A stretch of 64,000 nucleotides of DNA from Oligoflexales bacterium (GTDB lineage Bacteria; Bdellovibrionota_B; Oligoflexia; Oligoflexales; JALZUQ01): NCBI GenBank assembly GCA_023301465.1, contig JALZUQ010000010.1:1-64000 (forward strand). Direction: 5' to 3'. Position numbers and translations under genes: made by a program. Each line of letters begins with the position of its first letter. Position 1 is the stretch's first letter. The notes beneath the pieces were generated by a model. That model had not been told where the DNA came from and made no database searches. It saw nothing but the letters and a program-made list of their open reading frames with translations. Positions 1 through 64,000 of this stretch are shown here, in pieces.

Positions 1-189
1 ACCCGTTGTAGGGTTAAAAGCACTACCGCTTGATCCAGCATCAGGTACATTCGGATCAAATGGATTAGCACCACCCGCAAAACCGTCTTTAGCACCTGAG
101 ATTAAATCAACTTGTTCAGGCGACTCGTTACACTGCACTAAAGCAACCACACACAACATTAACCATATTTTGTTAATTTTTAATAACAT
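1..189 (-). CDS. Putative lipoprotein, partial (runs off left edge)
   Basis: Minus-strand reading MLLKINKIWLMLCVVALVQCNESPEQVDLISGAKDGFAGGANPFDP...; signal peptide with lipobox (ALVQC); GGAGAAAGAG upstream of ATG. Confidence 0.6.
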   Translation of the reverse strand, partial: MLLKINKIWLMLCVVALVQCNESPEQVDLISGAKDGFAGGANPFDPNVPDAGSSGSAFNPTTG

Positions 190-441
190 CTCTTTCTCCG
201 ACTCAATAAATGATTCAGTCTATAGATGCAAATAAGAAGCCAAAGCAACACACTGTAATCATTAAACAAACCAAAGACATTAGTGCCTACACATTAGATT
301 ACGTCAAAAAATTTACAATGCTAAAGCTACCTGCTTGATAAATCATTCTTTACCAAGCAGGCATTAATTTCCTTTTAAGAGGTGCTTTCTTTAATGGAAA
401 TCAGCTAATCCGATATATAAAAAAACCCTTATGGAGCTGTT

Positions 442-1320
442 ATGAGACTGATTTGGATAGTTATTACTTCATTACTGTTTACAAACTGCGTCAATCAAGA
501 GTTAAAAGAACTCCAAGACATTGTGTTTTCTGATGATGCACAAGTTAAAAAGAAAATAAAGATCAGCAAAAAAAAGATCAAAATAAGCAAAAAACTTCAA
601 AAGCGTACTCTTGCCAGTATCATTAAGCACATTAACCAAGATAAGTTACTTGAAGCAGAGGGTCTTTTGAATGCAGCTATTAAATCAAATTCATTTACAT
701 CATATAAAAGCGATTTATATTTTTTAAAATCAAGTATTTTAGTCATCAGTCATTTTGAAAACAAAGCACTAACATTTCTTGAAAAAGGACTAGAGATTGA
801 ACCAACAAACAAAGAAGCTCAAGAGCTGTATTTAAGAATCACAGGTCAAAAATACTTAAGACATCAATTGCACCTTGCATCCAAAGACAGAAACCATAAT
901 GATGAATCTCTCGGTGTAAACCCTTTAAACGACCTACTATCAAGAATTAGATCCAATGACTTTGATACCGATAGTGATTTTACCCTTAATATTGATGAAA
1001 AAAACCCTCAAAAAGAAATTATTGAGACTATTCGCTCAAATCAAGTATTAGCAATTTCAAAACCATTAAAACATCGAACCATTGCATCAGATCCTTTGTT
1101 TGCTAATGAAGATATTTCTCACCCTCAAAAATTTGCAACTCTTATGAAACCAAAATTAAAAACAAAAAAAACTCGAACACACACAATCAAGAAAAAAGTT
1201 AAACGAAAATTTCATCTCGCAAAAAAGAAGGAAGCAAGCTCTAACCAGGAGATCAACCAACCTTTAAAACCTACTTTTAATAATAACGTCATTATTATTG
1301 ATGAAACCGAACTTGACTGA
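442..1320 (+). CDS. Hypothetical lipoprotein/TPR-like protein, lysine-rich
   Basis: ORF 292 aa; N-terminal signal with lipobox-like LLFTNC; TPR-like helical middle. Confidence 0.6.
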   Translation: MRLIWIVITSLLFTNCVNQELKELQDIVFSDDAQVKKKIKISKKKIKISKKLQKRTLASIIKHINQDKLLEAEGLLNAAIKSNSFTSYKSDLYFLKSSILVISHFENKALTFLEKGLEIEPTNKEAQELYLRITGQKYLRHQLHLASKDRNHNDESLGVNPLNDLLSRIRSNDFDTDSDFTLNIDEKNPQKEIIETIRSNQVLAISKPLKHRTIASDPLFANEDISHPQKFATLMKPKLKTKKTRTHTIKKKVKRKFHLAKKKEASSNQEINQPLKPTFNNNVIIIDETELD

Positions 1321-1963
1321 GTCAAGAACACATAGACACCCTATTTTTGTGATCATAAGAGCACTGATTTGGGTTATTGCAAAAACTACATACCGCCTAA
1401 AGTATGAAGGCAGAGAAAACATTCCAAAAGTAGGACCTGCATTTCTATTGCCAAACCATATCACTTATATTGACTGGGCGATCTTAGCTGCTACATGCAA
1501 AAGACCAATACGATATGTTATGTATCATGAATATTATAACTTCCCCGTCCTAAAATATATTTTTAAATGGGTAGGATGCATTCCTGTCGCACAATCAAAA
1601 GACGACCCTATCGTCAAAGAACAAGCTTTTAAAATGATGGAAGAAGCAATTCAAAATGGTGATCTTGTTTGTGTCTTTCCAGAGGGCACCCTTACCAGAG
1701 ACGGAAGACTGGTAAAGTTTAGATCAGGATACGAAAGAGTTTTGAAGAATATTGACACACCTGTGATTCCCATTGCAATGACTGGTTTATGGGGAAGCTA
1801 CTTTAGTCGTAAAGGCGGCAAAGCTTTTATAAAGCTCCCCAAACCTTCTAGACGTAAAATGTATGTAAAAATATTAGAACCAATTCATAAAGATATTGCT
1901 ACAGCAGAGCACGTTCAAGATTTAATTCATAAAGAAATTGATGAACTCAACAAGACGTTTTAG
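1301..1963 (+). CDS. plsC: 1-acyl-sn-glycerol-3-phosphate acyltransferase
   Basis: NHITYIDW (NHxxxxD) and FPEGTLTRDG motifs of the PlsC family. Confidence 0.88.
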   Translation: MKPNLTESRTHRHPIFVIIRALIWVIAKTTYRLKYEGRENIPKVGPAFLLPNHITYIDWAILAATCKRPIRYVMYHEYYNFPVLKYIFKWVGCIPVAQSKDDPIVKEQAFKMMEEAIQNGDLVCVFPEGTLTRDGRLVKFRSGYERVLKNIDTPVIPIAMTGLWGSYFSRKGGKAFIKLPKPSRRKMYVKILEPIHKDIATAEHVQDLIHKEIDELNKTF

Positions 1964-4299
1964 TACCCAAGATAAAAGATAAACTCAGAGTCACCAAGCT
2001 CTCCATCTTCGATTGGGTACGCCCACTCAAAACGAAATGGTGCCATTGGTGTAATCCAGCGAATTCCAAAACCTACGTCTTTTTTTAGAGCATCAAAAGA
2101 AATAGTTTCGTTGTTATCAAATACATTTCCCCAGTCGGTAAACAAGATTCCTTTGATTCCTGCTTCAGGAATTAATGGGAAAAAATACTCTAACTGCACC
2201 AGCAAGCTTTTATCACCACCTCTATTATAGATTTGAGGTGCAGTTGGTGACAACAGAACACTCCACTTTGGACCTAAACTATTCGTTTTATAACCACGCA
2301 AATCATCATACCCACCCATTCTGTAACGCGAAAAGAATGGCACATCTTTTTCTGTGAGTTGATAGATATATGATAGAGATGTTTTAAAATGGAAATATGT
2401 ACGGTAACTATCTGTAAAATCAATTGGAAAATAGTAACTTCCGGTTAAGGATGACTCGGTATATTCACGATCACCCATTAAAAATGGACCACCTGTAAAT
2501 CTTTGAGACAACGAAACCTTTGATCCTTCTGAAGGGTCTAAAAAGTTGTTTGTAGCGTTTCTAGATAAAGAGAATATTAAACTAGAAGAAATACCACCTT
2601 CAAGTAACCTTGGCGGAATAAACTCTAAAGAATCTTGTACGATATTTTCAAATTTGTATGTAATAGAAGCACGAACCCTCTCAATTACTCTCCTACCAAC
2701 AGTAAGGCTTCCACCGTACCGTCGTTCAAGAAGCTGAACACCTGTAAAAACTTGATCCACTTCACTGCTTAAAAAGACTCTTGCACCTGCAGACCACAGT
2801 GAGTCCTTTACTCTTGGGTCTCTAAACCCCAAGTCTAACAAATAGTTATCACCACCGTTCCATCTTCCAGAGAGCTTTAGGTTCCAAGCTTTACCAGATT
2901 GGTTTTGTTCATCGTACTTTCCTTGAAAAAACACACGTTGTTCTTCGGTTTCACGCTGCGGAGTATATCCAAGGGCAGCTTGTAATTGGCCAGTCGCTTT
3001 TTCTTTGATTTGAACTGTTAGGTCTACCGCCTGAGGGTCACTTTTAGACCTGTCTTTGATTATTTTCACATCCTCAAAAAAACCAAGACGCTCAATATCT
3101 CTTTTTGAGTTTGAGAGTTTTTCTCCATTATATAGCTCTGTCTCATTTACAGAAATTTCACGACGAATAACGTTGTCTCTTGTCTTATCATTTCCAACAA
3201 TGTTGATCGTACCGAAATAAGCTTTTTCACCTTTTGTGATCTTAATATTTAGATCCACTAGATTCTTGTTTTCATCAAATACAGGAACTGGGTTTATATC
3301 AACGTAAGCATACCCAAGAGTCCCGTACTTTTGGATAAGGTACTCAACATCTCTTGCAAACTTCGTGTATTTGAATAAGTTCCCTTCTTTTGTAAGCATC
3401 TCTTCTCGAAGAAGAGACTCATCAAAAAGCATATCACCAGTAAACTTAATTTTTCCGATAGAATATTGTTTGCCTTCATCCACTTTAAAAGTAACACGAA
3501 TATACTGCTGATCATTATCAAGAAGCACAATTGGTTTTGCTATTTTTACTTTTGCAAAACCATGGTCTCGGTAATATAAACTCAGATACTCTAAGTCACG
3601 CTTAACAAACATTTCTTGAAAAACTGCAACGGAAGATAACGAACCCATTCGAGTTAAAGGCCTAGTTGCTAAAACATTCATGAGTTCTTTATCAGTGAAA
3701 TGTTTATTGCCTTGGATGTTTACATCACCCACTCTCACTTTGTGACCTTCATTGACCGTATAAACAAGTTTTACTTCGTTTTTGCCAATAGGAACAAAAT
3801 AGTGACCTACTTCAACTAAATAAAATCCTTTAGCTGCGTATTCTTTTTCGATGACAGCGATATCGGATGCGATTGTACCATCACTTGCGATTGCATAAAC
3901 TTTTGTTTCGAGTTTTTCTTCAAAGTCTTCTTTTGATATCTCCTCTAAACCCTCAAATGCGATTTCTATGATTGCAGGTTTTTCAGTTACCTCAATCACT
4001 AAGCGGATACCTCCACCTACAGGTTCAGAGAAAACTTGAATATTTTCGAAAAAACCAAGTTCATACATCTTCCGAATATCTCGTCCGACCTTGTCACGAG
4101 AGAGGCTTTGGCTTTGTTTCGTACTCATTAACTGCAAAATAGCTGCATCTTCAACACGAACATTTCCATTGATCGCAATGGATTTGATATTTTGTGCATG
4201 AAGCGATTGAGTAAAAACAACAGAAATAAAAACGCCGATTAAAAACGTTAATGCTCTGAGGTATGGATAAGATCTCTTATCTGTTTTCAAGTTGGCCAT
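1960..4299 (-). CDS. bamA: Outer membrane protein assembly factor BamA
   Basis: POTRA repeats and C-terminal barrel (RGYKTNSLGP, GFGIRWITPMAPFRFEWAYPI); terminal aromatic residue. Confidence 0.92.
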   Translation of the reverse strand: MANLKTDKRSYPYLRALTFLIGVFISVVFTQSLHAQNIKSIAINGNVRVEDAAILQLMSTKQSQSLSRDKVGRDIRKMYELGFFENIQVFSEPVGGGIRLVIEVTEKPAIIEIAFEGLEEISKEDFEEKLETKVYAIASDGTIASDIAVIEKEYAAKGFYLVEVGHYFVPIGKNEVKLVYTVNEGHKVRVGDVNIQGNKHFTDKELMNVLATRPLTRMGSLSSVAVFQEMFVKRDLEYLSLYYRDHGFAKVKIAKPIVLLDNDQQYIRVTFKVDEGKQYSIGKIKFTGDMLFDESLLREEMLTKEGNLFKYTKFARDVEYLIQKYGTLGYAYVDINPVPVFDENKNLVDLNIKITKGEKAYFGTINIVGNDKTRDNVIRREISVNETELYNGEKLSNSKRDIERLGFFEDVKIIKDRSKSDPQAVDLTVQIKEKATGQLQAALGYTPQRETEEQRVFFQGKYDEQNQSGKAWNLKLSGRWNGGDNYLLDLGFRDPRVKDSLWSAGARVFLSSEVDQVFTGVQLLERRYGGSLTVGRRVIERVRASITYKFENIVQDSLEFIPPRLLEGGISSSLIFSLSRNATNNFLDPSEGSKVSLSQRFTGGPFLMGDREYTESSLTGSYYFPIDFTDSYRTYFHFKTSLSYIYQLTEKDVPFFSRYRMGGYDDLRGYKTNSLGPKWSVLLSPTAPQIYNRGGDKSLLVQLEYFFPLIPEAGIKGILFTDWGNVFDNNETISFDALKKDVGFGIRWITPMAPFRFEWAYPIEDGELGDSEFIFYLGY

Positions 4300-4951
4300 C
4301 CTTAATCATGACTTGTTTTGGTAGGCTTTGAGCTAATTCTAGGTCATGCGTCACCAGAAGCATTGTTATCTTATGTGCAGCACACAACTGCAAGAGTAAA
4401 TCTTTCACAATGCTGCTAGTTTTATGGTCTAGGTTTCCAGTAGGTTCATCTGCTAATAAAATAGACGGACCCATCAATAAAGCCCTAGCAATTGCAACAC
4501 GCTGCTGCTCACCACCAGACATTTCCGTTGGCCTATGAGTTTCTCTATGGCCTAGCTCAACTGCTCCTAAAAGAGCCTTTGCTCTTTTTTTGAGCTGTGC
4601 CATAGGAGCACCTGCAATCATTCCCGGCATCATTACATTTTCGAGAGCGGTAAATTCCGGCAGCAAATTATTGGTTTGAAACACAAACCCAACTTTTTGG
4701 TTACGTAATTTTGATATTTGGTTGTCATTTAAATCAGAAATATTCACGCCATCCAAATAGACTTTTCCAGTTGTTGGGCGTTCTAAAGTTCCGATAATAT
4801 GAAGTAAGGTGGTTTTCCCTGAACCTGACCTCCCCACTAAAGCCATGATTTCACCTTGGTGAATATCCATAGTTACATTATCAAGTACCGGAACTGGTTG
4901 GTTTTCCAGTTGGTAGTTTTTGGATACATTCTCTAGTTTAATGACAGCCAT
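4277..4951 (-). CDS. lolD: Lipoprotein-releasing ABC transporter ATP-binding protein LolD
   Basis: Walker A GRSGSGKTT, signature MSGGEQQRVAIARAL, Walker B ILLADEPTGNLD; real start at MAVIKLENVSKNY. Confidence 0.88.
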   Translation of the reverse strand: MAVIKLENVSKNYQLENQPVPVLDNVTMDIHQGEIMALVGRSGSGKTTLLHIIGTLERPTTGKVYLDGVNISDLNDNQISKLRNQKVGFVFQTNNLLPEFTALENVMMPGMIAGAPMAQLKKRAKALLGAVELGHRETHRPTEMSGGEQQRVAIARALLMGPSILLADEPTGNLDHKTSSIVKDLLLQLCAAHKITMLLVTHDLELAQSLPKQVMIKDGQLENR

Positions 4952-6237
4952 TATAAAAACCTCAAACCTGAAGAAGTGTTTTGTCTTGATGCAAAAAATG
5001 CCGGAAACAACGCTGCTAGTAAAGTCATGAGCAACGCCCCTGCACAAATAACCATATACTCGAAGGGAAGAAACTTAATTGGCAACTTTTTAAGGTAGTA
5101 AACTCCTTGTGGAAGCTCGATAAAATCGAATGCATAAATACCAAAGCAAACCCCTAAACCTAAGATAAGACCAATGATTAGTCCCACAGCTCCAATAAAT
5201 AGCCCTTGCAAAACATATAAGCCAAGTAAATTACCTTCTGTCATTCCAAGGGACCTTAAAAGTGCAATTTGCCCTCTACGAAAGTAAACGGTCATTGCCA
5301 TCGTCCCACTAATAGAAAATGCAGCAACGAGAACAATGAGTGCGAGAACAATGCTCATAGAATACTTTTCTAATCTAAGAGCAACTAAGTAAGACTTATT
5401 AAAGTCTTTCCAAGTCATTGTCTTTAAGCCTTTTTGTTGAACCCTACTGGCATATTCGTCAATTTTAAATGGATCAGAAATCTTTGTGGCGATACCTGTA
5501 ATAAATTTTTCTTCATCTAAATAAGTGTCGTAGTCCACCATGTGCTTTCGTGCACTATCAAGAGAGACAACCGCCCAACTTTGGTCATATTTAAATAGGT
5601 TAGAACTAAAAACACCTGTCACAATATAATGCCTTTGAAAGGTTGAGCTAGATGAGAACACAACATCTACTGCAGACTGAGGAGTTACTATGGTCAGTTT
5701 ATCTCCGTAGCCAACACCAAGTTTTGCTGCTAGTGCACTTCCTAGAACAATACCGGGATAACGATTAGAATCTGATGACAAAACTGCAATATGTTTTTTG
5801 CCGATACTAGATATTTCTCCATCCACCATAAACTGATCAAATGCCCATAGGTGGCTTTTGCGTTTTGGGTCTACACCAAATAACTCAGCCGTTGCGAGTT
5901 TATTTTCTATTTTGAGAACTACATCGGTACGAATAAATGCTTCAACGGACTCAGCACCTTTTAGTTTTTTTTGAAAGGATGACATAGGAGAATCGACTAA
6001 ACTAAATCCAGCCTGCACATTCTTGGCAACGATCTCCATGTGTGGTTTGCCCTTCAGTAATTTGCTTTGAAGATCTGAAGAAAACCCACCCATGACAGAA
6101 AGCACCACAATAAGCGAAGCGACACCTATCCCAACACCACAAATGGAAACCCACGTCATAAATGAAAGGCTTGCTGTCTTTCTTGAAGTGAGAGAGCGGA
6201 CGGCTAACCAGACAATATTTTTAAACTCGCTAAACAT
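4951..6237 (-). CDS. Lipoprotein-releasing ABC transporter permease (LolC/E family)
   Basis: MacB/FtsX-type topology; 428 aa; stop overlaps the LolD start (TAATG). Confidence 0.85.
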   Translation of the reverse strand: MFSEFKNIVWLAVRSLTSRKTASLSFMTWVSICGVGIGVASLIVVLSVMGGFSSDLQSKLLKGKPHMEIVAKNVQAGFSLVDSPMSSFQKKLKGAESVEAFIRTDVVLKIENKLATAELFGVDPKRKSHLWAFDQFMVDGEISSIGKKHIAVLSSDSNRYPGIVLGSALAAKLGVGYGDKLTIVTPQSAVDVVFSSSSTFQRHYIVTGVFSSNLFKYDQSWAVVSLDSARKHMVDYDTYLDEEKFITGIATKISDPFKIDEYASRVQQKGLKTMTWKDFNKSYLVALRLEKYSMSIVLALIVLVAAFSISGTMAMTVYFRRGQIALLRSLGMTEGNLLGLYVLQGLFIGAVGLIIGLILGLGVCFGIYAFDFIELPQGVYYLKKLPIKFLPFEYMVICAGALLMTLLAALFPAFFASRQNTSSGLRFL

Positions 6238-6632
6238 CCTGGGAACATAACACTTAGCCCTCCATAAGCCACTAACTTTTCACGTTTTTTAATCTTTTTC
6301 TTATATTTTCTTAAAGCTTTCTTGGCACACTCCGAATAAATGAATGTCAGGTGGCTGTAAACACCGAAAGTTACGAGTTTTTTTAACGTTTTTTAGGAAA
6401 GCATGAATCATTAAGATGCATTACACGAACCACATTGCCAACACTAATGACAGCTCACTTTCGATGAGTTGTGATTATATTTTTATCCCATCCTGTGCCC
6501 AAGACTGTAGCGAATCGAGAAAGCATATAGAGGTTTTTCTTTATCGCGTTACAGCAAACCCGCTGTATACCTTCCCTTTTTTATCACTTCAAAACTAACG
6601 AGCAATTTATTTGCACGTTATCACTTGATGCC

Positions 6633-6652
6633 TGCACCGCGTAAGCGGTGCA
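6633..6652. other. Perfect 8-bp stem with GTAA (GNRA-type) tetraloop
   Basis: TGCACCGC-GTAA-GCGGTGCA, flanked by outer GCCTG...CAGGC pairing. Confidence 0.6.
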
Positions 6653-6692
6653 CCCACAGGCTTGTCCTATGCTATGATCAAAAACATTCACA

Positions 6693-7331
6693 GTGATGAG
6701 GAACTCATTGAATTTTATTACCATTATTTCTCTTTTTGCATTCCTAAACTTGACAGTCTACGCGACGCAATTTAACTCCTCTCAAAAAAGTTGGATGCAT
6801 TTACAATTTGACGGCATCAAAAAAAACAAAGTTCAATTTGATCCACTCAAAATTTCAGTAGATCAATCTGCATCACCCGTTTTTTTACCTATTCGCGATA
6901 AACTAAAAAACATTCAAATCACAGGAAGTGTTGTGATTAAAAAACCGATAGCAAATGATCCTTCTTGGGAAGATCAGTACTTTAGCTTGGGTATTATTTA
7001 TGAGGGGGATTACAAACCTGGTTTTTTTTCTCGTACGATGATGCCCAGTTGGTTACTAAGTCTATACAATAGTGCCGGTAAAAACATTACAGGGATTGGC
7101 AATATAGAATTTTGGGGGGTGTTTAAGAAACCAAACGCACCGTCTATTTCCAGTGAAAACTTTAACCTAAAAATCATCAAAAATTATGGTGCGTCATTAG
7201 ATCATAAAAATAACTTTAAACTCACAGTTCAACCAAAAGACCTTAAAGTACTTGCCTTATGGTTTCACTCAGACGGTGATGATACAAAATCGAAATTTGT
7301 GACGAGCATTCAATCCATCAAGATCAAATAG
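6693..7331 (+). CDS. Hypothetical secreted protein
   Basis: ORF with signal peptide (LFAFLNLTVYA). Confidence 0.6.
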   Translation: MMRNSLNFITIISLFAFLNLTVYATQFNSSQKSWMHLQFDGIKKNKVQFDPLKISVDQSASPVFLPIRDKLKNIQITGSVVIKKPIANDPSWEDQYFSLGIIYEGDYKPGFFSRTMMPSWLLSLYNSAGKNITGIGNIEFWGVFKKPNAPSISSENFNLKIIKNYGASLDHKNNFKLTVQPKDLKVLALWFHSDGDDTKSKFVTSIQSIKIK

Positions 7332-7410
7332 AATTTCATTGTTTTTCTAGTACCAGCAAAGCACCCAGTAAAAAATCGAACAATATTACTGGCAAAATAA
7401 CCAACATCTC

Positions 7411-8331
7411 TTATCTGAGATGAAATAAACTCAGACCGATCCCTAACAAGTTTTTCCTGTCTTTTTTATTCAAGTAAGCTTTAAGAAAAAAGTCTAATGC
7501 AGGGATCTCTTCTACTTTTTTTGAACCAATATAAGCATGCCGAACATATAACCTGCCGTCTCTTTTTATCAAAACACCTTGATGCCTAACAGCCATTTTA
7601 GTGGCAATAGCCGGTATATTTTTTTGGGGAACCAAAATTGAATTAAAAAAAGACACTTTTGGAATATTTTTTAAAAAAAGATCATTAAAATAGTAACCGT
7701 TTTTTGTTTGCTGAAAGATAAAACTATAAGGCACCCAATGAACATCTACTACTTCTGGCTTAAATTTTTTTGCTAATTTAAACAATTCTGTAAGGTCTCC
7801 GCACCCTTTTCCGCTGCAATTAATATCCTTATCAGACATGTTTAAAATCCATTTTTTCTTGTCTGAAACCATCTTTATACTTTTTAAAGCAGAACCTGCA
7901 ACACGCCTTGAAATATTAGTAAACAACCCTTTTTGATAGCCATTATTCATCCAATCTAATATTGGAAAATGGTTGCGTTCTGAAAATGAAATAATATTTC
8001 TTTTATATCTGATTTTTTTTATGGTTTTTACAAAATCATCTGAAGCTGAACTAGACGCCAATGCTAAAACTGTTTCGACAAATGTTGTACAATCAAACAA
8101 ATCAAATCGAAAAAGTGGGTCTCTATCAAATCGTGATTTTTCTCCTTCTCCTAAAGGACCTAATTGATAGCTATTCCCCAATAAAGCACTCGAAAAAAAC
8201 TTTATTCTCTCTTCATGTTTTTTGATTTTTTTTGCATCATACAATAACTTTGAGGCACTTACCTCACTACCACCATAGACTGATCCTAATTGAAACATTG
8301 TAAGCAGAACGAATACAAAGATTTTTTTCAC
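7411..8331 (-). CDS. DUF1460-type (N-acetylmuramoyl-L-alanine amidase-like) secreted protein
   Basis: Signal peptide; DLFDCTTFVETVLALA Cys motif; GVLIKRDGRLYVRHA. Confidence 0.7.
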   Translation of the reverse strand: MKKIFVFVLLTMFQLGSVYGGSEVSASKLLYDAKKIKKHEERIKFFSSALLGNSYQLGPLGEGEKSRFDRDPLFRFDLFDCTTFVETVLALASSSASDDFVKTIKKIRYKRNIISFSERNHFPILDWMNNGYQKGLFTNISRRVAGSALKSIKMVSDKKKWILNMSDKDINCSGKGCGDLTELFKLAKKFKPEVVDVHWVPYSFIFQQTKNGYYFNDLFLKNIPKVSFFNSILVPQKNIPAIATKMAVRHQGVLIKRDGRLYVRHAYIGSKKVEEIPALDFFLKAYLNKKDRKNLLGIGLSLFHLR

Positions 8332-8354
8332 TGAACCCCCTCACCTAAATATTA

Positions 8355-8852
8355 TTAAGAATTAAGGTCAACATCTATGACATCGTCATCAATCTTAAGT
8401 TTTTGACGCCAGTCGTTTAAGGCATTCAATGCTGCTGACTTGTCACTTCCATAGCTTCCAAGCTCATAAATCAATCTTGCTTTTTTATTATAAAACACAA
8501 TGTAAACAGCATACTTAGTCTTATCTTCATGGGTTTCTTCTTCTAATTGAAGCCTAAGAAAATCGTCATTAGGACCTTCAAACTTAAAGTGTTGACCCAA
8601 ATGACTTCGATAAATCTTAAGTGTTTTAGTATCTGCATTATACACTAGCCTATCAGTACCTCTGATTAAATCTATAAAAGACCAAATCACCAAAGCCACA
8701 ATAATGATTAATCCAGCCTTAGCTGCAAGAGGTATTCTCAATGCAAACAACAAAATAATCGTTGCCGTTGTGATGACTGTAGAAATTGAAATATCTCTAC
8801 TTGTTCTTTGAATGTTTAAAGTATCTTTTTGAAACGACACAACATTACTCAT
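8355..8852 (-). CDS. Hypothetical membrane protein
   Basis: 165 aa ORF with two hydrophobic segments. Confidence 0.55.
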   Translation of the reverse strand: MSNVVSFQKDTLNIQRTSRDISISTVITTATIILLFALRIPLAAKAGLIIIVALVIWSFIDLIRGTDRLVYNADTKTLKIYRSHLGQHFKFEGPNDDFLRLQLEEETHEDKTKYAVYIVFYNKKARLIYELGSYGSDKSAALNALNDWRQKLKIDDDVIDVDLNS

Positions 8853-9627
8853 AACTTGTTCCTTTTATTTGCGTAGGAATCAACGAACTTGAACCGACCC
8901 GAAATAGTCGAGTATCAATGAAACTATCTTTTTTTGGAGATTTACAAACCTCGTAAAAATTCCATGCATGATTTAAATCTTTAATCCCACCTGCCACCTT
9001 AATACCAATATCTGGCAAAAGCTCTGCCCTCATCACCTGCACATCTTCGATGACAGCACCTATCTTCTCAAACTCTAACTTTGGTGCAAAACCTGTGCTT
9101 GTCTTGGCCATACGCCATTGTTCTCTTAAATTTAGATCGCTAAACGCTTGATTTAAAACTTCACATGCGGCCTTTATTTGATCCATTGACAGGTAACAGT
9201 TTTCAAAGATAACTTTAAGGGTCTTTGATCCTACTGCGTCTGAAATACTCATGATGTGATCTTTTACTTTTTGAATTTTTCCATCTAACAACCCCCTGTA
9301 ATCCATAACCATATCAAACTCATCTACTAGAGGTTTAAGTTCATGAATCTGCTGGAGGGAAGAACGAACCCCAGAGGCTTCAACGGATGGGAATCCTGTC
9401 ACCACTGATACTTTTAGTTGATTACCATTGTGAGAGCTTTCAAGTATTGACCTTACCTCATCAACCATATGACCATGAATACAAACACTGCAAGCATGAC
9501 TTGCCTGAGCTTCATGCACTAGTTTTTTTATATTTTCTTTTTGGGATTCTAGACTGACGCCATGATCATTTGTTTTAAGGTAAGTGTGATCAACGGCACC
9601 ATAAAGACTCGTTAATGGTTGAGTCAT
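8845..9627 (-). CDS. deoC: Deoxyribose-phosphate aldolase
   Basis: VSVVTGFPSVEASG, KTSTGFAP and IGIKVAGGIKD motifs. Confidence 0.88.
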   Translation of the reverse strand: MTQPLTSLYGAVDHTYLKTNDHGVSLESQKENIKKLVHEAQASHACSVCIHGHMVDEVRSILESSHNGNQLKVSVVTGFPSVEASGVRSSLQQIHELKPLVDEFDMVMDYRGLLDGKIQKVKDHIMSISDAVGSKTLKVIFENCYLSMDQIKAACEVLNQAFSDLNLREQWRMAKTSTGFAPKLEFEKIGAVIEDVQVMRAELLPDIGIKVAGGIKDLNHAWNFYEVCKSPKKDSFIDTRLFRVGSSSLIPTQIKGTSYE

Positions 9628-10865
9628 TTTTTGCTCTCACGAATAAGAGCCCCTAAAACACGTTTTCTAGCAGCCTTGACTTGAGATTGTTTGTAACGGT
9701 AGTGAGAAGCTTTTCCGGATATAGCTTCTTGGTATGCATTATTATGGAGTATCTGAATTTCAAAAGGAAAAAAAACTTTTAGTTCACGATAATCTGTTAA
9801 CTCAGGCCAATCCAGTACGTAATCTATGATTTTTTGAGTCTCAGCCTGACTTTGATCACTAGCTTTGTCTACTTGGTTTAACTTAAAATTTTCTAGCTTC
9901 TCTATCCATTCTAAACGTTTATTTTGTGACGTAACAAGTTGTCTACATGTTAGTTGAATGGACTTATAACTATTGGATGAGTGAGGATTAACAGACCTCA
10001 TGCCTTCATCAAGTGTTAATGCAATGTTAGAAAGCTTTTTGTGAAAATCATCACTTGATAGATCGTTTTGTCTGGATTCTTCTAAAAGAGACTCTAAACT
10101 CATCTTAAATCTCTCTATATCCATGACGCTATTGCGGCTTCTATTTGGATTACAGTTTGGGAAAGAGATCATGTGATATTGACTTAGTTTTTTTAAGACC
10201 TGAGCCATATCTTCAATAGTTTTTGTGACAATTCTAAAACCAAGTAAATCATAGATGGTTTCTGCTACGTTTGCTTTTTTATGTAGGAGTTTTAACACCA
10301 TAGAAGCAAGTGATTTTGGAGGTTTCCATTGAAATTCTTCGATTTCAATAAAATCAGATTTTTCACCAAAACACAAAGAGCCGCTTTTATTTGTGAATAT
10401 GTATTTTGACACCCTACTTTGCATCTGCTCTAAAGCTTTATTTTGATCCATAAAACGGGTCACACCCACCACATGAGAAAAAGTATGAATCACCCTGATA
10501 ATGGCACAAGCCCACTTTTGAGTTTGATTGTTTTCTTTTGAAAAATCTGAAGCCCATATCAATAGCTGACGCATGTCTTTACAATCAAGTACATGCTGAG
10601 GAGGTATCAAACCTTTTTGCCATTCTTTAGGGATTAAATGCTGCTGAATAAAATGAATCGACTGAATATAAACACCACCAAGAAACTTTAAGTCTTTTTT
10701 GTCTTGGATATCAAATCCATAAGCTAGCATAAACTCTTCGGCGTCACTGGTGTTGTGAATACTAAGTTGATCAAGGTCGATGGCACTTTTACCAGAAAGC
10801 ATGACTTCCATGGTTTGCCAAGGCAGCGTCCAAGAGTCAGCGTAATGTTGTGAGTGATCTTTCAT
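9624..10865 (-). CDS. Divergent RelA/SpoT synthetase-like protein
   Basis: YDLLGFRIVTKTIEDMAQVL; NSYKSIQLT; PFEIQILHNNAYQEAISGKASHYRYKQ resembles the RelA pattern VEVQIRT..H..AE.G.AAHW.YK. Confidence 0.6.
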   Translation of the reverse strand: MKDHSQHYADSWTLPWQTMEVMLSGKSAIDLDQLSIHNTSDAEEFMLAYGFDIQDKKDLKFLGGVYIQSIHFIQQHLIPKEWQKGLIPPQHVLDCKDMRQLLIWASDFSKENNQTQKWACAIIRVIHTFSHVVGVTRFMDQNKALEQMQSRVSKYIFTNKSGSLCFGEKSDFIEIEEFQWKPPKSLASMVLKLLHKKANVAETIYDLLGFRIVTKTIEDMAQVLKKLSQYHMISFPNCNPNRSRNSVMDIERFKMSLESLLEESRQNDLSSDDFHKKLSNIALTLDEGMRSVNPHSSNSYKSIQLTCRQLVTSQNKRLEWIEKLENFKLNQVDKASDQSQAETQKIIDYVLDWPELTDYRELKVFFPFEIQILHNNAYQEAISGKASHYRYKQSQVKAARKRVLGALIRESKK

Positions 10866-10952
10866 CTAGATATCATAAGTTATTTGAAACATGTTTTCTA
10901 TGCTTTATAAAACTCTTCCATGGCAAGCTTCTCCGCTTAACCTCAAACAAAA

Positions 10953-10988
10953 AACCTCGTCATTCTCATGATGAGTTTTGACGAGGTT
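10953..10988 (-). terminator. Rho-independent terminator (possibly bidirectional)
   Basis: AACCTCGTC...GACGAGGTT stem flanked by A- and T-rich runs, downstream of the 11011..11376 minus-strand gene. Confidence 0.7.
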
Positions 10989-11010
10989 CATTTTTAAGCA
11001 GGACTTTAAA

Positions 11011-11376
11011 TTATTTTCTTGAACCGCCTTCAACGCCTTTTTCAAGTGATGACGCTGATTGTTTCATTTCTATGATCCACTGAGTTCTCAGCTTGATAAA
11101 ATCGTAACCACGTTCAGGCTTTGCAGCACTAATAAAATTAGATAATGGCACTTTTGTTGAACCTGTTAAGTCAACACCATCTAAATCAATCTTCGTGCTA
11201 CCCTTCTTTTTTACTCTGTATCTTTTGGTCGTTACACGCTTATTTCCTTTGCGAACTTTTTTCTTCTTTTTCTTTTGTGCATATGCAGACCCATAATAGT
11301 CAGATCCCAAACTGGGTGAAATCATCATCAAACTAGCTACGATGAGAATGGTTTTTATTATCTTTATAAATTGCAT
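11011..11376 (-). CDS. Small basic hypothetical secreted protein
   Basis: 121 aa ORF with signal peptide, Lys/Arg-rich segment, followed by a terminator. Confidence 0.6.
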   Translation of the reverse strand: MQFIKIIKTILIVASLMMISPSLGSDYYGSAYAQKKKKKKVRKGNKRVTTKRYRVKKKGSTKIDLDGVDLTGSTKVPLSNFISAAKPERGYDFIKLRTQWIIEMKQSASSLEKGVEGGSRK

Positions 11377-11700
11377 ACAGCCTCCTGATATCCTTACGGA
11401 AGATTAGGTAAATCACTTGAATTTTTGACATGAATGCCTAAAATCACTCTTAAAAAAACCTGCCTCAATGAGAGGCTTAGTCTATTTTAGCATATTTTAT
11501 TTATGAATATAAACTAAAGCAAATCATTCACATACATCTGAAACTAGGCAGTATTTTTCCTATTCTTGAAAACCACTGAATGCACAGAAATCTTAAAAGA
11601 CTTGTGAAAAGACCAAATGAGAAGATCTTGATAAAAATGAAAGTTCTTGAAACTAAGGTATAATAAAGAGTACGAGGCAAACTCAAGAAAAGGTCCAAAC

Positions 11701-12639
11701 ATGGCAAAGTATTTCTTAATTTTTATCAGTTCATTTTTTTTGTACACGCAACTTTGCTTAGCAGTGGTTTATCATAAACCATTTTTAAGAGTACAAGGCA
11801 CTATTAGTGAGATGAAAGTGGACCCAAAAGGCAACTGGCTTGCTTATATTGATAAAGACGACAAAAAGCTTAAAATCATGGAATACCGGTCTGGAAAAAC
11901 TTATGTTGTGACTAACCTGCAAGTCAATAACTCTTTCTTTTTTGCTCCAGATGGCTACAGGTTATTCTATAGAGAGATTTTTAAGACGCAAAAAAACGAG
12001 ACCCATTCAAACATCAAGGTTTATGATACTTTTTCAAAAAAGAACACCCTAGTTGAAGCATTGCCTTACGCAACCGGTTTTTTGACCTATGACCCTAAAG
12101 ACCTGAAGATGAGAATGCTTCATGCTGGTGGCGTAAAGTCCAAAAAAATATTTTATGCAGGACAAAGGCTTGCTCAATGGCAAAAAGCTCAACGCACCCA
12201 AGTAGGTAGTTGGCTTGCAAACCGTGGAGGAGTTACATGGCTCACCATGAACGGGCTGAAAATGAAAAAAATACATGAAGATCAAAAGTACAAGATAGAA
12301 GCATTTAAATTATCATCCGATGGGAAAGCTATTGCTTGGGAAACCGACAAGCAAGATGTCTATATCAGCTATGAAGGCGACGCACCTGTCTTTGTTGGAA
12401 AAGGCCGTGACCCAAGCTGGCACCCACATAAGAGACTACTCGTCTTTGCTGGTGCAAGATTAGTTGCAAAAAACGTCATTCGTAACTACGATATCAAAGT
12501 TGTGAACATTCGTGGAAAAGGTGAGTTTGTTACAAACTCCCAACACTCTAGTGAGAGATGGCCTTTGTGGATGCCTGATGGCAAAAACTTGATTTACACA
12601 AAAGCCAAAACCAATGATATTTACAAAGTAGCTTTTTAA
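11701..12639 (+). CDS. TolB-like beta-propeller secreted protein
   Basis: Signal peptide; repeated SxDGKxIAWxT-like blades; start at MAKYFLIF. Confidence 0.65.
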   Translation: MAKYFLIFISSFFLYTQLCLAVVYHKPFLRVQGTISEMKVDPKGNWLAYIDKDDKKLKIMEYRSGKTYVVTNLQVNNSFFFAPDGYRLFYREIFKTQKNETHSNIKVYDTFSKKNTLVEALPYATGFLTYDPKDLKMRMLHAGGVKSKKIFYAGQRLAQWQKAQRTQVGSWLANRGGVTWLTMNGLKMKKIHEDQKYKIEAFKLSSDGKAIAWETDKQDVYISYEGDAPVFVGKGRDPSWHPHKRLLVFAGARLVAKNVIRNYDIKVVNIRGKGEFVTNSQHSSERWPLWMPDGKNLIYTKAKTNDIYKVAF

Positions 12640-12685
12640 ATAATCGAAAGCTTATAATAATGACCCCCGCCGAAAGAGGTGCCGT

Positions 12686-13282
12686 ATTCTTAACGTTCAA
12701 AAACTTTCTTATGATTACGGTATAGGAACACTTTACACACTATCTGATCAGTTTAAGGCTGGAGACATCATCAAAGTAGAAGGGCCAAACGGTAGCGGCA
12801 AATCCACCTTTCTAAAACAACTAGCAGGCATTCTTCCTGCTGACAAATCATCCATACAAATCAATCAAGGTGAGTTCAAAAGTGCTTTCGCATACCTCGC
12901 TGCTGACCACAACAACTTACACCTAAACTTAAACGCCATTTCTAACCTTCAATTATGGCAAAAAATATTTGGGCATAGCTCTATTGATTTAAATGCACTG
13001 CTTGCGAGCTGGGGCCTTCCAAATACAAAAGAAATCCACTCTTTAACAGTAAGACAATTTTCTACTGGAATGAAAAGACGCTTATCGCTTGCAATCACGG
13101 AAGTCATTAGACCTTACTGCCTTCTTTTGGATGAACCATCTTTTGGCTTAGACACGAAAGGTAATACCATTCTTGAGGAATATATCTTAAAAGCAAGAGA
13201 GCGAAAACAAATCCTTTTTGTTGTGAACCATCAGAGCATGAGTATCAACTTTGATAAAACTTTGGAGTTTGGTGAATCATGA
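12686..13282 (+). CDS. ccmA: Heme exporter ATP-binding protein CcmA
   Basis: Manual frame: ILNVQKLSYDYG...VEGPNGSGKSTFLKQLAGIL...VRQFSTGMKRRLSLA...CLLLDEPSFGLD; continuous with the 13070 ORF; probable ATT start after AAAGAGGT. Confidence 0.8.
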   Translation: MLNVQKLSYDYGIGTLYTLSDQFKAGDIIKVEGPNGSGKSTFLKQLAGILPADKSSIQINQGEFKSAFAYLAADHNNLHLNLNAISNLQLWQKIFGHSSIDLNALLASWGLPNTKEIHSLTVRQFSTGMKRRLSLAITEVIRPYCLLLDEPSFGLDTKGNTILEEYILKARERKQILFVVNHQSMSINFDKTLEFGES

Positions 13283-13986
13283 AATCTTATCTTATTTTTC
13301 TAAGGTTTTACCTTCAATCAAGCAGTAAAAAACTAGATGGCTTTATTGGCCCAATGTTATTTTCCATCACAACTATTGTGTTATTCCAATTTGCATACGG
13401 ACATATTCAAGACATTACCAGACAAGAAATGGCGATTGGTCAGCTTCATCTTTCTGTGCTTCTTGGTATGTTTATTTTCTTTCTGAGAAGCTTTGCAGTG
13501 GATACAGAAGATGGCTTTATCACTCACATTCGTGTAACCGACGCCCCAAAGACAAGCTGGTTTCTAGCAAAACTCACTCAAGTGTTTATTTGGCTGATGT
13601 TACTGGCTACATTGAATATCGTTGCCGTTGGAATTCTTTGGCACTCTTCCATCTGGGATCTTGTGAACATCCAGACAGCCACCATCACTATTGTTAATAT
13701 TTTAGGCATTAGTGCATTAGGCCTTTTGGTCATCTTTGCTGTCCATCTGTCCTCTATTATGGAAATCATTTTTTCTCTTATCTTCTTCCCTCTTTCTACT
13801 CCGCTCTTTCTTTGCTCTATCCAGTGTTGGAGCGAAATCGCAAAATCTGGAGAAACCACCGAATTATCTACGAATTGGGCTATGGCAAGTATCTCAATCA
13901 GTGTTATATTACTCACCATAAGTATTTTACTCATTGGAGAGCTCTTACAACCGCAAAGAGAAACCCAAAAAGTAGAAAACAAATAA
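13279..13986 (+). CDS. ccmB: Heme exporter membrane protein CcmB
   Basis: Six-TM topology; 4-nt overlap with ccmA and upstream of ccmC. Confidence 0.8.
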   Translation: MKSYLIFLRFYLQSSSKKLDGFIGPMLFSITTIVLFQFAYGHIQDITRQEMAIGQLHLSVLLGMFIFFLRSFAVDTEDGFITHIRVTDAPKTSWFLAKLTQVFIWLMLLATLNIVAVGILWHSSIWDLVNIQTATITIVNILGISALGLLVIFAVHLSSIMEIIFSLIFFPLSTPLFLCSIQCWSEIAKSGETTELSTNWAMASISISVILLTISILLIGELLQPQRETQKVENK

Positions 13987-14008
13987 AAATATAGAGAAGA
14001 GAAAATTT

Positions 14009-14707
14009 ATGGAAAAAAAACTCAGTAACTCATTTCTCATGTTCAGTTTTGTCATACTTCACGTATTATTTGGGCTGTGGATTTACACTTTGTTCTACGC
14101 CCCTTACGAAGCAAATATGGGAGAAGTTTACAGGGTTCTTTATGTTCATGTTCCAGTAGCATTTGCTGCTTTTTTATCTGCATTTGTTTTGGCTTTTTAT
14201 TCCATCAAATCTTTTCGCTCTGCGAATAAATCTTTTGTCATCTACCAAAAAGCTTGTGCAGACGTTGGACTATTGATGACTGTTCTTACCCTTGCCACCG
14301 GAAGTATCTGGGCAAAGCCAACTTGGGGAACATGGTGGGAATGGGACCCTCGCCTTACAACAACGCTATTACTAGCCATCTTATTTTTGGCGTTTATCAT
14401 GTTTTATCACTCCGTAGAAGAGTGGCAAGTAAAGCGTAAAGTCTGTTCTGTCATTGGTATTTTAATTGCTATCAATGTTCCCATCGTTTACCAAAGCGTA
14501 AAGTGGTGGAGGTCGATTCACCAACCTCAAAGCCTGATGCGTGAAGGTGGTTCTAGTATTTCACCTGAAATCCGCTACCCTCTTTTGGCCTGCATTGCTG
14601 TCATGCTTATCCTCACTTATTGTACTCTTAAGGTACGCTACCTATACTTAGAACTAAAAGATCAAAATGAAATGAAAGCCCTACAATCTTTAAAAGGAGG
14701 TCGCTAG
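14009..14707 (+). CDS. ccmC: Heme exporter protein CcmC
   Basis: WGTWWEWDPRLTTTLLL tryptophan-rich motif, multi-TM. Confidence 0.92.
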   Translation: MEKKLSNSFLMFSFVILHVLFGLWIYTLFYAPYEANMGEVYRVLYVHVPVAFAAFLSAFVLAFYSIKSFRSANKSFVIYQKACADVGLLMTVLTLATGSIWAKPTWGTWWEWDPRLTTTLLLAILFLAFIMFYHSVEEWQVKRKVCSVIGILIAINVPIVYQSVKWWRSIHQPQSLMREGGSSISPEIRYPLLACIAVMLILTYCTLKVRYLYLELKDQNEMKALQSLKGGR

Positions 14708-14868
14708 TGGAACCCATACATTATGTATATATGGCTTACTTATTGGTAATCCTTTCTTGTGAGCTTTATCTTTTTTATAATGTTTACCTTTATTTTAAAG
14801 CACAAAAAATCAGTGAAATAACTCACGAGATGGACAGTCAACAAAACAATGAGGGGAGAAACTCATGA
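14707..14868 (+). CDS. ccmD: CcmD-like small membrane protein (absent from ORF track)
   Basis: GTG start overlapping the ccmC stop (TAGTG): VEPIHYVYMAYLLVILSCELYLFYNVYLYFKAQKISEITHEMDSQQNNEGRNS*; stop overlaps the ccmE ATG. Confidence 0.6.
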   Translation: MEPIHYVYMAYLLVILSCELYLFYNVYLYFKAQKISEITHEMDSQQNNEGRNS

Positions 14869-15317
14869 ACTCAAAACAACTAAAGTGGTTTATAGGTGGT
14901 GGGGTTATCTTAATTGCATTTGCAATTTTAATGACTTTGAATATGGGAGATGGACTTGTTTTCTTTTTTACTCCCTCTGAAGCCTATGCCAAAGGTGCAG
15001 CTATTGAAAACAAAACAGTTAGAGTCGCTGGCATGGTTCAAACTGGCAGCAAGAAGTGGGATAGTAAAACCTTAGATCTGAAGTTCACACTGACTGATTT
15101 TGAAGGCCACGATTACCATGTTTCTCACTATGGCTCTCCTCCAGATCTATTCAAAGAAAATCAAGGTGTCATCGTTGAAGGCCTTGTAAACAACTCAAAA
15201 AAAATCATACAAAGCAAAAAACTCATGGTAAAACACTCTGAAGAATACAGAGTCCCCAAAGATGAAAGCTTCGATAAAGAAATGCTCCAAAGATCCATTT
15301 TCAAAGGTGAAAACTAA
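14865..15317 (+). CDS. ccmE: Cytochrome c maturation protein CcmE
   Basis: TM anchor then OB-fold KTVRVAGMVQTGS...LTDFEG...V.YGSPPDLFKENQGVIVEG. Confidence 0.85.
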   Translation: MNSKQLKWFIGGGVILIAFAILMTLNMGDGLVFFFTPSEAYAKGAAIENKTVRVAGMVQTGSKKWDSKTLDLKFTLTDFEGHDYHVSHYGSPPDLFKENQGVIVEGLVNNSKKIIQSKKLMVKHSEEYRVPKDESFDKEMLQRSIFKGEN

Positions 15318-15320
15318 ACC

Positions 15321-15881
15321 GTGAGCCAGCAAAAAAATCATTTCTTTGCAGTGTTTACGATAGGCATTATCGGAGTTTGTGTCATTGCATTACTCTATAT
15401 CGCACTAGGTCAAAACCCAAAAAAAGTAGCTTCCGCACTTCTTGGCAAACAAATGCCTGCTTTTGAGCTATCCACTTTACAAAAACCTTCTATCGTTGAA
15501 TATCAACCGGGTGAAACTTTTTCTTCCGCAGAATTTAAAGGCCGCCCTCTTCTCATTAATTTTTGGGCTAGTTGGTGTGTTAGCTGCAGGCAAGAAGCAC
15601 AAGAACTTGAGAGACTTCACAGACACTTTAAAGATGATCTACTAGTAGTAGGCATTGCCATCCAAGACACCAAAGAGTTAGCCATGAGTTTTGCTCGTCG
15701 TTATGGAAAGACATACCTACTTGGCCTTGATAATAGTGGGGACGCATCCATTGAGTATGGAGTGATTGGTGTCCCAGAGAGTTTTCTTGTGGATAAAACC
15801 GGAAAAATTGTCCATAAAATTTCAGGGCCTATTACATTAAACGAAATTACCGAACTCGTGCGTGAGCTAAAACTACTTTAG
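15321..15881 (+). CDS. TlpA/CcmG-like thiol-disulfide oxidoreductase
   Basis: WASWCVSCRQE CxxC motif; GVIGVPESFLVDKTGKI; TM anchor. Confidence 0.82.
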   Translation: MSQQKNHFFAVFTIGIIGVCVIALLYIALGQNPKKVASALLGKQMPAFELSTLQKPSIVEYQPGETFSSAEFKGRPLLINFWASWCVSCRQEAQELERLHRHFKDDLLVVGIAIQDTKELAMSFARRYGKTYLLGLDNSGDASIEYGVIGVPESFLVDKTGKIVHKISGPITLNEITELVRELKLL

Positions 15882-16111
15882 CCCTGCCCCCTAAAACTCG
15901 ACCTCTTTTTTTTACCATTAAAATCAGTTGCTTATAAAGTCAATTTAGCTTCTTTCTCTGTTACCCCCCATGTATTTCTCTTTCAACAACAGTTGTGGTA
16001 AACGATCATCCGGCAGATGATGCTAAAAAGAATGAACTTCAGGCCATATTGATTTCTAATTATCGCCATCACCGCAACACAGACCTTTTATCCAAAACCA
16101 AGGAAGACACT

Positions 16112-16810
16112 ATGGAAATCAACGAACTCTCAGAAAGCACTATCAAAACTCTCACTAGTCATTGGGAATGCGAACTTGGTGAGAGCAAAAGCATCCAGTT
16201 TATTCAAGAACTGTTAGAGAAGCACCCTAATCTACTTGAAGTAAGACACCGCCTAGCAAACATCATGATTGAAGCGGAAGACCTCGATGGTGCTGAAGCA
16301 ATGATTCAAGAGACTCGCAAGCTTTTTCCTCAAGATAAAGATTATGTCTTGGACTTAGCTCATCTTTACTTTTTTAGAGATGATTTTGATAACGCTTATA
16401 AGTATGCTGTCGAAGCTGAGAAAATTGACCTTACCAGTGGTGTGATTTTTTATATTCTTGCTGAAAAACAAATCCAAGCCGATAATAAACTAGAAGGCCA
16501 AAGTTTATTGCTGGAAGGCATCTTAAACTTTCCACATGCTATTCAAAACTTGGAACGAGCCGTTGAAGAACAAGGCGAGAAATACTTTGCTCCAGATGAA
16601 GAAGCTCCTAACCCGATGAGTGAAGACGAACAAAAAGACATGGTTCAGTTTATTGGGGAAAATCTTGAAAAAGCTGGAAGCTGTGACCATACTTTCCGTT
16701 TTAGTTATGAATGGTCTGAGAAAGCAGAAATCAATTTTACTCAATTAGCCATGTATTTAAACTCAAACGATGGCTTTTGTGACTGTGAAGTTCACGAGAC
16801 TAACTCTTAA
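16112..16810 (+). CDS. TPR-containing protein
   Basis: Helical repeats (HRLANIMIEAEDLDGAEAMIQETRKLFP, DLAHLYFFRDDFDNAYKYAVEAEKID); internal ATG at 16112 preferred. Confidence 0.55.
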   Translation: MEINELSESTIKTLTSHWECELGESKSIQFIQELLEKHPNLLEVRHRLANIMIEAEDLDGAEAMIQETRKLFPQDKDYVLDLAHLYFFRDDFDNAYKYAVEAEKIDLTSGVIFYILAEKQIQADNKLEGQSLLLEGILNFPHAIQNLERAVEEQGEKYFAPDEEAPNPMSEDEQKDMVQFIGENLEKAGSCDHTFRFSYEWSEKAEINFTQLAMYLNSNDGFCDCEVHETNS

Positions 16811-17633
16811 GTAGCTCTCTTAAATCTTTTTGAAGTTGATCACCTAGTTGCATTTTCCAGCTAGGTGATTTTTTTTCAAAGAATGCCGTTAGCCCTTCTT
16901 GACCTGACTCACTCATACGAGCATTTGCAATATACTCGGTTGTGGTTTCTTTGATACTTTTTGTTGATAAAAGATCTCTTTGCATTTGTTTTAACTCTGT
17001 TTGCCTTTCACCGCATGCAGCCAAAAGTAGATTTAATTTTTGTATCAAAGCTTCATCAAGCTCTTCTTTTTGAACAACCTCTGTCACTAAACCACCGCTT
17101 TTGGCTTCTTGTGCTTCGACAACTCTCGCCGTGAGAGACCAATCGGATAACACACGCGGCTCCAGAACCCTCTCTAGGTATGGATAGATAACAGCAGGCA
17201 ACAACCCAATTTTTACTTCACTCAAACAAAATCTACTTTTGGTTTCACATAAAACTATGTCACTAGCAGCAGCCAAACCAACCGCACCACCATAACAAGC
17301 CCCTTGAACCACACTGATTGTCGGGCAAGGTGTGTTGACTAAAGAAGAGAATAAAAGATCAAGTTTCTTGGCGTCTTCAAGGTTTTGTTCTTTTGAAAGT
17401 TTCGAAGATTCTTTCATCCAATTTAAGTCTGCACCTGCACTAAAGTGCTTTCCAGATGAAATAAGCACCAAAGCTCTGCAATGGGCGTCTGTCTCTATTA
17501 GGTGTTGATATAGAGCGTCTAAAATCTCAGCATTCATCGCACCTGCTTTTTCGGGGCGATTGATTTGAAGGATCTTAATATAGGCATCATGCTGACCTTC
17601 TAGCTTCCATTGGTGGCATAAAACACTGCTCAT
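16800..17633 (-). CDS. Enoyl-CoA hydratase/isomerase family protein
   Basis: INRPEKAGAMNAE, GKHFSAGADLNWM, QGACYGGAVGLAAASDI motifs. Confidence 0.85.
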   Translation of the reverse strand: MSSVLCHQWKLEGQHDAYIKILQINRPEKAGAMNAEILDALYQHLIETDAHCRALVLISSGKHFSAGADLNWMKESSKLSKEQNLEDAKKLDLLFSSLVNTPCPTISVVQGACYGGAVGLAAASDIVLCETKSRFCLSEVKIGLLPAVIYPYLERVLEPRVLSDWSLTARVVEAQEAKSGGLVTEVVQKEELDEALIQKLNLLLAACGERQTELKQMQRDLLSTKSIKETTTEYIANARMSESGQEGLTAFFEKKSPSWKMQLGDQLQKDLRELLKS

Positions 17634-17671
17634 TTCTTGATCCTTTTTGAGATATTGTTTAGGTTACTTAT

Positions 17672-18361
17672 ATGAAATTAGCCGATGCATTCCTAGATAT
17701 AAATCAACATGTTCCAAAGCAAGATTGCATATACTCTAAGCTTTTAAAAAATGCTGGAGTACCTCACGGTTTTATTCCCGCACCTGACGCTCCACCACCA
17801 GAAACGCTTATCATGCAACAAAAGCATACCACAGATATTGTTGAGATTAACGATAGGACTGTTCCGAGTATTGCCGATGGGTTGATATGTAAAATGGGTC
17901 GCCCCATCGCTGTTCAAACAGCTGACTGTGTACCTATTCTAACTTATCAACCAGACCATGTTGGGGCACTCCATTGTGGGTGGAAGGGAACGGCAGATGG
18001 CATGCTTGATGAGTATTTTCACTACTGCACGTCAAGGTCTCTAGATTTTAAAAAAAGTGTCTATGTACTGGGACCAGCTATTTATCCGCCGCATTATCAA
18101 ATCAGAAACGATGTCCTAAAAGAACTAAGCACTTGGGCTGGAAACGATATTTTAAAAGAGGCCACCACAAGAGAAGACGATGAACACCTGCAACTCGACC
18201 TATCAAAAGCAATTGTCCTATACTTACTTACAAAAGGAGTTCCACCCAAACAAATTGAGTGGATCAAAGTGAATACTTATACACACCCAAAGCTCCATAG
18301 CTATAGACGAGACGGAAAGTCTGCGGGCAGAAACTACAGTTGGATAAAACATGTTTCATAA
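17672..18361 (+). CDS. Polyphenol oxidase/laccase-domain purine nucleosidase family (YfiH/PgeF-like)
   Basis: QTADCVPI...GALHCGWKGTADGM...LGPAI...HSYRRDG. Confidence 0.83.
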   Translation: MKLADAFLDINQHVPKQDCIYSKLLKNAGVPHGFIPAPDAPPPETLIMQQKHTTDIVEINDRTVPSIADGLICKMGRPIAVQTADCVPILTYQPDHVGALHCGWKGTADGMLDEYFHYCTSRSLDFKKSVYVLGPAIYPPHYQIRNDVLKELSTWAGNDILKEATTREDDEHLQLDLSKAIVLYLLTKGVPPKQIEWIKVNTYTHPKLHSYRRDGKSAGRNYSWIKHVS

Positions 18362-19142
18362 AATCACTCCCACGAAAAACAAAATACCTGTGCTGATTTC
18401 ATCTCCTCATGCTGGCTTTGAATACCCGCTTTCAGAACAACCAAACCCAAACCCTGAGTACCTGCACGACAAGATTGATTGTGACTACGAGGTTCATAAA
18501 GTTTTGATGCCTATGCTAGACTCTGGTGCAACTATTTTATATTCCAAGTACTCACGTTATTTAATAGACCTCAATAGAGACCCTGTTCATAGCAAACCAC
18601 TCTATGATGATGGTAGATTAGCCCTAGGTTTAATTCCTGAAAAAACATTTTTAGGGAAAGACATCTACCCTATTAAAATTGAAAACGATATCAAGTCAGA
18701 ACGCACTCAAAAATACCACACACCATATCATTCTGAGATTCAAAAATTTATTGAATCCTCAAAAAAAGAATTCGGGCGAGCAATTGTGATTGAGCTACAT
18801 TCGATTTATCCGAACTTAGACCTTCTTTATCCCGAGCCGCTTCCTGATATCACTATGGGCACCCACCACCAAAAGTCTCTAGAACCTCGTTTACATCAAT
18901 CGTTAATGAACGCACTAGATGGCATTGATTTAAATATTGCTTGGAACAAACCGTTTGCAGGTGGTTTTATCACAAGAAATTACCATGATATTACAAATAA
19001 AGTTTATACGCTTCAGTTTGAAATTAATAAAAATCTGTACTTAGGGGAATCCAAGGAAGTTGATTCTAAAAAATTACTGAAACTACAATCTCAACTCATT
19101 CCAAAGCTGCAAGACTGGTTAGATACGGCGTGCTGTGATTAA
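18351..19142 (+). CDS. N-formylglutamate amidohydrolase family
   Basis: VLISSPHAGFEYP, YSRYLIDLNRDP, HTPYH, AIVIELHSI, GGFITRNYHD motifs. Confidence 0.8.
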   Translation: MFHKITPTKNKIPVLISSPHAGFEYPLSEQPNPNPEYLHDKIDCDYEVHKVLMPMLDSGATILYSKYSRYLIDLNRDPVHSKPLYDDGRLALGLIPEKTFLGKDIYPIKIENDIKSERTQKYHTPYHSEIQKFIESSKKEFGRAIVIELHSIYPNLDLLYPEPLPDITMGTHHQKSLEPRLHQSLMNALDGIDLNIAWNKPFAGGFITRNYHDITNKVYTLQFEINKNLYLGESKEVDSKKLLKLQSQLIPKLQDWLDTACCD

Positions 19143-20358
19143 ATTAACTGATATTATTGGCGACCAACAACCCCATCATTTGAGGGAAGGCTTAGAGTTA
19201 TTATTCCAAGCAAAGATAAAAAGATCTGATGTCATTGATCTTTCTAACAGTAATCATGAAATCACCCTCACTATGAAAGATGCACTACGAACCTATAAAC
19301 GCGGTTTAATGACACACCCAAGCTCAGACGATCAATTCACACAAGAATCTAAAATTGAATTTGGCTCTTTATTGCTATCCAACAAAACAATCATCATAGA
19401 TTCAAATGTGTATGCAAAATGGAGCCTTAAAACGCCAGATTGCAAACATATTGTTATCGATGAAGTTAATGAAAAAAATAAAAACTTAGATACTTTTTTT
19501 CATATATGCCACCAATTAAAGAATCATCCATCTCATGTATTCATTATTGGAGGTGGAATTGTTTGCGATATTGGAGCGTTTTGTTGTGCTTTTTTAGACA
19601 TACCGTTTACATTAGTTCCAACGACTCTTCTCGCCATGATTGATGCTGCAATAGGCGGCAAGTGTGGAGTGAACTTTGAACCATACGGCAAAAATCAGGT
19701 TGGGCTTTTTGCTTCGGCAAATCAGGTTTATGTGGATATTGACTTTTTATCTACTTTACCACCACGTGAGTTTAGGTCTGGGTTAGCAGAAGCCTATAAA
19801 CATTACTTTATAGACCCAAACGCTATTGCTTTTGATGACATCCCGCAAAATGCCGTAGATTGCAACAAAGAGAATATCCTAAAACTGATTGAAATAAAAA
19901 AATCTATCGTTATAAAAGACCCTAGAGAGAAGTCCTTGAGAAAGACACTGAACTTTGGGCATACTTTTGGGCACGCACTAGAGTCATTATTAACTCCATC
20001 AAGTAATCCTTTTTTGCACGGAGAATCCGTTGCTTGGGGAATCGTTTTTGCACAGTTTTTATCTTCTAGAATTAGTAAACAAGACACAAACTACTTAGAC
20101 AACGCCATAAAAGATCTTCTGTCATTGAATCTTTTAACAAATATAAACTGGATACTAGAGCATTGGGACTCAAAAAAATTATTCTTTTATATTGAGCAAG
20201 ATAAGAAAAACAACCAAGATATTCAGGTGGTTTTATACGGTAAGCCCGGAGAACTCTTAAACAACCAAATGACAGAGTCCATCAAATATGATGAAATGAA
20301 AGAGTATCTTTCAAGATTCCATCAATTTCTTTTAGAAAACAAACAGAGATTTTTATGA
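19135..20358 (+). CDS. 3-dehydroquinate synthase-family (sugar-phosphate cyclase) protein with N-terminal extension
   Basis: IGGGIVCDIGAFCCAFL...VPTTLLAMIDAAIGGKCGVNF...GLAEAYKHYF...LNFGHTFGHALE...HGESVAWGI. Confidence 0.8.
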   Translation: MIKLTDIIGDQQPHHLREGLELLFQAKIKRSDVIDLSNSNHEITLTMKDALRTYKRGLMTHPSSDDQFTQESKIEFGSLLLSNKTIIIDSNVYAKWSLKTPDCKHIVIDEVNEKNKNLDTFFHICHQLKNHPSHVFIIGGGIVCDIGAFCCAFLDIPFTLVPTTLLAMIDAAIGGKCGVNFEPYGKNQVGLFASANQVYVDIDFLSTLPPREFRSGLAEAYKHYFIDPNAIAFDDIPQNAVDCNKENILKLIEIKKSIVIKDPREKSLRKTLNFGHTFGHALESLLTPSSNPFLHGESVAWGIVFAQFLSSRISKQDTNYLDNAIKDLLSLNLLTNINWILEHWDSKKLFFYIEQDKKNNQDIQVVLYGKPGELLNNQMTESIKYDEMKEYLSRFHQFLLENKQRFL

Positions 20359-21431
20359 CGCATATTGGAATAGACGCTAAACGAGCATTTCACAATAAGA
20401 CAGGACTAGGCCAATACAGTCGCTGGATGCTTCAATATTACCGTGATCGGAACTTCTTTCAAAATAAGTTTCTTTTTACGCCAAAAAAAGGCCCATACTA
20501 CCAACCAGAACCTCTGCAAGAGCAAGTAATCACTCGAAACAGCGTTCTACCATCAGCACTATGGAGAAGCTACCGTATCCCAAAACTACTTGAACAACTG
20601 GATGCCCAAACCTACCATGGACTTACTAATGAACTTCCGTTCTTTCCTCAAAATCAAAAGGTTCGAAAAATCGTAACGATTCATGATGTGCTTTTTAAAA
20701 AAATCCCAGAAACATATGGATTCATAGATAGAAAAACATATGACTATAAAACAGATAAAGCATGCAAAACAGCAGACGACATTATCGTTGTCAGCGAACA
20801 AACCAAAAGAGACCTTGTTGACCTTTATGACGCCAACCCCAAAAAAATCCATGTCATCCACCAAGATTGCCATGAACAGTTTAGACAAAAAATAAAAACA
20901 CCAAGCAAAGAATCTTACATTCTTAGTGTTGGCACAATCGAACCAAGAAAAAACCACCATTTACTCATAGAAGCTCTTGTAAATTTGCCAAAACACATAA
21001 AAGTATGCATTGCCGGCAAGAGAACGAGCTATCATGAAGAACTAACTCAACTTGCAAAAAAACTTCATGTTGATGACCGAGTAGAATTTGTTTTTGATTT
21101 TGAGTTTCAAAAACTTCCTGAACTCATACATCATGCTAAATTTTGTTGTTATCTGTCAGAAAATGAGGGCTTTGGAATTCCTATTTTGGAATACATGTCT
21201 ATGGGTAAACCAGTCGTTTTACCGAAAACCCCACTGGCACAGGAAGTGGCTGGAGATGCTGGAGTATTTACGTCTCTTGATGCAATGGAATTATCGAAGA
21301 CCATAAATGGACTTGACGTTCATGATGAACACAGAAAAAAACTCGGTGAATTGAGCAAAAAAAGAGCCACAGCATTTGAAACGCCGCGGCTTTATTTGCA
21401 ACTTGATAAGTTGTTTGAAAAGACAACTTAA
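20355..21431 (+). CDS. Glycosyltransferase family 1/4
   Basis: ILSVGTIEPRKNHHLLIEAL; ENEGFGIPILEYMSMGKPVV. Confidence 0.87.
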   Translation: MTHIGIDAKRAFHNKTGLGQYSRWMLQYYRDRNFFQNKFLFTPKKGPYYQPEPLQEQVITRNSVLPSALWRSYRIPKLLEQLDAQTYHGLTNELPFFPQNQKVRKIVTIHDVLFKKIPETYGFIDRKTYDYKTDKACKTADDIIVVSEQTKRDLVDLYDANPKKIHVIHQDCHEQFRQKIKTPSKESYILSVGTIEPRKNHHLLIEALVNLPKHIKVCIAGKRTSYHEELTQLAKKLHVDDRVEFVFDFEFQKLPELIHHAKFCCYLSENEGFGIPILEYMSMGKPVVLPKTPLAQEVAGDAGVFTSLDAMELSKTINGLDVHDEHRKKLGELSKKRATAFETPRLYLQLDKLFEKTT

Positions 21432-21437
21432 AAACAG

Positions 21438-21602
21438 TTACTTAATTTTTGCTTCTTTGAACTCTACATGTTTACGAATTTTTGGATCGTACTTTTTGAG
21501 TTTCATTTTTTCTTGACCTTTTTTCTTTGTGGTCGTGTAGAAGTATCCAGTCTTAGCAGTTGATACTAAACGAATAAGTTCTCTATTGCCTTTTTTAGCC
21601 AT
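21438..21602 (-). CDS. rpmG: 50S ribosomal protein L33 (absent from ORF track)
   Basis: Minus-strand translation [54 protein letters not shown], close to E. coli L33. Confidence 0.95.
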
Positions 21603-21768
21603 TTCTATCGCTCCTCGCTTCTCGCGTCATTTGAGGTCACCATATAATCACACTTTGAGAGAATTGCCAATAGCCCACTTAAGGGGCTTCTACTTGCGGT
21701 AAGTCATTGACTTGCATACAATAAACCTTTCAATCAGGATGTCCACCTCACCACTAAGGAGTCTAAAA

Positions 21769-22452
21769 ATGCAGCATAGTGATTTAAAAGTCCATCAGTT
21801 GCTCTTGGGCCCCATGGAAAACTACTGCTATATTATTGCGGATAAAGCTTCAAAAAAATGCATGGTAATTGACCCTGCGTGGGACATCAAAACCATCACC
21901 GATACTATTGAACAAAACGAATACCAACTCACTTCTATTATCATCAGCCATTATCATCCAGATCATTGCGGCGGTCATCTCTGGGGACACGATATTGAAG
22001 GGGTCTCCGAATTACTCAAAAAATTTGATGTACCCGTCTTATGTCACTCCCAAGAAAAAGACGGAATCTTAACCATTACAAAAATTGCACCTTCAGGAAT
22101 TCAAACCATTGAAAGTGGAGAAGACTACCAACTTGGGAATCAAAAACTAAAATTCATTCACACTCCTGGGCACACCCCTGGAAGCGTGTGTTTACTTTGG
22201 AATAATTGCTTATTTGCTGGTGACACTTTATTTATTAATGGCTGCGGGCGAGTTGACCTACCGGGTGGAAACGTAGATCAACTTCACGATAGTTTAACCA
22301 ACAAACTTATGAAACTTGACCCACAAACAGTACTTTATCCCGGGCATGCATATGCACCACAAAAATCTGTGACTTTTCAAGAACTTTTGACTTTGAACCC
22401 TTACCTTCAAAACATCACAAATAAAACCAGCTGGATGAAAAACTTTGGATAA
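21769..22452 (+). CDS. MBL-fold metallohydrolase (glyoxalase II-like)
   Basis: ISHYHPDHCGG, HTPGHTPGS, AGDTLF, YPGHA motifs. Confidence 0.87.
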   Translation: MQHSDLKVHQLLLGPMENYCYIIADKASKKCMVIDPAWDIKTITDTIEQNEYQLTSIIISHYHPDHCGGHLWGHDIEGVSELLKKFDVPVLCHSQEKDGILTITKIAPSGIQTIESGEDYQLGNQKLKFIHTPGHTPGSVCLLWNNCLFAGDTLFINGCGRVDLPGGNVDQLHDSLTNKLMKLDPQTVLYPGHAYAPQKSVTFQELLTLNPYLQNITNKTSWMKNFG

Positions 22453-22477
22453 CACCAATACGAGGAGCCTTCTATTC

Positions 22478-24034
22478 ATGAATATCAAATCAAAGTCTAT
22501 TTTGCATATTATCTTATTGATTCTTTGTTCCTTCCTACCAAATGCTTGCACCCACAAAAAGAAAAATCGTTTTTTATCAAAGTTTAGACGTTCGGTTTTT
22601 AAAATTGAAACGACCCACAAAAACCCAAATTTTGTTTATCCATGGAATCACAAGCAAAACATACAGAGTAGTGGCACCGGTTTTTATATCGGTAATAACC
22701 ACATTATGACCAACGCCCACGTAGTTGCAAACGGAAGGCATATCACGGTTATTCGAGACGGAGATTCGCAAAAGAAAATTGCAAAAGTAATTTTTATTGC
22801 CCATGATAATGACTTAGCTCTTTTAGAAGTAGAGGACCCAAAGTATTTTTATAGCATAGCACCTGCAAAATTTGGCAATGTCCCCAAGCTATTATCTCCT
22901 GTCACTACCGTTGGGTACCCTGTGGGTGGAGAACAAGTGTCCACTACCGAAGGTGTTGTTTCGAGGCTTCGCTACGCAAAATACACACACTCAGGGTTTC
23001 ATCAACACTTAATGATTCAAGTAGACTCAGCCATTAATCCGGGAAATAGTGGCGGCCCTGTCGTTCAGAATGGAAAAGTTGTAGGGGTAGCTTTCCAAGC
23101 GTTTACTCAAGCACAAAACACAGGTTACATTATTCCAACCCCTGTTGTTGAAAGATTCCTCAAAGACATCAAAGATGGTAAATACGATGGTCATCCTTAT
23201 TCTGGGATTCACATTCAAGAGTGGGCCACCTCTAATCCAAGCTTAAGAGAATCTTTGAAATTACCAAAAGACAAACAAGGAGCCCTTGTTTCTTATATTG
23301 AACTTGCTTCATCTGCAAAATCAAAAATAGAAGTGGGAGATATTATTCTTGAAGTAGATGGTCATGCTATTGGTGACGATGGTAAGATTGAACTCTACGG
23401 TGAAAGAGTCTCTTTACAAACGATTTTTGATATGAAAATGCAAGGAGAAACCATCACCTACAAAATCTTTAGAAACGAAAAAACCATTGAGGTAAAAACG
23501 GACCTGAGTACTGATGTCACGTCATATGATCCAGCACACTATTATGGCCGCTACCCTAGATTCTATGTGTATGCAGGACTTTTATTTAATATGCTTTCTA
23601 GAGAATACTTACAAACTTGGGGGAACAAATGGTATACCGATGCTCCATTCTCTCTTTTATATATCCATTATTACAATGAGTTCATTCCAGAAGTTGCAAA
23701 CAACAAAGATATTATTGTTTTAGGAGGCACCATGCCCCACCCAATCAATAACAATATCACAACCCCTAGACACTCCGTGGTAAAATCAGTGAACGACACT
23801 GAGATCAGTTCCTTAGACGAATTAAAACATCAGATTGAAAATGCCACAGACGACTTTATAAAAATTGGTTTTTATAATGATCTTCCTGACATCATCTTAC
23901 ATAGACAAGCATCCCTACAAGCACATACAGAAATCATCAATGGTTATCGTATCGACCCACCCTACTGGTTAGAAAATAAAGATGTGGATGGTGCTGTTTT
24001 TGTTAATCAAACAGCAAACGAGGAACAAAAATGA
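22478..24034 (+). CDS. HtrA/DegP-like trypsin-fold serine protease (lipoprotein-like signal)
   Basis: TNAHVV (His), NDLALLE (Asp), NPGNSGGP (Ser) plus PDZ-like segments; LLILCSFLPNAC signal. Confidence 0.83.
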   Translation: MNIKSKSILHIILLILCSFLPNACTHKKKNRFLSKFRRSVFKIETTHKNPNFVYPWNHKQNIQSSGTGFYIGNNHIMTNAHVVANGRHITVIRDGDSQKKIAKVIFIAHDNDLALLEVEDPKYFYSIAPAKFGNVPKLLSPVTTVGYPVGGEQVSTTEGVVSRLRYAKYTHSGFHQHLMIQVDSAINPGNSGGPVVQNGKVVGVAFQAFTQAQNTGYIIPTPVVERFLKDIKDGKYDGHPYSGIHIQEWATSNPSLRESLKLPKDKQGALVSYIELASSAKSKIEVGDIILEVDGHAIGDDGKIELYGERVSLQTIFDMKMQGETITYKIFRNEKTIEVKTDLSTDVTSYDPAHYYGRYPRFYVYAGLLFNMLSREYLQTWGNKWYTDAPFSLLYIHYYNEFIPEVANNKDIIVLGGTMPHPINNNITTPRHSVVKSVNDTEISSLDELKHQIENATDDFIKIGFYNDLPDIILHRQASLQAHTEIINGYRIDPPYWLENKDVDGAVFVNQTANEEQK

Positions 24035-25482
24035 AATTTCTTATATTTACAACCTTATTTTTATCATCAACACTTTTTGGAAACTCCATCGTCAAGATTA
24101 TTTCTACAGCTCAGTCTCCTGACTATAAGTCCCCTTGGAATATGAAGTCGGTTTCGACCCAAGCGTTTAATGGAGTTTTTCTTGGAAACAATAAGATACT
24201 TTCGACTGCTGACCAACTAACATATTACAAAAGAATAGATATCCAGCTTCCACAATCTTCTGTAAAGCTTCCAATAGAAGTAGAAAAAATAGATTATGAG
24301 TTGAATTTAGTGATTTTAACTGCAAGTGATGAAAGAACTAAAAAAGCTCTTTCCACTTTAAAGGCTATTGAGTTTGGACAAGAACCCAAGTTTGGAGAGA
24401 CTTGCCAAGCCCTTGATATTGGCAGCCAACAGCAAGTACAAATCAAAACAGTCCGTTTTAGTCGACCAACTATTATCGCTTCCTCCTACAGTACCTACGG
24501 CTCTATTGGACTCAGATTTGAAACAACCAGCAATCAGCTCGGTGGGGGAGAACCCATTTTATGTCAAAACAAACTATCTGGCATCACTCAAGGATTTTAT
24601 AAAAACGAACTATCTGCCATAAATCTTCCAATCATCAAGTTTTTTGTAAAGGAATACTCAAACAAAGACTATGTTGGAAGTGGTCATCTAGGAATCATTT
24701 TATATAACCTCGTATCACCTCAAAAAAGACTATATTACAAAGCACAATCATTTTCACACGGTGTTGTCGTAGGAAAAGTACACGCACATTCTGATTTCTA
24801 TAATAAGCTCAAACGTGGAGACATAATTTTATCTGTTAATGGAGTCAAAATATCAAACACCGCAAAAATGAAGCATCCCAACTGGTCGCAGGTTCACTTT
24901 AATTATCTCCTATCTCAAAAACCGGCTGGATTTCAAGTTCAACTCAAGGTATGGCGAGATGGCAAAGAGATCAGTGTTGATGGCAAGCTTGTTCAAAAAA
25001 ACTCTAATCGCGGAAAAGTTCTTCGCTACTTTCATGACTATGACCCAACTAGCTGGAAATTAGATCATATTATTTATGGAGGGGTTGTATTTGTAGAGCT
25101 CTCCGTGCCTTATATGTACCAGTACGGAGATCAGTGGAGTAAATTTGGCCCAAGTGAATTTGTCAGGGTCATAAAAAAAGATGACCCTCTCACCGCACCC
25201 ACTGAAGGGCGTTATGTAGTAGCTCAAAAGGTACTACCAACTGACTACACCCAAGGATACGAGCAATTTAGCCCAGCCATCCTCGAAAATGTAAACGGAC
25301 AAAAACCGAAAAATTTAAACCACCTAAGAGAACTCTTATCAAATATCAAAAAAGATTTCACAGAGTTTCAATTTAGCTTTGCAGGAGGAAAAATTATTTT
25401 AAAAAAGTCTGATTTAAAAAATATAAACAAAGTACTTTCAAAAAAATATCAAATTGGACCAAGTGCAAATTTTATAGAATAA
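24031..25482 (+). CDS. HtrA-like pseudoprotease paralogue
   Basis: Colinear with the upstream protease; STADQL, YELNLVI and NQLGGGEP at the H/D/S sites; PDZ-like segment retained (RGDIILSVNGVKIS). Confidence 0.7.
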   Translation: MKFLIFTTLFLSSTLFGNSIVKIISTAQSPDYKSPWNMKSVSTQAFNGVFLGNNKILSTADQLTYYKRIDIQLPQSSVKLPIEVEKIDYELNLVILTASDERTKKALSTLKAIEFGQEPKFGETCQALDIGSQQQVQIKTVRFSRPTIIASSYSTYGSIGLRFETTSNQLGGGEPILCQNKLSGITQGFYKNELSAINLPIIKFFVKEYSNKDYVGSGHLGIILYNLVSPQKRLYYKAQSFSHGVVVGKVHAHSDFYNKLKRGDIILSVNGVKISNTAKMKHPNWSQVHFNYLLSQKPAGFQVQLKVWRDGKEISVDGKLVQKNSNRGKVLRYFHDYDPTSWKLDHIIYGGVVFVELSVPYMYQYGDQWSKFGPSEFVRVIKKDDPLTAPTEGRYVVAQKVLPTDYTQGYEQFSPAILENVNGQKPKNLNHLRELLSNIKKDFTEFQFSFAGGKIILKKSDLKNINKVLSKKYQIGPSANFIE

Positions 25483-26917
25483 TGGCATGAACTATCACGG
25501 ATTCACGGTCATTGTGTAATGGAATTGCAATATTTTTTTTGCTCTGAATCGATAAATACTTAGATAACCTTGAAGATGAATAGTACTTTCTTTGGCCCAC
25601 TAACATAATGGGGCAACCTTTAAGCTGTTCTAAGACACCTTTATCTCTAAAGTCATAAAACGAAATCTTATGGTCAAAGTTAAATAATTTATGACCGGGA
25701 TAAAGAAGTGACAACTGTGCAGTCCACCACCACCTAAAACTACCCATCATGATTTTTTGATGACAGTTACTTCTGTTTACTTTAACAGTCTTTTTAATTT
25801 CTTGATCAATGATGGGCTTGAGTTTTTTCCAAAGAGTAATCTCACCCATACCGGCAGGACGAGAATTCAAAAACTTAGTAGAGACAAAGTCTGTAACCGT
25901 CACCGAACCGGCTAAGAAAGGGACCAATAAACAAAGGCTACCAAACACCCAGAAATTTATTTTACAGTATTTAGATATGCTCTCGACACGCAACACAATC
26001 AGAGGAAGTGAAAGAATATAACTAACCAGCACCCAATGAGGCAGCACCTCTTTTACAAATGCTAAACACATAAGTAAAACCCATAGTGGTACGCTAAGCC
26101 ATCTTAACAAACTCCCGTATTGGAGCTTACTTCCTTGTAAGCTCACCATGAAAAAAGAAACAAAAATAAACGGACTCACTAATAGCAATTGAGCGAAAAT
26201 GACTCTAAATCCTCGAATCATATCTATATTCATTCCCGAAAAACAGTGTGCTGTTTGAAAAGAAAAGCTTACCCAGTCATTTTGAGAGTTCCACACCCAT
26301 AAAGGTGCACTCACAATACAAGCCACTAAAAAAGCCAAAGCAAATAACCCAGCATGATTTCTCTGATAGCTTTTTACCCAAACGTATACGTATAGAAATG
26401 GCATAATCACAAGAGCATGGTACTTTGAATTAAGAGCCATTCCAGCACACACACCCCAAAATATAAATGCCCATACTGAAGCATCTTTTGAAAACAAAAT
26501 TTTTATACCAATATAAACTGCTAGAACTACCCAAAAAATGAGCCCAATATCTGGCAATAAAAAGACCCCACCCCATGAAAAAATAGGTGCTAATTGAATC
26601 ATCAAAAACATCGCGATATACTGCGATCTACTTAATGATGACTTTTGCGAAAGGTTCTGAGTGATGCAACAAAGGAGAATACTTATCAAAAAATGCAGAA
26701 CAGGCACTAAAGCCCTACTATGGAAACTATAGTCACTTAATAGCAAGCTTCCCAGCTTTCCCACCCACGCTACCATGGGAGGATGATCATAGTAGCTAAG
26801 CATAAGGCTTCTACTCCAGTCCCAGTAATAAGCCTCATCATTTCCAAATGGAACCCAATATGCCCAAAAAAACCTTAGCAACATGAATAAAAATGAAAAT
26901 TGAATAAATTTATACAT
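25472..26917 (-). CDS. Glycosyltransferase family 39/ArnT-like membrane protein
   Basis: NDEAYYWDWSRSLMLSYYDHPPMVAW; multi-TM. Confidence 0.8.
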   Translation of the reverse strand: MYKFIQFSFLFMLLRFFWAYWVPFGNDEAYYWDWSRSLMLSYYDHPPMVAWVGKLGSLLLSDYSFHSRALVPVLHFLISILLCCITQNLSQKSSLSRSQYIAMFLMIQLAPIFSWGGVFLLPDIGLIFWVVLAVYIGIKILFSKDASVWAFIFWGVCAGMALNSKYHALVIMPFLYVYVWVKSYQRNHAGLFALAFLVACIVSAPLWVWNSQNDWVSFSFQTAHCFSGMNIDMIRGFRVIFAQLLLVSPFIFVSFFMVSLQGSKLQYGSLLRWLSVPLWVLLMCLAFVKEVLPHWVLVSYILSLPLIVLRVESISKYCKINFWVFGSLCLLVPFLAGSVTVTDFVSTKFLNSRPAGMGEITLWKKLKPIIDQEIKKTVKVNRSNCHQKIMMGSFRWWWTAQLSLLYPGHKLFNFDHKISFYDFRDKGVLEQLKGCPIMLVGQRKYYSSSRLSKYLSIQSKKNIAIPLHNDRESVIVHAIIL

Positions 26918-26940
26918 AAACTCTTCTGATAAAATTTTGC

Positions 26941-27789
26941 ATGAGTTATGCTAACAAAATGAATAACGGCAAACTACCGATTAAAAAGCAAACTATTAAC
27001 ACTGAAACAGCTTTTTTGCTTTTTTCAACATTGTTCTTCGTGTGCTTGGTTGCCGCATCACCTTATGATAAGTCATTGACCCTCGAGTGGATTCAAAACG
27101 CCACACCTTTTATGCAGTGGTGGAGTGAAATTGTTGACCAAGGCGTCTTTATCAATGGTCGCCCGGGGTTAACGGATATCACATGGGTAGCTCTTGCTTG
27201 GAGCTTATATTACTACTTTACAAGCAACAAATACTCCGAAGACTATGCTCTTAGACATAAGCATATTTTTTTCTACAGCAATACTATTTTACTTAGCCTA
27301 GGCTTAACACGTACCTTAAAAATTATATTTGCACGCCCCAGACCTCATGATTGGTTCATTAAAGGAGCCGAAGGTTTTCCAAAATGGTTTGAGTTACATC
27401 ACTTGATGTTACCTTCTGATAAAATAATCACCCTCCATAGCAGCATGCCATCAGGGCACTCCATCTCAGTCATTTGTTTACTTGGGGTGATTCCTTTGCT
27501 TATTAAAAAACCAACATGGCTAAAAGCTCTAGCTTTGATTTCTATCGCAATAGCTGCCTTTTCTGTAGGTTACGGCAGAGTCATTCATAGAGCTCACTGG
27601 GTGACAGATTGCTTATGTTCTGGCCTTTTTGGGGGTTTGCTTACTTGGGCTCATTATAAATTTTTTCAATCTTTAAAGTCTATAAACCACCGAAAATACT
27701 TCATTAATACAATCCTCATCTCTGTTGGGTTAATGTTGATAGGGGTCATGGTTTCAATAGCCTTGCATTATACCCATAAAATATATTAA
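26941..27789 (+). CDS. PAP2-family phosphatase
   Basis: KIIFARPRPHD; SMPSGHS; GRVIHRAHWVTD motifs; multi-TM. Confidence 0.85.
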   Translation: MSYANKMNNGKLPIKKQTINTETAFLLFSTLFFVCLVAASPYDKSLTLEWIQNATPFMQWWSEIVDQGVFINGRPGLTDITWVALAWSLYYYFTSNKYSEDYALRHKHIFFYSNTILLSLGLTRTLKIIFARPRPHDWFIKGAEGFPKWFELHHLMLPSDKIITLHSSMPSGHSISVICLLGVIPLLIKKPTWLKALALISIAIAAFSVGYGRVIHRAHWVTDCLCSGLFGGLLTWAHYKFFQSLKSINHRKYFINTILISVGLMLIGVMVSIALHYTHKIY

Positions 27790-27823
27790 GATGTCTTAGA
27801 AAAGCTTAAAAAGGTTTGAGAGA

Positions 27824-28447
27824 TTGCCATATAAAATTAAAATTCTAACAATTACTTTAACTGCACTTGTAGCTACTTCTGCATTCTCAAATAGCAGAGT
27901 GAAAGAGCGATTTGAAGTTGCCGGTATTATTGGCGGCAGCCAAAACAAAACTTCAAAAGGCGTAGCACTGATTAGAGACAAGAAAAAGAACACAACAATT
28001 GTGGTTTCTGTTGGTAAACGCATTAAAGCTTTCAAGGGGCTTAAGCTAAACTCCATTGAAGGAAAAAAAGTCGTTGTCACTTTAAGATCACAAAAGATCC
28101 TACTCGACTGGCACGCTAAACCTAGCTCCAAAAAATTTACAAATTCTAAGTCTATCGCTTACAGAAATAATCAAGCTACAAATAACAGACAACCTTCACC
28201 TGACAAGCCTAAAGACGACTACGGCTTAACTCCAAAGCTTGAACAATACCTAAGGTCTTTAGAAGACGGGACTGCTGAACCTGATGATGAATTAGAGCAA
28301 AAACTTTTAGATGAATGGTTTGAGGTTGACCCCGAACTACTAGAAGATTTTCAACCAGAGAATAATGAATACAGAGAGTACCGTGGCAATAAGTCATCAA
28401 GACAAAAAAAACTCGGTGATTTTAATTCACCGAGCCGAAATCTTTAA
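27824..28447 (+). CDS. Hypothetical secreted protein with acidic C-terminal half
   Basis: 207 aa ORF (TTG start), signal peptide. Confidence 0.55.
   Translation: MPYKIKILTITLTALVATSAFSNSRVKERFEVAGIIGGSQNKTSKGVALIRDKKKNTTIVVSVGKRIKAFKGLKLNSIEGKKVVVTLRSQKILLDWHAKPSSKKFTNSKSIAYRNNQATNNRQPSPDKPKDDYGLTPKLEQYLRSLEDGTAEPDDELEQKLLDEWFEVDPELLEDFQPENNEYREYRGNKSSRQKKLGDFNSPSRNL
28404..28434 (-). terminator. Rho-independent terminator of the trypsin-like gene
   Basis: Minus strand: CTCGGTGA-ATTAAAA-TCACCGAG-TTTTTTTG; lies inside the 3' end of the convergent ORF. Confidence 0.75.
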
Positions 28448-28460
28448 TTGATCAAGAATA

Positions 28461-29336
28461 TTACAAGGTAGACTCTTCGTCGATAGTCTTTTGTATCCAA
28501 TCCATATAAGAAAAAACATTTGTGTGAGAAGCGTGTGATATACAATTTGAGCGTGATGCAATTCCAACTTGAACTAGCTTTTTAGCCGCACCCTCTTTTA
28601 CAACTCTAAACATAGGGCCACCAGAATCGCCATTGCATACTGCGTTTCCAAAATACTCAGTTGAAATCTCTTGAGCTTTTTCATGCTCTAAAGATACAAG
28701 TGTTCTAACAAACTTTAGTTGACCACTCACTGGGTTTTCAGGTCTTAATCTTTGACCGGTTATAGGGTCAATTTTTGGACCTTCTTGCAACCCAAAACCT
28801 GCCATATAAACAGTATCAGCTTTTGACAGAATATCACTTGTCGCTAACTCAACAGCTTTATGAGACTCAGGATACCCACCTTTAAAACGAATCAAAGCAA
28901 TATCTTCTACAGGGTCTTGCGTGAGAATATATTTAGGACCAAAAATACCGGGGTCTAACTCAAAGTCTTCGTGTTCATAAATACCTGCTACTTTGCGTAG
29001 TTTGTTTTTGATAACGTCGAGTTTTGTTTTTGTGGACATCTCATAAAAATCATTATGAAAACCAATAAATTTAACATTTGCTCGCTTTGTAACACAATGA
29101 GCAGCTGTTAAAACAAACTCATCATTTACGATGGTGCCAGAGCAGAAAACACGAAGCTTGCTATCAAGCAATGCAACTGTATGCTTAGCAATTAAAGAAT
29201 TTGGCTTTACAAAGTCTCCACCTACGACTTTCACATCAGAGCTCTCTGTTGGAACTCCACAGCTCACCAAACTGAATAAAAGCACACAAGCTATTGCTTT
29301 TAAACCGCTTTGAACGCGACTTTCTACCATCCCCAT
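28461..29336 (-). CDS. Trypsin-like (S1A) serine protease, predicted lipoprotein
   Basis: VVGGDF, LTAAHC, EDIALIRF, CNGDSGGP; lipobox LVSCG. Confidence 0.85.
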   Translation of the reverse strand: MGMVESRVQSGLKAIACVLLFSLVSCGVPTESSDVKVVGGDFVKPNSLIAKHTVALLDSKLRVFCSGTIVNDEFVLTAAHCVTKRANVKFIGFHNDFYEMSTKTKLDVIKNKLRKVAGIYEHEDFELDPGIFGPKYILTQDPVEDIALIRFKGGYPESHKAVELATSDILSKADTVYMAGFGLQEGPKIDPITGQRLRPENPVSGQLKFVRTLVSLEHEKAQEISTEYFGNAVCNGDSGGPMFRVVKEGAAKKLVQVGIASRSNCISHASHTNVFSYMDWIQKTIDEESTL

Positions 29337-29480
29337 AAAACCCTCCCCCGAGTTTAGATAATTTTTGACTGGCTAGTTAGTCAATTTGTAACTCTTTGCC
29401 AAAACAATCACAAGCAAATTAAGTATCTTGCCTTAAAAATGTATATTTACTCATCACACTTGATTCAGTACTCTATAGAG

Positions 29481-30563
29481 ATGAATAAAAACAAAACAAA
29501 TAAAACTATTGGAATTCTAACCGGAGGTGGTGACTGCCCCGGATTGAATGCAGCTATCCGTTCACTAGTCAAATGCAGCGAGCAATTAGGCATCCATGTA
29601 AAAGGAGTCAAAAAAAGTTTTAACGGGCTCTGGGATGAAGATGGTGAAATTTTTGACCTAACCTCAAAACAAGTAGACGATATTCAGTTTGATGGTGGAA
29701 CGATTTTACAAACCTGTAACAGTGGAAGCCCATTTCACAAAAACTCAAAACAAGATCAAAACAAAATTATTGAGGCCGTTAAAAACAAACTCAAAAAACA
29801 CAACATCGATGTACTTGTGGTAATTGGTGGCGATGGGACTCAAACGATTGCTGCAGAATTTAATCAAGTTGGTGTTCCTATCGTTGGAATTCCTAAGACT
29901 ATTGATAACGATTTAGAAGCAACCGAACTTACCATTGGTTTTCAAACAGCAGTTCAAATTGCTGCTGATTCTCTTCACAGACTTCAAGCAAGTGCCGAGT
30001 CACATGAAAGAGTGATGATCTTAGAAGTGATGGGAAGAGATTCGGGACATATTGCACTTCATGCAGGAATTGCTGGATACGCACATGGAATTTTAGTTCC
30101 TGAAATTCCATATGATCCTAGTATTGTTGCAAAGATGATTGATGACAGAAGAAAGTCTGGCAAACATTTTAGCACCATCGTTATTGCTGAAGGGGCATTT
30201 GCAAAGGAGCATAAACGCACGATGTTTCAAACCGCTTCAGGAGATAAAGTCCTTAGAGGTGCTTCTCATGAACTTGCTCAACTCCTCCATGAGGAGACAG
30301 GCCTTAAAATGAGGTCGACGATTTTAGGTTATATCCAACGTGGTGGTGCACCTTGCATTCAAGATGCCATACTTGCAAACCGTTATGCGTCTGAAGCAAT
30401 TGAACGCATTGCAGCTGGACGCCACGGGTTTATTGTAAGCATGACTGATGATATGATGCGAGAAATCAGGTTTGATGAAATCAAAGGAAAAAGAAGAAAG
30501 ATCGGCCCAAAAGATCCCTACTTAAAAGTAGCGAGAGCTCATGGAATTTGTTTAGGCGAGTAA
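29481..30563 (+). CDS. pfkA: 6-phosphofructokinase
   Basis: GGGDCPGLNAAIR, GGDGTQ, PKTIDND, MGRDSGHIA, YIQRGG motifs. Confidence 0.92.
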   Translation: MNKNKTNKTIGILTGGGDCPGLNAAIRSLVKCSEQLGIHVKGVKKSFNGLWDEDGEIFDLTSKQVDDIQFDGGTILQTCNSGSPFHKNSKQDQNKIIEAVKNKLKKHNIDVLVVIGGDGTQTIAAEFNQVGVPIVGIPKTIDNDLEATELTIGFQTAVQIAADSLHRLQASAESHERVMILEVMGRDSGHIALHAGIAGYAHGILVPEIPYDPSIVAKMIDDRRKSGKHFSTIVIAEGAFAKEHKRTMFQTASGDKVLRGASHELAQLLHEETGLKMRSTILGYIQRGGAPCIQDAILANRYASEAIERIAAGRHGFIVSMTDDMMREIRFDEIKGKRRKIGPKDPYLKVARAHGICLGE

Positions 30564-30565
30564 AC

Positions 30566-31999
30566 TTAATTTTTACAGTTATTAGAATCATCAAGGATAT
30601 TTGAAAAATCATAGTTTTGCTTCATGATTTGAACCATAAGTTCTTCTCGGCACTCAGCAAGTTCTGAAAATATAGTACCGTGACCACCAGACTCAACTCG
30701 AAGAAAGTGCTTATCACCGTGAACTCTTGACTGAGCTTCATAATGAGTTTCTGCCCATTCTAGGGTAGTTGCAGGGTCTAGTGTTCCCTGAAAGTAAACT
30801 ACCGGAGATTTTACTGGATAATCTGCAGGTGTGTAAAGTTCATTTCTAACACCACGGTACTCAGTATCACAGCTTCTATCTTCAGGTTGTCTAATAAGTT
30901 GCAATTGGCCATTTAGATCAAAGGTTACATTATCAATTTCAGTGCGAGGTCTTTCTCGACAAGTAATGTGAAAATAAACTAAATCAGCACCAATGACTTC
31001 CACAGGTGGTGGACCTGTATACGACTCTCCAGTAAAGTCCGCTAAACGTTGTTGATACTCAAAACTATTTGTATTGATGTTATCAAGATTTCCTAAATAC
31101 ATAACCTCTTGCATGAGACCAATAATATTGCCTCGCATTCTATTGACAATAATATCTGCTAGTGCTTGTGGATAAAAACGAACTACTTGAATGAGGTTTC
31201 TGGTAGCTGTTGTTAGTAAGTTAAAAATAGGAAAACTCACAATCGTATTCCAAACTTGTTGAAAAAAGTGATAATAACTCTTGGTTGTAAACTCATGAAC
31301 TCCCATAATACCAGAAAGAATCACTGTACTTGGTGGAACCATGTCATATTTTTCAGTAAAGTGACTTAACATTGTTGCGACTTTTGTTCCGTACGAAGAA
31401 CCCACCACAATATATTGATTCAATTTTAATTTTTTAATGACTTGAATAATATCGTGAGCATAGTTTATAGATGACATATCATCTACAAATTCATTAAACG
31501 CTCCATTGTAAACATTACAACCTAAACCTCGTGGATCTAACAAAACTAAATTCGCTGGGAAAAGTTCTTGGTACGACTCAAGAGATACAATTCCATCACC
31601 GCCGGGACCACCCTGAATAAAAATAAATGTTGGAAGCTCAGGATCTTTTTGAATGTGCTGATAATGAAAACGGTAATAGTTTGTATTTGGTTTTTTGGGG
31701 TCGATATCTGCTCTGACAAAATCAACACCAGAGTTATTACAACCTATTTTAGTAGACGGGAAACTTTGATCTGTACCGGTTGCTGGAATATATTGAAGTT
31801 GCTCCTTGTTATTTGAGCCAATGTTTTTTATTTCATCTTTATCACTATCATCAAAAGAAGAGGGTTTATCTGGAATATCAATATCAACAACTGAGTCATC
31901 TCGAATCCCACCTTGTTGCTGAATTGGAATAAGTTCAGGCTGGCACCCCACGGTTGCAAGCGACAAGAGCAATAAAGCCATTTGAATAAGTAATTTCAT
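30566..31999 (-). CDS. Alpha/beta hydrolase (S33/TAP-like peptidase family), lipoprotein
   Basis: FIQGGPGGDG, DPRGLGCN, VGSSYGTKVA nucleophile elbow; lipobox ATVGC. Confidence 0.8.
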   Translation of the reverse strand: MKLLIQMALLLLSLATVGCQPELIPIQQQGGIRDDSVVDIDIPDKPSSFDDSDKDEIKNIGSNNKEQLQYIPATGTDQSFPSTKIGCNNSGVDFVRADIDPKKPNTNYYRFHYQHIQKDPELPTFIFIQGGPGGDGIVSLESYQELFPANLVLLDPRGLGCNVYNGAFNEFVDDMSSINYAHDIIQVIKKLKLNQYIVVGSSYGTKVATMLSHFTEKYDMVPPSTVILSGIMGVHEFTTKSYYHFFQQVWNTIVSFPIFNLLTTATRNLIQVVRFYPQALADIIVNRMRGNIIGLMQEVMYLGNLDNINTNSFEYQQRLADFTGESYTGPPPVEVIGADLVYFHITCRERPRTEIDNVTFDLNGQLQLIRQPEDRSCDTEYRGVRNELYTPADYPVKSPVVYFQGTLDPATTLEWAETHYEAQSRVHGDKHFLRVESGGHGTIFSELAECREELMVQIMKQNYDFSNILDDSNNCKN

Positions 32000-32212
32000 A
32001 CCCTTTATTATCCAAAAGGCATGCCAACAAAGAACCCTACAACTAACTAAAACTATTAATATAAATTATCATGCGAAAAAGGTCTTTTGTCTAAAACCTG
32101 TCAGTTGATAGTGAGTTGACTTAAAAACATAGATTTAAATTAATTATATTAGACTGTTATGATTTTTTGATTATTAAATGCACAATATGTTTAAATATGA
32201 TACAGTTCGCCT

Positions 32213-33115
32213 ATGAAATTTATCTATGCCACCTTACTGTATTTCTTTGTGACATCACTTTGTGTTGCTCAAAAGAAATATGAATACCAACACCCTCAAC
32301 TCCACTTGTATTCATTTGACCTAAATATTCAAGAACCAATACTTGATAAAGCGTTTGATATGGCAAGTAAGCAATCCATTGGAGGGGTTTCAAAAATAAA
32401 GCTCGATGATCATGTGATCTATATCATTGGAGAAAAACATTCAGAGTCAAATAAAAGTGAATCTTATTTTGAAAATATTTTAAACTTTAAAAATATTGTA
32501 GTCATGGAAGAAGGGCAAGGTTTCTCCTGCTCGTGTGAAAAGTGTTCTTCGAGTCTTGGTCTTGAAGATATTCATCTCCATAAAGATTGTTTAAATATCA
32601 TCAATAGAAATATTGCATTTCAAGAAAATGCTTTAGGTAAAGAAGATTTTCCTTTTCCCAGTAAATCCTATTTTGAACAAAATGAAAATTTTAGTTCTTA
32701 TCTTATCGATTATGAAGTTTTTTTAGAACAACCTAAATACTTACTTCGTGAAATAGTTTCTGAACCAAGAAACATTATTTTCATTCAAAACATTGAAACA
32801 ACATTAAAACAAAAAAAAGAAAAGTATATAGTTATTAAAGTCGGTGAGATTCACAGGTCATATATTACGCTTCATTTTTTAGAAAACTACTCAGATGCTA
32901 CCGTAGAGATAAGTTGCACAAAAAAATCAAATGAAATTTTGTATGAACAAGCTCTTCAACAAACTAGTCTTTATAAACTTTCAAGCGATAAAAAAGTAAA
33001 GCACATCGCATATAAAAACGCGATATATTACCTAAGATTAATAAAACGCAACAAGCAATGTGCTAATAAAATTCTCAAACGGCAGTCTTTAGAAAACACA
33101 GTCCAACCCTTGTAA
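32213..33115 (+). CDS. Secreted protein with two GxxH motifs (TIKI/TraB/ChaN superfamily-like)
   Basis: Signal peptide; YIIGEKHSE...IVVMEEG and later VIKVGEIHRSY. Confidence 0.5.
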   Translation: MKFIYATLLYFFVTSLCVAQKKYEYQHPQLHLYSFDLNIQEPILDKAFDMASKQSIGGVSKIKLDDHVIYIIGEKHSESNKSESYFENILNFKNIVVMEEGQGFSCSCEKCSSSLGLEDIHLHKDCLNIINRNIAFQENALGKEDFPFPSKSYFEQNENFSSYLIDYEVFLEQPKYLLREIVSEPRNIIFIQNIETTLKQKKEKYIVIKVGEIHRSYITLHFLENYSDATVEISCTKKSNEILYEQALQQTSLYKLSSDKKVKHIAYKNAIYYLRLIKRNKQCANKILKRQSLENTVQPL

Positions 33116-33295
33116 TACACTCAGCATTCCTTTTACTAAAAACCTTTGGTGTCAGTACTTAAGTGACTATAACTAGGCAAATTCTATCCCATAAAACCAA
33201 ATCACCTTTGATTATCACATTATAAGAAAATAGTGATTTAGACTTTAAAAATCCTTCCGATAAAATGACATCTTATTTAAATTTAAAGGAATATC

Positions 33296-34345
33296 ATGAA
33301 AGCCTATAGTATTGTTATTGCCGTTGCACTTTCGTCACTTATTTATTGCCAAAGCACACAAAACCGAAGTCAATTAGGTAGCACTCAACAGACTGAAGAT
33401 GTTAAGGAAGTAGAAATCACACTTATTTCAAACCCCAAACATTGTCCACCATGTGTCAGATTTGACCCAATCTATAAAGAGTTACAAAAAAAGTATGCTA
33501 ATGACCCAAAAGTAAAACTCATTGACCATAAAAACACAGCCCCATTTTATGATTTTGACGAAAACGGAAATCGCAAAGCTGGGTTTTCTCCTGAATGGGA
33601 AGCCTTTAGACAAAAGCATGAGATAAAGGGAGTTCCAGTTATCAGAGTCAGAATTAAAAATAAAGACGGTCAACATATTGGTCAAAAAACGCTACCTTCA
33701 GAAGAAAATGGATTTACTGTTGAAAAAGATTTTTATCAATTCACTGCAACTGATAAAATAGAAAAAGAGTATCTTGAAAACTATATTCAAAATAGCTTAA
33801 AAGGCCTAAATGTGAACCCTACTTTTGCTACGCAACAACCGCAGAACCTCAATCCAAACCCAACCTTTAAAGCCGACATGCTTATTATAGGTAGCGATTC
33901 ACTTCAAATTATAAGAGATGAAAATGGCCTGCCAATAAAACTTAAACAAGGAAGCTATATCTTTGACCCTAATAAATCTTCAAGCTTTTCTTTATCAAAT
34001 GGCTCACAAATCAAATCTAGTGAAAATCTTGAAGGATTTGCTTTTGATCACTGTATTGATGGAAACTGCAAAACTATTCACTTTCCGACAGGTTACTCAT
34101 TATATCCTGACCTTACCCCAAAGGATTCAACGAATGTGGAAAACAACACTTTTACTGAAGTTAAAATTGAGTTTAAACTTTGTGGGCATGTCTGCGAGTT
34201 CAAAGATGAAATGGCAAAACTAGAAGATATTGTTGCAAATAAATATGAAGGCTTGTCATACGAAAAAGTTAAGCAAGCTCTTGAAGAACTAAAGAAAGGT
34301 AGCGACGAATTTAAAGATGTTGCTATACCAGATCTAAAAAAATAA
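33296..34345 (+). CDS. Thioredoxin-fold-like lipoprotein
   Basis: Lipobox SLIYC; KHCPPCVRFDPIYKELQKKYANDPKVKLIDH resembles a CxxC thioredoxin N-terminus. Confidence 0.6.
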   Translation: MKAYSIVIAVALSSLIYCQSTQNRSQLGSTQQTEDVKEVEITLISNPKHCPPCVRFDPIYKELQKKYANDPKVKLIDHKNTAPFYDFDENGNRKAGFSPEWEAFRQKHEIKGVPVIRVRIKNKDGQHIGQKTLPSEENGFTVEKDFYQFTATDKIEKEYLENYIQNSLKGLNVNPTFATQQPQNLNPNPTFKADMLIIGSDSLQIIRDENGLPIKLKQGSYIFDPNKSSSFSLSNGSQIKSSENLEGFAFDHCIDGNCKTIHFPTGYSLYPDLTPKDSTNVENNTFTEVKIEFKLCGHVCEFKDEMAKLEDIVANKYEGLSYEKVKQALEELKKGSDEFKDVAIPDLKK

Positions 34346-34612
34346 TTACTCGCAGGAGCAAAGCCATATATCGGCTTTGCTCTCTGAAATGATCTGTTCG
34401 CCTAGTTTTTCTTTTTGAATGCATTTTTTTGTCGTTTCACACTCAGAGTTTAACTCTCTTAATCGACAACTATCTACTGACTTCACATCATCACACAAAC
34501 TCATTACTTCGTAATTTAAAACATCGCTATCTTCTGAACGTACGATGGACTTACAAGAAAATAAGCTCAGTGCAAAAAATAATAAAAATAGTAAACGCAT
34601 CATGTGCCTCAT
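34346..34612 (-). CDS. Small Cys-containing lipoprotein
   Basis: Lipobox LSLFSC, 88 aa. Confidence 0.55.
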   Translation of the reverse strand: MRHMMRLLFLLFFALSLFSCKSIVRSEDSDVLNYEVMSLCDDVKSVDSCRLRELNSECETTKKCIQKEKLGEQIISESKADIWLCSCE

Positions 34613-34614
34613 TA

Positions 34615-34926
34615 TTAGTACTCAATATATTCTACAGCATTTCCAGACGGGTCGTGAATATAAACTGATTTTGAGCCATCACGGTGTTTGCTGGCATTTC
34701 CATACTCACTTGCATCTTTAACCTCAAAGGCTAAATGAGCAGGATGTTGCTCGGCATTCACAAGAGCAAGCTTAATATTGCCAAATTGAATAAACGCCCA
34801 AGTATCATCTGAGTATATCACCTCACAATCAAACTTTGAGCTATACCACGCAATAGACTCTGACACTGATTTTACACATATTGCCACATGGTCGATAGAA
34901 GACAGCTTCTTTGGGTTGTCTCTCAT
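34615..34926 (-). CDS. VOC/glyoxalase-family protein
   Basis: SSIDHVAICVKSVSESIAWYSSKF...HLAFEV...VYIHDPSGNAVEYIEY. Confidence 0.8.
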   Translation of the reverse strand: MRDNPKKLSSIDHVAICVKSVSESIAWYSSKFDCEVIYSDDTWAFIQFGNIKLALVNAEQHPAHLAFEVKDASEYGNASKHRDGSKSVYIHDPSGNAVEYIEY

Positions 34927-35273
34927 AGTTGCTCTAACTTCTCTACGGGACGTGCAATCATGGCACGATCACCTTGGATAAGAATTGGTCGTTGAAGTAA
35001 CTTTGGGCATTCCAATAAAGCTGACTCTAGTTTTGCTTCATCAGCTTCCGCTAAATTATTCTCTGAGTAATACGATTCTTTTACACGCATCATTTCACGG
35101 TATGATGAAAGTTTCAGGGTTTTCTTTAGTTGCTTCACTTCACTAGCCGTCAGTCCATGCTTGATGTACTCATAAGTTTCATAAGAAATATTTGCGTCAT
35201 CTAAAAACTTCGCTGCATTTCTGCAAGTAGAACATTTTGGGTTAAAATAAACTTTCCATTTACTCATATTCAC
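34923..35273 (-). CDS. ArsC/Spx-family arsenate reductase-like protein
   Basis: VYFNPKCSTCRNAAKFLDD...YIKHGLTASEVKQL...RPILIQGDRAMIARP. Confidence 0.85.
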   Translation of the reverse strand: MNMSKWKVYFNPKCSTCRNAAKFLDDANISYETYEYIKHGLTASEVKQLKKTLKLSSYREMMRVKESYYSENNLAEADEAKLESALLECPKLLQRPILIQGDRAMIARPVEKLEQL

Positions 35274-35277
35274 TTCC

Positions 35278-36282
35278 TTATTTTCGAATAACTTCTATAT
35301 CATCTAAAGACGAAATTAAAACCTGTGGATTTGCCTGATTGGAAGAAACAACATTAAAAGTCCCTTTTACTCTTAATTGAAGTGAACAGTTTATAAAACG
35401 TCCTCTTCTAAACTCGATATTAGATTTGTCTGTTTCACTTGCCCATAATTTAGCAATTTTTTCTCTCATCTCCGTAAATAATTTAAAGTCACTAAAATTT
35501 AAGAGAGTATAATTACGAACATGGCCCCATTTATCTGTTTGTGTCACCGCAAAAACATCGAACTTAATTTGTGGGCTCTTTGGAAACCTAACAAGACAAC
35601 CTGTAATATCAGCAGGCTTTGTATTTTGATCCTTTATATTCAAAAGTCGTTTTGTTGGCTGTGAATTGTCTAAAAATAGATGAGGCGGTGATTTTGGTGA
35701 ACGACGTAACTTAAAGCTCATTTCAACACTATCATTTCGTGAAAGTTCATCTAAATCAGATGACCATTTTGAAACAAACATTGGTAATACTACTTTTTTG
35801 TACTCTACTACCAGCAAATGATTTGGAGCTCCGTTTACTTTGGTTTTTGAGATGGTATGGATTTTAAAGACTGCTCGGCTTTTTTTGACTAGATCACCTA
35901 GATCAATTTTTCTAGGGTGAGCCTCTGTTCCATGCCCAGTATATCGTTTCAAAACTTTTAGGGTCTCGACTCGAAGATGTTCAGGCCCCCTACCCTTAGA
36001 CTCAACTTCTCCTTGAACAAGTAATTTATCGTGACGCTTAAGTTTAAAGTCACTCAGGTTTAAGTCTTTACTATAAACAGGGAAATCATAGCGATCAAAA
36101 AAGTTCTTTGGGTTCCACCATGAGAATACATATAGCCCATACGCTTCATAAACTCCGTGAACTCTTAACTGAGCACCTTTACCCTCTACATCCTCAACCA
36201 GTTGATCTAATGTAGTAGTCTCTTGTGCATGTGCAAACGCACCAAAAAAACAAAAAGCTAACGCATATATAAAATGCTTCAT
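35278..36282 (-). CDS. Hypothetical secreted protein
   Basis: 334 aa ORF with signal peptide. Confidence 0.6.
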   Translation of the reverse strand: MKHFIYALAFCFFGAFAHAQETTTLDQLVEDVEGKGAQLRVHGVYEAYGLYVFSWWNPKNFFDRYDFPVYSKDLNLSDFKLKRHDKLLVQGEVESKGRGPEHLRVETLKVLKRYTGHGTEAHPRKIDLGDLVKKSRAVFKIHTISKTKVNGAPNHLLVVEYKKVVLPMFVSKWSSDLDELSRNDSVEMSFKLRRSPKSPPHLFLDNSQPTKRLLNIKDQNTKPADITGCLVRFPKSPQIKFDVFAVTQTDKWGHVRNYTLLNFSDFKLFTEMREKIAKLWASETDKSNIEFRRGRFINCSLQLRVKGTFNVVSSNQANPQVLISSLDDIEVIRK

Positions 36283-36335
36283 CGTAATCCTACCTTTTAA
36301 ATATAAATAGTTTCTCCTTGTCTTTTAACAAAAAA

Positions 36336-36370
36336 AAGCTCTCCCGTTAAGAGGGAGAGCTTTCTTTTTA
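36336..36370 (-). terminator. Rho-independent terminator of the ompA-like gene
   Basis: Minus strand AAGCTCTCCC...GGGAGAGCTTTTTTTT. Confidence 0.85.
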
Positions 36371-36409
36371 GCTTAGTTCTTAAGCACATTTCACTGTGCA
36401 AAGACCGGC

Positions 36410-37780
36410 TTATTGAAAGATTTTAAATTCAACACGTCTGTTTGTAGCACGACCAGAAGCAGTTGCGTTGCTTGAGATTGGCTGAGACTCACCGTAACCC
36501 ATTGCTTTTAGTTTTGATCCATCAAAACCACCGCGACGAATAAGGTCAGCTTTAATTGCATTTGAACGTCTTTGACTTAGTTTTTTATTCAAAGCATCAG
36601 AACCTGATGAGTCAGTATGGCCGGCAATTTCAACAGAAGTAAAAGGTCTTTGCTTTAATGCTTTTACAACACGATTCAACTCAGCTTGAGTTGTTGCGTT
36701 TTTGCTAATAACAGCAGAACCAGATGCGAACTTGATGTTTTTAACAGTGATTGTTTGAGCTGGTTGCTCTGGAGCTTTCACCATTGGAGCTGGCATTGGC
36801 ATTGGCTTTGGAGCTGGTGGAGGAGTGTATTTTGGTGCCATTGCTTTTGCAGCACCGAAGTGCCAGTTAACACCAGCATAAACACGATAATCAGCAGTGT
36901 TGATACCATGGCTCATTTCTGTTGCAACACCGTAATGGATATTCGATCCATTTTCGCCACAGCTATGCTTCATACCAAAAAGAGCTTCAAAAGGAGACTG
37001 AATTCTATCAGTTACTGAAGAAGTTTCTTCTGTTGTTCCAGCACCGTAGAATTCCGTTAGGAATGAAGTGTTCTGAGTAAGGTGGAATGCAAGAGCAACT
37101 GAACCAGTAATCATATTGTTTAATGGTCTATAGTTTCCGGCAACATCATCACCTGCTGATCTCCACTGGTAACCAGCGTTGAAAGCAAAGCTTAACCAGT
37201 TCATGACGTCAGCATTCGCAACAAGGTCAGCACCGAAGATCAAACTTGGATCATTACCAACGAATGGGTTTGGCTCTTGAACGTTATAGTTAACACGACC
37301 AATAATCGCTAAACCTTGACGGTCATTTCCTAAGAAACGAAACTTTGTGTTTGCTCTAACTTCGAGTAATCCCTCTAAGTTATTGTTGCTATTTGTATCA
37401 ACATCAAAGTTTTGAGTAAGAACTGTAGGGAAACTTAAACCAAAGCTCCAGCCTTCCATCAATCCCACTGCAATACTAAAGTGCCCAACAATCATATAAT
37501 CAGAAGGGTCACCGATATCATTACGCACGCTTTCGTCTTCTCTTGTTCCAGCAGGGAGATTTTGAGGATCTGCACTGTGAACAAAGTCAAACATAAGACC
37601 TAAATTGAATTGGCCTTTTTTCAGGGTAGCAGCTGACTCAACAGTCAAAAAATCTACACCATCTGTAGTTGGGTTAAAGATTTCGTAATCACTACCGATT
37701 ACACCTGCAACTGCGTTTTGTCCGGGAGTGAAAAAACTCACCACACCAAATAAAACGATCATCCCGATTCGCATCATCAT
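36410..37780 (-). CDS. Outer membrane beta-barrel protein with C-terminal OmpA domain
   Basis: VEIAGHTDSSGSDALNKKLSQRRSNAIKADLIRRG...GYGESQPISSNATASGRATNRRVEFKIFQ. Confidence 0.9.
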   Translation of the reverse strand: MMMRIGMIVLFGVVSFFTPGQNAVAGVIGSDYEIFNPTTDGVDFLTVESAATLKKGQFNLGLMFDFVHSADPQNLPAGTREDESVRNDIGDPSDYMIVGHFSIAVGLMEGWSFGLSFPTVLTQNFDVDTNSNNNLEGLLEVRANTKFRFLGNDRQGLAIIGRVNYNVQEPNPFVGNDPSLIFGADLVANADVMNWLSFAFNAGYQWRSAGDDVAGNYRPLNNMITGSVALAFHLTQNTSFLTEFYGAGTTEETSSVTDRIQSPFEALFGMKHSCGENGSNIHYGVATEMSHGINTADYRVYAGVNWHFGAAKAMAPKYTPPPAPKPMPMPAPMVKAPEQPAQTITVKNIKFASGSAVISKNATTQAELNRVVKALKQRPFTSVEIAGHTDSSGSDALNKKLSQRRSNAIKADLIRRGGFDGSKLKAMGYGESQPISSNATASGRATNRRVEFKIFQ

Positions 37781-37881
37781 AATTAGACCTCATATAAAAA
37801 CATTTTTAACTACGTTAATATGGACTCCTAAAACCTCTGTGTCAAGTAAAGGCGGAATACCCAGGTTAAAAATATATTTGG

Positions 37882-39462
37882 TTAAACATCACTCACTTTT
37901 TCGAACTGTATTCCTTCATGGCGTTCCTGCCAAATTTTTATACGCCAATTTTGGTCGACTAATATACACCTTTGTTTCTTTTGATCCATGCAAATGAGAT
38001 CTCCCATGCTTTTGCAAAATTTTTCCATATCATCTTCTTCTTTTGCAAAAACCCACCTTGCTGTCTCAAAACGTAATGGCTGGAAGTCAACATCTACACC
38101 GTATTCATTCATGATGCGAAATTTCGCAACATCAAACTGCAACACCCCCACAACACCCAAAATTTGATCGTTGTTTAAAACCGGCCTAAAAACTTGAACC
38201 GCTCCTTCTTCAGATAATTGATCCAACGCTTTTTTGAGTTGCTTTGATTTAATAGGATCTTTTAAGACCACCCTTGAAAAATGCTCAGGAGCAAAAACAG
38301 GAATTCCAGTATAGTTGAGACTTTCGCCTTGTGTAAGAGTATCCCCAATCTTGAAAACTCCAGGGTCATGAATACCAACAATATCCCCTGCGTACGCTTC
38401 ATCTACTAAACTTCTATCTTGAGCCATAAACTGGGTTGGCCTTCCAAGCCTATGTTCTTTCTTCGATCTAACGACATAAGCTTTCATTCCACGTTCAAAC
38501 TTACCGGACACAATTCGCATGTACGCCACTCTATCGCGATGCTTTGGATCCATATTGGCTTGAATTTTAAAAATAAAGCTTGTGAACTTATTCTCATCCG
38601 GTTCAACAATTCTTTCTTTTGCAAGCCTAGGCTTTGGAGACGGTGCTAACTCAATTAGTGCACTCAATAATCGCTCAACACCAAAGTTATTAATAGCAGA
38701 CCCAAAAAACACAGGGGCAAGTTTTCCTGCCAAATACGCTTCATGATCAAAGGAATCCCCAGCCATAGAAATTAATTCAGCATCTTCCATTAGTTTAGCT
38801 GCTTTTTCAGCACCAAATTCTTTTGCTAAAACAGCTTCTTCTAATGGTAAATGACGTGCATCAATTTTTTGAGAACGATCATCCTTTGGATCAAAAAATA
38901 AAAAGGTTTTATTTTTGAGGTCATAAACTCCCTGAAACTCACGCCCCATACCCACTGGCCAAGTAATTGGACAAGTCTTAATGCCAAGAACTTTCTCGAT
39001 TTCATCCAAAAGCTCAAATGGATCTTTACCATCTCGGTCCATTTTATTGATAAAAGCGATGATAGGTGTTTTCTGATCTTGGCAGACCTGAAACAACTTT
39101 TTTGTTTGTGCTTCTACACCATTACCTGCGTCCATTAACATCAAGGCACTATCAACCGCAGTCAATGTTCTATAAGTATCTTCAGAAAAATCTTGGTGAC
39201 CGGGCGTATCAATAAGATTAATTTCATGATCATTAAAAGTAAAATTCATGACTGACGAAGTAACAGAGATACCGCGTTTTTTTTCTAGCTCCATCCAATC
39301 GGAAGTTGCAAATTTTTTACTTCTTTTGGCTTTAACAGACCCAGCCATTTGGATGGCTCCACCAAATAAAAGTAGCTTTTCGGTTAAGGTAGTTTTACCT
39401 GCATCCGGGTGAGAAATAATTGCAAAAGTTCTTCTTGCTTCGATAATCTTATCTATTCGCAT
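37882..39462 (-). CDS. prfC: Peptide chain release factor 3
   Basis: RTFAIISHPDAGKTTLTEKLL, KKRGISVTSSVM, DTPGHQDFSEDTYRTL. Confidence 0.93.
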   Translation of the reverse strand: MRIDKIIEARRTFAIISHPDAGKTTLTEKLLLFGGAIQMAGSVKAKRSKKFATSDWMELEKKRGISVTSSVMNFTFNDHEINLIDTPGHQDFSEDTYRTLTAVDSALMLMDAGNGVEAQTKKLFQVCQDQKTPIIAFINKMDRDGKDPFELLDEIEKVLGIKTCPITWPVGMGREFQGVYDLKNKTFLFFDPKDDRSQKIDARHLPLEEAVLAKEFGAEKAAKLMEDAELISMAGDSFDHEAYLAGKLAPVFFGSAINNFGVERLLSALIELAPSPKPRLAKERIVEPDENKFTSFIFKIQANMDPKHRDRVAYMRIVSGKFERGMKAYVVRSKKEHRLGRPTQFMAQDRSLVDEAYAGDIVGIHDPGVFKIGDTLTQGESLNYTGIPVFAPEHFSRVVLKDPIKSKQLKKALDQLSEEGAVQVFRPVLNNDQILGVVGVLQFDVAKFRIMNEYGVDVDFQPLRFETARWVFAKEEDDMEKFCKSMGDLICMDQKKQRCILVDQNWRIKIWQERHEGIQFEKVSDV

Positions 39463-40238
39463 AAAATACTGTCCATGACTTGATTTATAAATTGAAAATT
39501 TTGTTTGTGCACCACACCATCAGCATAGCTCACCAAAGCTTCATCTTGAGGATCTATTGCGACAGCAACATCTGCTGCCTCAAATATTTTAATATCATTT
39601 GCACCATCACCAAATGCCATTGAACTTTGGTCTTTCACTTGCTCTTTTAGCCATTGTGCCTTGTGATTAGAGTCCACTAAATGCCCAAACCACTTGCCAG
39701 TGAGTCGGTCATTAACAAGCTCAAATTGATTACAACAAATAGAGCTCACATCAATTTCTTCTGCAACACGACTTGCAACCACCTTAAAACCACCAGAAAC
39801 AATGTGTAACTCGCAACCTAATTGCTTAGCCTGCTGGGTAAACTCTCCCACTCCAGGAGTCAGCTTGAGTTTTTCGGCAACACTACGAAAGTGAGCAATA
39901 TCAACACCAGCAAATAGACTTAAACGATCTCGAAGAGATTCAGCAAAGTCCATTTTGCCTGACATAGCGGTTTGAGTAATCTCTTTTACTTTGTCATAAA
40001 CACCTAAAGCCTCTGCAGCAACGGTCAAACTCTCTTCCGTGATTAACGTGGAGTCCATATCAAAAAATAAATGTTTAATTTGCTTGACCCCAGAAACAAA
40101 AAAAGAAAAATCTTTCTTTGCCAACCACTCTTTGCGTAGCTTTTCTAGTAATGCATTTCGATTTGCTGGATCAAATGGGTTTTTTTCAAATGAACCAGAC
40201 TTCGTATGATAAATATAGTTTTTGTTTAACTTAAACAT
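39453..40238 (-). CDS. serB: Phosphoserine phosphatase
   Basis: FFDMDSTLITEE; VSGGFK; AFGDGANDIKIF. Confidence 0.87.
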   Translation of the reverse strand: MFKLNKNYIYHTKSGSFEKNPFDPANRNALLEKLRKEWLAKKDFSFFVSGVKQIKHLFFDMDSTLITEESLTVAAEALGVYDKVKEITQTAMSGKMDFAESLRDRLSLFAGVDIAHFRSVAEKLKLTPGVGEFTQQAKQLGCELHIVSGGFKVVASRVAEEIDVSSICCNQFELVNDRLTGKWFGHLVDSNHKAQWLKEQVKDQSSMAFGDGANDIKIFEAADVAVAIDPQDEALVSYADGVVHKQNFQFINQVMDSILCE

Positions 40239-41854
40239 TTAAAGTCCACCCCAAACAAATTAAGCTGCATGCGTCCTGCAAAAAAATTCTTATCTATTTG
40301 AACTAAAAATTCTGTTTTTTCGCCGATATTTAACTGATCTAACACTTGGTTAAAAAACATGATTTTTTGTGTCCCACGTTTTCCCCTAATAATAACCGCA
40401 GTATGTTTGTTTTTATAAAATTTAAGATCTTCAATCATTGTAACGACCCTAAAAACAGGCTTTGAAAAACCATTACCAAATGGTTTTAAGCCATCAAACA
40501 CTTCTAGAATATCTGTTGATAATAGGTTTGTCTCTAATGTTACATCAACATCAAGCTTACTTTCCCAAAGGCTGGGGTTTTGGAGTTTTATTTTGCTACT
40601 CCAAGAAATAAGCTGTTTACGAATTTCAGGAATATTCTCTGGGGAAAAGCTATAACCAGCCGCCGCAGGATGACCACCAAACTTACCAAAAAGCCCCTTA
40701 TCAACTGCCATACAAGCACCGGTAACATCAAACCCGGGAACACTTCTAGCTGAACCCTTACATACTAGCTCACCTTTATTAAAAAGCCACGTTGGTTTCC
40801 AAAATTTTTCTGCAATTTTGCTAGCAGCAATTCCAACCACACCAATATGCCAATCCCCCCCTAAGAACAAGATTGGGTCATCACGATACTCTTCCGCCAT
40901 AACCAATGCTTCTTCGTAGATTTCTTTTTGAATGAGCTTTCGTTTGTCATTGAGAACTGACATTTGTTCGATAAGTGGCTGGCAATCGCTCTCTACGAAT
41001 GCTTTTATGACTAAATGAGCGTGTTCTAATCTGCCAACTGCATTAATTCTCGGCCCCACTCTAAAACCAATATCAAATTCATCTAGGTCTGTTTCAGCTC
41101 CTGCAGCACGCCTGAGAGTTTTTAGAACTGTATGGTTACTTTTTACAAGTGCACCTACTCCCATTTTTGCTAGTTTGTGGTTTACACCATTTAAAGGCAC
41201 AACATCACAAATAGTTGCCATCCCACATAGTGCTAAAATATCATTCCACACTTGAGGGGTTATCTGAAAATCTTTACCAAGTTTTCGAAGCAACACAAAT
41301 GTAATTCCACATCCACATAACTCTTGATACATTTCATTTGGATGCATCTTTGGATTTAAAATAAGTGAATCAGGCATTTTTTCTTTTTGGATAACATGAT
41401 GATCCGTACAAATAAAATCAACACCTTTTGATTTGCAAAATGCTGCTTCTTCGTTCGCAGTAATGCCTGTATCCATGGTAATAATTAACTGAGCACCTCT
41501 ACTAATGAGAGATTTAACCGCTTCAAGATTTACACCATAACCTTCTGAAAACCGGCAAGGAATATAGTACTCATAATTTTTAAAACCAATTGCTTTGAAA
41601 AACCAAACCCATGAGACACAACTCATCGTCCCATCAACATCGTAATCTGCATATAATGCTATTTTTTTGTTTTGTTGAATGGCATTTTTTACGACACCTG
41701 CAATTTCTGTCAAACCGTAATCACCATACTCAAGTTTTTCTACGGCTTCAAAATTTCTGTTGTCTTTGATCACTGATGCAAGGTGGTTAAAATCATCCAC
41801 AGTCTTAGCAGACTGTATGCTCCAATGTTTATAAAAATGACCCGACATATCCAA
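40226..41854 (-). CDS. recJ: Single-stranded-DNA-specific exonuclease RecJ
   Basis: ALYADYDVDGTMS, TMDTGITA, CTDHHV, GPRINAVGRL, GHPAAAGYSF. Confidence 0.92.
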   Translation of the reverse strand: MDMSGHFYKHWSIQSAKTVDDFNHLASVIKDNRNFEAVEKLEYGDYGLTEIAGVVKNAIQQNKKIALYADYDVDGTMSCVSWVWFFKAIGFKNYEYYIPCRFSEGYGVNLEAVKSLISRGAQLIITMDTGITANEEAAFCKSKGVDFICTDHHVIQKEKMPDSLILNPKMHPNEMYQELCGCGITFVLLRKLGKDFQITPQVWNDILALCGMATICDVVPLNGVNHKLAKMGVGALVKSNHTVLKTLRRAAGAETDLDEFDIGFRVGPRINAVGRLEHAHLVIKAFVESDCQPLIEQMSVLNDKRKLIQKEIYEEALVMAEEYRDDPILFLGGDWHIGVVGIAASKIAEKFWKPTWLFNKGELVCKGSARSVPGFDVTGACMAVDKGLFGKFGGHPAAAGYSFSPENIPEIRKQLISWSSKIKLQNPSLWESKLDVDVTLETNLLSTDILEVFDGLKPFGNGFSKPVFRVVTMIEDLKFYKNKHTAVIIRGKRGTQKIMFFNQVLDQLNIGEKTEFLVQIDKNFFAGRMQLNLFGVDFKCLS

Positions 41855-42067
41855 CTCACCACCAATTATTTCATGATTTTATAACCCAAACTCTTTGATA
41901 GAGATAGGTTTTATAGGTAGCTATGCTAAATTCTCGTTCAAAACATAAAAGTCTAGAAATTACTGGCAAATTCCTGCGTTAAAAGCACAAAACATCGACT
42001 ATATAGTCTCTCTTATGAACAGGTATCAACACTTAGAAAATCATGCTAAACTATACCCTCATATTGA

Positions 42068-43042
42068 ATGGTGAAGGCTTTGCTTAAAAAACATATTTTT
42101 CTATTATTTACTACCCTAATACTAACATTAATTCAGTGTCGATCAAGAGAACTAACATCTCAATCTGGTATTAGTTCCACTGATTTAACACTTATTGATC
42201 TTTACGCACTTGATTGGATTGAAGTTCACCGACTAGCTTTACTTTCTAGACTATCATATTCAGACCCCGAAGAGATCACCGGAGAACTAGAAGACCTAAA
42301 AAAAGAAGCAGGTGTTGTCGACTATAAGTTCATCAATGAAAAGGGTACTCAAGTTTATCTTTTTGACTTTGGAAGTTCGCTAACTTTTGTTTTCAGAGGA
42401 ACAGAAGAAAACTGGCAAGATTACAGTACCGATATGAATTTTTGGCACCGATCTATTAATGGACTTCGAGGCCACGCAGGTTTCTTCAACGCGTATAAAT
42501 GGGTAGCTGAACATATTGATAACTACCTCGCCACACTACCTGTCTCTAGCAGAAGAAATCATCAAACCAAAAGCATCACTCTTGCAGGACATAGTCTTGG
42601 AGGAGCATTAGCTCAAATCGCGGCTCATGAACTTTCAGACAAAATTAATTTAAAGCATGTTGTTACATTTGGTGCTCCTAGAGTTTTTAACGCTCTATCT
42701 TCACAGAAGTATGACAAAAAACTAAAAGTTAAGACGTACAATATTATTTATAATCAAGACTTTGTCTCAGGCCTTCCACATTGGAGCCTTAACTTTAAAA
42801 GAACAGGGAACGCTGTGTATATTGTTGGAGGCAACTGCGGTCTATCCACTAAACCAATCCCAATCAAAGGCATTATCAAACGAAAATTCGAAAATGACAT
42901 TGAATTCTTAAAGGGGTTGAAACTATTCAAAAAACCCATAAAACCTTTAATTGATGTACCTCTACCACTTAAAGATCACGCACTTCAAAATTACATTGAT
43001 TGTACTGCAGTACACGCAGGGGTTGAAGAATATGACAAATAA
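42068..43042 (+). CDS. Class 3 lipase, lipoprotein
   Basis: VFRGTEENWQDYSTD; ITLAGHSLGGALAQIAA; TFGAPRV; lipobox-like LIQC. Confidence 0.85.
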   Translation: MVKALLKKHIFLLFTTLILTLIQCRSRELTSQSGISSTDLTLIDLYALDWIEVHRLALLSRLSYSDPEEITGELEDLKKEAGVVDYKFINEKGTQVYLFDFGSSLTFVFRGTEENWQDYSTDMNFWHRSINGLRGHAGFFNAYKWVAEHIDNYLATLPVSSRRNHQTKSITLAGHSLGGALAQIAAHELSDKINLKHVVTFGAPRVFNALSSQKYDKKLKVKTYNIIYNQDFVSGLPHWSLNFKRTGNAVYIVGGNCGLSTKPIPIKGIIKRKFENDIEFLKGLKLFKKPIKPLIDVPLPLKDHALQNYIDCTAVHAGVEEYDK

Positions 43043-43454
43043 TACACGTCCGAGCTTTATGGATGTTTACATGCAGCTGTCAAAAATTTTAGCAAAAAGA
43101 TCAACTTGCTCAAGACTGCAAGTAGGCACGGTTATCACGAGCACTGATTTCAGGAAAGTTCTAGCCATAGGCTACAACGGAAATGCGACTGGCTTGGATA
43201 ATCATTGTGACAGAGATGAGCCTGGAAACTGCGGCTGCCTCCACTCTGAAGAAAATGCCGTTATCAACTGTGATAGCCCAAGAAGCACAGAAAAAATCTG
43301 TTTTGTCACTCACCTTCCCTGCACAGCTTGTGCAAAAAGACTTATAAACTTAGGCAATGTTAAAAAAATTATTTATGGAGAAGCATACCGGAAAGACTGC
43401 TCTCTTGAAATCTTCAAAAAAACAAACATAGAGGTATCTAAGTACCAACCCTAA
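43032..43454 (+). CDS. dCMP/cytidine deaminase family protein
   Basis: RSTCSRLQVGTVIT, LHSEENAVINC, LPCTACAKRLIN zinc-binding motifs; ATG at 43032 overlapping the lipase stop. Confidence 0.87.
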   Translation: MTNNTRPSFMDVYMQLSKILAKRSTCSRLQVGTVITSTDFRKVLAIGYNGNATGLDNHCDRDEPGNCGCLHSEENAVINCDSPRSTEKICFVTHLPCTACAKRLINLGNVKKIIYGEAYRKDCSLEIFKKTNIEVSKYQP

Positions 43455-43608
43455 ACTTTCGTAAACCCCTAAAGAGAGTTACTTATTAAATCATTTTCAA
43501 TGACTTACCAAACAATGCACTAATTTTCCTATCTGCATTTTTTTATGATATTTGTTAAGATAAATTATTCAATTTTATTTGTTCACTCTTGAAAGGGACC
43601 CCCTCATG

Positions 43609-44214
43609 AAACGATTGATAATCTTAGCTGCATGTTTAACTTCTCCACTTTTTGCTGTTGAAACAACTTCTACGATGGTGGAATGCTCTAAAAGCAGTGT
43701 TGTCCGTAAAATCGAAGTAACTAGAACCAATAATGGAACCTCTGAGTCTTGTGAGGTTATTTATCACAAACCTTCAGAAGGAGCTCAATCAAACACTATT
43801 TGGTCAGCAGACTTACAAAAAGGTTACTGTGACGAAAAAGCTGCTGGTTTTGTACAAAAGCAAGAGAGCTGGGGATTTGCATGTACAGGTCAAGCAAACT
43901 TAGCGGTTAGCAACTTGAATACCGATAACTCTGCGGGATCGACAACAGAATCGACTGGATCAAAATCAGAGTCAATGAAAGACAAAATGACTGACACCGC
44001 TAAGAAAGCTATGCAAGGCACAACGGATACGATGAAAGCCGGAACTGACTCAACAAAAGAAATGATGGATAAAGGCACGAAAAACATCAAAGAAAAAATG
44101 AATGAAACCACAAAAAGCATGATGGACAAAGCGAAAGCGAAAGCATCAGAAGCAACCGGAAAAGGCATGGACACCATGAAAAAAGGCGTAGGAAGCACAA
44201 AAGAAGGCCAATAA
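43609..44214 (+). CDS. Secreted protein with LEA/YtxH-like amphipathic repeat tail
   Basis: Signal peptide MKRLIILAACLTSPLFA; Met/Lys/Thr-rich DTAKKAMQ..TDTMKAG..STKEMMDKG..NIKEKMNE. Confidence 0.65.
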   Translation, partial: KRLIILAACLTSPLFAVETTSTMVECSKSSVVRKIEVTRTNNGTSESCEVIYHKPSEGAQSNTIWSADLQKGYCDEKAAGFVQKQESWGFACTGQANLAVSNLNTDNSAGSTTESTGSKSESMKDKMTDTAKKAMQGTTDTMKAGTDSTKEMMDKGTKNIKEKMNETTKSMMDKAKAKASEATGKGMDTMKKGVGSTKEGQ

Positions 44215-44248
44215 TACAAAACCTTATGTGACTTACTGATTAACACTT

Positions 44249-44285
44249 ACCCCCTTTTGATTCGATCAATAAGGGGGTTTTTTAT
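44249..44285 (+). terminator. Rho-independent terminator
   Basis: ACCCCCTT...AAGGGGGTTTTTT. Confidence 0.85.
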
Positions 44286-44291
44286 AAAAAA

Positions 44292-45113
44292 CTATTCTGT
44301 AATTCGTAGACTCAAACACTTGGCAGACCCACCCGATTTTAAAAACTCAGATAGATTTACTTCATGAACTTTAAAGCCCCAATCATTTAGCTGTTTCTTC
44401 ATTCTTTCAGAGGCGTAACTAAAGACAACCGCTTCTTTTAGATCAATTGCATTACAACAAAAACGGTCCGCTTCTTCTTTTTGAATTTCTAAGATTTTAT
44501 CAGCAGGGAAAAATTCTTTTATTTCTTTTTGTGCAGACTCAGAAAAAGCTTGAGGGTAATATATTAAATACCCACCTTCTAAAGGACAAAATGCAGTATC
44601 AATATGGTAAAACTCTTTTGTAACGAGCTCTAATTTATGAACTTTGACACCTGTTACCTCCTCTAAAAAATCTAAACCAGATTTTTCTGTCCTTGGGCCA
44701 TAACCACCCCATAGATCACCTTTAATTCGGTCATACAAAGCATCACCCGCACCTTCAAAGTAAATATCTTTTGGAGGTTCAATGGCTTCAAAACCATTTT
44801 GTTCAAACCACTCTAAATTATATGGTTCTTCTGCTTGGCGTTGAGGGTGAAGATAACGAGCTAGCACTGCTTTTTTATCTTTGATGACGGCAGCATTTGC
44901 CGTAAAGACAAGGTCTGGCACTCCAGCTTGTGGAGTAAGTTCTTTCACAACCGCATATTTTTGCACAATACTTTTTAGTTCATTCCACTGCTTCATAGCA
45001 AGATCAGTATCAACTTTGGTATTTTCTTTCATCCAAGGGTTAATTTGATAATCCACAGTAAAGTAGTTAGGAGCACACATTAGAATTTCAGTTTTCGTCA
45101 TAATTCCCGCCAT
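44292..45113 (-). CDS. Amidinotransferase/dimethylarginine dimethylaminohydrolase family
   Basis: MCAPNYFTVDYQINPWM; PDLVFTANAA; FEGAGDAL; GGSAKCLSLRI with C-terminal Cys. Confidence 0.83.
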   Translation of the reverse strand: MAGIMTKTEILMCAPNYFTVDYQINPWMKENTKVDTDLAMKQWNELKSIVQKYAVVKELTPQAGVPDLVFTANAAVIKDKKAVLARYLHPQRQAEEPYNLEWFEQNGFEAIEPPKDIYFEGAGDALYDRIKGDLWGGYGPRTEKSGLDFLEEVTGVKVHKLELVTKEFYHIDTAFCPLEGGYLIYYPQAFSESAQKEIKEFFPADKILEIQKEEADRFCCNAIDLKEAVVFSYASERMKKQLNDWGFKVHEVNLSEFLKSGGSAKCLSLRITE

Positions 45114-45147
45114 TGGTTTACAGCTTTATTTTATCACCGCAGTATAA

Positions 45148-45315
45148 ATGGATCAAAACAAACATAAAAAACGAAAAAAGAATAAAACTTCAAACCATCA
45201 ATACACACATCAACAACATACTGATATCACTAATCTTTCAAAGAACTACAAAGCTTCCTTGATAAAAAAAACCGTTGAACTCAATAGAAAACATGTACCT
45301 TTATTTACCATCTAA
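45148..45315 (+). CDS. Possible small basic protein (55 aa)
   Basis: ATG...TAA reading MDQNKHKKRKKNKTSNHQYTHQQHTDITNLSKNYKASLIKKTVELNRKHVPLFTI; no homology claimed. Confidence 0.25.
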   Translation: MDQNKHKKRKKNKTSNHQYTHQQHTDITNLSKNYKASLIKKTVELNRKHVPLFTI

Positions 45316-45443
45316 ACTTGTCTGCAGCAGGAAGTTTTTTGGCTATGGGGTCAAAAACCAACGACCCATCGACATTCAAAGCAGTTCATTGACCAAAAAC
45401 ATATACTAGAATATGTATGTAGAAAGAATCTGGAGTACTACAT

Positions 45444-46418
45444 TTGTCTACATATGTTTATAGGCCCATGTTTAGGATAGCGAGAGGTAAAATCCCGGAA
45501 ATAGAAATCCATGGATTTACACTCATCTACCAAAATAAAAACTTGCTATTTGGCAATAAAAAACAAGCTCATTCAAAAATCGTGTCTAGATCACTTTTAA
45601 AACCTTGGCAACTACTTGCCGCAAAAGTTCCTATCGAAAAAGATTATCGTTGGCTAATTGCAACTGCTTCACACTCTGGAGAACTTGACCATCTTAGAAC
45701 CGTTCACGCTCTCGCAAAAGAAAATAACATAAATCTTGATTCTCTTTTGTGCCCAGAATCTTATCCACTGGACAAAGATCTTCGGGCGATTCAAAAATCA
45801 GATGGCCTGCCTCCTGCAAAAACTTTTCATAACTGTTCAGGAAAACATTTAGGTTACCTTTGGTCGTGTCAAACCAATAACTATGATTCCGCTACCTACT
45901 TAAACCCAGATCATCCTATTAATGGTTTTCTAAAAAAGAAAATTGAATCCATCACAGAAAATAATATCTCATTTGTCACTGATGGTTGTGGGTTACAAAG
46001 TGTTATTTTAAATGCTGTTGACATGGTTCGACTCTATCAATCTCTGGTAGCTGATGAAGACCCCGCATCAAAAGCTCTCGTAGAAAATTGGGTAGAACAC
46101 CCAAGACTTGTAAGTGGCAGAAGAAGACTCGACGCAGACATTGTCGATGACTTAAAAGGCGATTGGATTGCAAAAGAAGGTGCGGATGGATTAATCATGC
46201 TTCAATCACCCAAAAGTGATCGTGGATTTAGCATCTTATGCAAACTATCTAGCGGGATGTCCCATAAGTATTGGGCCATGGGGATTTGGAGTGCTCTTAA
46301 ATCTTTAAACTCTGAAGAACCAGAATTAAAAAGACTGCAACACTACCTCGGGTTGAAGGTTCAGCAGTTTTTAGAAGCCCACCAAGAGTTCCAGATCATC
46401 AAACCATCAGCGACATAA
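45444..46418 (+). CDS. Asparaginase (Rhizobium-type asparaginase II family)
   Basis: SRSLLKPWQLLA, IATASHSGE, HNCSGKHLGYL, VTDGCGLQSV; TTG start in track, true start may be an internal ATG. Confidence 0.82.
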   Translation: MSTYVYRPMFRIARGKIPEIEIHGFTLIYQNKNLLFGNKKQAHSKIVSRSLLKPWQLLAAKVPIEKDYRWLIATASHSGELDHLRTVHALAKENNINLDSLLCPESYPLDKDLRAIQKSDGLPPAKTFHNCSGKHLGYLWSCQTNNYDSATYLNPDHPINGFLKKKIESITENNISFVTDGCGLQSVILNAVDMVRLYQSLVADEDPASKALVENWVEHPRLVSGRRRLDADIVDDLKGDWIAKEGADGLIMLQSPKSDRGFSILCKLSSGMSHKYWAMGIWSALKSLNSEEPELKRLQHYLGLKVQQFLEAHQEFQIIKPSAT

Positions 46419-46512
46419 CTAATTGTCGATAAATTCTGTAGAATAACTGTATCCATAAATTGCTATAACCCCGCTATTTTATTACACTTGGGTAATTCAT
46501 TTTGGGGGTTTT

Positions 46513-47952
46513 GTGAATCGTTTCATCATCATTTTGCTTGCTCTTCTACCAGTGAACGCCTTTGGGTTAAACTTGCAAGACGCTCTTCAAAAAGCAGCAA
46601 ATTCTGCCCCTCAACTATTAGAAATCAAATCTCAAATAGAAACTCAAAGAGCTCAATCTGGAGCGATCCAAGGAGCGTATGATATTACTTTATACGGTAA
46701 AGCAAATTATGCTGTAGATAAAACAGAACAAACATCGTCATTCTCTGGAGAGGAAAGAAAAAAAACCAACATCAACTTTGGAGCAAAGAAACTTTTTTCT
46801 ACCGGTACTGCTATTGATATCCAAGCAGGGCATAACATTTCTGAACTGATATTTGGCTCTAACACAGGAGCCTTTAACCCTTCAACTACCATTGACCCAA
46901 ACCCTGCCAATCAAAGCATGATCTCAATAAGCATTAAACAATCTCTTCTTAAAAATTTCATGGCAAGGGAGGTTGAGCTTCAAAACGCTTTGGCTATCGC
47001 AAATATCTCAACTGCAGAGTGGCAACTTAAACTTGTAAAACAAATGGTCCAAGCCGAAACAGAAAGCCTGTTCTTCCTCGGTGCAACTCTCGAAAAGCAA
47101 ATTGCCATTCTCAGACAACTAGTCAGTAAAACTAATCGTTATGCAAAACTCATGGAAAAACGTGTAGGTCTTGGGCGAGCCGATCAAGTTGATCTTGCAA
47201 ACGCAAGAATTCAAGCTGTTAAGTCTGAAGGAAACTTACTCGGTTTAGAAATTCAACGAGATAATATTGTTCGTAAACTTCAAAGCAATATTCATTCAAA
47301 TCAACCTCTAAACCTGAAAGACATCAACCTCAAAACAAGTGTACTAAATAGCATAGAGAGCCCAACAAAGGCCTTGGAAACTGCTACTAATAATAGAATA
47401 GACATCAAGACCATCGAAGCAAAACTAAACCCTATCCGAATTCAAGAACAAATCAGCAAAGAAAAAAGCAAACCTTCATTAGATATTGTGGCACGAGGTG
47501 CATATTATGGTTTGGATAAAGATGCATCTTCTGCTTGGTCAGAAAATCTTGGGCTCGATCAGCCCCAGTTTTTTATTGGCGTTGAATTCAGTTGGAAACC
47601 ATGGTCAAAAGAATATAAAGCGAACCAAAAAGGTAGCATTGCTCAAAAATCTAATTTAGAGAGTCAAAAGAGCAGCCTTTTACATAATTTAAAACGAGAT
47701 ATTGAAATTGCATTCATGCAAAAAGATTCAGCACAAAAAAAACTAAAACAAGCAAACAGGCAAATTTATTCATTAGGCAAAAGATTAAGAGAAGAACGAA
47801 AAAAATTCACTCAAGCTAGAGGTGAGCAAATAGTTTCACTCCTTTATGAAATTGAGTCTCTTAATGCAAAGATTGAACAAATCAATGCTTATAAAGATGC
47901 AAGGATGGCAGAAGCAAGCATTAGATTACATACTCACACTTACCCTTATTAA
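46513..47952 (+). CDS. TolC-family outer membrane efflux protein
   Basis: Signal peptide, LNLQDALQKAANSAPQLLEIKSQIETQRAQ, repeated coiled-coil/barrel pattern. Confidence 0.83.
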   Translation: MNRFIIILLALLPVNAFGLNLQDALQKAANSAPQLLEIKSQIETQRAQSGAIQGAYDITLYGKANYAVDKTEQTSSFSGEERKKTNINFGAKKLFSTGTAIDIQAGHNISELIFGSNTGAFNPSTTIDPNPANQSMISISIKQSLLKNFMAREVELQNALAIANISTAEWQLKLVKQMVQAETESLFFLGATLEKQIAILRQLVSKTNRYAKLMEKRVGLGRADQVDLANARIQAVKSEGNLLGLEIQRDNIVRKLQSNIHSNQPLNLKDINLKTSVLNSIESPTKALETATNNRIDIKTIEAKLNPIRIQEQISKEKSKPSLDIVARGAYYGLDKDASSAWSENLGLDQPQFFIGVEFSWKPWSKEYKANQKGSIAQKSNLESQKSSLLHNLKRDIEIAFMQKDSAQKKLKQANRQIYSLGKRLREERKKFTQARGEQIVSLLYEIESLNAKIEQINAYKDARMAEASIRLHTHTYPY

Positions 47953-47967
47953 CCAAAGGTTTGATCC

Positions 47968-50900
47968 ATGTTAAAGAAAATCATCTCAAGTTGCGTTAAA
48001 AACCCGATCATCATTAATACAATTACTGTGCTTATCTTAGTGTTTGGCTTAATCAAAGGCTTGAACATGAACAAAGAAGCATTTCCAGCAGTAGATTTTA
48101 AAAACGTTGTTGTTAGTACGATTTACCCTGGAGCATCACCTCGCGATGTTGAACTCTTTGTAACAGACCCTATCGAAAAAGAAATTGCTACAGTAGCTGG
48201 AATCGAAGAAATGCGAGGCAGCAGTATTGAAGGCAGAAGCAGTATTATTGTTAAATTAGATCCTGATGAAAATGAGGATGAAGTTAGAGATATCATTAAT
48301 AATATTACACGAGCAGTAGCGAGAGTAAGTGATCTGCCTAATGATCTACCAAACCCTCCCACCGTCATTGAAATGGAAAGTGCGAGATTTCCAATTATCA
48401 CAGTTTCTTTAAGTGGTGACTTAGGTTACGAAGAGCTAGATCGTCAAGCTGATATTATTGCTGAAAGACTCGAAAGAATCTCTGATGTATCTAGTGTGGT
48501 GAGGCTTGGAGATCGTGAAAAAGAGTTCTGGGTAGAAGTTAACCCAGAAAAATTAGACCGATATAATATTTCACTTGGTCAAGTTGTTGATACACTCAAA
48601 AAAAGAAACGTCAACCTTCCGGGTGGTGCTCTTCAAACACAAGACAAAGAGTTTTTGGTAAGAACTGTTGGAGAGGTAAATAGCAGCGAACAAATCAGCA
48701 ATATTATCATTCGTGCAAACGCAGCAGGAATTAAGGTTAGGATACAAGATATTGGTACCGTTAAAGAAACCTTTGCTGATACATCTTATGCCTACCGTGC
48801 AAATCAAAAACCGGCCGTCATGATGAATGTTTTAAAATCGGTAGATGGTGATGCAATTCGCTTAGTAGACGAAGTAAAAAAGAATGTAAAATCATACTTA
48901 AAAACACAGAAAAATCATAGCTTTACCGTTGAATATATTAATGACATCAGTGAATTTGTTCGTAACCGCTTAGGTGTCCTCACCAACAATGGAATCATCG
49001 GAATCATTCTTGTATTAATCGTACTTCTGGTAACACTTTCTTTTGGAATTGCATCTGTGGCAGCCATGGGAATGCCCATCGCACTTGTGGGTACTTTTAT
49101 TTTCATGTCTTTCTTTGGAATGAGTGTCAACCTGCTTAGTATGTTTGGGATGATTATTGTACTTGGTATCTTAGTTGACGATGCCATTATTGTTGCTGAA
49201 AATATCTGGTACCACTATGAAAACGGTAAATCTGCTTATGATGCAACCATTATAGGGACTAGTGAAGTTGTTATACCTGTATCAGCAACCATCCTAACAA
49301 CTATTGCTGCATTCTCTCCCCTTATGATGATGAGTGGGATCATGGGTTCTTTTATATCCCAAATGCCTAAAGTTGTGATTATGGCATTAGCATCCTCTTG
49401 GTTTGAGGCGATTTTTATTCTTCCTTCTCACGCGTTTGACGCTCTAAAATTAAGTGAACACTTTTCAAACCGAAAAATAAAGAAAGAAATCGATAAAGGT
49501 TTTGAAAAAAAACCATCAAAAATGCAATTCATCATGGATGCCTATGAGGCTTTACTGCGTTTTTCTTTAAAATTCAGGTTTAGTTTTGTAGCTGCAATGA
49601 TTATCTTTTCTATTTTTACTTTTTTCGTACAATTTAAATACTCAGGTTTTGTTTTATTTCCACCTGATGGTGTTGAGCAATTTTTTGTTCGAGCTGACAT
49701 GGAACCCGGTAAGTCTATAGAAGAAACCATGAGAGAAATGAAAAAAATTGAGAAAATCATTGCAGAACTTCCAAAAGAAGAGCTCAAAACGGTTACCACT
49801 ACAGTGGGCATTCAACAAAACGATCCAAATGATCCGTTTACAGGAAGAGGAAAAAATTTAGGTGAAATCAAAGTCTTTTTAACACCAGAAAACGATAGAA
49901 TAAGAACTGCAAATGTAATTATGGAAGACCTAAGAAAAACTATAGAAGAAGAAATCAAAAACTCACCACTTAGAAATTTTCGCATGCAAAGAGCACAACA
50001 AGGGCCACCAGTCGGACGACCTGTTGCAGTTCGCATCTCTGGAGATGATTTCAAAATACTTGATAAAATCATAGATCAATACAAGGTCGAACTTGCTAAT
50101 ATTAAAGGGGTTAGTGACATTGAATCAAACTTTAAGGAAGGCAAAAAAGAAATTCAAATTCATATTGATGAAATAAAAGCCGCCGCATACTTATTAACTG
50201 CAGACACCATTGCATTTCATGTCCGCACAGCCCTTGACGGAAGCATCGCTTCCTATGTTCGTTCAGGAGGAACTAGACAAGCTATTCGAGTTCGCTTTGA
50301 TGAAAGACACAAGAAAGACATGCCCACGCTTGCAAAAATCAAAGTCCCTAACCAGTTAGGAAATATGGTGGCATTAAGCAAGGTTGCTGAATTTGTTCAA
50401 AAACCGGGTGTCGTAAAGATTGATCATTTTGATAGAAAACGCACCATTACTGTTTCGGCAGAATTAGACACAAAAATTTCAAACTCAACAAAAGTAAATG
50501 AACAACTTGCAGGATTAACAAAAAAACTACAAGTGAAGCACCCAGAAGTCACCATTACTCAAGGAGGTGAATACGAAGACACAGCAAAGAGCATGAAGTC
50601 ACTTCAAGAAGCATTTATTATGGCACTTGCGGCTATATTTTTAATCCTCACAACATTATTTGGTAGTCTCTCTCAGCCTATCGTGGTGATGATGGCAATC
50701 CCATTTGGGATCATTGGAGTTATCTGGGCGACTTTCCTACACGGGATGCCTATTAGTTTCTTTAGTATGGTTGGTACAATTGGCTTGAGTGGTGTTGTTG
50801 TCAACGACTCTATTGTACTTGTTGACTTCCTCAATAAATCACGAGCAGCTGGACTAAATGTAATGGACGCTGCAATTGCTGCAGGTAAAAGAAGGTTTAG

Positions 50901-51132
50901 AGCTGTCTGGCTTACGACCCTCACCACTGTATGTGGACTAGTTCCTCTGGTTTATGGAATTGGTGGGTCTGATAAATTTTTAGTTCCTGCTGCCATTGCA
51001 CTTGGGTATGGGCTTTTATTTAGTACTATCTTAATTCTTGTATTGATTCCCACACTTTATATTCATCAAGTAGACTTGATGGTAGCGTTTCAAGCAATTT
51101 TTACTAAATCTAAACCCAAACATTCAAATTAA
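47968..51132 (+). CDS. RND efflux transporter permease
   Basis: 1054 aa; STIYPGASPRDVELFVTDPIE; TM4 GILVDDAIIVAENI; C-terminal GVVVNDSIVLVDF. Confidence 0.92.
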   Translation: MLKKIISSCVKNPIIINTITVLILVFGLIKGLNMNKEAFPAVDFKNVVVSTIYPGASPRDVELFVTDPIEKEIATVAGIEEMRGSSIEGRSSIIVKLDPDENEDEVRDIINNITRAVARVSDLPNDLPNPPTVIEMESARFPIITVSLSGDLGYEELDRQADIIAERLERISDVSSVVRLGDREKEFWVEVNPEKLDRYNISLGQVVDTLKKRNVNLPGGALQTQDKEFLVRTVGEVNSSEQISNIIIRANAAGIKVRIQDIGTVKETFADTSYAYRANQKPAVMMNVLKSVDGDAIRLVDEVKKNVKSYLKTQKNHSFTVEYINDISEFVRNRLGVLTNNGIIGIILVLIVLLVTLSFGIASVAAMGMPIALVGTFIFMSFFGMSVNLLSMFGMIIVLGILVDDAIIVAENIWYHYENGKSAYDATIIGTSEVVIPVSATILTTIAAFSPLMMMSGIMGSFISQMPKVVIMALASSWFEAIFILPSHAFDALKLSEHFSNRKIKKEIDKGFEKKPSKMQFIMDAYEALLRFSLKFRFSFVAAMIIFSIFTFFVQFKYSGFVLFPPDGVEQFFVRADMEPGKSIEETMREMKKIEKIIAELPKEELKTVTTTVGIQQNDPNDPFTGRGKNLGEIKVFLTPENDRIRTANVIMEDLRKTIEEEIKNSPLRNFRMQRAQQGPPVGRPVAVRISGDDFKILDKIIDQYKVELANIKGVSDIESNFKEGKKEIQIHIDEIKAAAYLLTADTIAFHVRTALDGSIASYVRSGGTRQAIRVRFDERHKKDMPTLAKIKVPNQLGNMVALSKVAEFVQKPGVVKIDHFDRKRTITVSAELDTKISNSTKVNEQLAGLTKKLQVKHPEVTITQGGEYEDTAKSMKSLQEAFIMALAAIFLILTTLFGSLSQPIVVMMAIPFGIIGVIWATFLHGMPISFFSMVGTIGLSGVVVNDSIVLVDFLNKSRAAGLNVMDAAIAAGKRRFRAVWLTTLTTVCGLVPLVYGIGGSDKFLVPAAIALGYGLLFSTILILVLIPTLYIHQVDLMVAFQAIFTKSKPKHSN

Positions 51133-51277
51133 TTAACAAAATTAATAGTAATTGCATGATAACCAAGCCCCATAATGCCCTATAAAAGCTTCTTGGTTTG
51201 GATTACAAATTGACGAGTACTTTATACCCAAAGTACAATTGAACCCTCATCAACTCAAAATATTAAAAGAGGATAAT

Positions 51278-52408
51278 ATGCGTTTTTTAAGCCTAGGTAT
51301 AGTGATACTCCTATGTTTTGCACAATTTTCATGTCAATCTATTCAGAACAGAAACTCTGGTATTCAATCAACTCAATTACAAAATGATTTATCCCTTGAT
51401 ACAGCCCAAACAAACTGCACGTCTACACATGACAAAGTTGGTCACGTAACAACATTACAAGGTTTTAATAAAAAAATTTCTGGCGAAGTATACATTATAG
51501 ATGATTGCACCATTAGAATTGAAAAATTTACATATAACGGCAATGGAATAGAGGTATATTTAAAAGCTGGCAAAAATTTCACTGCTAATGAACAAGAAAA
51601 AAGAAAAATATACTTTAAAACTCTTGAAGATGAAATTGAAAAGTCAAATGATGCAAATTATAAAAAGGTTATTAAAAATGATTTGATTCGCGAGGAAAAT
51701 ATCACTCTCAACTTTAAGAAAGGAAAAATACTCAGTAAAAATATTGTTCAAGAAAAATTTAATAATGATACTGTCACTATCCGCCTCCCAAATGGAGTAA
51801 GTTTAGATAATTTAGACGGAATAAGTATTTATGACGAACCCTTTGTGCTGAGCTTAAGTGAAGGAACATTTCACCAGCCTAAAAATAATGATTTATCAAT
51901 TCATTTATCTCAATCAAACTGTACATCTAACCACCAAAAAGTTGGAGCCGTCGCTCAGTTAAAAAATGCACTTATTAATTACCATAAAGTTTCTGGAACT
52001 GCTTACATAGTAGATGACTGCACTATAAGAATTGATGGTTTTACTTACGATGGCTTTGGAGCACCTTATATTCATATAAAGTCTGGTAAAAACTACAGTA
52101 AAACTAAGCAAGAAAAACGAGAAACTTATTTTATTGAATTAGAAAATGAAATAAAAAACACAAATAACTCTCAACAAAAAAAGGTACTGAACGACTCACT
52201 TGAACTAGAAAAATCACTCACATTGAACTTTCAAAAAGGCATCATTTTAAGTCAAAATATATTTGGAAAACCATTTAAAAATAAGACGATAGTGCTACGC
52301 CTGCCTCAAAGTGTGACCTTAGATGAGGTTGATGGAATAAGTGTATTTGATCAACATTTTGCTATCAGTTTTGGAAGCGGCACTTTTCAGTTGTTAGAAA
52401 AAAAATAA
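51278..52408 (+). CDS. Lipoprotein with two tandem DM13-like domains
   Basis: Lipobox CFAQFSC; repeats VSGxxYIxDDCTIRIxxFTYxGxG...GISxxDxxFxxSxxxGTF. Confidence 0.65.
   Translation: MRFLSLGIVILLCFAQFSCQSIQNRNSGIQSTQLQNDLSLDTAQTNCTSTHDKVGHVTTLQGFNKKISGEVYIIDDCTIRIEKFTYNGNGIEVYLKAGKNFTANEQEKRKIYFKTLEDEIEKSNDANYKKVIKNDLIREENITLNFKKGKILSKNIVQEKFNNDTVTIRLPNGVSLDNLDGISIYDEPFVLSLSEGTFHQPKNNDLSIHLSQSNCTSNHQKVGAVAQLKNALINYHKVSGTAYIVDDCTIRIDGFTYDGFGAPYIHIKSGKNYSKTKQEKRETYFIELENEIKNTNNSQQKKVLNDSLELEKSLTLNFQKGIILSQNIFGKPFKNKTIVLRLPQSVTLDEVDGISVFDQHFAISFGSGTFQLLEKK
51413..51880 (+). repeat. Coding tandem repeat unit 1 (DM13-like)
   Basis: Protein-level repeat NCTSTHDKVG...LSLSEGTF. Confidence 0.75.
51917..52394 (+). 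repeat. Coding tandem repeat unit 2 (DM13-like)
   Basis: Protein-level repeat NCTSNHQKVG...ISFGSGTF. Confidence 0.75.
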
Positions 52409-52461
52409 CTCACATCACAAACAACACAAAATAAAGCGGAGAAAAAGTAAAACCCCGTTTA

Positions 52462-53955
52462 CTATTTATTTTCAAAAATATTGATTTTCATCATGCTGCC
52501 AGCTTTTTTGATTAACAAGTTACAGTCAGGACTAAGGTTTTTTAAAATAATTTTTTTATTGAGTTTAGAATATCTCTCTGTGACTCTATTAATCGCTTCT
52601 GTGCTACTATGATCAACCACTTTTGATTCTTTAAAATCAATATAGACGATATCAGGGTCTTCTGCTGGAGTAAATAGTTCATGAAACACTGCAGTAGATG
52701 CAAAAAACAATGGTCCAAATATTTGGTAGTGTTTACTTCCATCATTATCAATTGTTTTAAGAGCCTTGATTTTAATAGCACTCTGCCAAGCAAAAACAAC
52801 TGCAGAGATAATAACTCCGATGATTACTGCAATGGCAAGGTCAAAGAAAACGGTTGTAACAGTAACAATGATCATAACAAGAGTGTCTGCAAGTGGGATT
52901 TTACGAAGTATTTTGAGACTGGTCCACTCAAAGGTTGCGTAAGATACCATGAACATTAAACCGATTAGTGCAGCAATAGGCACCTGCTCGATGTAATCAG
53001 ATAGGAAGAGAATAAACATCAATAAAGCTAAGCCAGCAACAATACCAGAAAGCCTAGATCTTCCACCAGATGTAATATTGATAAGGCTTTGGCCAATCAT
53101 GGCACAACCACCCATTCCACCAAAAAAACCAGTCACGATATTTGCCGCTCCTTGAGCCACACACTCTCTATTGCTTTGGCCTTTTGTTTCAGTGATATCG
53201 TCGATCAAAGTGAGCGTTAAAAGTGACTCAATCAATCCAATCCCTGCTAAAATAATAGCGTAGGGAAAGATGATCATAAAACTATCATAGCTAAAGGGGA
53301 TAGACGGAATATGAAATAAAGGAAACCCGCCTTTGATGGACGCGATGTCTCCTACCGTTCGAGTATCTAATCCAGTGGCAAAAACAACCCCGCAAACCAC
53401 CAGAATCGAAGCCAAAGAAGCAGGAATCAGTTTTGTGAGCTTGGGCAATAGGAAAATGACGGCAATTGTAAGGCCAATAAGCCCACTCATAACCATGAGC
53501 TGGTCTTGGGGGAGCCACACACCACTTTTGTTTTTGAACTGTTCAAACTGAGCAAGAAAAATGACGATGGCTAACCCATTCACAAAACCGTAAATCACTG
53601 GCTGTGAGACAAGCCTAATAAATTTTCCTAATTTAAAGTAACCAAAAAGAATTTGGATGATACCCATAAGTACGACAGTGGCAAATAAATACTCAATCCC
53701 GTGTTTTGCCACAAGACTCACCATGACTACTGCTAACGCCCCCGTAGCACCTGAAATCATTCCCGGCCTTCCGCCAAAGATAGAAGTAATCAAAGCCACC
53801 ATAAATGCAGCATAAAGACCGACAAGAGGCGGAACTCCAGCAATGATTGCAAATGCCACGGACTCAGGGACAAGTGCTAATGCGACTGTTAGTCCAGAGA
53901 GGATTTCATTTTTGTAATTAATGTCTTTAAGAGATTTTTGTAACATGGGGATCAT
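52462..53955 (-). CDS. SulP-family anion transporter with STAS domain
   Basis: [35 protein letters not shown]-terminal [23 protein letters not shown]. Confidence 0.9.
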
Positions 53956-54308
53956 ATATGGTTTGCCTTAGCCTATAAACATGTAAATAAAACATTGAAG
54001 CTGGAGTCTATTCTTCTTCGCTAGAAGATTAAAGATAAAATTCTTTATATGTTATCACGCATCATTCATGAAAAGGAGAATAGATACAAAAAAATCTAGA
54101 ACACTCACAAGACTTACCTACAACTGAGCCTAAGTTCCGTCTCACCCCCCTCATAAAAATATGCAATAATATCAAGATATTAAAAGGTAGGATTAGTTTA
54201 TCTAATGAAGTTCGCTATAATCAATTATTTTATTTATTGCTCATATCTGGATATGCTTTGTGAAAAGTCACTGGCTTTTAATTAAAACTTTGTTACCGGG
54301 AGAAATAA

Positions 54309-55089
54309 ATGAAAAGATTAACCTTACTTGCATCAATTTGTTTCAGTATTGTTTCATGTGGTGCTGAAAACTACTCAGAGATTAGTTCACAAAAAAAGCA
54401 CAACTCTTTTTCTGAAAAAATCATTAAGGTCTCTGAAGCAAACGCCAGAGAAGTGCTTCTAAGAAAATCAGATGGAAAATCTTTTTCTGTCAATATTGAC
54501 AAAGAAACCATACGTGCTTGTTTTAATAAGAGAAGCTATTTAGTTTCTGAAAATCGAAAAAGGAAAATATCTTGTAGAAGTAAACTCACGACCAGTTCCT
54601 GCTGTAGTTTGCACACCTGACAGAATGCGAAATATTAAAACCGGCGTAAGTATTAAAGTACCAAAGTCTAAATCAGATTTCTCTAATTGGGCCAGAGTCA
54701 TCATTGTAAATAACTCTTTTGGAAAAGCAAAAGTAGAAACAAAAAAGTCTAAAGGGAAAAAAGTGAAGGTAATTACCGATAAGAAAACTCCTATTGATGT
54801 TTATCAATATTCTGCAACTGAAAAATCTGATTTTGCAATTGATATTGATAAAAAAGTAATACGCGATTGTTATTCTGGCATAAGACATACTAGTACTGAG
54901 ATTAAAACTGGACACTTTGTTAGTATTGACATGACTCCAGTGCCTGCTGTTGTTTGCCGCCCTAGCCAACATAGAGATATTCAGATTGGAACGACTATTG
55001 AAGTAAACAATAATCAGTACAAATATAAGAAACTATATGTTGAAAAAGACACCTCTTATGGTGACTCGGTAATATTCAGGGATTTATAA
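54309..55089 (+). pseudogene. Two-repeat secreted protein split by a +1 frameshift (ORFs 54309..54620 and 54625..55089)
   Basis: Removing one A in the 54550-54553 run gives ...SEIEKGKYLVEVNSRPVPAVVCTPDRMRNIKTGVSIKV..., matching repeat 2 ...TEIKTGHFVSIDMTPVPAVVCRPSQHRDIQIGTTIEV. Confidence 0.7.
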
Positions 55090-55109
55090 ACCTAAATTTG
55101 CATACATAA

Positions 55110-55146
55110 AACCACTCTTAGAAAACCATTCTAAGAGTGGTTTTTT
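55110..55146 (+). terminator. Rho-independent terminator
   Basis: AACCACTCTTAG-N9-CTAAGAGTGGTTTTTT. Confidence 0.9.
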
Positions 55147-55162
55147 GAGTTATGAGTCAGTT

Positions 55163-55239
55163 TTGAGGAACGGATCCAGTAAATTTAAAAGTCACCCTGT
55201 GACAAACGAAAATTAGAGTTGCTCCGTGCCGCGAAGTTC
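55163..55239 (+). repeat. Dispersed intergenic repeat, copy A
   Basis: TTGAGGAACGG...TTTAAAAGTCACCCTGTGACAAACGAAAATTAGAGTTGCTCCGTGCCGCGAAGTT matches copy B. Confidence 0.7.
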
Positions 55240-55291
55240 CGCGAAGGAAGTTTGCCACGCACGAAGTTCTCTTTTATTGATGGGCTCCGTT

Positions 55292-55323
55292 CAGCCAACC
55301 AGCCAACCAGCCAACCAGCCAAC
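55292..55323 (+). repeat. Tandem repeat (CAGCCAAC)x4
   Basis: Direct reading: CAGCCAACCAGCCAACCAGCCAACCAGCCAAC. Confidence 0.97.
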
Positions 55324-55362
55324 TCAAACGTCTTAACCAATTTTTTACATACCGGCTCAGGG

Positions 55363-56310
55363 CTAATAAAAAATTGTTTCATTTATAAACTGTTTAAATC
55401 GGCCATTATGTTGTTTTAAGCTTAATGCTAAAGATTCCTCAAACCCCGTTCTAGGACCCCCTTGGGGGTACCCCGACAGCGAACTGCTCATGACTGACAA
55501 CTTAAATGCTTCAGATTCGAAGTTATAACTCACCCCGCTTATTATGAAATCTCTCTCAATTTTATTGCTATCGGTGTAAGTGAAAAACATTGCATCTAAA
55601 TTATCAATATCATTATCAAAGCCTGACTTAATAAGTGTCTTTATGGTTAATTTATTCTTCTGCGTGCTTTCCGATAGAATTTTAACCATTTCTAGGTATT
55701 TTAACCAATTTTTATCAGTGTATTCTGGTACTAGTAAATATTTACGCTTAGCTTGATCCATGACATCATAAAAGTATTCTAATTTAAAGCCACCATCTAA
55801 ATAATTAACAATAGTATCTAACTCTGCTAATATCTCTTTAGCTTTCGAAAGATCTTGTTTTGCCTGTTGTGATTTTACTAATTCTTTTTCTATTCTTGGA
55901 AGTTCTTTTTCATATTCATACAAATCATTTTTTAAGTCTTTTAAAGCACCATCAGCTGTAGTTGCAGGCTTTTTTTGGCTCTGATTTGAAATGAAATCAT
56001 TGATTTTTTGAGTTAAATGTCCTAAATTATTTTGAAAAACCCATACAAGATTCTCTTCTGAAGATGTCGGTCTAAAGGCCTTACTTAAATCTTCTTGATT
56101 AGGACCAGTTAGACTGAGTTTTAAATTATCGGAAATGTTTTGAACCTTAGCTTTTATGGCCTGAGGTAAATTTGAATCGCTTGAACCTAAGGCAAGGATT
56201 ATATTCAAACAATCACTTTGCTGCTTACTTATCAAGTGGGAAGTGTTTTCATTAGCGTATAAAAAACCGAAATAGCTAGTGCAGAAAAACAACACAATAA
56301 ATTTTAACAT
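55363..56310 (-). CDS. Hypothetical secreted coiled-coil protein
   Basis: 315 aa ORF, signal peptide, KELPRIEKELVKSQQAKQDLSKAKEILAEL. Confidence 0.6.
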   Translation of the reverse strand: MLKFIVLFFCTSYFGFLYANENTSHLISKQQSDCLNIILALGSSDSNLPQAIKAKVQNISDNLKLSLTGPNQEDLSKAFRPTSSEENLVWVFQNNLGHLTQKINDFISNQSQKKPATTADGALKDLKNDLYEYEKELPRIEKELVKSQQAKQDLSKAKEILAELDTIVNYLDGGFKLEYFYDVMDQAKRKYLLVPEYTDKNWLKYLEMVKILSESTQKNKLTIKTLIKSGFDNDIDNLDAMFFTYTDSNKIERDFIISGVSYNFESEAFKLSVMSSSLSGYPQGGPRTGFEESLALSLKQHNGRFKQFINETIFY

Positions 56311-56720
56311 AATAATACTCCGAATATACTTTCTTATAATTTTAAGCGATGAGAAGATACTTAATCAAATGCTAACTTAAAGAGTAGGACTAAAACCTGT
56401 TGAGAGTAGCTCAGAGAACACCTATAGAAAATAAAGTAGAGGATAACAGAATCCACCCAAGGGCATTACGAGACGAAACTATTAAATTTAAAAGTGTCGC
56501 ACTATGACAGGTACTAATATAAACATGGATTTTTAAAAACTGGATTGCATGAGTCACTTTCTCAAGTCATAAGTTGTTCGATAACAAACCAAGTATGAGT
56601 TTAGTGATGGACTGTCAAGTTTTTTTAATGATTATCATTAAAAAATAAATGATTTTAGTGATTTTGATTACTTACAAACCCTTTTGCTGAGTCTGAGAAA
56701 GTCTGGAAAATCTTGAGGCC

Positions 56721-56801
56721 TTGAGGAACGGGTCTGAGTCGGTAAGTTTAAAAGTCACGCTGCGATAAACGGAAACTAGAGTTGCCCCGTACCGCGAAGT
56801 T
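56721..56801 (+). repeat. Dispersed intergenic repeat, copy B
   Basis: TTGAGGAACGG...TTTAAAAGTCACGCTGCGATAAACGGAAACTAGAGTTGCCCCGTACCGCGAAGTT. Confidence 0.7.
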
Positions 56802-56912
56802 TTTAGATCACCAAATGGCTCATCTTATATTTTCTTAAGGTTGTAATTTTTCAATTGATCAATGATCATTTTAAAAGCCAAGAAATAATAACTGAATTCT
56901 AAACTGAGTTCA

Positions 56913-57566
56913 TTAAAGGATTGGCACTAATTCTTCATAACTAATACGACGTTGACTAATGTTATCTTTTTGATCGTAAGATTGATCGAACCATCTTTTT
57001 AACTGAGACTGTTCTGAGTCAGTTATATCAGAGAAATTTGGCTTGCTGTTTTCTTCAATAATTTTAAATAAATTTAAGCCTTTATTTTCAAACTCAACAG
57101 AAACACTCACCCCATTAAGACCAGAAGTTTTTGCCTTCACCCTATTCGGAAAGCTGCCGTATTGACGATGGGTCAGAAGCATAGCATGCATTATCACCTG
57201 TATGTTTTTCTTGATTTCACCAAAATTAGATGCGTTTCCTAGCCACATACTCATAAAATTTTCGTTAGGTCTGACACTGATGGAGTAGCTTTGTTCGTTA
57301 ATTTTCCTATATGATGTAGACCACCATTTTGGCAAGGAATGCCATGTCCATTCCCGTTCTTTAAAGAAATCTTCGTTTTCTTTTAAAAAAGAAATTTTAA
57401 TAAATTCATTCGGTAATTCGCCTTCAGGAATATTTAGGATTTTTATTCGCTGAAGACGTTGAGCAATCCAATGACAAGGATTGAAAGCATATCCAACGTT
57501 ACTATACTGCAATAAAGATAGAGCCAATAATAAATACACAAAATTATTTTTCATTTTTAACCCCAT
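56913..57566 (-). CDS. Hypothetical secreted protein
   Basis: 217 aa ORF with signal peptide. Confidence 0.55.
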   Translation of the reverse strand: MGLKMKNNFVYLLLALSLLQYSNVGYAFNPCHWIAQRLQRIKILNIPEGELPNEFIKISFLKENEDFFKEREWTWHSLPKWWSTSYRKINEQSYSISVRPNENFMSMWLGNASNFGEIKKNIQVIMHAMLLTHRQYGSFPNRVKAKTSGLNGVSVSVEFENKGLNLFKIIEENSKPNFSDITDSEQSQLKRWFDQSYDQKDNISQRRISYEELVPIL

Positions 57567-57753
57567 AAGACTAGTACTACTAGTTTAACATTTTTTTGCT
57601 AACGATATTTTAATAAAGTTCGAGGCTAACCTTGGCTTGAACCGGCTATAATCCTTCTAACAACATAAAGAAGGGATTTAGTTGCTAAAATTCTAGTAAT
57701 TTTTTTTGGAACATGCACCCAACCTTGGTACTCTATTGATTAGATCACATCAA

Positions 57754-58161
57754 TCAAGCCGCTTTTAGATTGATTTTCTTCGCTTTATCATTTGCAGATA
57801 AATCGTCCAAAGTAGCATTTAGCTCTATGTTGAGTAGATCAGCTACTAGCAGCCTCACAAGTATCTCATATGGTTTCGGAAGACGTTTTTCTATCTCTTT
57901 ACCCCATTTAAGCACGGTATTACGATTTACACCTAAATAATCCGCAATAGAGTCATTCGATAGTCTTAAAGCACTTTTCATTACCCGGAACTCAGCCCCG
58001 CGAACAGGTACTCGGTTTTCTATCAAAGAAACAGCCACAAGCTTTTCCAACTCACCTTGTTCCATGTCTATAACATCACCAAATTCAGTTGACCGAATAG
58101 GAACCTTACTCACAGAAACATAAGTAAGACCACCAAAATTTTTAATCGTTGTAGTTTTCAT
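57754..58161 (-). CDS. MqsA/HigA-like HTH antitoxin
   Basis: RGAEFRVMKSALRLSNDSIADYLGVNRNTVLKWGKE helix-turn-helix; overlaps the upstream toxin-like ORF. Confidence 0.65.
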   Translation of the reverse strand: MKTTTIKNFGGLTYVSVSKVPIRSTEFGDVIDMEQGELEKLVAVSLIENRVPVRGAEFRVMKSALRLSNDSIADYLGVNRNTVLKWGKEIEKRLPKPYEILVRLLVADLLNIELNATLDDLSANDKAKKINLKAA

Positions 58162-58427
58162 ATTGGCTCCTCGAAAAAAACAGTTACAATAATGACTTCA
58201 TTTCTCAGAGCGGCTGAAACCGATAGCTTCTTCTTCCAAGCATCCTTGCCAACAATAAAAAAAGTGTCGTTCGTCTTTTGATAAGTTATTGATTTAACAG
58301 TATTAGCAACTTCTATAATATCTACCTCTGACACAAACCGTTCAGACATACGACTACGTGCATGCGTGGTGAGAGCAAACTCGCCTCGTTTTATTTTGTT
58401 GATAATTGTTTTTTCAGTCTATTTCAT
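58158..58427 (-). CDS. DUF4258-like toxin with in-frame TAG at codon 3
   Basis: ATG AAA TAG ACT GAA AAA ACA ATT ATC AAC ... FALTTHARSRMSERFVSEVDIIEVANT...FFIVGKDAWKKKLSVSAALRNEVIIVTVF; track ORF starts at internal Met (58349). Confidence 0.6.
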
Positions 58428-58596
58428 AAGCTCTAGCACAATACCACATAAACAGACTAGAGTCTATATTTAGGCCAATGCCTTTATTTGTAGAATTGCA
58501 TACATTTTATAGTATGCTAACAGATCCTCACGCTCACTTCGTTCGCTGCAAGATGACATGTTGGATGACCATTTACCCAACTAAATACTAGAGTTT

Positions 58597-59307
58597 CTAA
58601 CCAGTAATGACGCCCATAGAAAACGCCGCCAACTCCATCAACCTATCATCTTTAATACTAGCCTTAGGATCATAATTACCTTCATCCCACTGCAAAGGGT
58701 TACCATCTAGCACAAACACACCAGCAGCTTGAACTTTATGAAGCCCAGCAAGGGTGAGCAATGTAGAAAGTTCCATTTCAACTGCAACAACACCAGCATC
58801 TTTATAAAGTTTAAGACCGGGATCCAAAACTTTTGGGTAGAATAAGTCACTGGTTAACACTACTCCCGACCTATAGTTATCACCATATTTTTTGAGTTTT
58901 TGGTCCAGTTTATCTACTAGCTTAAAATCACAAACTGCAGGATAGTTTGCTGGAACCATTTTTAAGGAAGCTCCGTCTTCTCTCACAGCAGCTGTAGCAC
59001 AAACAACGTCTCCAACCTTGGTGGAGTCATACAATCCACCAGCTGTTCCAATTCTAATAATTTTTTTGGCACCTTGCTGCATCAGTTCATCAAAGCAAAT
59101 GGCTGCCCCTGCTGAACCAACACCATGGGAGATAATAGTAATGTTTTTACCTTGGTACTTCCCTTGTATAGAACGATATTCACGGTTTTGAACCGCTGAC
59201 TTTGGGTCTTCCAGCAGTTTAGCAAACCGATCAACGCGAAAAGGGTCACCGCAAACGATAACCCCATCCGTCATAGACTCTTTTGTTAAAGCGTTATGAT
59301 AAACCAT
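58597..59307 (-). CDS. Nucleoside phosphorylase (PNP/UDP family)
   Basis: VIVCGDPFRVDRFAKLL; ISHGVGSAGAAICFDEL; IRIGTAGGL; AVEMELSTLLTLA. Confidence 0.87.
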   Translation of the reverse strand: MVYHNALTKESMTDGVIVCGDPFRVDRFAKLLEDPKSAVQNREYRSIQGKYQGKNITIISHGVGSAGAAICFDELMQQGAKKIIRIGTAGGLYDSTKVGDVVCATAAVREDGASLKMVPANYPAVCDFKLVDKLDQKLKKYGDNYRSGVVLTSDLFYPKVLDPGLKLYKDAGVVAVEMELSTLLTLAGLHKVQAAGVFVLDGNPLQWDEGNYDPKASIKDDRLMELAAFSMGVITG

Positions 59308-59310
59308 AAA

Positions 59311-59925
59311 CTACTTTGTTGCTTTCGCAGTTTTTTTCATTGCTGGCGATGCCATCAGTGCAATATCAAAGTCAATATCATTTAAAATTGCTTTGTCTCC
59401 CAAGCTTTTAAAAAAGCTTGTTGACCCGTATTTCACATTCCATTTCGAACGATCAATTTTGAATTTTGCTTTTCCTGTCATCACGCCATCTTTCCAAGTG
59501 ATGGTTGCAGGGATGCTTAGCTTTTTGGTTGTCCCTTTTAGGGTTAGCTCACCGTTTAACATGGTAGTTGTTGAGCCGGGTTTAATGGTTGTTGCCTCAA
59601 ACTTAAAAGTACTCGTTGGATGATTTTGTACGTCAAAAAAGTCACCTGAGCTTAAGTGTGAAACCAGTTTTTTACTGTACGTTGGGTTTTTGATGTCTTC
59701 ATTTGTAATGGTTTTCATATCAATCACAAACTGACCTGATTTTAATGTTTTTCCATCAATATCAAATGTGCCCGATTTTAAAGAAATTTTTCCAAAATGA
59801 ATGTCTTTTAAAATGATTTGTTTTCCACCCTGCCATTTAACGGTTGAATGAGTTACGTGATAAGGTGCAGCGTATAATGATGAAGTTATCAAACCTAATA
59901 AAGCTGCTAATAAAATACTTTTCAT
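59311..59925 (-). CDS. YceI-family protein
   Basis: Signal peptide; STVKWQGGKQIILKDIHFGKI; HLSSGDFFDVQNHPTSTFK; LTLKGTTKKLSIP. Confidence 0.85.
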   Translation of the reverse strand: MKSILLAALLGLITSSLYAAPYHVTHSTVKWQGGKQIILKDIHFGKISLKSGTFDIDGKTLKSGQFVIDMKTITNEDIKNPTYSKKLVSHLSSGDFFDVQNHPTSTFKFEATTIKPGSTTTMLNGELTLKGTTKKLSIPATITWKDGVMTGKAKFKIDRSKWNVKYGSTSFFKSLGDKAILNDIDFDIALMASPAMKKTAKATK

Positions 59926-59960
59926 CTGTTCTCCTAAGATTTATTTTGAATACCCATGAA

Positions 59961-60623
59961 CTAGATCACTAGTTTATCTTCAATCGAGGTCGTCCGTAAA
60001 GTTAGAGTTAGTGTTACAAGAATAAGCAGCAAAACAAATACTCCTCCTACCTGCCATAGGTGAAGCCTACCAAGAGGTACGCCGGTGATGACGATATTTT
60101 TTTGGGCTCTTAAAGCATCTCCTGACACCGTATACCTTCTATATTGACGACGCCCGAATACCTGTGGTTTTTCATCTGGTGTAACACCAACCACAGAAAG
60201 AGGTGAATCCATTTCCATGAGAAAAGCAACTTCTTTAAGAGACTTCACAGCTGCATTATCAGCCTGAAACTCTAACGCCACATCCTCGGAATAGGTATCC
60301 ATCTGAAAGACGATTCCAGCAATACTGAGTTTTGGTGCAAAACTCTTCGACCAAAATATACCCGAGTCCTTTAATATAATATTTTCTTTTTTGATTCCCT
60401 CTAAGGGTTGGAAGTCATCCATATTTTTTGGAAGTAACAATGGAACTTGAGCGGGTTCAGCTACGCTCGAACTATTTGAAACCCCCATCATATAACGGCC
60501 CATTAACTTCATTTGACCACCAAATAAAAAATATAAATGAGTGTCTGTAGGTTTCACTTCTCCATGCAGACCAGCACCTTGGAGTAATAATAAAATACTA
60601 AGCAGTTTTAGATAAAAAGTCAT
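59961..60623 (-). CDS. Hypothetical membrane-anchored secreted protein in the ccmFHI cluster
   Basis: Signal peptide and C-terminal TM; overlaps the adjacent ccm-type gene. Confidence 0.6.
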   Translation of the reverse strand: MTFYLKLLSILLLLQGAGLHGEVKPTDTHLYFLFGGQMKLMGRYMMGVSNSSSVAEPAQVPLLLPKNMDDFQPLEGIKKENIILKDSGIFWSKSFAPKLSIAGIVFQMDTYSEDVALEFQADNAAVKSLKEVAFLMEMDSPLSVVGVTPDEKPQVFGRRQYRRYTVSGDALRAQKNIVITGVPLGRLHLWQVGGVFVLLLILVTLTLTLRTTSIEDKLVI

Positions 60624-60879
60624 ATCGCCTCGCTAAGTCAATGTACCGGTTTACCAAATAGTTTTTTCGAGCATTCCAAGCTTTTGTGGATAACTTGTCT
60701 TGCTTAAAAGATTCCTCGTCAAGAACATAACGCTCGACAATAGCAGTCATTTTTTTTTGGAGTAAGTCTGTTGATTTCTCGTAAGATGCTTCTGCTAATG
60801 GACCTTCGTCTTTTCCCATAAAAGGAACCACTAAAATGACGAGACTGAAGAAACATAAAATACTAGCAATAATAACCAT
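60598..60879 (-). CDS. CcmI-N-terminus-like small membrane protein
   Basis: N-terminal TM then amphipathic helices, immediately downstream of ccmH. Confidence 0.45.
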   Translation of the reverse strand: MVIIASILCFFSLVILVVPFMGKDEGPLAEASYEKSTDLLQKKMTAIVERYVLDEESFKQDKLSTKAWNARKNYLVNRYIDLARRYDFLSKTA

Positions 60880-60882
60880 TTT

Positions 60883-61338
60883 TTACCCCTTCTTAGACTG
60901 GATGGTTTTGAGTTCTTTATGAAACTTTTCGAGGATTTCTTCTCTTGAAACAAGCTGATAATCTACTTTATTTGGTTGATGCTTCCAAAAACGAAACCAT
61001 ACAAATAGCGGACCCAAAATAATGACCAAGAGAGGAATTAACCAAGCCAATAAATTAAGACCTTCTTTTGGTGGTTCTCTAAGAATCCAAGGACCGTACC
61101 TTCCCACAAAAAACTCTAGTATCTGATCTTTATTTTTTCCTTCTTTGAGTTTTTCTTTTACGATGTCTTTGATCTTATTACTAAACTCAGCATCAGAATC
61201 AAGAACACTTAACCCCGTACACGTTGGGCACCTCAGTTCACCTGCAATATTTTCAAAGTCAATTTTATTGTTGTCTTGTGCAACTGCTTGCACACCAAAA
61301 AAACCCATCATTAAAATAAATATATAGAGGATCTTCAT
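60883..61338 (-). CDS. ccmH: Cytochrome c-type biogenesis protein CcmH
   Basis: AGELRCPTCTGLSVLDSDAEFSNKIKDIV; FVGRYGPWILREPP; internal start at MKILYIF. Confidence 0.9.
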   Translation of the reverse strand: MKILYIFILMMGFFGVQAVAQDNNKIDFENIAGELRCPTCTGLSVLDSDAEFSNKIKDIVKEKLKEGKNKDQILEFFVGRYGPWILREPPKEGLNLLAWLIPLLVIILGPLFVWFRFWKHQPNKVDYQLVSREEILEKFHKELKTIQSKKG

Positions 61339-63344
61339 GCCACCTCCCACTTTGCTGCAACCACATCTTTGCTTCGTTGACCACGTCTACCATCAAGCAA
61401 GGCTATAGTACCTCCAATACACATGATGATAACACTCAACCAGACTAAACGAACGGTAGGGTTAACATAAACCTGCAATGTGATTTCATTGTTTTTGGAA
61501 GGATCAAAACCAGCTAAAGAAATGTAAATGTCATGCCAAAAATTTCCGTAGAAATCTACTTCATGCAAGTACTCTGGCTTTGTTGGATATAAACTTCTAC
61601 CGGGCTCAATATGAGCGACAACTTTACCGTTTTTTTCTAAGTTCATAGTAACAAATGTCACTTTAGCGTTTTCAACTTTTTTGGTTTTGATACCAGAGTT
61701 ATCGTAGCGTAATTGGTATCCATAAATTGCTTCTGCCTGACCCGGAGTCATGACATACTCTTCTCTCATCCCACGGTAGTTCCCTAAAAACCCAAGGATA
61801 GCGATCAAAAAGCCAATATGTGCAATATAAGCACCATTATAACCAAGATTTCTTTTGATGAATAATCCAAAACGGTTTCCAACAATTTTTAGTTTTTGTA
61901 AATAATCCATGGTCAAACAAATCCCACACCAACCCACAAGATAACAACCTATTAACTGAGCAACCATTTGGTAGGTTTGAACTGTTAAATGGAGATCACC
62001 CAAATAATAAAAAATTGCTGTTAAAGGAAAAGAGCCCAGTAAAGCAGTGATCATGATTTTTTTACCGCCGGGAATCTTAGGGCTTTGGAACCGCATTAGG
62101 TTTCCAAATGCCATTACGATAATCGTGGCAAAACCAATAAAGGGAGAGAAACTATTAAAGTAAGGAGCTTGAATCGTGATCTTTTGGCCAGTGATGGCTT
62201 CACTGATAACAGGAAACATCGTTCCAATAAAAATAATAGTAATAAAGCTGATGGTTAAAAACTGCGTAATCATCAACGCACTTTCTTTTGAGATTCCCCA
62301 CGCCTTATCTACATCAGACGGCAAAATTAAGAACGCTCTAAAAGCGAAGATAATAGATGTGATCAGAAGTATCCCTGCAAGGAAATAAAGATACGCAGGA
62401 CCGATAGGAGAAAGTGCAAATGAATGAACAGAACTAATCACTCCAGAACGAGTAATGAAGGTTCCCCAAAAACACATAAAAAATCCAAACACAGCCAAAA
62501 CAATACTCAAACGTTTTAACTGTCCAATTTTATCTTGAACAATCAGTGAGTGCATGGAAGCAGTAGCAAATAACCATGGCATCAAAGATGAGTTTTCCAC
62601 TGGATCCCATGCCCAGTAACCACCCCAACCTAACTCGACGTACGCCCATCTCCCGCCAAGTGTAATCGCAGCTGTCAGAAGCACCCACGCAAATACAGTC
62701 CACCTTCGAACGGTTCTCAACCAACCTTCTGTTACATCGCCATAACAAAGTGCTGCTATCGAGTAAGCAGCAGGAACTGCTAATGCAACATAACCAATAA
62801 AAAGCATCGGAGGGTGAATGGCCATATAGTAGTTTTGAAGAAGTTCATTCATTCCAGTTCCATTAGCAACAGGCGGGAACTGGGTTGCAAATGGATCAGA
62901 GTACGTAATAGCTAAAATAAACATCCAAGCCATGACACCCTGCAAGAAAGCACTCACGTACGGCATGATATGTTCGTTATCTTTTTGATAAGTTGCCAGA
63001 GCAACACAGGAAGCAAGTGTGATAAAAAGTGTCCACAGAAAGTGAGAACCTTCCATGGCTGACCAAAAAGCAGTGATTCTAAAAATCAGCGGAAGATCAT
63101 TACTGGAGTTTTTGACAACGTAAGCAACACTATAGTCATGGGTTATGAGCATGTACCAAAGAATGCCTGCGGAACACAAAGAGAGTGCTCCTGTTAAGAA
63201 GACCGCATACTGACTCGACTTATATAGTTTCTTGTGACGAAGTTTTGCTGCAATGGTTGCTGATATACACCCGTATACTGAGACCACAGAACATATTAAT
63301 AGTAAGAAAAAACCTAAATCACCCAACATTCTTATAAACCCCAA
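61335..63344 (-). CDS. ccmF: Cytochrome c-type biogenesis protein CcmF
   Basis: MEGSHFLW; WAYVELGWGGYWAWDPVENSSLMPWL; THSL-type TM architecture. Confidence 0.95.
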   Translation of the reverse strand: MGFIRMLGDLGFFLLLICSVVSVYGCISATIAAKLRHKKLYKSSQYAVFLTGALSLCSAGILWYMLITHDYSVAYVVKNSSNDLPLIFRITAFWSAMEGSHFLWTLFITLASCVALATYQKDNEHIMPYVSAFLQGVMAWMFILAITYSDPFATQFPPVANGTGMNELLQNYYMAIHPPMLFIGYVALAVPAAYSIAALCYGDVTEGWLRTVRRWTVFAWVLLTAAITLGGRWAYVELGWGGYWAWDPVENSSLMPWLFATASMHSLIVQDKIGQLKRLSIVLAVFGFFMCFWGTFITRSGVISSVHSFALSPIGPAYLYFLAGILLITSIIFAFRAFLILPSDVDKAWGISKESALMITQFLTISFITIIFIGTMFPVISEAITGQKITIQAPYFNSFSPFIGFATIIVMAFGNLMRFQSPKIPGGKKIMITALLGSFPLTAIFYYLGDLHLTVQTYQMVAQLIGCYLVGWCGICLTMDYLQKLKIVGNRFGLFIKRNLGYNGAYIAHIGFLIAILGFLGNYRGMREEYVMTPGQAEAIYGYQLRYDNSGIKTKKVENAKVTFVTMNLEKNGKVVAHIEPGRSLYPTKPEYLHEVDFYGNFWHDIYISLAGFDPSKNNEITLQVYVNPTVRLVWLSVIIMCIGGTIALLDGRRGQRSKDVVAAKWEVA

Positions 63345-63568
63345 TTCCGAAATCTTTTATCTTCGATCATCTTGCATTCGATCTCCACCTGCTTCTAAGA
63401 ACTACTAGAAACAATTTTATAGATGGCAGCATCTAAACTACCATAAATTTCAGTTGCTTAGCTAGGCACACCTAAAACCTAAAAGAGATAGATTGAGTAT
63501 ATGCACTGACGGCAAAAGATGCTAAATGAATCACTGGGAACAACACTATTTGCTAACATAATGATCAC

Positions 63569-64000
63569 ATGACGCACTTTTTTATTAAAACTCTTGGATG
63601 TAAGGTCAATACCTTTGATACGGATGCAATTCATCAAAAGATGCTAAAGGCCGGACATACCAATACGGCTCAGGTTGAAAACGCTGATGTAGTGATTGTG
63701 AATACGTGCTCGGTCACACATAACGCTGACAAAGAGGCACGTTATTTGGCGAGATCCATTCGCAAACAAAATCCAAATACTTGCCTTGTCTTTACCGGCT
63801 GCTACGCACAAACAGATTCTGCAAAATTGGTATCCATGCCAGAAATCAATTTGGTAATTCCCAACGAAGTCAAAGATAAACTCCCAGAGCAAGTAAATAG
63901 TTTTCTTAAAAACCCTTCTTTAACTCCAAAAATACCTGAAGGAACTGTCGAAGTTTCTGAAAATAGGCAAGGTCACTTTAAGTCTTCTGTTACTTTTTTT
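63569..64000 (+). CDS. MiaB-like tRNA methylthiotransferase (MtaB-type), 5' partial
   Basis: MTHFFIKTLGCKVNTFDTDAI...ADVVIVNTCSVTHNADKEARYLARSIRKQNP...VFTGCYAQ; runs off right edge. Confidence 0.87.
   Translation, partial: MTHFFIKTLGCKVNTFDTDAIHQKMLKAGHTNTAQVENADVVIVNTCSVTHNADKEARYLARSIRKQNPNTCLVFTGCYAQTDSAKLVSMPEINLVIPNEVKDKLPEQVNSFLKNPSLTPKIPEGTVEVSENRQGHFKSSVTFF

Follow-up and report, generated by a model that had tools for sequence, protein, structure and literature searches.

A divergent RelA/SpoT synthetase-like protein of an Oligoflexales bacterium belongs to a functionally unnamed family with a likely altered substrate site

Background

What is a protein that carries the synthetase motifs of RelA/SpoT homologues (RSH) and departs from them at several hallmark residues: an alarmone synthetase, an enzyme with changed chemistry, an inactive protein or a toxin? 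The question is raised by one gene in a stretch of 64,000 nucleotides from an Oligoflexales bacterium (contig JALZUQ010000010.1, positions 1 to 64,000), hereafter the window, which is the whole stretch of DNA that was analyzed. A preliminary description, made from the sequence alone, had reported RSH synthetase-like motifs in this gene and an overlap with deoC. It had left the choice between an alarmone-synthetase-derived enzyme with altered chemistry and an inactive or toxin-like small alarmone synthetase (SAS).

Results and discussion

The window protein belongs to a curated family

The RSH-like open reading frame (ORF) spans positions 9624-10865 on the minus strand, starts with ATG and encodes 413 amino acids. 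The encoded protein matches the NCBIfam models TIGR04562 (308.7 bits, E 5e-92, model positions 1-355 of 356) and TIGR04552 (299 bits, E 5e-89, model positions 3-351 of 352), and in both cases it far exceeds the curated cut-offs of 140 and 125 bits, respectively. Both models are labelled only 'TIGR04552 family protein', with no function assigned, and our literature search on the TIGR04552 family found no biochemistry and no dedicated myxobacterial or Bdellovibrio study. On sequence criteria, the protein is a further member of this curated, functionally unnamed family and not an orphan. We detected no family-level differences from the TIGR04552/TIGR04562 proteins, and the window member departs from the conserved residues at three sites (H374, L186 and Q68).

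The RSH motifs lie where they had been described, namely YDLLGFRIVT at residues 205-214, SYKSIQLT at residues 299-306 and PFEIQIL...YKQ at residues 367-393, and the matches to TIGR04562 and to the Pfam family PF04607 (RelA_SpoT; 35.4 bits, E 1.4e-8, cut-off 27) place them beyond chance. PF04607 is also matched by all 67 homologues that we aligned, at E <= 0.1. It is the only family returned by the Pfam search, and the absence of HD, TGS and ACT domains reported earlier is thereby upheld. The sole HD_4 domain of the genome resides within a separate long Rel, which scores 150 bits against PF04607 as compared to about 35 bits for the window protein.

The predicted fold is that of RSH synthetases

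To model the protein, AlphaFold was given the alignment of the 67 homologues, which are approximately 27-42% identical to the window protein. The model has a mean pLDDT of 90.4 and a pTM of 0.85. When it was compared with the PDB using Foldseek, the best matches were all RSH synthetases. In particular, the top match was SAS1/RelQ with pppGpp (probability 1.00, E 7.8e-4, TM-score by target 0.58), followed by SAS2/RelP and then by long Rel, with CapRel (7ztb) as a weak match. The E-values are modest (7.8e-4 at best), and two helical insertions together with an N-terminal domain raise the rmsd over the full length to about 13 A, a poor value; the fold assignment therefore rests on the list of matches and on the agreeing sequence profiles. 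A PDB search with the single sequence gave chance matches only, and RSH matches emerged with the profile (RelSeq, E 6e-4; YwaC, E 2.4e-3). In the profile search and in profile-profile alignment, D206 and E369 are in register with the catalytic Asp and Glu of RelSeq, of Mycobacterium tuberculosis Rel and of the long Rel of the same genome; the profile-profile comparison with long Rel aligned the last motif block alone (probability 75). A viral fold library returned RelA/SpoT matches, all of them weak.

AlphaFold and Foldseek thus put RSH synthetases first, as expected of a nucleotidyltransferase fold, with the superposition of the motifs judged through alignments. Family models, Pfam, AlphaFold and Foldseek agree on the proposed derivation from an alarmone synthetase, and the protein is a diverged representative of the RSH synthetase fold that has neither hydrolase nor regulatory domains.

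Three helical elements are added to this fold. Residues 1-155 (10401-10865, minus strand) form an all-helical N-terminal domain in the AlphaFold model. This domain is specific to the family, with conserved residues G25, S27, D30, Y49-G50, E68, P89, W118, H127-T128 and H131; the conserved E68 is Gln in the window protein. It matches no Pfam family and, when modelled alone (pLDDT 84.6), gives no PDB match with an E-value under 2.2 and none to Rel. We considered whether it could be a degenerate HD hydrolase, which is argued against by the lack of any Pfam, solved-fold or Rel match.

The other two elements are insertions identified from the alignment and the AlphaFold model. One, residues 246-292 (9990-10130, minus strand), connects the RxRN segment to the acceptor strand, at a site where K and Y are separated by 11 residues in the long Rel of the same genome; the other, residues 315-358 (9792-9923, minus strand), is variable in the family. 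Since the insertions (about 45 and about 50 residues) adjoin the strands bearing Tyr300/Gln304 and Glu369, the acceptor side looks rebuilt.

Catalytic residues are conserved and the substrate site is likely altered

In RelSeq and RelP, R241 and R269 stack on either side of the donor adenine and Y308 stacks the guanine, while the bound alarmone is contacted by R241, K243, H244, S247, K251, K297, Y299, H312 and Q325; D264 and E323 of RelSeq are essential (PMC7983052, PMC13299517), and both D264G and E323Q abolish its synthesis activity (PMC13299517). We located the counterparts of these residues by alignment, all on the minus strand. K243, S247 and K251, with the roles assigned to them in RelSeq (PMC7983052, PMC13299517), correspond to K184, S188 and K192 in KSLASMVLK (residues 184-192; 10290-10316). 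The catalytic D264 and the adenine-stacking R269 correspond to D206 and R211 in DLLGFR (residues 206-211; 10233-10250), and E323 and Q325 to E369 and Q371 in EIQIL...YK (residues 369-392; 9690-9761). RSRN (residues 242-245; 10131-10142), mapped by eye, probably corresponds to the RFKD segment of RSH enzymes, and YKSIQLT (residues 300-306; 9948-9968) is the counterpart of RSH YQSLHTT (PMC12226406).

K184, S188, K192, D206, E369 and Q371 are each identical in 67 of 67 homologues. R211 is Arg in 64 and Lys in 3, and Tyr300, the counterpart of Y308, is Tyr in 62 and Phe in 5. Overall, 21 of the 413 positions are invariant and they include six of the eight active-site counterparts (hypergeometric P 2e-7). 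Because the catalytic counterparts are invariant in the 67 homologues, the window protein is probably a working enzyme and its family appears to be under selection as one, which runs against the earlier suggestion of an inactive protein.

The residues around the substrates have diverged. The position of R241 (residue 182) is Pro in the window protein and Arg in none of the 67 homologues, and the residue just before it (181) is Lys or Arg in all 67, with K181 in the window protein. The donor-adenine Arg pair, a feature common to the characterized members that lies outside the Pfam definition, is hence half kept. H312, the guanosine-associated His of YQSLHTT, is replaced by Gln304 in 67 of 67. 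In place of the Arg that follows Q325-Ile, most homologues have Met, Val or Leu; the position after that is occupied by Asp in 66 of 67, the sole exception being His374 of the window protein (9744-9746, minus strand). The alteration of the IRT and LHT residues noticed in the preliminary description is real and extends to the whole family. Taken as a set, these replacements make it likely that the substrate site is altered.

The syn3 motif is SIQ in the window protein and [SA]xQ in the family, with the guanosine-type SxH absent from the 67 homologues. SxH is typical of guanosine enzymes and GxN of the adenosine enzyme Apk2, and an exchange of syn motifs failed to switch specificity (PMC12226406), so that a reading of the motif cannot name the substrate. 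In the wider family, a Myxococcota subset (loci L155 and L156) and one further record (L179) have His at position 304; Gln is therefore a feature of a branch and no proof of a different base. The two Myxococcota loci represent a separate subfamily, in which the insertions are shorter and syn1, syn2 and syn3 read GGRK, DKLRFR and VxH, respectively; their acceptor motif is closer to standard RSH.

Compared to the known systems, the window protein has in common with SAS1/RelQ (5ded) and SAS2/RelP (6ex0) the synthetase fold, the catalytic Asp and Glu, the Lys/Ser/Lys phosphate-binding set and the lack of HD, TGS and ACT domains. However, it is twice as long, with the N-terminal helical domain and the two insertions, lacks the Arg241 counterpart and has Gln for His312. 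The synthetase motifs are in register with those of long Rel/RelA/SpoT (RelSeq, 1vj7, and the copy in the same genome), whose hydrolase, TGS and ACT domains it lacks and with which it coexists. The SAS subgroup bdRel (Atkinson 2011) was named for the beta/delta-proteobacteria (PMC3153485).

The family is widespread and largely vertically inherited

Family members were found in 44 of 56 genomes of relatives within Bdellovibrionota, in 38 of 46 genomes of a phylum sample and in 119 of 190 Myxococcota genomes, as compared to none of 14 control genomes searched with TIGR04562. The named relatives come from Oligoflexales, Oligoflexus, Pseudobacteriovorax, Bdellovibrionales, Bacteriovoracaceae, Halobacteriovorax and Myxococcales, with a few outliers. 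There is usually one copy per genome, although two copies occur in some cases; in L105 and L111 the two copies are near each other in one locus. In a tree of the 67 sequences, the window protein groups with Oligoflexales-type sequences (a clade of 20 rows, support 100/98) on a long branch. Within Bdellovibrionota, inheritance of the family is largely vertical. The genome of the window encodes one long Rel (G000:C35) in addition to the TIGR04552-family protein, and long Rel is present in all 13 carriers that we examined (this genome and 12 of 12 others).

The family has no match in PADLOC, among plasmids or among viral contigs. The single 'phage' match, Microcystis phage MaAM05 (L179; MW495066.1, 117534-130622), has the family gene flanked by gatD and secF/secD, with glyS and mtgA nearby. 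This stretch looks like bacterial chromosome and the record may be misassigned.

The overlap with deoC is specific to the window

The stop codon of the RSH-like ORF (TGA) shares the sequence ATGA with the start codon of the ORF at 8845-9627 on the same strand, which confirms the 4-nt overlap. The downstream protein is a divergent DeoC (deoxyribose-phosphate aldolase): it scores 112 bits against TIGR00126, just below the cut-off of 117, lies just above the Pfam DeoC cut-off, and retrieves from the PDB 26 sequences that are all aldolases, nearly all of them named deoxyribose-phosphate aldolase. To see whether this arrangement recurs, we compared 85 non-redundant loci with usable neighbourhoods, including the window. 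deoC adjoins the family gene in none of the 84 other loci. Most probably, the overlap arose by chance in this one operon.

Other neighbours do recur. In 22 Bdellovibrionales-type loci, the family gene is followed by a gene for a Rossmann-like FAD-type protein and then by one for an Fe-S protein, usually with overlapping ends (for instance L094, L098, L119 and L133). The Rossmann/FAD-type N-terminus of the former was read by eye, this protein having no Pfam match, and the latter has 4Fe-4S and BFD-type 2Fe-2S domains. In 30 loci from Oligoflexales and related bacteria, a divergent gene upstream encodes a weakly thioredoxin-like family; neighbours were clustered by single linkage, and most of the thioredoxin scores lie close to or under the Pfam cut-offs. 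We regard the redox link of the family as a lead and not as a finding. No antitoxin-like or small partner gene recurs next door in the 85 loci.

Within the window, a small, secreted-looking, Lys-rich protein is encoded 145 nt upstream on the same strand (11011-11376, minus strand), and 18 loci contain a relative, as a rule at a distance of two genes upstream. The same gene run ends with an AmiA-like (PF07313) N-acetylmuramoyl-L-alanine amidase-like protein (7411-8331, minus strand). A cytochrome c maturation-like run lies at 13279-15881 (plus strand), with CcmB-, CcmC- and CcmE-like proteins recognized by eye and the last protein thioredoxin-like by Pfam.

Possible functions

We consider it fairly probable that the window protein, as read from the residues conserved in the TIGR04552/TIGR04562 family, is an active ATP-dependent pyrophosphotransferase with a changed, non-standard acceptor site. 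In such an enzyme, Mg2+ would be bound through D206 and E369, the ATP triphosphate would be held through K184, S188 and K192, and pyrophosphate would be transferred to an acceptor hydroxyl, as in RSH synthetases. The acceptor pocket may be changed enough that the acceptor is not GTP/GDP. The N-terminal domain would probably regulate the activity or offer a partner contact, and the role would probably be in housekeeping or stress physiology rather than that of a toxin. Several observations weigh against parts of this reading. Owing to the lost Arg241 counterpart, ATP could be bound less tightly or in another way, the window protein is changed at conserved sites (H374, L186 and Q68) and sits on a long branch, and the His at position 304 in wider-family members implies that Gln may not shift specificity. 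Moreover, there is at least one setting in which the gene is not needed (Bdellovibrio sp. NC01, PMC9888234). A more specific version, in which a pyrophosphotransferase of Bdellovibrionota and Myxococcota works beside Rel on an acceptor that is none of GTP/GDP, ATP/ADP and tRNA CCA, is speculative and on balance doubtful; its chemistry, of an undescribed kind and serving signalling or modification, might be redox-linked, given the thioredoxin-like and FAD/Fe-S neighbours in relatives.

The protein could instead have diverged in sequence only and act as a conventional small alarmone synthetase, making (p)ppGpp with ATP and GTP/GDP as substrates. The catalytic carboxylates, the K184/S188/K192 set, R211 and the base-stacking Tyr300 are all kept, the top fold matches are (p)ppGpp synthetases, and His occupies position 304 in some wider-family members. 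However, the lack of an Arg241 counterpart, the Gln at position 304, the aliphatic residue in place of the Arg after Gln325 and the acceptor-side insertions leave this a minority possibility. It is unlikely that the protein is catalytically dead and serves to sense nucleotides or as a scaffold: the loss of the conserved adenine-stacking Arg and the change of D374 to His in the window protein would fit, but six of eight active-site counterparts would hardly be invariant among sequences so dissimilar to it. More improbable still is a toxSAS-type toxin or phage-defence effector, acting through pyrophosphorylation of tRNA CCA or synthesis of (p)ppApp, as the toxin-like SAS of the preliminary description would imply. 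The fold superfamily does include the toxSAS FaRel2, CapRel and Apk1/Apk2, with CapRel among the weak structural matches. In contrast to these, the family is mostly single-copy and largely vertical, lacks an antitoxin, immunity or recurrent small partner gene as well as any PADLOC, plasmid or viral-contig relative, has its lone 'phage' match amid bacterial housekeeping genes, and differs from the GxN of Apk2 in its [SA]xQ syn3. Least credible is the functional coupling to deoC in nucleoside salvage that had been proposed from the shared strand and the 4-nt overlap, an idea largely refuted by the other 84 loci.

Physiological context

Bdellovibrionota and Myxococcota include bacterial predators and fruiting bacteria, in which starvation signalling is central. 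The family is widespread, mostly single-copy and uncharacterized in both phyla, where it occurs beside a normal Rel, and it raises the question of a possible second alarmone-like signal in these bacteria. The window gene and its deoC neighbour add little to this family-level interest.

The only physiological lead that we found for the family comes from Bdellovibrio sp. NC01, which was passaged 40 times on poor prey (PMC9888234). The TIGR04552 gene DOE51_RS08710 was mutated in one of six lines by a small indel, listed as the deletion of one A, which was among 20 high-frequency mutations (PMC9888234). This deletion shows that the gene can be lost there and does not imply an adaptive benefit of the loss; better starvation survival was seen in all six evolved lines (PMC9888234).
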